Virus record (IMG/VR): IMGVR_UViG_3300024518_006146 | Coordinates: 1-24,925 of that record | Length of the DNA: 24,925 nucleotides | Source of the DNA: a virus | Reading direction: 5' to 3' (one strand) | Part shown: positions 1 to 24,925 of the stretch, one piece after another | Numbering within the stretch: position 1 is the first letter of the stretch | Layout: every line of letters starts with the position of its first letter | Notes under the pieces: model-generated | What the model was told of the DNA's origin: nothing | The model's database searches: none | The model's input: only the letters and a program-made list of their open reading frames with translations | Position numbers and translations under genes: made by a program

Positions 1-1
1 C

Positions 2-2782
2 TGGATATTCATTGATGCGGTTCGGCAGAAGAAACAGATCAAGCTGGACCCCAAGAATATCTACCATATGAAGCGGCCCACGATTGCCGATAACGACATG
101 TCCTGGGGCATGCCGATTATCCTTCCGGTGATCAAGGACGCCTACTGGTTGCAGATTCTCCGCAAGGCGAACGAGGCGATCTCCCTGGACCATATCGTGC
201 CGTGGCGCGTGCTCTTCCCGGCGGCCAACGCCGAGGTGAGCCCCTATGTGTCACAGAACCTCTCCACGTGGAAGACTAAGGTCGAGATTGAGGTAAAGAG
301 GTGGAGGCAGGACCCCAACCATATCAGCATAATGCCGATACCCATCGGAACTCAGAACTTTGGTGGTGACGCCAAGCTTCTCCAGGTCTGGCAGGAGGAG
401 AAGGTTCTCCAGCAGCAGATTGCGGGCGGCATCGGCGTGCCCATCGAACTAGTGTTCGGCGGGTTGTGTTTGGGCGCGGACTCTATCGTGACCACGGGTT
501 CTGGCATGATGACCATCAAGGAGATGGTCGAGAGCGATTTCGATGGCCAGGTGGCCACGCTTGAGGGAAAGAATGCCGTTATTGGCAGGTGGAAGACCGC
601 TCCCAAGCGGGCTCATAAAATCACCACGAGGTCCGGAGCCTTCCTGGAGGGCTCGGAAGATCACGAGTTTTACGCCTTGAGGCCCGATGGGGTCATGGGC
701 TTTAGAAAGCTGAAAGATCTTGTCCATGGTGATTACGTGGCCACGAAGCTGGGCGCGGAAATGTGGCCTCAAGAAGATCATGTTTCTGAGGATCGGGCGG
801 CGCTGTACGGCTATATGATCGCCGAAGGGCACATTCGGGAAAAGGGTTCCCAGTTCGCCAATACGGACCCCGACGTGATGGCCGATTTCGTGCAGAAATA
901 CGAGACGGAGTTTGGAAAGACGCTTAATATTTCGGAATCAAAGCCGACAGGCTTTGGCCGCAAGATAAAATATTCGGTCTCTATTTGTGGTGACGTGAAC
1001 CGAGAAATCATGGAGCACTGCACAATAGCGAAGTCGTATGGCAAGGAAATTCCCCAAAGCGTAAGGCGCTCGGGTCGCCGGGTCATGGCCGCTTTTATCA
1101 GGGCTTATTTCGAAGGCGATGGCGGGTCGTACAGCAACGAGCACCATGCCACTGTTTCGGCGACCACAACCTCTCGCAGGTTGGCCGACCAGGTTAATGT
1201 GGCCCTTGTCAATATGGGCATCTGGAACACCGTGTATGAGTCGGATGATACAAAGAACGGGGTATCAAAAAGACTCAAGTACACGATTCATATTCGTGGT
1301 GAGCATATTCTCCAGTTCCTTGACGATATAGGTTTCGTGTCGGACGCCAAGAAGCACGGGCACGAAAGCTGTAATCTGGAGGGCGGGACGTTTGACACTA
1401 CAGAACAACTTCCTTTCGTTAAAGAGCTTCTGGACGACTTCAGGGATCGACATTTTGATGGTTGTCGGAGTCGCTGGATAACTTTGCGCCCGAAGCTGAG
1501 ATTTGTGCAGGATGAGTACACTATCGAGGAGGCGGCGCAGGCTATATCGGCGTCGACGTATGTTATTGCCAAGCACGCATCCAGTGGAGTTATCAAGTCG
1601 CGAGTATATGTTTCCGGAAGGAAAGTCCGCGCCATATCCCGAGAGGACCTGGAGGCATATGTTGCCGAGTACGGCGTCAAGAAACGGGTAAAGATGCCGT
1701 GTTTCTATTGGGGCATGACGCGGGATAAGTCGAGCAGGGTTGACCTGAGCTACATCCAGGAGATTGAGCCTAAACTGGCCCAGCGTATCCAGGGCATTCT
1801 GGACACGCCGGAAGATGTGGTTTGGAATCGTGTCGAATCCATTGAGGATACAGGGCGGGACGAGCCCATGTATGACCTCTGCGTCGATCATGACCACAAT
1901 TTCGTGGCCAATGGCATGGTTGTTCACAACAGTTGGAGTGGGTCTTCGGTCTCGTTGCGCATCCTAGAAAATCACTTCATCCGTGACCGGGAGGAAATCG
2001 ACGGGTTCCTCAATCAATTCCTCATCCCGAATCTCCAGAGGTACTTCCGCCTGACCAAGATCAAGATCAAGCAGAAGAACTTCAAGATGGCCGACGACGT
2101 GCAGCAGAAGCAGCTGCTCATGGAAATGGTTCGGATGGGCAAGGTCAGCGACACGACGATGATGGAGGAAAACGATCTGGACTTCCAGTCGGAAGCTGCG
2201 AGACGCATGCAGGAACAGAATATCCAGATCGAGAACCAGCGCAAGCAGATGATACAGCAGGCGGAGGTTCAGGGCGCTGTAAGCGTGATAACCGCTCGCT
2301 ACCAGGCCATGGCTCAGGCCGAGGGCATGAAGATTCAGCAGCAGATAATGCCGCCTCCGCCCCCAATGCCGCCCGGGGCCCAGCAGGGAGCTCCAGGCCA
2401 GGGTGCGCAGCCAGGCGCTCCGGCACAACCCCAGGCTCCGGCACAACCCCAAGCCCCGGCACAACCGGGCGCTCCAGCGCAGCCGCAGGCTGGCCAGCCA
2501 ATGGCTATGGGCAAGGGTGGTCTCGTAGTGCCGTCCAACGGGGCTGGCGGCAAGGGCTACGTGCAAGACCAGGCCTCATTGGGAGTGGTGTCCAGCATGG
2601 TGCACGGCATTCAGCGCATGGATGAACCGGCAAGAGAGATGCTGCTTAGTGGGTTTGAGCAGCAGAATCCGACGTTGGCCAAGATGATCCGACAGCAGCT
2701 GAAGAAGGAGAGTAAGAACTCCATCGACATGCGTCCGCTGCCGGAACAAAAGCCTCCGCGTCGAACGAACTCTCCGATATAA
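2..2782 (+). CDS. Phage portal protein (5' partial), interrupted by an intein
   Basis: The reading frame is open to the left edge of the window, so the Met codon at 68 is internal and the true start lies upstream. Exteins read as a portal: a 'MPIPIG' segment near 340, 'GVPIELVFGGL' just before the intein, then 'SWSGSSVSLRILENHF' after it; the GGLSWSGS-VSLR block is, from family knowledge, a conserved portal motif. The portal forms the dodecameric DNA channel at the capsid vertex. An intein (467-1930) splits the motif between Leu and Ser. After splicing, 438 of the visible residues remain. The C-terminal part has a Gln/Met-rich, probably coiled stretch (about 2090-2350) and then a Pro/Ala/Gln-rich repeat tail ending in basic residues. 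The stop codon is followed 25 bases later by the first fibre gene. Confidence 0.85.
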   Translation, partial: WIFIDAVRQKKQIKLDPKNIYHMKRPTIADNDMSWGMPIILPVIKDAYWLQILRKANEAISLDHIVPWRVLFPAANAEVSPYVSQNLSTWKTKVEIEVKRWRQDPNHISIMPIPIGTQNFGGDAKLLQVWQEEKVLQQQIAGGIGVPIELVFGGLCLGADSIVTTGSGMMTIKEMVESDFDGQVATLEGKNAVIGRWKTAPKRAHKITTRSGAFLEGSEDHEFYALRPDGVMGFRKLKDLVHGDYVATKLGAEMWPQEDHVSEDRAALYGYMIAEGHIREKGSQFANTDPDVMADFVQKYETEFGKTLNISESKPTGFGRKIKYSVSICGDVNREIMEHCTIAKSYGKEIPQSVRRSGRRVMAAFIRAYFEGDGGSYSNEHHATVSATTTSRRLADQVNVALVNMGIWNTVYESDDTKNGVSKRLKYTIHIRGEHILQFLDDIGFVSDAKKHGHESCNLEGGTFDTTEQLPFVKELLDDFRDRHFDGCRSRWITLRPKLRFVQDEYTIEEAAQAISASTYVIAKHASSGVIKSRVYVSGRKVRAISREDLEAYVAEYGVKKRVKMPCFYWGMTRDKSSRVDLSYIQEIEPKLAQRIQGILDTPEDVVWNRVESIEDTGRDEPMYDLCVDHDHNFVANGMVVHNSWSGSSVSLRILENHFIRDREEIDGFLNQFLIPNLQRYFRLTKIKIKQKNFKMADDVQQKQLLMEMVRMGKVSDTTMMEENDLDFQSEAARRMQEQNIQIENQRKQMIQQAEVQGAVSVITARYQAMAQAEGMKIQQQIMPPPPPMPPGAQQGAPGQGAQPGAPAQPQAPAQPQAPAQPGAPAQPQAGQPMAMGKGGLVVPSNGAGGKGYVQDQASLGVVSSMVHGIQRMDEPAREMLLSGFEQQNPTLAKMIRQQLKKESKNSIDMRPLPEQKPPRRTNSPI
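467..1930 (+). mobile_element. Intein with LAGLIDADG homing endonuclease and HTH module in the portal gene
   Basis: This 488-residue intein starts at Cys (467-469, 'CLGADSIVTTGSG', block A) and ends with 'VANGMVVHN' (blocks F/G) before extein Ser at 1931. Block B shows 'GSEDHEF' with its His at 662-664. Two LAGLIDADG-type helices are visible: 'ALYGYMIAEGHI' (800-835) and 'AAFIRAYFEGDGG' (1088-1126); the acidic residues ending each motif are the expected metal ligands. Between the endonuclease and the C-terminal splicing block lies an excisionase/MerR-like helix-turn-helix, 'YTIEEAAQAIS' to 'ISREDLEAYV' (about 1514-1660), probably for target recognition. All residues needed for class 1 splicing (Cys1, block B His, His-Asn, +1 Ser) are present, so both splicing and homing appear intact. 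Confidence 0.9.
2417..2488 (+). repeat. Tandem 18-bp repeat in the portal C-terminal tail
   Basis: Four consecutive 18-bp units start at 2417, 2435, 2453 and 2471. The first two differ at only one base; the third and fourth are degenerate. Each encodes APAQPQ or APAQPG. The result is a flexible Pro/Ala/Gln tail on the portal protein. Such a repeat can change copy number by slippage. Confidence 0.85.
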
Positions 2783-2783
2783 T
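2778..2783 (+). promoter_or_regulatory. Possible -10 box (TATAATGTA) before the first fibre gene
   Basis: A perfect TATAAT overlaps the portal stop codon and continues as TATAATGTAGGG. A near-identical TATAATGTATGG lies before the 20782 gene. No good -35 hexamer sits 16-18 bases upstream here, so this is a weak call resting on the shared string and its position 25 bases before a gene start. Confidence 0.25.
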
Positions 2784-2807
2784 GTAGGGGGCTGAACGGA
2801 GACAACA

Positions 2808-3887
2808 ATGCCTATTTCTACTATACCGACGCGCCAACTGGACGCCGCCGTCATGGAGGAGAGCGAGGCCCTTATACTGCTCAAGGGTCCGAACGGCCAG
2901 GATGGTGACGTTCCAGTCGTTGATAATGTCGGGAATATCACCTGGCAGACGCCGACAGGCATCCAGGCTGGCGACCCGCTCACCCTCCTGGTTGGCCCCG
3001 CCGCCCAGGCCGGTGCGGTTCCGACCATTGATGCGCTCGGAGTGATTAGTTGGGATAGCTCAGTTGCTCGGCAGTCGGAGATTGGGACGAGGATCCCCGA
3101 ATTCCATATCTCGTCGTCTGGCAACATCACTGCCCCTGGTGTCTATATCGTGGACACCACGAGTGGCGTCATCACGCTGGATATGCCCAATGCGGCGACC
3201 AGCGGTGGCAGCACGTATCGATTTGTTTTGTCGACTGGCGGGAATGATTTGGTTGTGACGACCGTTGGGGGCACGGATCAGATCGGTCCCGGCACGACGA
3301 AGACGCTCGCTGACATTGGTGACGCATTCAGTTGTGTGGATGATGGAATTAGCAAATACGAAATTTTCACCGAAGCCGCTGGTGGTGGCTTCGTTGGCGT
3401 CTCGGGCATCCCATCGAACAACCATATAGCCGTCTGGATCGACGCCAGCAACATCGAAGGGGACGCCAACCTTGTCTGGGACGGCAGCGTGTTGACGGTG
3501 AATGGAGACTATGCTAGCTCCGGCGTTTACGAGAGGGCGATTCGTACAGATCAGACTTTGGACGCCTCCGTTACAACCCTTGCTTCGTTCACGCTGCCAG
3601 ATGACTCTAGCTACATGGTCAACGTGAATGTTTCCGGCAAGCGAACTGATGGCGCGAATACCGGGCGACTCATGTACAAGCTCAGGGCAGGCGTCTACCG
3701 AGAATCGGCAGGCGTGGCAACACTGCAAGGCGCCGAGCAGACTCCTACAACCAAGACTGGCGGCGGCGTCGGGGCCTGGGGCGCGACCATTGACGTTACC
3801 GGGAACGACTTCCGGGTACGGGTCAATGGCGACACTGGGCACACGGTCGAATGGACCGCTGTCGTCGAAATGATAAAGGCATTCTAA
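2808..3887 (+). CDS. Tail or head fibre-like structural protein
   Basis: This 359-residue protein starts at an ATG preceded by GGAGA at a good distance. It has low Cys, is rich in Gly/Thr/Val/Asp, and carries collagen-like or repeat-adhesin phrasing near the N-terminus ('LLKGPNGQDGDVP', 'LLVGPAAQAGAVP'). In the middle, 'GIPSNNHIAVWIDAS' followed by 'IEGDANLVWDGSVLTVNG' matches a motif I know from many phage fibre proteins, where it links the shaft to the tip domain. The C-terminal 110 residues look like a beta-sandwich tip. It is the first gene of a block of fibre-type genes. The exact attachment site (tail or head) cannot be told. Confidence 0.65.
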   Translation: MPISTIPTRQLDAAVMEESEALILLKGPNGQDGDVPVVDNVGNITWQTPTGIQAGDPLTLLVGPAAQAGAVPTIDALGVISWDSSVARQSEIGTRIPEFHISSSGNITAPGVYIVDTTSGVITLDMPNAATSGGSTYRFVLSTGGNDLVVTTVGGTDQIGPGTTKTLADIGDAFSCVDDGISKYEIFTEAAGGGFVGVSGIPSNNHIAVWIDASNIEGDANLVWDGSVLTVNGDYASSGVYERAIRTDQTLDASVTTLASFTLPDDSSYMVNVNVSGKRTDGANTGRLMYKLRAGVYRESAGVATLQGAEQTPTTKTGGGVGAWGATIDVTGNDFRVRVNGDTGHTVEWTAVVEMIKAF

Positions 3888-4648
3888 TGAGCATAGTAGG
3901 AAGAATAAGTGCCGGTCAGGCCGCAGATGGAACGGAGCTAGAATTCGTTCTTGTGGACCATGACCCTACGTCTACGCCCACGGATACGGCTCTAGGCTCG
4001 ACCATCATAAGGGTCGACACGGGCGAGCACTTTATCAAGCAGGATAATGGGCTCAGCACGACTGTGTCGGTTGCTTCGCTGACCCCAGAGCAGGGTGTAG
4101 AGCTGGAGACGCTGACAGATGGCAGTAACGCTGATGCGCTACACAGTCATTTTCAGAAGTACACGTTATTCTCCGATCAATTAGGTGTTCCAGCCAATGC
4201 AAGTTGGCCTGTTAGCGCGAATGCCGAAGGAACGTCGGACTCCAACGATCCCGAGCTGACCGTGAGGCGGTTCACTGATGCCGCAGAAGAGGGTGTTCAT
4301 TTCTCTATTGATGTTCCATCAGGAGCGACGAACATTGTTGTCGGCCTAGTTTCCAGGGCGGAGACGCTGCATGCCACGCTCTTGACTGTTGTGCCCAAGC
4401 TGTACGCGCATGACATTCCCAATAATGCCGCAGTGCCCGCGTTCCCCGCAGCGACGGACATGACTGCAATCGAGATGGGGACCAGCAACGAATTCTTCCA
4501 GTATGACTCGCAGAGCATCACGTTAGCGACCCTTGGCCTCACGGCGGGAGAGCTTTCGACAGTCCAATTGACAAGAGATGGCGGCGTTGGAAGCGATGAT
4601 CTCGTCGGCGACTGGACGCTGCTGGCCGTACTAGTGAGCTTCACATGA
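3887..4648 (+). CDS. Fibre-type structural protein with 'DGSNADALHSH' motif
   Basis: The start ATG at 3887 overlaps the previous stop (TAATG), which I prefer to an upstream non-ATG start because of this coupling and an AAAGG eight bases before. The product is 253 residues. 'LTDGSNADALHSH' (about residues 79-91) is a short motif recurrent in phage fibre proteins. The C-terminal half alternates hydrophobic and polar residues and ends 'SDDLVGDWTLLAVLVSFT', which looks like the closing strands of a beta-sandwich receptor-binding or decoration domain. It is translationally coupled on both sides, so it is probably made in a fixed ratio with its neighbours. Confidence 0.6.
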   Translation: MSIVGRISAGQAADGTELEFVLVDHDPTSTPTDTALGSTIIRVDTGEHFIKQDNGLSTTVSVASLTPEQGVELETLTDGSNADALHSHFQKYTLFSDQLGVPANASWPVSANAEGTSDSNDPELTVRRFTDAAEEGVHFSIDVPSGATNIVVGLVSRAETLHATLLTVVPKLYAHDIPNNAAVPAFPAATDMTAIEMGTSNEFFQYDSQSITLATLGLTAGELSTVQLTRDGGVGSDDLVGDWTLLAVLVSFT

Positions 4649-5292
4649 TAGATTTTTTAGCAGCCAGTAGCGAAATACTGACCACCGATGCGAATTATAC
4701 GCCGTCTACGGTCGGTACAGTCATGTTTTGGTTCAGGCCCAACACGGCTGGAGCCGGGCAAACTTTAATGGAAGCAGCAGAGGAGTGGCGGGTTAGGACT
4801 GGAGCCGGAAACATAATCATGTTTAACGGTGAGCGGAGATTCAATAGGCAGCATGAGTCCGTGTTCACGTATACAGTCGGCGTCCTTTATCACGGGGCGT
4901 TTACATGGGATGACACAGCGGGGGACTCGGACTCTGAGATTTTTATTGACGGTGTGTCTGATAGCACTGATGCTGACACCTCCGACAATGCTGTCTCGAA
5001 TCCGATCATTGTTGGAGATGGAGATGCCGGGAATTATAACGGGGAGATAGGCGACTTTCGGATTTACAACCGCATTCTCCCTGCCAGCGAGATCGCGACT
5101 ATCCATGCGGCACGTGGGGTTGACGGCATCGTTGACGGGCTAGTGCACAGGTGGCTTATGACGGGCGGCGCTCAAGGGACTTCTGTAACTGGCTCGGGCG
5201 TTGTGAAAGACGTTTTCGGCGGCAATCATATGACTCCGACAAATACGCCGACTTGGGTGGGCAGTCCGTTGCGCGAAAGGAGAGTTGCTTAA
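4645..5292 (+). CDS. LamG/concanavalin A-like lectin-fold protein
   Basis: This 215-residue protein overlaps the previous gene by ATGA. It reads as one laminin-G/concanavalin A-like jelly roll: 'VMFWFRPN' (first strand), 'HGAFTWDD' and 'EIFIDGVSDST' (the typical 'vyvDG' strand), then 'GEIGDFRIYNRILPASEIATIH', the hallmark end of LamG-3 domains. In phages this fold sits on fibres or capsids and binds glycans or host surfaces. The remaining C-terminal 50 residues carry 'GLVHRWLM' and finish without a second domain. No catalytic residues are evident. The ligand is unknown. Confidence 0.75.
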   Translation: MIDFLAASSEILTTDANYTPSTVGTVMFWFRPNTAGAGQTLMEAAEEWRVRTGAGNIIMFNGERRFNRQHESVFTYTVGVLYHGAFTWDDTAGDSDSEIFIDGVSDSTDADTSDNAVSNPIIVGDGDAGNYNGEIGDFRIYNRILPASEIATIHAARGVDGIVDGLVHRWLMTGGAQGTSVTGSGVVKDVFGGNHMTPTNTPTWVGSPLRERRVA

Positions 5293-5829
5293 ATGCTCGT
5301 TGTGAACAAAACAACTATGGAGGTGATTCGGAGAGCACACACTCCCGACTTCCCTACAGCGGATTTCCTTCATGCCCCTGCGGGCCTAGCCGCGCTGGAA
5401 GCAGCCGAGACCCCCAGCAAGTACTGGAAGGTCTCTGGGGATGGTCTTGATATTGAAGAGAAGACCCAGGCTGAGAAAGACGCCCAGGATGCCGCAGACT
5501 TCCCCGGTGTTATGGCTGCAAAAGCTGGGCAAATGAGTATCGAGGTCCAAGCGTACATCTTTGCGCGTTATGACGAAAACACGCAAATGAGCCTTGGGTT
5601 CCTGTACAAAAGAGCGGTCGAGACAGGCAAGACGAATCGCGCTGCGCATATTGCGCCCGCCATCGACTGGGTCTTGGAGACCGTGCTGACGTACTTCTAC
5701 GCCAGGAAGGCGGCGATTTGCGCCACGACAAATCAGACGGGGCTGGACGCGGAGTCATGGGATTTCAGCACCTATGACGCTTCTGATCCTGAAGTGACCA
5801 TTGAAAGCGCTCTTGCGATTACCGATTAG
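5293..5829 (+). CDS. Small fibre-associated protein of unknown role
   Basis: The ATG follows directly after the previous TAA, with AAGGAG ten bases upstream. The product is 178 residues. Residues 44-70 include 'SKYWKVSGDGLDIEEKTQAE', a phrase typical of short phage proteins encoded beside tail fibres (a 'Y-K-V-G--V---T-AEK' pattern). The second half is more helical, with 'IDWVLETVLTYFYARKAAIC' as a possible amphipathic helix. Function is not recognised; a role as a fibre accessory or chaperone is a guess from position only. Confidence 0.55.
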   Translation: MLVVNKTTMEVIRRAHTPDFPTADFLHAPAGLAALEAAETPSKYWKVSGDGLDIEEKTQAEKDAQDAADFPGVMAAKAGQMSIEVQAYIFARYDENTQMSLGFLYKRAVETGKTNRAAHIAPAIDWVLETVLTYFYARKAAICATTNQTGLDAESWDFSTYDASDPEVTIESALAITD

Positions 5830-5839
5830 AGAGTTGCCC

Positions 5840-6247
5840 GTGAAAACCCGCCGCAAAACGGCGATTCTTATGGTGGTCACCGCCTTCGTGTGGCTGGCCT
5901 GGGATATTTTTGTCGCCAGCAATTCAACGCCTGGCGACACTGAGAGCGAGATCACCAGGGACTATACGATCTATCCCGCCCTTCCGGCGTTGCTCGGAGG
6001 CCTGCTCGGCCACTGGACATTCTGGGAAGTGCGACTTGGCCCGGACCCCTGGGGCATGATTGGCTGTATCCTCTGCATATTCCTGCTCATAGGCTGGTCG
6101 GCGCTGACCAAGAATAACATGGGGCCGCAGACGCTGATAAACATCCATATGTTCGCCTCCCGGCACCCCGTCCTCGTGGTCGCCACGTCATACATAATCG
6201 GCGGTGTGCTCTGGGGGCTCCCGCCCTCCGAAAAGACATTAGGTTGA
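5840..6247 (+). CDS. Four-helix membrane protein, possible holin
   Basis: I place the start at GTG 5840, with GAGAG just before it, rather than at TTG 5801 which would overlap the previous gene and lacks a ribosome site. The 135-residue product opens with a basic 'KTRRKT', followed by four hydrophobic segments at about residues 8-26, 45-63, 71-89 and 110-127. It is small, membrane-embedded and within a phage late operon, so a holin or a membrane component of lysis or superinfection exclusion is possible. No endolysin or spanin lies nearby to support the holin idea. No family recognised. Confidence 0.6.
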   Translation: MKTRRKTAILMVVTAFVWLAWDIFVASNSTPGDTESEITRDYTIYPALPALLGGLLGHWTFWEVRLGPDPWGMIGCILCIFLLIGWSALTKNNMGPQTLINIHMFASRHPVLVVATSYIIGGVLWGLPPSEKTLG

Positions 6248-6310
6248 CTCCTTGGTTTCCCCTTGTTATCCTCCTGGTGAGAAACTCGTAACTCCAGAGG
6301 GAGCGGCAAC

Positions 6311-6712
6311 ATGGAGATTAATATCAGGGCCCAAGAGGTCGTAGATGCACAGGTGGCCATTAGCAAGCTGGGCAAGATTAAGATGAGGGGCATCTCTGGC
6401 CTAACAGTGGCTCGTCTTCAAAAGAAGCTTGGCGAGGAGGCAACCACGATATTCAATAGTCGCAACGATATACTAAAAAGATATGGGAGCCAGGTTGCGC
6501 TAAAGGATAACGAAATAGTGCCTCTGGGGAAGGAGAAGTATATGGTGCCCAAGGATAAGCGGGCAGACTTCGAGGGAGAGGTCGATGAGCTAATGAATGC
6601 CAAGATCACGATTACCTGCGACCCCCTGACGCCCGGCCTTCCCGACGAGGTTGAGTGTGAGCCTGAAATCTGGGTGGACCTATTACCCTTCCTGGAGGTG
6701 AACGAGGAATGA
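6311..6712 (+). CDS. Conserved-looking phage protein of unknown function
   Basis: The 133-residue product starts at an ATG with GGGAG seven bases upstream, after a 63-base gap. It is mainly helical at the N-terminus ('RLQKKLGEEATTIFNSRNDILKRYG' region, residues 37-61), followed by 'KEKYMVPKDKRADFEGEVDE' and a beta-rich C-terminal part ending in acidic residues. The layout resembles small DUF1617-like phage proteins found near tail genes, but I am not certain of this. It overlaps the next gene by ATGA. Confidence 0.6.
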   Translation: MEINIRAQEVVDAQVAISKLGKIKMRGISGLTVARLQKKLGEEATTIFNSRNDILKRYGSQVALKDNEIVPLGKEKYMVPKDKRADFEGEVDELMNAKITITCDPLTPGLPDEVECEPEIWVDLLPFLEVNEE

Positions 6713-7014
6713 TTGGCCGAATTGGAAGCGCCTCTGCGTCGACCCGGCGGACCTCGCGCATAGAGAAGCTGTGTATGGACGCCAAGCAGGACCGGGAACG
6801 CTTCGAAGAGATACTCAACGACAAGAACGTGGAGATCTTGGAAAAGATTCCCTGCACAACCCCGAAAGGTGTACTTTGGTTGACGATCCTGTATAATAGG
6901 CGTGGTCCAGAGCCAGCCACAAAGGGCCCCACGGTCATGGACCAAATCGCCAAGGCTCACGAGGAGCAGGAAAAAGGCGAGGCTAAAAAAGATCTGCGCG
7001 TGTTGCGCAACTGA
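6709..7014 (+). CDS. Small charged protein of unknown function
   Basis: This 101-residue product starts at an ATG that overlaps the previous stop (ATGA); GGAGG lies ten bases upstream. Its N-terminus is Ser/Arg-rich, the middle contains 'IPCTTPKGVLWLTILYNRRG', a short beta hairpin-like stretch, and the C-terminus is a highly charged Lys/Glu helix. I do not recognise a family. The coupling suggests that it acts with the 6311 product. Confidence 0.5.
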   Translation: MIGRIGSASASTRRTSRIEKLCMDAKQDRERFEEILNDKNVEILEKIPCTTPKGVLWLTILYNRRGPEPATKGPTVMDQIAKAHEEQEKGEAKKDLRVLRN

Positions 7015-7084
7015 CGCTCCCGGCCACAGCGTCATAGAAAGTTGCTCCAATAGGCCAAGGGGTAGCGTCTAAGGAGAGATTGAC

Positions 7085-8032
7085 ATGGCGACCATTAAGA
7101 ATGTGAGCGGCGCAAGGCTTATACTTACTCGTGTTGGAAGCCTGTACCATCGGCGTGATGGGGTCAATCTGGACCTGGCTGATGACGCGACGGGTACTGT
7201 TCCCGATGACTTTTTGACCGACGAGGGCGCTGTGGCGCTGATCGCGGCCAGTGACATTGAGGTCCTGTCCTACGACCCCACGGACACCGTGATCGCTGGA
7301 GAGGCTGCGACTGTTGCGGCGATCTACAGCATCTCCCTGGATAACACGCCTGGTGACGTTGCGGCCAGCAACGTGGGTGCCGCCGAGGTCAGTGACGCTG
7401 ATACCCATGACTTCAGCAATCCGGCAGACCGGACCATGACCATTACCGTGAACGGCACGGCTATTGAGCATGAGTTCCTGGCGGGCGACTTTGTCGCCAT
7501 CGCCGCTGCGACCGCCGAAGAGGTTGACGCCTCTTTTGACGCCAACGCCGCCCTGGCCGCCGAAGTTGTCATCACCAATGACGGATCACTCGTCACGCTC
7601 ACAACCAAGCGCCTGGGCACGAGCGCCACGCTGGACTTCGCTGGCAACGCGGCCACCCTTCTGGGCTATGCTGGCCCGGTTGCGGGCACCGTTGCGCCGA
7701 GCGACGTTGAGGTTCTGGTCTTGGATGCTGCGGGCAATCCCGCTCCTGGCGTGGATGTGGACATTGCGATCTACGACGCGATCACGGGGGGTGGCCTCCT
7801 GGCCGACACGCAGTTCCAGGCCGCGACGAAGGGCTCGTTGGATGCGGACTACACCAACGACGCCGTGGGCACGACCGACGCCAACGGCGAACTCGACTTC
7901 GAGATCGCGACGGACATTTCCGGCGCGGACAACCTGTATCTGGATCTCGGGGTTCCGACAGGCTTCTTCCTGTCCATCACCGACAGGAAGGGCTCGGACA
8001 GCTCCCGTGAGCTGATCGCCAAGAGCTCGTAA
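7085..8032 (+). CDS. Virion decoration/fibre protein with shared N-terminal anchor and Ig-like C-terminus
   Basis: The 315-residue product starts at an ATG with AAGGAGA eight bases upstream. Residues 1-62 ('MATIKN...GVNLDLA...GTVPDDFL') are clearly related to the N-terminus of the 23180 protein, so this is a module that two virion proteins share. Residues about 115-200 ('MTITVNGTAIEHEFLAG', then 'LVTLTTKRLGTSATLDF' and 'LLGYAG') follow the pattern of a repeat module frequent in phage sheath and adhesion proteins. Residues 210-315 ('VLVLDAAGNPAPGVDVDIAI') look like a bacterial Ig-like (Big-1) fold. A capsid decoration or tail-surface role is most likely. Confidence 0.6.
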   Translation: MATIKNVSGARLILTRVGSLYHRRDGVNLDLADDATGTVPDDFLTDEGAVALIAASDIEVLSYDPTDTVIAGEAATVAAIYSISLDNTPGDVAASNVGAAEVSDADTHDFSNPADRTMTITVNGTAIEHEFLAGDFVAIAAATAEEVDASFDANAALAAEVVITNDGSLVTLTTKRLGTSATLDFAGNAATLLGYAGPVAGTVAPSDVEVLVLDAAGNPAPGVDVDIAIYDAITGGGLLADTQFQAATKGSLDADYTNDAVGTTDANGELDFEIATDISGADNLYLDLGVPTGFFLSITDRKGSDSSRELIAKSS

Positions 8033-8035
8033 GCC

Positions 8036-8431
8036 ATGAATCCGATCCGCAAGGGATTCGTAGAAGAGCTAGCTAAAATCGCCGCAGGGGAGGACTATAT
8101 CTCCCCTGCGGGGGTGGCTGGCGCTATCGGTGGATTCAGTGCTGGCGGCGACCTGATCGGAGCGATGGCTGGTGGCGCGGTGGCGTCCAGCCTGCCGGTG
8201 GGCGACATTGGTAGTCGTATTGGAGAGGCCGTGGGTGGCGAGGGCATCGGAGCGATGATCGGAAGGCTCGTGGCCCCGGCTGTTGCCGGGTTCATCACGG
8301 CCAAGGCTGTCAAAGCTACTACGTCCACGGTAAAGAGAGTGAGTAACGCCCTTATAGATCACGGCAAGGTTCCGAACCCGCCTCTTCCGCCCGCGAACCA
8401 TCCATATCCAAACAGACACCCTCTAGGCTAA
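8036..8431 (+). CDS. Gly/Ala-rich small protein of unknown function
   Basis: The 131-residue product begins 'MNPIRKGFVEELAKIAAG' and continues as a long Gly/Ala/Ile/Val stretch (residues 25-92) with repeated 'GGxxxGAMxG'-type glycine zippers, then a basic segment and a Pro-rich tail ('NPPLPPANHPYPNRHPLG'). Glycine-zipper stretches can insert in membranes, as in ejected virion proteins, but this is only suggestive. It starts three bases after the previous stop and has only a weak ribosome site, which points to coupling. It is the last plus-strand gene before a convergent junction. Confidence 0.55.
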   Translation: MNPIRKGFVEELAKIAAGEDYISPAGVAGAIGGFSAGGDLIGAMAGGAVASSLPVGDIGSRIGEAVGGEGIGAMIGRLVAPAVAGFITAKAVKATTSTVKRVSNALIDHGKVPNPPLPPANHPYPNRHPLG

Positions 8432-8436
8432 AAAAA

Positions 8437-8454
8437 GCCCCTACTTATAGGGGC
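8437..8454 (-). terminator. Intrinsic terminator of the minus-strand cassette
   Basis: A perfect 7-bp stem (GCCCCTA, loop CTTA, TAGGGGC) is followed on the minus strand by six Ts (8436-8431). The stop codon of the 8441-8737 gene lies within the hairpin. On the plus strand there is no T run, so it acts mainly on the minus-strand transcript, although the hairpin sits exactly at the convergent junction. Confidence 0.8.
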
Positions 8455-8737
8455 GTCGAAAAGATATACTCAGAGTGAACCATTCAATCCCAACACTGGG
8501 ATCTGATTGAAACCATACGTAGTCGGTCGTCTTTTTGTATGTTTGACCGTTTGGAGCTCGTTGCCACAGCCTTATAGCGCCGCTCGGATTCTTCGGGTCG
8601 AAGCCGATACCGTGCTCCCCAATGGGAGTCACGGCACGGCGTACCGCTATGATGCGCTTCATGGTGCGCAGTCGCCTGTCCTTCTTGCGCCTCTCGATGG
8701 CGCGCTTCTTCTTTCTCCTTCGGCCTCGCTTCTTCAT
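8441..8737 (-). CDS. Small basic protein, third paralogue of the minus cassette
   Basis: The 98-residue product starts at ATG 8737 with GAGG seven bases upstream. Residues 1-34 are almost entirely Arg and Lys, suggesting nucleic acid binding. The C-terminus carries 'GIEWFTLSIS', which parallels 'IGWFTLEVKV' in the 8968 product and 'VGWFSFETDA' in the 8750 product; the coding DNA shares a 13-base identical run (8471-8483 and 9061-9073). Function unknown. The terminator hairpin overlaps its last codons. Confidence 0.6.
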   Translation of the reverse strand: MKKRGRRRKKKRAIERRKKDRRLRTMKRIIAVRRAVTPIGEHGIGFDPKNPSGAIRLWQRAPNGQTYKKTTDYVWFQSDPSVGIEWFTLSISFRRPYK

Positions 8738-8749
8738 GGGGTACCTCGG

Positions 8750-8971
8750 TTACACGTCATACAAAGCGTCTGTTTCGAAGGAAAACCACCCCACCGTGGA
8801 CTTGGGCACCAGATTGAAGTCTATGTTGTCCGCCTTTTTGTCCCAGAAGAATATCGCATGGAAATACTTCTTATTGTGGCTAATGTCCTTATGGAAAAGG
8901 CCTATGTGGAAGTGTCCCACTATTGCGACGTTTTCCATGAAGGCTGCTCGTTCTTCGATGGTGTGACTCAT
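8750..8971 (-). CDS. Small protein with 'PKS-xGWF' motif, second paralogue of the minus cassette
   Basis: I start the gene at ATG 8971, which overlaps the previous stop as ATGA and has GAGGT about nine bases upstream; the upstream in-frame extension would lie inside the neighbour and is Arg/Ser/Gly-rich. The 73-residue product has 'HAIFFWDKKADN' and 'VPKSTVGWFSFE', matching 'LAVFVWDDERQR' and 'IPKSSDIGWFTLE' of the upstream gene. It lacks the basic N-terminal extension of its two neighbours. Role unknown. Confidence 0.6.
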   Translation of the reverse strand: MSHTIEERAAFMENVAIVGHFHIGLFHKDISHNKKYFHAIFFWDKKADNIDFNLVPKSTVGWFSFETDALYDV

Positions 8972-9321
8972 GTCTTCATTACCTCGTGCAGAGCCTCGGC
9001 TTCGGGGGCGTCCACGTCCCAGGTGGAAGAGTGGTGGGTGTCGTCGGAGACTTTCACCTCCAGAGTGAACCATCCTATGTCAGAGCTTTTCGGAATGGAG
9101 GCCCATAGGCGTTGACGTTCATCGTCCCAAACGAATACGGCAAGGACCCGGATCCGATGATACGTCCCGCCGATTTTTTTGTAGCCTCCGTTCCTCTCCG
9201 TTGCCCCCACGCAGAAGCGCCCCCCAATTCTAACTATTCTCTTCAGGAGCCTTTTCGTCAGGCGCTGAAGCTTCTCTTTCGCTCGCTTCGCCCTGCGTTT
9301 GTTTTCCCTTCTCCTCCTCAT
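8968..9321 (-). CDS. Basic small protein, first paralogue of the minus cassette
   Basis: The best start is ATG 9321 (117 residues); a TTG at 9345 is less likely. From 9321 it overlaps the preceding gene by 92 bases in another frame. Residues 1-36 are strongly basic ('MRRRRENKRRAKRAKEK...'), followed by a compact domain with 'VLAVFVWDDERQ' and 'IPKSSDIGWFTLEVKV', then an acidic tail. The GWF-containing domain is shared with the two downstream genes. Function unknown; the Arg/Lys tail could bind nucleic acid. Confidence 0.55.
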   Translation of the reverse strand: MRRRRENKRRAKRAKEKLQRLTKRLLKRIVRIGGRFCVGATERNGGYKKIGGTYHRIRVLAVFVWDDERQRLWASIPKSSDIGWFTLEVKVSDDTHHSSTWDVDAPEAEALHEVMKT

Positions 9322-10015
9322 CGTCTTCTTCGTTGTCAAGTTCAAACCTCCCGTCCGAGATCATGGCGTGGGCAGTTATCTTGTTGAACTGTTCCATCAT
9401 CGGCATGATGCTGAACATCCGCCAGAAGCGGCCCGGGACAGCGTGGGGCGGCGGCTCGCACTCGATCTTGTCGGGTTCCCAGAAGAGAAGGTCATCCAGT
9501 CTGCCATATGGATGCGCCAGATAGGCTCTGTCGTTGTCGTCGTCGTCGCCGGTTTTGGCGTTGTGTTCGACATAGATCATCAGGCCTTCGGAGTCATGGT
9601 CGAGCTTGTCCATGATCGTTGCGCCAGCCCGGATCGTTTTCATTGTGCGCTTGGCCAGCCATGAGTTCATGACAACCGCGTAGGAGTGGACCTCGGTGAT
9701 GGCCATCATGTTGGCGACCACACACGTCGCCAGGACAGGATGCCTGTTGATGAATTTAGTCAGGTTAACCCCAAGCACCTCTTCCTTGCCATCACGAGTG
9801 CAGTGGAGGTAGAATATGGGGTCGATCCATAGGGCCTTGTCGATGACCTGACGGGCGGACGCGTGAAGTTTTTCGGCCAGCTCCATGGCCGTGCGCTGCG
9901 CGGCGAAAATCGACTTGGCAGGATCATAGAATTTGGTTTCAATATTCAGCTGAAAGCACTTCCTGGCAAGTTCCTCGAAGTGTTCCGGCTGCATTTCAGG
10001 AGCTTCGTCCGACAT
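9230..10015 (-). CDS. Unknown 261-residue protein with acidic tail, first gene of the minus cassette
   Basis: It starts at ATG 10015 with a strong GAGGAGGA site. The body is helical and mixed, with 'LHASARQVIDKALWIDPIFY', 'FINRHPVLATCVVANMMAIT' and an acidic cluster 'GDDDDNDRAYLAHPYGRLDD'. Residues 224-261 form a disordered, very acidic tail ('DNEEDDEEEKGK...'). I recognise no family. Its start codon shares the sequence CATG with the start of the divergent MuF-like gene, so its promoter must lie within that gene. It leads a four-gene minus unit that ends at the 8437 terminator. Confidence 0.65.
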   Translation of the reverse strand: MSDEAPEMQPEHFEELARKCFQLNIETKFYDPAKSIFAAQRTAMELAEKLHASARQVIDKALWIDPIFYLHCTRDGKEEVLGVNLTKFINRHPVLATCVVANMMAITEVHSYAVVMNSWLAKRTMKTIRAGATIMDKLDHDSEGLMIYVEHNAKTGDDDDNDRAYLAHPYGRLDDLLFWEPDKIECEPPPHAVPGRFWRMFSIMPMMEQFNKITAHAMISDGRFELDNEEDDEEEKGKQTQGEASEREASAPDEKAPEENS

Positions 10016-12107
10016 GAGTTCCTCCTCAATAGGGTATCCAGATACGACTGATCCGCTTATACCACAAGGCGACCAATGGTTGACAGATCTCTTCTCCTAC
10101 GATGACGTGCATGAATTGCTGAAAAGCAGCATTTTAGATATGGATAACGTTGTTCAGGAGATCCACACCAGTAAAGAGGGGGGCGACGTAAGCTGGAAAG
10201 AAGCTGCCAGCCCCTACTATGAGAAGATGTGCCAGTGTGGCCACAACGCTATGTTGGCGGGTCAGCAGTACGCCAGCTGGTTCGACCCCGATCTGTCGAA
10301 GTCCGCATTCGACTTTGACTGGGACTACAGATCCGATATAGATCAGATGGCTGGTGGTCTGGGCATACCGGTCAGCAAGAAGAATGTCGACACCCTTCAT
10401 CGTGCGCTGGCAAACGGTGAACCCATCCCGACACGGGAGCTGGAGAAGGATTTCGACTACGAGAAGGCCCAAGACGTGGGCCGCACCGTCATGTTGAACA
10501 TCTACGCCAAGGCCGCCCTGCGGCGCTGGGATGGGGACGGGATAGTTCACTGCCGCCGGATCGAGATGCGGGACCGAAAGACCTGCCCAATTTGCCGGTC
10601 ACTTCACGGGAAGCAGTACGTTATTAGGGAAGTCCTCAATCAACTGTATCCTCAGTCTCACGATACGCATCCTCGGTGTCTACTCCCTGGCACCATGGTT
10701 AGTCCAGGGGGGCACGGGAACATACTTGGGGGCTTTGTCTCCACCTACGACGGCCCTATAGTCGAGCTTGTCCTGGCCGACGGGCGACGGCTCTCCGCGA
10801 CCATTAATCACATGCTCCTGACGCCAGAAGGGTTCCTCCGTGCGCGTCATCTTCGTAAGGGCGACCACGTACTCGGTCGCCCCCTTGGCCAATGGAATCG
10901 CACTGGTGTCCCAGATGATGACGACAAGCCAGCCCCTATTGAGGAGGTAGTCGGTTCTTTCGCGGAATCTGGCAGCATGGCGACCATGAGCGTGCCAGTG
11001 TCCGCCGAAAATTTCCACGGCGACGGCGTTTTCATGAGCGGCAATGTCGACATTGTAGGGGCCTATAGCGAGCTGGGGGGTGCACTGAACCCCGAGGATT
11101 TCGAGTTTCTCTCGAAACCTTCTTTCGGTGGGTGTTTGGATAGCCTTTCTCTCTCTCCCCTTGGCATGAGCGATAAGCTCTTCCAAGCTTTGCGGCTTGC
11201 CACGGACGGCGGCATGAGCCGCCTTCGTGAGTCCAAGTCGCTCCTCCTTGGAGAGCTTCGACCAGCGGATGGTGCAGGCGTCAGAAATAGATCGCCTAGC
11301 GACGCCATGCTGCTCCAGGATGCGATACACCGTGATTTTGTTGATGCCAAGACCTTTAGCAATCTCAAGGGCAGACTCGTTGGCGTAGCGCCGAATCACG
11401 GCATCATGGTCGATGAGCCCACGCTTGCGAGCTCCAGCCTTGCGCAGCCGCCGATTGATCGTATTTCGGCTGACGCCGAGAGAATCGGCCAGGTCCTTAG
11501 CTTTTTCCCCGGCGAGGTAGCGCCGCTTGAGATCGTCGAGATCAATCAGAATTCTTTTCATGGCCCAGTTTATGACCTCTGTGTTGGCTCCTCACTATAC
11601 TGGGCAGAAGGTATCGTGACAAGCAATTGTCGCGGGACTTTTTTACCCGTCCTCGATACAGCTACCACTTATAAGCCCCAGCGCCAAGAGTTTCCTGCGG
11701 GCATTAATTTCACCGTTGCGGGCAATGTGGCCGAGAATGTGCCCATGGAAATAAAGCCATGGCTGTATACGTTCATGCGCAGGTCCCCTGTCCCGCTCCA
11801 TGTTAAGTTCGACGATGCTCTCGACGCTGCCTATGAGTGGGATGGGTTTGAGGTGACAATCAGTCCGGAGGCGCTCAAGCATGAGGATCCGCGTGAGATT
11901 ATTCTGCGCTCCGTGGCAGACCAGATATGGCCTGAAGTTCAGCCGGAATTCAGCGAGTACAAGAATCTCGTAAAGGGCGGCCACGCAATCCCGGCTAAAA
12001 GTTGGGAGAACGATAAAGAGCTATTCGTGAATAACTACATTGCTTATCGCATGGGGCAGGATGAATACCCTCGATCCGTCGCCTGGCTCAAAAGGGTAGC
12101 GGGCTAA
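10014..12107 (+). CDS. MuF/SPP1 gp7-like head morphogenesis protein, interrupted by an intein
   Basis: The 697-residue precursor starts at ATG 10014 with AGGAG eleven bases upstream. The MuF-type core reads 'RKTCPICRSLHGK' (C191, C194) then 'THPR' and, after the intein, 'CRGTFLPV'; the paired Cys and 'HP-CRG' motif are the family's conserved end. These minor capsid proteins bind the portal side of the prohead and can be ejected with the DNA. After removal of intein residues 222-538 the product is 380 residues. The C-terminal part (from about 11840) ends 'NDKELFVNNYIAYRMG' then 'YPRSVAWLKRV', which recalls the end of lethal-factor-like zincins, but no HExxH is present. Its start overlaps the divergent minus gene. 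Confidence 0.8.
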   Translation: MSSSSIGYPDTTDPLIPQGDQWLTDLFSYDDVHELLKSSILDMDNVVQEIHTSKEGGDVSWKEAASPYYEKMCQCGHNAMLAGQQYASWFDPDLSKSAFDFDWDYRSDIDQMAGGLGIPVSKKNVDTLHRALANGEPIPTRELEKDFDYEKAQDVGRTVMLNIYAKAALRRWDGDGIVHCRRIEMRDRKTCPICRSLHGKQYVIREVLNQLYPQSHDTHPRCLLPGTMVSPGGHGNILGGFVSTYDGPIVELVLADGRRLSATINHMLLTPEGFLRARHLRKGDHVLGRPLGQWNRTGVPDDDDKPAPIEEVVGSFAESGSMATMSVPVSAENFHGDGVFMSGNVDIVGAYSELGGALNPEDFEFLSKPSFGGCLDSLSLSPLGMSDKLFQALRLATDGGMSRLRESKSLLLGELRPADGAGVRNRSPSDAMLLQDAIHRDFVDAKTFSNLKGRLVGVAPNHGIMVDEPTLASSSLAQPPIDRISADAERIGQVLSFFPGEVAPLEIVEINQNSFHGPVYDLCVGSSLYWAEGIVTSNCRGTFLPVLDTATTYKPQRQEFPAGINFTVAGNVAENVPMEIKPWLYTFMRRSPVPLHVKFDDALDAAYEWDGFEVTISPEALKHEDPREIILRSVADQIWPEVQPEFSEYKNLVKGGHAIPAKSWENDKELFVNNYIAYRMGQDEYPRSVAWLKRVAG
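10677..11627 (+). mobile_element. Intein in the MuF-like gene, carrying an antisense endonuclease gene
   Basis: This 317-residue intein runs from Cys222 ('CLLPGTMVSP', block A) to Asn538 ('AEGIVTSN', block G), before extein Cys539. Block B is 'SATINHMLLT' with T263 and H266. Block F is 'GPVYDLCVGSSLYWAEG'. The usual penultimate His is Ser here, a known variant. The insertion lies in the conserved 'HP-CRG' motif. No sense-strand LAGLIDADG or HNH motif is present; the space between the splicing blocks (about residues 290-515) is instead read on the other strand as a Vsr-like endonuclease. The sense frame has no stops over the whole region, so the precursor can be made and spliced. Confidence 0.85.
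10680..11561 (-). CDS. Antisense Vsr-like homing endonuclease nested in the MuF intein
   Basis: The 293-residue product lies entirely within the intein, on the other strand, in exact codon register with the sense frame. Its ATG is the reverse complement of a sense His codon and its TAG is the complement of the intein's second codon. Two helix-turn-helix modules occupy residues about 9-43 ('AKDLADSLGVSRNTINRRL') and 51-86 ('ALEIAKGLGINKITVYRIL'). A linker 'IRWSKLSKEER' typical of homing endonucleases follows. Residues 143-219 match the Vsr/EDxHD fold: E146 ('TPTERRF'), D172 ('YNVDIA'), E183 and 'GGHWH' (H188, H190), then 'NRGWLVVIIWD', as in Vsr 'LGWRVLIVWE'. The last 50 residues oppose the N-terminal splicing domain and are probably unconstrained. 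The ribosome site is weak (AGAGG, 13 bases upstream). Confidence 0.75.
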   Translation of the reverse strand: MKRILIDLDDLKRRYLAGEKAKDLADSLGVSRNTINRRLRKAGARKRGLIDHDAVIRRYANESALEIAKGLGINKITVYRILEQHGVARRSISDACTIRWSKLSKEERLGLTKAAHAAVRGKPQSLEELIAHAKGRERKAIQTPTERRFREKLEILGVQCTPQLAIGPYNVDIAAHENAVAVEIFGGHWHAHGRHAARFRERTDYLLNRGWLVVIIWDTSAIPLAKGATEYVVALTKMTRTEEPFWRQEHVINGRGEPSPVGQDKLDYRAVVGGDKAPKYVPVPPWTNHGARE

Positions 12108-12109
12108 AA

Positions 12110-12133
12110 GAGGGGGCGCTTGCGCACCCCCTC
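12110..12133 (-). terminator. Hairpin ending the minus-strand membrane-protein unit
   Basis: A 7-bp GC-rich stem (GAGGGGG with CCCCCTC, and two further inner pairs) is followed on the minus strand by TTTT (12109-12106). It lies 3' of the small gene at 12152-12292 and directly after the stop of the plus-strand MuF-like gene, at a convergent junction. The plus strand has no T run after the stem. Confidence 0.6.
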
Positions 12134-12151
12134 CTCCCCCCCCGCGCGCTC

Positions 12152-12292
12152 CTAGAGGTCGAACTCCCCCAGGAAATCATTCAAACCGTTCTTCGTGGCG
12201 CTATACGTCATCAGCGCCGTGATCGTGGCGGCGAGCCCCGCCAGGACGCCGACCGTGATTTTGAGCGTCGTGCTCAATTCCTTGTCGTTCAT
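12152..12292 (-). CDS. Small single-helix membrane protein
   Basis: This short reading frame encodes 46 residues from ATG 12292 (or 49 from ATG 12301, which sits directly on the AGGGGG site; the inner ATG has nine-base spacing). A single hydrophobic helix, 'LKITVGVLAGLAATITALMT', follows a short charged N-terminus; the C-terminus is acidic and ends 'FLGEFDL'. The size and topology fit a small phage membrane protein such as a holin-like or accessory peptide. It lies downstream of another membrane-anchored gene and upstream of a terminator hairpin, which supports it being expressed. Confidence 0.5.
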   Translation of the reverse strand: MNDKELSTTLKITVGVLAGLAATITALMTYSATKNGLNDFLGEFDL

Positions 12293-12370
12293 AAACTCCA
12301 TCCCCCTGGATCATTCGAGCCGCTCCTGCGAGACGGTCGATGGTGAATTGGACGCCTTCTGCCAGTTTGT

Positions 12371-12396
12371 GGGGGAGGGGTCCGAGCCCCTCCCCC
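12371..12396 (-). terminator. Perfect 10-bp hairpin between two minus-strand genes
   Basis: GGGGGAGGGG and CCCCTCCCCC pair perfectly around a six-base loop (TCCGAG on the plus strand). It lies between the 12429-12917 gene and the 12152-12292 gene. There is no T run on either side, so it may be a factor-dependent terminator, an attenuator or an mRNA 3'-end stabiliser. The rest of 12293-12428 holds no convincing gene. Confidence 0.5.
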
Positions 12397-12428
12397 AAAG
12401 GTCCGTCGAGGTCTTTTCGCTTCACCGC

Positions 12429-12917
12429 CTAGTCCTTGGCCTCGGACTCGGCCTCAGTCCCGATTTCGACCTCATCCATGTCGGCGAAGAGATCGAGTTT
12501 GGGCTGGCCGCACTTGGCGGCATGCTGGAGGTGCTTTTGGGCACAAACCATGTGGTACTTTTTCGCGCTGCGGTCGCGCACGACCTTGATCTCCGCCCGC
12601 ACATCATCTTCCAGGTCCTTGAAGTGCATCTGCCGATTGCACTCTCCGACAAGACCCTTGAGCACCTGTGGATTCGCTTCCAGGTGTGCCTCCAGGTGCT
12701 CCTCCGCGACCGGTTGGCCGTTGACCTGGATGCCATCGAAGATCTCGGAGAGATCGTCGACGGACTCTTTCTCATTCTCGATCCGCTTGCACATCGCGAC
12801 GGTCGCAACCGTCGCCCCGCCGATCACCAGCAGGCCGCCCACCACGCTCAGGCCGATGGTCAGGATCGAACCCCAACCTGACCCTTCCGCTGCCACATTC
12901 ACATTTCCGTCGTCCAT
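12429..12917 (-). CDS. Membrane-anchored protein of unknown function
   Basis: The start at ATG 12917 is fixed by AGGAGGA seven bases upstream; an upstream in-frame ATG at 12953 has no such site. The 162-residue product has one transmembrane helix at residues 17-42 ('GSILTIGLSVVGGLLVIGGA' and on) and a charged soluble domain after it. That domain includes 'MVCAQKHLQHAAKC', a Cys/His cluster that could bind metal, and an acidic C-terminus. I recognise no family. It is divergent from the RNA polymerase gene, sharing a 172-base intergenic region. Confidence 0.65.
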   Translation of the reverse strand: MDDGNVNVAAEGSGWGSILTIGLSVVGGLLVIGGATVATVAMCKRIENEKESVDDLSEIFDGIQVNGQPVAEEHLEAHLEANPQVLKGLVGECNRQMHFKDLEDDVRAEIKVVRDRSAKKYHMVCAQKHLQHAAKCGQPKLDLFADMDEVEIGTEAESEAKD

Positions 12918-13028
12918 GGATACTTCCTCCTCTCGGGGTTGGAATTCGCGCAAACAACCCCAATGGCTGCAAGCGCTTATTCTTCAGTACTTTTCTTATA
13001 CCCGGATTGGATACCTAAATTTCCATTC

Positions 13029-13056
13029 TTGCTCGTATGGTCACAGAGGTTACAAT
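13029..13056 (+). promoter_or_regulatory. Possible promoter of the RNA polymerase gene
   Basis: TTGCTC (13029-13034), a 16-base spacer and TACAAT (13051-13056) lie 34 bases before the GTG start of the polymerase gene, within the 172-base divergent intergenic region 12918-13089. The -35 match is poor. No clear promoter for the divergent minus gene was found; TATAAG on that strand (about 12999-12994) lacks a good -35. Confidence 0.3.
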
Positions 13057-13089
13057 AAGGGGGTAAATACGCCTTTAGGAGGCCCCTCC

Positions 13090-16000
13090 GTGATCAACTG
13101 GCAAGAACAGGCGGCAAAGGCTCAGCAGGCCATAGCCAAGGGCATTCAGGCGATCTTCCCATACGAGGGCAAGATCAACCGCCTTGAGGCCAGCAAGATC
13201 TGGGTGGACCAGATAGCTGACGCCTCCACGGACTACGCCAAGCAGAAGGCGGTCAAGGGCGCTGGTCGCACGCTGTCGGCTCCGGTGTATGGTTCGTTTC
13301 GTCTTGTGAATAAAGCCACGGGAAAGGTCATAGACAGGACCGCCAAGATCAAGGTCACCAGCATACCGATCCCGACCACTCGCAGTAGCTACATTGTCAA
13401 CGGGTCAGAGTATCAGGTCCCCAATCAGCTTCGTCTTCGTCCGGGCGTGTACACCCGTGTCGGTAATGACGGGGACTTGCAGGCCCACGTCAATCTGGCC
13501 CGTGGTGGTGGCGGCGAGGGCGGCCTGAAAATATATTTGAATCCGAAGAACTGGATCTTTTATCTGCGGAGGGGCACCACAAACATAATGCTCTACCACG
13601 TTCTGATTGCGCTCGGGGTTTCCCGACAGCAGTTGGAAAAGGCGTGGGGCGAGGAAGTCGTAAAGGTCAACTCCGCAAAATCTTCGCAGAGCACAGAAAT
13701 CAAGAAGATGCATAAGGCCTTCATACAGGGTGACGTGCCCGCCGAAGAGGCCCAGATAATCGCTGAGATCGTTAAGTTCCTGAGCGGCACAGAGATCTCC
13801 GAGGAGACGACCAAGACAACCCTCGGTAAGTCCTTCAAGTCGTTCAGCCCGGATCTTATTCTCCGCACGACGGAAAAGCTGCTCGGAATTCTTAGGGGCA
13901 AGGAGAAGGTTGACGACCGGGATTCCTTGGAGTTCAAGGAGGTGCTCTCGGTCGAAGATTTCCTCGGCGAAAGGATCAGCAAGAAGGCCCATATTATTAA
14001 GGGCAAGCTAAGAAATAATATCGATAGGCAGACAGAGATCAGGCGCATACTTGTGCCCGGAATTTTCAGTCAGCACATTGATTCGTTCTTCACGTCCGGC
14101 GAGACCGGACTGTCCTCAACCCCCGAGCAGACCAATCCGATTCACATGGTACAGGAGGCGGACAAGGCGGTGCTCACGGGTATGGGCGGCATCACTAACG
14201 AGCACGCCATCACTACCGAGGCTAGAGCGGTGCACCCCTCGTCGCTGGGGTTCGTGGATCCCGTGAACACGCCGGAGAGTTCGCGCATCGGCACAACGCT
14301 GCACCTGCCGCTGGGTGTTGAGAAGAAGGGGCGCACGCTTCAAACCACTGTGTACGAGATCAAGACCGGCAAGACTATTAAAATCACCGCGCAGCAGGCG
14401 TCCGGCGCAGTCATATCGTTCAGGGATCAGTATGAGGCCAAGGGCAGCAAGCTCAAGGCCAAGTCGGCCAAGGTTAAGGCGTCCACTGGTGGCACCATAA
14501 AGATGGTACCGGCCAGCAGGGTCAAGTACGTCTTCCCGACCTCCCAGGCCACCTTTGACGTGTCCACCAATATGCTGCCCTTCCTGCCCTCCAATCAGGG
14601 CAACAGGGCCATGATGGCGGCCAAGCAGCTGTCACAGGCGCTGCCTCTGGTCAACAGGGAGTCGCCCCACGTGCAGGTTGTTTCCGAGGCGGGAAGGACT
14701 TTCGAGAGCGCAGTAGGCAGAGGCTTCTCCCATAAGTCGCCAACTAATGGCACCGTGTCCCGAGTGACAGACGATGCCATGTACGTCAAGGATGCTGGCG
14801 GCAAGTCGCACAAGGTTCCGATCTACAAGAACTTCCCCCTAAACAGCAAGACAGGATTCATAGACGCGGAGCATAAGGTCAAGACTGGAGACAAGGTCCG
14901 CAAGGGTCAGCTAATGGCCGACACCAACTTCACAAAGGGAGGCGATCTGGCGCTCGGCGTGAACGCCAAGGTCGCCTATATCCCCCACAAGGGATGGAAC
15001 TTCGAGGACGGTGTCACCATCAGCGAGAGCTTCGCGGACAAAGCGACCTCTCTGCACATGTATAAGCTTCACGCCGATATAGATAAAGACACTGTGATGG
15101 ATCTCAAGAGGTTCCGGGCGTACTACCCTGAGGCTGTTGACCTCGCAAAGGCGACCAAACTCGATGACACCGGAGTCGTGAAGAAGGGGCAGAATGTTCG
15201 CTATGGAGACACGGTTCTGGCCGTGCTTCGCAGGGAGGCCACTAGCCCTGAGGATGTTATCCTTTCCCGTATCCACAAGGCGTTCGTGAAGCCCTTCAAG
15301 AACCGGTCCGTCACCTGGGACGAAGAAGATGAGGGCGAGGTTGTCGAGGTAATCAGGACGCCCAAGAAGATAGAGGTGCATATCCGCACGAACGAGAAGG
15401 TTAAGATCGGGGATAAGTTCTCGTCTCGTTCGGCGAACAAGGGCACCGTGACAGCCATCATTCCTGACGCCGAGATGCCTCACACGAAAGACGGAGGCCC
15501 CATTGACTTGGCGCTGAACCCGACCTCCATCCCCAGCCGGATCAATCCAAGCCAGATCCTTGAGACTGCCGCTGGCAAGGTTGCGGAGAAGACGGGAAAG
15601 AAGTTCGTTGTGCGCAACTTCTCTGGAGAAGACTATCTCGACAGTGTGGAGAAGGCGGCCAAAAAGGCGGGCGTCTCCGACAAGGAGGACCTATACGATC
15701 CCGGCTCCGGCAAGACCATACCCGGCGTGAATGTCGGCAGTCAATACATGCTCAAGTTGGACCATCCAACTCGCAAGAAGTTCTCGGCCAGAGCGCAGGG
15801 CCCCGGGTACACATCGGAGCTTCAGCCGACACGAGGCAAGGCGTCTGGAGGGCAGGCTCTTGACCAGCTGACGCTCTATTCGATGCTTGCGCATGGCGCG
15901 AAGCACAACTTGCGCGAGATGGCCACCTACAAAGCTGAAAAGAACGACGAGGCGTGGCGCGCTCTCCAAACCGGGCAGGCTCTTCCCGCCCCACGGACCA

Positions 16001-19000
16001 CGTTCGCCTTTGAGAAATTCACGGACATGCTGCGCGGTTCAGGTGTGAATGTCACCAAGAACGGCAACGAGCTGGCGCTCGGCCCGATGACCGACAAGCA
16101 GGTCACGGAAATGACCAAGGGCGAAATAAAGAACAGCATGGTCGTTCGAGGCAAGGATCTTAAGCCGGAAAAGGGCGGGCTATTCGACCAGGGCCTCACC
16201 GGTGGCATCCAGGGTGAGAACTGGAATCACATTCAGCTCGCCGAGCCGATGCCCAATCCGGTATTCGAGACTGCCATAAAGTCCCTACTTGATATGCGCC
16301 AGAACATGTTCGACGACATTGTCGGTGGAAGGCGCTGGGTCGACAAGCAGGGGAAAATGCACATAAAGGCGGGCCCGGGGCGCGTCACGGGCGGCGCGGG
16401 CATCCAGATGCTGCTTGGCAAGGTCGACATGAAGGCCCTGGCCGAGAAGCTTGAGTTGACAGCCAAAAAGAAGAAGGGGGCCGACCTCGACAAGATCAAC
16501 AAGAAGCTTAGGTACATCAAGGCCCTACAGAAAAACAACCTGAAGCCGACCGATTACGTTGTAACCAAGGTCCCGGTGATCCCTGCGAAGCTTCGCCCTG
16601 TGTACGGGTTGGCTGATGGCAGCCTTGACGTTACTGAGGTTAACCACCTGTATCGCGACCTGATCGAGGTGAACAACCACCAGAAAGACTTCAACAAGAT
16701 GGGCCTGCCCGACGAGGACAAGGCCAGGCTCCGCGAGAACACCTATAAGGGCATGAAGGCCGTTGCCGGGCTGCACCCCTCCATTGACGGGCGCAACAGG
16801 CGCGGGCTTATCGAGCAGATTAAGGGGCCCAGGAACAAGGAAGGCTTCTTCCAGAATCGCATCATGAGCCGGAGACAGGAGTTCACGGGTCGCTCAACGG
16901 TCACGCCTGACCCCGAGCTGGGCCTGGATGAGATCTCTGTGCCCGAGGATATGGCCTGGAAGAATTACCAGCCGTTTGTGGTGAGAGAGCTGGTGCGCCA
17001 GGGGTACAGCCCCTTGGATGCACGAGAGCAGATGGAGAAGAAGACGCCGCTCGCCAAGAGGGCGCTACAGGTCGCCATGGAAAACCGTCCGGTGATAATC
17101 AATCGGGCCCCGTCGCTCCATAAGTTCAACGCGCTGTCGTTCAAGCCGCAGCTGACGAAGGGCAAGGCGATAAAGGTAAACCCCCTGATAGTGAAGGGCT
17201 ACAACATGGACTTTGACGGCGACACCGCCTCGGTCCACGTCCCCATCACTGAAGATGCCCGCCAGGAGTCTTTCGGCCTGCTGCCGAGTAATAACCTCTG
17301 GGGGCCTCGTCAGGGCGAGCTTATGCATCACCCTTCTCTTGAGGCTGTTGCCGGGCTGTATATGCATACGGTGACAAAGAAGGGGCGAGACGAGATAAAT
17401 GCACTCTTGCCCAAGGGCTTCAAGATAAGCAAGCCCATGACCGAGAAGAGCATGATGAAGGTGTTGTCCGAGATTGGGCGCAAGAATAAGCCTGAGTTCG
17501 TGAGGGTTGTGAACAAGCTAAAGAGTATTGGAAACCGAGAGTCCTTCCAGCGCGGCCTGACCATCGGCCTCGAAGATCTAAAGATGGATCAGAAGGCCAA
17601 GTCTCGCATCCTTGGCGAGGCTGACAAGGAGGCAAAGAAGGGCGGCAACACGGACAAGGCTATTGTGAACGCCTACATGAAGGCCAGCAAGAAGCTGGAC
17701 AATCTTATCGCCACGGACCCCAAGCTCAAGGCCAACGGGTTCCGCATCATGATGGACTCCGGGGCGAAGGGCAATGGCTCCCAGATTCGTCAAATCCTGG
17801 CCGCCCCGATGCTAGTGCAGGACATTTCTGGTCGCACCGTGCCGGTGCCGATCAAGAAGGCGTATGCCCAGGGCCTGGACATGGGAGACTACTGGGCCTC
17901 CATGTCGGGGGCTAGAAAGGGCATGATTGACCGGGCGCTGCAAACGGCTGAGCCTGGCGCGCTGGCCAAATCCATCCTGAACTCAACCGTCAGCGAGGTT
18001 GTAGGTAAGCCCGACTGCGGCACGCTCAAGGGCGTGGACACGCTGGTGACCGACCCCGAGATCGCGGACCGATTCCTCGCCAGGAACTTGGCTGGAGTGG
18101 GCAGGCGCAACGAACTTGTCACCCACCAGATGCTCAGGAAAGCCAAGAGGAAGCGCCTCAAGATGCTTCCGGTGCGCTCACCCATGACGTGTCGGCTATC
18201 ACAGGGCGTCTGCCAGAAGTGCTACGGGATAGACGAGAAGGGCCGAGCGCCCGAGATCGGGACCAACGTTGGCGTGATCGCCGGGCAAGCCATTAGCGAA
18301 CGTGCCACCCAGCTTACGATGCGCACCTTCCACACTGGATCGGCTGCGGGCAGCGGAAGTGGTGGCGTAACCGCCGGATTTCAGCGCGTCAAAGAGCTCA
18401 TGGAAATGCCGAAGAAACTCAGGAATCAGGCGACTCTGGCAAGGGTGGCTGGCCGGATAACAGCCGTGAGAAACTCGCCCATTGGTGGATGGGATGTGTT
18501 TATTGGTACCGATAAGCACCACGTCCCAAAATCCCGCGCGCTGCTCGTAAAGCGGGGCGACACCGTGAAGCAGGGCCAGTCCATTAGTGACGGGGCCGTC
18601 AGCCCTCAGGAGCTGCTCCAGCTGCGCGGCATGCGCCACACGCAGGACTATCTGGTCGATCAGGTCGTGAAAGAATATGGAGGCCAGGGGATCAACATCA
18701 AGAGGAAGCTGGTCGAGACCGCCATCAGGCCCCTCACGAATCGCGTGGTGGTTACCGACACGGGCGGGCATCCCACGCTGGTCACCGGGGACAACACCAC
18801 CTCGGGCATGGTTGAGGACTGGAACGAGAAGCAGCTCAACCCCAACAAGCAAATCAAATTCGACCCGATGCTTAGAGGAATCAATACCAGGCCACTGGTC
18901 GGTCAGGATTGGCTGTCTAGGCTCAACTTCCAGAAGCTCCAGGACACGATACAGGAGGGCGCGGGGCAGGGCTGGAAGAGCGACATAGCTTCGCCGTTTG

Positions 19001-19053
19001 CCCCCCTGGCCTCGTACGCCTACGGCCCGACAGTCGGTTACGAGAAGTTTTAG
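13090..19053 (+). CDS. Multisubunit-type RNA polymerase, beta and beta' fused in one chain
   Basis: The GTG start at 13090 has a perfect AGGAGG seven bases upstream; the frame is open further upstream but that stretch is antisense to another gene. The 1987-residue product carries beta landmarks in order: 'VDPVNTPESSRIG' (389 on), 'LPFLPSNQGNRAMMAAKQL', 'VAYIPHKGWNFEDGVTISE', 'IGDKFSSRSANKG' (773-785) and 'LDHPTRKKFSAR'. After a linker (about 945-1020), beta' begins at 'DLKPEKGGLFDQG' without the first zinc ribbon. Next come 'VPVIPAKLRPV', 'RPVIINRAPSLHKF', catalytic NMDFDGD (1372-1378; D1374, D1376, D1378), the bridge helix and trigger loop around 'GARKGMIDRALQTAEPG' (from 1607), the second zinc site (C1643, C1701, C1708, C1711) and 'QLTMRTFHTG' (1741). 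No large lineage-specific insertions are seen. It should transcribe phage genes; no alpha, omega or sigma gene is in the window. Confidence 0.95.
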   Translation: MINWQEQAAKAQQAIAKGIQAIFPYEGKINRLEASKIWVDQIADASTDYAKQKAVKGAGRTLSAPVYGSFRLVNKATGKVIDRTAKIKVTSIPIPTTRSSYIVNGSEYQVPNQLRLRPGVYTRVGNDGDLQAHVNLARGGGGEGGLKIYLNPKNWIFYLRRGTTNIMLYHVLIALGVSRQQLEKAWGEEVVKVNSAKSSQSTEIKKMHKAFIQGDVPAEEAQIIAEIVKFLSGTEISEETTKTTLGKSFKSFSPDLILRTTEKLLGILRGKEKVDDRDSLEFKEVLSVEDFLGERISKKAHIIKGKLRNNIDRQTEIRRILVPGIFSQHIDSFFTSGETGLSSTPEQTNPIHMVQEADKAVLTGMGGITNEHAITTEARAVHPSSLGFVDPVNTPESSRIGTTLHLPLGVEKKGRTLQTTVYEIKTGKTIKITAQQASGAVISFRDQYEAKGSKLKAKSAKVKASTGGTIKMVPASRVKYVFPTSQATFDVSTNMLPFLPSNQGNRAMMAAKQLSQALPLVNRESPHVQVVSEAGRTFESAVGRGFSHKSPTNGTVSRVTDDAMYVKDAGGKSHKVPIYKNFPLNSKTGFIDAEHKVKTGDKVRKGQLMADTNFTKGGDLALGVNAKVAYIPHKGWNFEDGVTISESFADKATSLHMYKLHADIDKDTVMDLKRFRAYYPEAVDLAKATKLDDTGVVKKGQNVRYGDTVLAVLRREATSPEDVILSRIHKAFVKPFKNRSVTWDEEDEGEVVEVIRTPKKIEVHIRTNEKVKIGDKFSSRSANKGTVTAIIPDAEMPHTKDGGPIDLALNPTSIPSRINPSQILETAAGKVAEKTGKKFVVRNFSGEDYLDSVEKAAKKAGVSDKEDLYDPGSGKTIPGVNVGSQYMLKLDHPTRKKFSARAQGPGYTSELQPTRGKASGGQALDQLTLYSMLAHGAKHNLREMATYKAEKNDEAWRALQTGQALPAPRTTFAFEKFTDMLRGSGVNVTKNGNELALGPMTDKQVTEMTKGEIKNSMVVRGKDLKPEKGGLFDQGLTGGIQGENWNHIQLAEPMPNPVFETAIKSLLDMRQNMFDDIVGGRRWVDKQGKMHIKAGPGRVTGGAGIQMLLGKVDMKALAEKLELTAKKKKGADLDKINKKLRYIKALQKNNLKPTDYVVTKVPVIPAKLRPVYGLADGSLDVTEVNHLYRDLIEVNNHQKDFNKMGLPDEDKARLRENTYKGMKAVAGLHPSIDGRNRRGLIEQIKGPRNKEGFFQNRIMSRRQEFTGRSTVTPDPELGLDEISVPEDMAWKNYQPFVVRELVRQGYSPLDAREQMEKKTPLAKRALQVAMENRPVIINRAPSLHKFNALSFKPQLTKGKAIKVNPLIVKGYNMDFDGDTASVHVPITEDARQESFGLLPSNNLWGPRQGELMHHPSLEAVAGLYMHTVTKKGRDEINALLPKGFKISKPMTEKSMMKVLSEIGRKNKPEFVRVVNKLKSIGNRESFQRGLTIGLEDLKMDQKAKSRILGEADKEAKKGGNTDKAIVNAYMKASKKLDNLIATDPKLKANGFRIMMDSGAKGNGSQIRQILAAPMLVQDISGRTVPVPIKKAYAQGLDMGDYWASMSGARKGMIDRALQTAEPGALAKSILNSTVSEVVGKPDCGTLKGVDTLVTDPEIADRFLARNLAGVGRRNELVTHQMLRKAKRKRLKMLPVRSPMTCRLSQGVCQKCYGIDEKGRAPEIGTNVGVIAGQAISERATQLTMRTFHTGSAAGSGSGGVTAGFQRVKELMEMPKKLRNQATLARVAGRITAVRNSPIGGWDVFIGTDKHHVPKSRALLVKRGDTVKQGQSISDGAVSPQELLQLRGMRHTQDYLVDQVVKEYGGQGINIKRKLVETAIRPLTNRVVVTDTGGHPTLVTGDNTTSGMVEDWNEKQLNPNKQIKFDPMLRGINTRPLVGQDWLSRLNFQKLQDTIQEGAGQGWKSDIASPFAPLASYAYGPTVGYEKF

Positions 19054-19062
19054 GAGGACACC

Positions 19063-19374
19063 GTGGACGAACTTCAGGAAATTATGCGCCGGGTGGAAGA
19101 GGGCATGGAGCCGGAGGATGCCGAGGCGGTGAAGCTCGCCAGGTACGGCTTCGGTATGCCGCAGGCCGCCGATCCCTTTGACGGGCAAATGGTTGGCTTG
19201 GTTCGAGGGGCGAAGAATCAGGAGGGCGACGACCGCTATGAAGCGCAAAAAAGCCAGGGCAAGGCCAGAAAGCTCCTGAAGAAGCTGTTTGCCGCCCACC
19301 ACTCTCAGTATGGCGACCCCTATAAAAATCCCTCAGATCTTGACGAGGAGAGGACAAAGGCCACCGAGAAATAA
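19063..19374 (+). CDS. Small charged protein coupled to the RNA polymerase gene
   Basis: The GTG start at 19063 is preceded by TAGGAGG, in which TAG is the polymerase stop codon, so ribosomes ending the polymerase can reinitiate here. The 103-residue product is rich in Glu, Lys, Asp and Ala; it is probably helical ('DELQEIMRRVEEGMEPEDAE', 'KARKLLKKLFAAHHSQYG') and soluble. I recognise no family. Its tight coupling raises the possibility that it is a polymerase accessory protein, but nothing in the sequence identifies it as omega or sigma. Confidence 0.6.
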   Translation: MDELQEIMRRVEEGMEPEDAEAVKLARYGFGMPQAADPFDGQMVGLVRGAKNQEGDDRYEAQKSQGKARKLLKKLFAAHHSQYGDPYKNPSDLDEERTKATEK

Positions 19375-19383
19375 GCCCATGTA

Positions 19384-19412
19384 TAGACAAATGTAGTACA
19401 CGCCTGTATTAT
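19384..19412 (+). promoter_or_regulatory. Sigma70-like promoter upstream of the spike gene
   Basis: TAGACA (19384-19389), an exact 17-base spacer and TATTAT (19407-19412) lie 19 bases before the start codon of the spike gene, in the only sizeable gap of this region (19375-19431). Each hexamer is one mismatch from consensus. The short leader contains AAGGAG. Confidence 0.5.
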
Positions 19413-19431
19413 GATACAAAAGGAGTAATTC

Positions 19432-20730
19432 ATGGGCGAGATTCAGCCGCTATATACGAACGCGCCCGAAGGCCTGGTCTGCCGTGCGTTTGTCTCAAGC
19501 GTCTCTCCGGAGCGCTGGACAGTAGATGTTCAATGTGAGCTCCCTCACGGGGGACCGATATACGACATACCGATCATGTCTCCGTACTATTCGGCTGGAG
19601 ACGGGCATGGCATGTTTCAGATCCCTGAGCCGGGCGCGCCCTGCGTGATCATGTTCATGGAGGGTGGGGCGGATCCTGTTGTCCTCGGCTTTCTTCCTAT
19701 ACCCGACTTCGACGTATCCAATAACGATGTTGAGTCCAACCCGCTCAACGACAACCTAAATAAGCCGCTGGCGGCCAGGACGGCTGCGGCTGTGGCTCAG
19801 GCCGGGAATCGATCCAGTGGCGGATTCGGTACGGACGCCAGAACTGGAGACGAAAACCCTCCAGGGAAGCAGTCGTACCGAATGAACCGAGAAGGCAGCA
19901 TGCTTCCCGGTGACGGCATCCTGAAAACCAGCTTCGGGAACAAGATCAGATGGTATAGCAACGGTACTATCCTCGTACAGTCCACCAATCTATGCATGGA
20001 TATTTGGCAGGAGCTAGGCAATAAGCGCACGTCCATTGCGGTAAACACCGAGATGACAATGCCCGGTCTGTTTCATAACCGGACCACGGACCAGGAGGAA
20101 GAAACCACTCTTGATGACTATGGAGTGAAGAGCTCCCTTCGGGATACGAGGTTCTCCTTGCTGGAGAGAAAGGGCACGTTTACGGCCAACAAGTCGACGA
20201 TAGATAGCTCCGGGGCTGAGAGCGAGGCTGAAGCGGATGCAATCTATGAGCTATTTGTTCAGGATGTGACCACGCCGTCGGGAGGGGGCAGCTCTACAGC
20301 CGACGCCAAGACGAGAATAAACGTCTTCAAGGACGGTTCAGTACAGGTGAAGGCTGCTGACGATGTACCAATTACTGTTGTTGGCGGAGGAGATGTTAAT
20401 CTTCGTGCCCGAAACGTCAATATCTTCACTGATCAAGAGGCCAAGATCGTCACCCAGCAGAACGCGACTATCGAGTCCCAGCAGAACGTCGAGCTTAAGG
20501 CCGCGCAGAACGTGGTTGTCGAGGCCCTTCAGACATTGCTCGGGGACGCAGCCGCCTCAGAGCCCGCCGTGCTGGGCCTGGCTATGACTACCCTAGTGAA
20601 CTCAATGATTACGTTTATGACGACGCATACCCATCAGGGGGTGCATGGCCCGACCAGTGTACCCCTGGAACCATTCGCCCAGACCATGGGCCCGGCTGAA
20701 GTTTCCACCAAAGTCAAGGTGGCCACATAG
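19432..20730 (+). CDS. Baseplate spike / gpV-gp5-like puncturing protein
   Basis: The 432-residue product starts at an ATG with AAGGAG six bases upstream. The N-terminal 100 residues read as an OB-fold ('CRAFVSSVSPERWTVDVQ', 'MFQIPEPGAPCVIMFMEGG', 'PVVLGFLP'), typical of gp5/gpV spike proteins. A Ser/Gly linker and central domain follow. Residues about 322-366 ('VNLRARNVNIFTDQEAKIV', 'IESQQNVELKAAQNVVVEA') form a regular beta-helix-like repeat. Near the C-terminus 'TTHTHQGVHGPTSVP' (H399, H401, H405) matches the metal-binding tip sequence of phage spikes. It should sit at the tail tip and pierce the host envelope, supporting a contractile or long-tailed phage. No lysozyme domain is present. 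Confidence 0.85.
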   Translation: MGEIQPLYTNAPEGLVCRAFVSSVSPERWTVDVQCELPHGGPIYDIPIMSPYYSAGDGHGMFQIPEPGAPCVIMFMEGGADPVVLGFLPIPDFDVSNNDVESNPLNDNLNKPLAARTAAAVAQAGNRSSGGFGTDARTGDENPPGKQSYRMNREGSMLPGDGILKTSFGNKIRWYSNGTILVQSTNLCMDIWQELGNKRTSIAVNTEMTMPGLFHNRTTDQEEETTLDDYGVKSSLRDTRFSLLERKGTFTANKSTIDSSGAESEAEADAIYELFVQDVTTPSGGGSSTADAKTRINVFKDGSVQVKAADDVPITVVGGGDVNLRARNVNIFTDQEAKIVTQQNATIESQQNVELKAAQNVVVEALQTLLGDAAASEPAVLGLAMTTLVNSMITFMTTHTHQGVHGPTSVPLEPFAQTMGPAEVSTKVKVAT

Positions 20731-20738
20731 TCCTAAAC

Positions 20739-20747
20739 TGCTATAAT
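20739..20747 (+). promoter_or_regulatory. Extended -10 promoter element (TGCTATAAT)
   Basis: TGCTATAAT is a perfect extended -10, 34 bases before the 20782 start, in the 51-base gap after the spike gene. It continues as TATAATGTATGG, close to TATAATGTAGGG at 2778-2789. No convincing -35 is visible, which is common for extended -10 promoters. Confidence 0.4.
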
Positions 20748-20781
20748 GTATGGCCAGGAAGCATAATCAGGAGAAGACGCT

Positions 20782-22686
20782 ATGTCGCTAAACGATCTGT
20801 TCGTTGGCCCTGTCGTGTACGAGATGGAGAAAGAGGCCCAGGTTAAGCTGTCTAGCGACGCTAATCAGTGGCCGCTCGAAATCGTACAGCACCTCCATGA
20901 GGAGCACCCCTATCTGGCTGACGCCAATAGCGAGGTGGTTCTTAAGCAAAAGGACGACCTTCGGGGCTATGGGTACGGACTCCTGAAGATCGGCCAGGAT
21001 GGTGGCGTGCGCGTCCCCATTATCGTGCGCGAATGGAAGATGTTTCCCCTCGACGTATGGCTGGATGAAAGCGGCAGCGCCCGCCCCCTTAACGAGGACT
21101 CCATCAAGGAGGCCACTCAAGGAACGTCCCTTGGCGAGGCCGCCAGGGGTGAAGTGCCTGGCCGCCTGGATGCCTCCCTCTACAATCGCACCTATCCGCC
21201 ATACGATGGCAAATATGTCTACGCGAGCGCCAAGGGCGAACTGCCCCTGGAGGTTAAGCCCCGAGAATATGGGAGCATCCTTTCCTGTCTTAACGTCCCC
21301 GAGGCGGAGAAGAAGGCCTGGGTAGAGGCCATGGATCCCGAGGTGCTTGTGGGGCTGAAGATAAACAGCACGTCCCATGTCGTGGGCGACTTTGTCAAAC
21401 AGGCCGCCGACGCTGACGCCTATGCTGACGCTGTTCCGGTGAGCGGCAGCCCGCCGCCGGACGCCGTTGTGCTTGAGGATCTTAGTGACGAGGACGACCC
21501 CGGAGCTATCGACAAGTTCGGATCATACTGCTGCCAGGGATCGGGAAGCGACGCTGCGTATGAGGGCACGGCCTTCCCGCACGTGTACGACTTCAATCTC
21601 CAGCGCCTCCCCATGACGATCTTCAAGGGGCGTCATATTCCGGGCGAAGAGGAAGAGCATAGTGGCAGTAGGGCGTCCAGCATCCAGGACCAGATCGCAG
21701 GGGTCTACAAGGGCGCGGCCCCTAAAGTGCACGACGACTTCGCCAGCAAGGGCGACATGGGCTTCTTCGTGGAGATCCGCAAGGAAGCGGCTGTGGCCCT
21801 GAAGCCCGTCAAGATCCTTGTGAAGTCCACGAGTCACGAGAAGCACGAGTCGGTCAAGCACGGCTGTGACAACAGCATCAATAAGAAGGTGGAGATCGAT
21901 TATAAGATCGAGCGCTTCCACTGTGAGGATCCTCTCACTCGTGAGCAGTTCAGCATCGTGCAGTCGCCCAAGGTGACCGAGATTTCAAAGGTTGGCAGCG
22001 ATGTTATGCTGCCCGCCTCCATGAAATTCTGCCGTCTTGAAAACTCTGTTACCCTCAAGTCCGACCCGGGCCAGGTTAAGCTGGCTGCGGACGGCATGGC
22101 CAAGATCGCCATGGCCGCTCGCGGGTATGACATTGTGAGGCTTATCTCGGACCGTGGCGCGGTGGCCCTCCAGGGCGATGGTGTTCCCTCCGATCTCTGG
22201 GGCGGCACCAGCGAATCTGGTGCTCTTGACTGGTTGTCCGAGCGCTGCGGCAACTCAGCGCCGGTGCGTGAGAAGCTGGCATCTAGCATCGTGCGCTGGA
22301 CGCGTGATGAAGAGGGTGCCTATAAGAAAGAGCCCGTGGTCATCCATATTGGCATCGCCAAGGAGGCAGCCAAGAGGGAGCCCACGGAGCAGGAAAAAGA
22401 GGTTGTCGCCCATATTCGCAACCTGAGCGTCGGCCTTGAGAAGTGTGCCGCCAGTCTTCAGGATGCTGGTCTGGTTGACACCGTGCTCAGCCTCAACTTC
22501 CTGACCACCGAGAATCTCAACAAGTTCGCCGAAATGACCCCGCAGTTCGAGGATGCCGCCAGCCATCTGGCTGACCTCCTCGTTGCCTCTCGTGTCGGCC
22601 TTCAGATCGATGAGCAGCCCGTCAAGGTTGCCATGCAGAACATCGCCAAGGTGGTTCAAGAGCTCAAGATGCTGGAGGGGAAGTGA
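20782..22686 (+). CDS. Large virion-region protein of unknown function
   Basis: The 634-residue product starts at an ATG with AGGAG eight bases upstream. It has no signal peptide or transmembrane helix. Residues 1-170 include 'GYGYGLLKIGQDGGVRVPII' and look beta-rich; an acidic stretch 'LEDLSDEDDPGAIDKFGSYC' follows at about 230-250 with two adjacent Cys. The middle has 'VKILVKSTSHEKHESVKHGC' and the last 110 residues are helical ('TEQEKEVVAHIRNLSVGLEK', 'NKFAEMTPQFEDAASHLADL'). I recognise no family. Its position between the spike and the fibre genes suggests a structural or ejected virion protein. It overlaps the next gene by TGATG. Confidence 0.65.
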   Translation: MSLNDLFVGPVVYEMEKEAQVKLSSDANQWPLEIVQHLHEEHPYLADANSEVVLKQKDDLRGYGYGLLKIGQDGGVRVPIIVREWKMFPLDVWLDESGSARPLNEDSIKEATQGTSLGEAARGEVPGRLDASLYNRTYPPYDGKYVYASAKGELPLEVKPREYGSILSCLNVPEAEKKAWVEAMDPEVLVGLKINSTSHVVGDFVKQAADADAYADAVPVSGSPPPDAVVLEDLSDEDDPGAIDKFGSYCCQGSGSDAAYEGTAFPHVYDFNLQRLPMTIFKGRHIPGEEEEHSGSRASSIQDQIAGVYKGAAPKVHDDFASKGDMGFFVEIRKEAAVALKPVKILVKSTSHEKHESVKHGCDNSINKKVEIDYKIERFHCEDPLTREQFSIVQSPKVTEISKVGSDVMLPASMKFCRLENSVTLKSDPGQVKLAADGMAKIAMAARGYDIVRLISDRGAVALQGDGVPSDLWGGTSESGALDWLSERCGNSAPVREKLASSIVRWTRDEEGAYKKEPVVIHIGIAKEAAKREPTEQEKEVVAHIRNLSVGLEKCAASLQDAGLVDTVLSLNFLTTENLNKFAEMTPQFEDAASHLADLLVASRVGLQIDEQPVKVAMQNIAKVVQELKMLEGK

Positions 22687-23138
22687 TGCTGAGGCGACAA
22701 GTCGCTGGAAACTTTGTTAAGACGGCCAATCTTCTGACTAAGGCGAGGGGCCTTGTTGTTGGGGGAGCGCGGAAGGCTAAGTCTGCGCCCAAGCTCGCGC
22801 CTAAGCCTGCGTCGTTTGATGCAAGAATGCAGCAGCGCATGCAGGCTGCCCGGGGAAGACTTGCTGCGCCCGCAAAGCCCGCTGTGCCTGCGCCTGTGAG
22901 GCCCGCTGCGCCCGCTCCAGCCGGGAGTTTTTCGCAGAGGATGGCTCAGCGCCAACAGGCTGCCAAACAGAGAATGGCCGCTCGGCCTGTCGCTGCTGCG
23001 CCGAGGCCTGTCGCTGCTGCGCCGAGGCCTGTCGCCCCTGCTCCCGCCACGCGGCTATTAATGCCCGCTCGCAGGCCTGGGATGAAAGTGGCCAGCTGTA
23101 GGCGACAAGCCGCCAAAGGGTTCGCCCAGTTGGCGTAA
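22686..23138 (+). CDS. Ala/Pro/Arg-rich basic repeat protein
   Basis: The start is ATG 22686, overlapping the previous stop (TGATG) with GGAGGGG five bases before; a GTG one codon earlier is the alternative. The 150-residue product is strongly basic, with an amphipathic N-terminus ('MLRRQVAGNFVKTANLLTK'), two 'RMQQRMQAA / QRMAQRQQAAKQRMAA' type helices and Pro-Ala hinges including 'RPVAAAP' repeats. The composition resembles histone H1-like or AlgP-type DNA-binding tails, so a DNA-condensing or flexible virion linker is possible, but no family is recognised. It contains a perfect 21-bp tandem repeat. Confidence 0.6.
   Translation: MLRRQVAGNFVKTANLLTKARGLVVGGARKAKSAPKLAPKPASFDARMQQRMQAARGRLAAPAKPAVPAPVRPAAPAPAGSFSQRMAQRQQAAKQRMAARPVAAAPRPVAAAPRPVAPAPATRLLMPARRPGMKVASCRRQAAKGFAQLA
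22984..23040 (+). repeat. 21-bp tandem repeat encoding RPVAAAP
   Basis: Two identical 21-bp units at 22984-23004 and 23005-23025 are followed by a partial third unit with a diverged end. They encode the RPVAAAP hinge. Exact identity between the units indicates recent duplication. Confidence 0.85.
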
Positions 23139-23167
23139 AAAGGACCCGCAAGGATACCCCAAGATTC

Positions 23168-23187
23168 TGTGAGGCCAACATGGCAAC
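23168..23187 (+). repeat. Duplicated translation-start sequence, copy 1
   Basis: TGTGAGGCCAACATGGCAAC covers the ribosome site (TGAGG), spacer, start codon and second and third codons of the 23180 gene. An identical 20-mer lies at 24824-24843 at the next start, and flanking bases are also similar. Confidence 0.8.
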
Positions 23188-24541
23188 GATCCGGAACGAT
23201 GGCTCGACTGAGATGCGGTTCATCCGCGTGCCTAGCATTTTCCACGAACGGGAGGGCGTCAGCCTCGTGCTCGCCCCGACCGAGAGCGGCACGGTGCCGG
23301 ACGACTTCTTGCAGGAGCCGGGCCCTCTGGCGCTCGTTGAAGCGGGCGACCTCGCTGTTGTGAGCCCCACCGCTGGCGACTCTAAAATTGTGTGGGTGGA
23401 CAACCAGCGTACGGATGACTACGTAGAGGATGGGAGCCGGGAATTTCCCTTCAAGACGTTCCCGCAAGCATTCGACACCGGCAAACCCTTTATATTCCTG
23501 ATCGGCAGCGGCGTCACAGAGACCTTTGACTCCAGTGTCCTGCCGTTCGTGGTGACTACAGAGTCACATCCGAGCGGCCTTTACATCAAAGGCTTTACCA
23601 AAGAACTGTCTGTCCAGGACCCCTATCATCTCAAGGGCAGTGGCGTAGACCTGTTCCATCTTGGGAGCGACACCGTAGCCCCTGCCGTCCTTTGGATCGA
23701 CAATCTCGCTGTCCAGGGAGGCTTCAAGAAGTTCACCATTCTGATGAACAACACGATACGCGGAGCCACTTTGATCGTCGACGACTGCCAGGTGGCTTCG
23801 TCGGGAAGTTCAGGCCGCTCCATCTACCAGCGTCAAACGCCTGGGGGAACCGGCAGCCTCTACGAACACAAGATCCAGGTCCGAGGAAGTAACGCGCTCG
23901 CCTGTGAGATCACGGGTGAAATGGAGTTCGAGTGGCACGCCGATGTGCCGCAGAGCAATATACCGTGGTTCCGCAATGCTCGAATCGCTCAAGTTGATCT
24001 TGGGTCTGACGCCTTAGACCGCGAGCTATTCTTCGAGAATTGTCAGATGAATCCGTTCACCTTCTGTGGAGGTAACGCCCTACATCGGATTCACTGTGTC
24101 AACTGCATCAACTGGGGTGATACGCTTACTCCGTATGGCAAGTCCGACTTGACTGTGTGTTCGCCAGCTACTCCTCTGGTGAGTCCAGGCAACTGGTTCA
24201 CAGAATGGCAGATCTTCCATCTCGATGTTTCCGTAGGAGATCCTTTTGACTTCACGGACTTTGAGTTTGAGGATGAGCATGTAAGTGGATTAAAGATTGA
24301 CCATGCTGGCCTCTCCTCTAATCTGGTTTCGTTTGATCCAGATGAAATCCTAGAAGAGACGTTGGATAATGTAAATAATGGCGGCATCTTGTCTGCTGGC
24401 CCTACGTTCACTACAGTAGGCGATAAGCGAGCGATCAGTGGCACAATGGATGCAGGGGCTACTCCAGGTGGGACACGTGTTCGCATCCGGTGGTTCTGGA
24501 ATAAGCGCAACTTCGAGTTGCAGGTTCATCCTGTAGCTTAG
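23180..24541 (+). CDS. Beta-helix-like fibre protein with shared N-terminal anchor
   Basis: The 453-residue product starts at an ATG with TGAGG five bases upstream. Residues 1-62 ('MATIRN...GVSLVLA...GTVPDDFL') are related to the N-terminus of the 7085 protein. Next, 'IVWVDNQRTDDYVEDGSREF' and 'PFKTFPQAFDTGKPF' follow the 'DGS--nPFkTiqqA' pattern that opens right-handed beta-helix (pectate lyase-like) domains in phage fibres and depolymerases. A long beta-rich region with short hydrophobic turns extends to about residue 330. The C-terminus ends 'RVRIRWFWNKRNFELQVHPVA'. A surface fibre is likely; catalytic residues for polysaccharide cleavage are not identifiable by eye. Confidence 0.65.
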   Translation: MATIRNDGSTEMRFIRVPSIFHEREGVSLVLAPTESGTVPDDFLQEPGPLALVEAGDLAVVSPTAGDSKIVWVDNQRTDDYVEDGSREFPFKTFPQAFDTGKPFIFLIGSGVTETFDSSVLPFVVTTESHPSGLYIKGFTKELSVQDPYHLKGSGVDLFHLGSDTVAPAVLWIDNLAVQGGFKKFTILMNNTIRGATLIVDDCQVASSGSSGRSIYQRQTPGGTGSLYEHKIQVRGSNALACEITGEMEFEWHADVPQSNIPWFRNARIAQVDLGSDALDRELFFENCQMNPFTFCGGNALHRIHCVNCINWGDTLTPYGKSDLTVCSPATPLVSPGNWFTEWQIFHLDVSVGDPFDFTDFEFEDEHVSGLKIDHAGLSSNLVSFDPDEILEETLDNVNNGGILSAGPTFTTVGDKRAISGTMDAGATPGGTRVRIRWFWNKRNFELQVHPVA

Positions 24542-24552
24542 AGGAGATAATC

Positions 24553-24828
24553 GTGGACGTAGACTTTGATGTAGCCGACCAGACCGTCACAGACGAAGCT
24601 GAGCAAACACATTCGTTAGCCGATTGGCTCGATGGTGTGGACGAGGCTGACCTCAAGGCTCAAGAGGTTAAGCGCGCCGGTGTTTACGACACAATCTGTA
24701 GTGCGGATCTTCTGGATGTGGACGGTCAGCCAATGCGCGGGCAGATGGCTTCCGAATGGCGAGCGGGCACCGCCTGCGCTTTCATTGTCAAGGGTTCGGT
24801 GTACGTGAGCATCCCAAAGATCTTGTGA
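24553..24828 (+). CDS. Small acidic protein of unknown function
   Basis: The GTG start at 24553 has GAGGAG six bases upstream; the ribosome site begins at the stop codon of the previous gene (TAGAGGAG), indicating coupling. The 91-residue product is acidic at the N-terminus ('MDVDFDVADQTVTDEAEQTH') and ends with beta-like 'TACAFIVKGSVYVSIPKIL'. No family recognised. It may accompany the upstream fibre. Confidence 0.5.
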   Translation: MDVDFDVADQTVTDEAEQTHSLADWLDGVDEADLKAQEVKRAGVYDTICSADLLDVDGQPMRGQMASEWRAGTACAFIVKGSVYVSIPKIL

Positions 24829-24843
24829 GGCCAACATGGCAAC
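24824..24843 (+). repeat. Duplicated translation-start sequence, copy 2
   Basis: This 20-mer is identical to 23168-23187 and spans the ribosome site and first three codons of the gene that begins at 24836. The same arrangement at two starts 1656 bases apart suggests duplication or recombination of a gene-start cassette. Confidence 0.8.
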
Positions 24844-24925
24844 AGTCAGTTTGAATTCGCACAGGGCAAAACCCGACAGCATAACTGTTGACCAGGAGAA
24901 GTTTGTTGAGGTGGCGGAGCGATTG
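24836..24925 (+). CDS. 3'-truncated gene at the window edge
   Basis: Thirty codons from ATG 24836 are open to the end of the window ('MATVSLNSHRAKPDSITVDQ' and on). The ribosome site TGAGG lies five bases upstream. After 'MAT' the sequence does not continue like the 23180 protein. Function cannot be judged from this fragment. Confidence 0.6.
   Translation, partial: MATVSLNSHRAKPDSITVDQEKFVEVAERL

Follow-up and report, generated by a model that had tools for sequence, protein, structure and literature searches.

When an intein has a homing nuclease, the nuclease is normally encoded in frame with it. Members of the EDxHD nuclease group are reportedly found in group I introns, between the halves of split inteins, or as free-standing genes, and in phages a Vsr-like nuclease is said to occupy the intein nuclease site of fractured genes with split inteins. 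Homing genes have also been described on the antisense strand of nuclear group I introns, with their own expression (PMC9548176). The ShiLan domain of a phage methylase comes with a hidden HNH endonuclease that lies out of frame, in the third frame relative to its host gene, with no intein blocks and no detectable ribosome-binding site (PMC11855218).

The locus described here lies in a viral window of 24,925 nucleotides (the whole stretch of DNA analysed), where a predicted EDxHD/Vsr-like homing endonuclease gene is placed antisense inside the intein of a MuF-like gene. With I-Bth0305I and the EDxHD group it shares the predicted catalytic fold, extended DNA-binding modules and a phage setting; unlike the known members, it is antisense inside a continuous intein, and its similarity to the I-Bth0305I catalytic domain (3r3p) is weak (E 0.02). 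As in canonical bifunctional inteins of the LAGLIDADG type, the nuclease is coded between blocks B and F; in those inteins, however, it is in frame, whereas that of the MuF intein is antisense, unfused and predicted to be transcribed separately. The window itself contains a canonical example at 2-2782 (+), in a portal-like protein (splicing domain, 4e-20; in-frame LAGLIDADG_3, 3e-17), and this single phage combines both intein architectures, canonical in-frame and antisense.

The group I introns are likewise self-splicing elements whose opposite strand bears a homing gene, but they splice as RNA and need no protein reading, whereas both strands of the MuF intein are protein-coding. A group I intron with an antisense homing gene is ruled out at the present locus by the lack of any Rfam match at E ≤ 1 within 9800-12400. 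In fractured genes the host gene and the intein are in two pieces, in contrast to the uninterrupted MuF sense frame. The ShiLan text makes no mention of the opposite strand, whereas the MuF case is antisense, intein-internal and provided with a Shine-Dalgarno sequence and a promoter. Both the antisense homing genes of group I introns and ShiLan are precedents in idea. No report of an antisense nuclease within an intein was found in the literature searched, which did not cover a 2025 preprint on actinobacteriophage inteins of "non-canonical architecture" (Gosselin et al., 10.1101/2025.01.02.630785; cited in PMC11855218); that preprint may already describe the antisense arrangement in actinophages, including the Gordonia cases considered below. 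Within the literature covered, the embedding of the promoter and Shine-Dalgarno sequence and the dual-coding analysis appear to be new.

The MuF intein and the opposing nuclease gene

The coding features of the locus are the following.

10014-12107 (+): MuF-like minor capsid (head morphogenesis) gene, interrupted by an intein (TIGR01641, 2e-9; Phage_Mu_F, 1e-4; Intein_splicing, PF14890)
10677-11627 (+): intein of 317 residues, with C1, block B TINH, block F GPVYDL and C-terminus TSN (PF14890, 2.5e-5; AlphaFold2 model)
10800-10820 (+): intein block B (TINHMLL), facing the C-terminal tail of the nuclease, which varies like sense-coding sequence
11013-11027 (+): FHGDG in the sense frame; the facing antisense residues, 179-183, include the catalytic E183; both strands constrained
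10680-11561 (-): predicted antisense homing endonuclease gene, 293 residues, ATG at 11561 (open reading frame, domains, fold, register)
11277-11561 (-): tandem helix-turn-helix (HTH) modules, residues 1-95 (HTH_23, HTH_7 and Cbp1 profile; AlphaFold2 helices)
10887-11144 (-): predicted Vsr/EDxHD-type nuclease core, residues 140-225, with E146, D172, E183, H188, H190 and R202 (homologs, AlphaFold2, fold search)

The sense strand encodes a MuF protein of 697 residues, for which the Phage_Mu_F match (1e-4) falls below the curated cut-off. A whole-protein search of IMG/VR returned zero matches, the protein probably being too divergent. The intein span assigned in the first-pass annotation coincides exactly with the boundaries found here, from C1 (10677-10679) to N317 (11625-11627), and is followed by Cys as the C+1 residue (11628); with the intein residues removed in silico, the predicted spliced junction HPR-C-RGTFLP is the usual MuF motif. 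Intact splicing blocks had also been claimed, and this stands for C1 (within the N-terminus CLLPGT), the T and H of block B, the terminal Asn and the C+1 nucleophile; C1, H45 and N317 are invariant among 41 intein homologs. The claim does not extend to the penultimate residue, which is Ser in the window instead of the usual His. A penultimate His is common in inteins, not universal, and across 66 loci this residue is Ser or Lys in 49 and His or Arg in 17.

The AlphaFold2 model of the intein is confident at residues 1-75 and 270-317 and of low confidence over 131-160 and 195-258. Inteins are its best PDB matches, indicating a HINT fold, and the low-confidence middle would fit a passenger loop, much of it largely unstructured. 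Nuclease domains were found solely in the antisense frame, in line with the earlier description of an intein devoid of in-frame endonuclease.

The antisense gene starts 66 nt from the 3' edge of the intein and its stop codon faces intein codon 2, exactly as first described, which places it entirely inside the intein; its codons sit in exact register opposite the sense codons. Its product matches HTH_23 (3e-8), the MTES_1575 nuclease fold (2e-7), DUF559 (4e-4) and Vsr (7e-4), the MTES_1575 and Vsr matches lying below the curated Pfam cut-offs and that of DUF559 just above. Across 38 nuclease homologs, E146, D172, E183, the FGGHWH motif and R202 are near-invariant. The AlphaFold2 model of the protein has a mean pLDDT of 87.7, and a Foldseek search of the PDB ranked the I-Bth0305I catalytic domain (3r3p, probability 1.00) first, followed by Vsr (0.99), with modest E-values (3e-3) despite the probability of 1.00; the profile search agrees. 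In the profile search of the PDB, 3hrl was matched at 5e-5 and 3r3p weakly, as given above, and phmmer with the single nuclease sequence gave no meaningful PDB match. All five residues originally proposed (E146, D172, E183, H188 and H190) are present, and the nuclease prediction withstood the profile and structure checks that the first-pass annotation had called for. The assignment as a predicted EDxHD/Vsr-like homing endonuclease is supported.

Selection on both frames and the embedded start signals

In this register, position 3 of the antisense codon opposes position 1 of the sense codon. Over the HTH, linker and nuclease regions, antisense position 3 is the most variable and antisense identity exceeds sense identity; the nuclease tail, which faces blocks A and B, shows the reverse, sense-coding polarity. 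When the window is compared with locus L061, identity in the exteins is 32-33% for the sense and 13-17% for the antisense translation, against 31% and 55%, respectively, in the middle of the intein. A comparison of celemicas with TS6, both Jersey phages, gave 35 antisense versus 76 sense amino-acid changes in the core of the nuclease gene. By sense codon position, the differences in the core number 64 (position 1), 17 (position 2) and 28 (position 3); in the exteins, position 3 dominates. The antisense codons TTA, CTA and TCA, which create sense stops, occur 10 times in 45 antisense genes versus 255.6 expected, and no sense stop was counted within the matched overlap.

At antisense residues 179-182, adjoining the catalytic E183, there is true dual coding: conservation at synonymous sites is 2.6-3.4 times that expected, and in the HGDG motif read from the sense strand of homologs D is kept in 83/83, G in 79/83 and H in 78/83. 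LHGDG is a conserved, sense-selected motif of the intein middle in homologs, opposite the nuclease active site. That the antisense match results from sense conservation is ruled out over the HTH and nuclease regions and accepted for the C-terminal tail and residues 179-182. At the level of sequence comparison, both frames are open and under selection, which acts on the antisense frame in the HTH and nuclease regions and on the sense frame in the splicing blocks; this is the outcome of the two-strand substitution comparison that had been proposed at the outset.

The last 22 codons of the intein house, through biased codon choice, an antisense sigma-70 promoter, a Shine-Dalgarno sequence and a start codon. 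In the window they are as follows.

11617-11622 (-): -35 hexamer TTGTCA, facing intein V-T-S (a perfect TTGACA in many relatives)
11594-11599 (-): -10 hexamer TATAGT, spacer of 17, facing intein S-L-Y (promoter scan)
11575-11580 (-): Shine-Dalgarno-like AGAGGT, 13 nt ahead of the ATG, facing block F D-L-C (sequence)

In the family, block F reads GHVYDLQ, and its reverse strand, TTGGAGGTCATAAACATG, contains a start codon preceded by a Shine-Dalgarno sequence. In this block, Leu is encoded by CTC in 54/59 cases (11.2 expected, P=2e-33) and His by CAT in 44/49 (22 expected, P=6e-11), although the loci share ancestry and the P values therefore overstate independence. The same preference was found in 41 other loci (CTC in 37/37, CAT in 30/35). 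The promoter lies opposite SLYIANGVLSSN, just upstream of the Shine-Dalgarno sequence and start, and its -10 usually ends 26 nt ahead of the start codon. A perfect TTGACA-N17-TATAAT is present in 23 of the 66 loci versus 0.04 expected when the codons are redrawn synonymously, and a match of at least 10/12 bases in 42 of the 66 versus 2.5 expected under the same recoding; among the other loci, 16/41 reach this level (2.1 expected). Such matches occur in 42 of the 49 loci with penultimate Ser or Lys and in none of the 17 with His or Arg, an association that could partly reflect shared ancestry.

The signals of the window are weaker than the best of the family. Its promoter, TTGTCA-N17-TATAGT (11622-11594), matches 10/12 bases and is one of five sites of such quality on both strands of the whole window. 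The canonical start is lost because the block F His is Pro, and the ATG is displaced downstream by two codons, to 13 nt from the Shine-Dalgarno sequence; in other loci that lack the canonical His, an upstream CAT is used likewise (8/8). As a control, the canonical intein of the window (2-2782) gave a promoter match of 7/12 and no antisense signal.

Relatives, empty sites and other antisense nucleases

Nuclease searches of IMG/VR returned 51 relatives and then 349 (80 kept), and in cultured phages 118-126 records matched, mostly within genes whose annotation is MuF or head morphogenesis protein. All 57 loci of the first set have a stop-free sense frame across the gene, always in the one register, while their other two sense frames contain 3-34 stops. 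Of 76 further entries, among them some re-fetched contigs, 75 likewise have this frame open; the loci of both sets (133 in total) were chosen by nuclease homology or annotation. The lone exception (L060, a Chloroflexota MAG) is a free-standing NUMOD-type relative of the nuclease. Ten of 11 additional phage loci are nested and one, in Acinetobacter phage IME285 (L150), is free-standing; these two free-standing relatives are possible sources of the antisense gene.

When the search was started from the intein (the 33 residues at its C-terminus), the nuclease gene was present antisense in 79 of 80 loci, and the 80th (L218) carried an antisense HNH gene at 1755-2306 (-) (HNH_5, 1e-7) in a different register; the association of nuclease and intein in this MuF intein class is therefore nearly obligatory. 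L218 keeps a leftover TTGACA, an apparent swap of one nuclease for another. Regular breakage of the antisense frame in homologs, which the first-pass annotation had named as evidence against its reading, was not what this set displayed: in 65 of the 69 distinct loci the antisense frame stays open for 230 codons or more, and two of the remaining four end at a contig edge. Antisense homologs with conserved catalytic residues span genomes of 35-70% GC.

In the inspected records of Salmonella Jersey-like, Escherichia Kagunavirus and Gordonia phages the full antisense gene is unannotated, and for Escherichia phage Snoke (L145) and vB-Eco-KMB36 (L147) GenBank annotates the intein without it. One locus (L002) has a second, upstream MuF intein site and its gene seems to hold two inteins; in Mycobacterium phage Sejanus (L143) it is this upstream site that holds the antisense nuclease.

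The element is precisely inserted, and close relatives have intein-free alleles. Among Jersey-like phages, 58 records match at least 80% of the gene and many others match as two flanking pieces only. The occupied allele reads PPAHPN|C...HN|CRSTTAP and the empty one PPAHPNCRSTTAP, the sole difference being the intein; such exact empty alleles fit scarless removal, as judged from the sequences. Gordonia phages display the same polymorphism of occupied and empty sites. In celemicas and dunkel the 816-nt intein is 100% identical, with 98% identity in the C-extein and 72% in the N-extein, a pattern as expected for homing with conversion of the flank and pointing to transfer between lineages.

In Gordonia phages Lennon, Sitar and Barsten, this MuF site is occupied by another intein, whose antisense strand encodes an unrelated LAGLIDADG-like protein (YVAAFIDGEG by eye; phrog_5046, 2e-15); antisense nesting therefore seems to have more than one origin. 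The antisense open reading frame of Lennon (L141) starts near 1875, and its product, which Pfam did not recognise and PHROG 5046 matched, is related to endonucleases of Caulobacter phage CcrRogue and cyanophage PP.

A probable two-strand mobile intein and its alternatives

The best explanation of these observations, with a probability of about 0.88, is a two-strand mobile intein that is spread by the antisense nuclease and hidden by splicing of the sense product. For transcription, translation, cleavage, timing and splicing, we infer the following course. The sense product would be made with MuF, its intein fold formed from the outer parts (about residues 1-75 and 270-317), with the middle as passenger. 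On phage entry, the antisense gene would be transcribed by host RNA polymerase, separately from the late MuF operon. The sigma-70 type of the promoter suggests the host enzyme, and independence could matter because the phage of the window encodes a fused beta-beta' RNA polymerase (a single very long open reading frame at about 13012-19053 (+), with Rpb2 and then Rpb1 domains). In co-infecting phages whose MuF allele lacks the intein, the nuclease would cut that allele at the conserved HPxC|RC codons, repair of the break would copy the whole element plus some flanking extein, and protein splicing would later restore MuF.

It is unlikely that the antisense protein is made mainly for another role, as a MuF repressor, a regulator acting through antisense RNA, or an agent of general damage to host or competitor DNA. 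Homing endonucleases can double as repressors, as I-TevI does, the tandem HTH domains would suit such a function, and a strong promoter opposing a late gene would yield antisense RNA over MuF. However, the strict tie to one intein class, the exact empty alleles and the co-conversion-like C-extein tract are what homing predicts, and regulation could be an added role of the nuclease.

Decay of a former homing gene, with the intein persisting by splicing alone, is distinctly improbable. Stops do interrupt the antisense gene in a few copies (L077, L081, L105, L107), and the Jersey and Gordonia copies, with an altered FGGHWH motif, may be decayed or divergent; against this, the frame and the catalytic set are intact in the window and in most IMG/VR loci, and the start signals are still under selection.

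A split or inactive intein, with an antisense gene that does no more than break up MuF in the manner of "fractured" genes, has very little probability. The penultimate Ser and the predicted disorder in the middle of the sense product would be compatible with a defective intein, but no nested locus has a break in its sense frame; C1, block B, the terminal Asn and the C+1 Cys are kept; and the insert lies in the conserved HPxC|RC motif of a head protein that probably needs it removed. A fractured gene with a split intein is ruled out by the unbroken sense gene.

That the antisense frame is a chance or codon-bias shadow of MuF, with the sense intein alone real, is extremely improbable: GC-rich genes do open in-register antisense frames easily, and length is a weak argument, as the first-pass annotation had cautioned (P about 0.02 for an equally long open in-register frame under extein codon usage), but this reading is contradicted by the homologous proteins with conserved catalytic residues in genomes of 35-70% GC, the codon-position pattern with its excess of antisense over sense identity, the depletion of stop codons, the free-standing relatives, and the promoter, Shine-Dalgarno and start codon bias on the antisense strand.

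A wider reading, which we consider probable when all its parts are taken jointly, is that two-strand inteins are widespread, that their splicing block has been recoded, in its codons and by change of the penultimate His to Ser or Lys, for a sigma-70 promoter, a Shine-Dalgarno sequence and a start, that at least three nuclease families lie antisense in MuF inteins, and that this would be a general, unrecognised route of nucleases into inteins.

A separate nuclease gene on the opposite strand would decouple the timing of the nuclease from that of the late structural gene and, if separately controlled, would make the element independent of the transcription programme of its host phage. The locus is also an unusually clear case of a long, conserved antisense protein overlap in phages, in which both frames are testable by comparison. 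The possible trade-off between a catalytic residue of the intein and a promoter hexamer would be directly testable.
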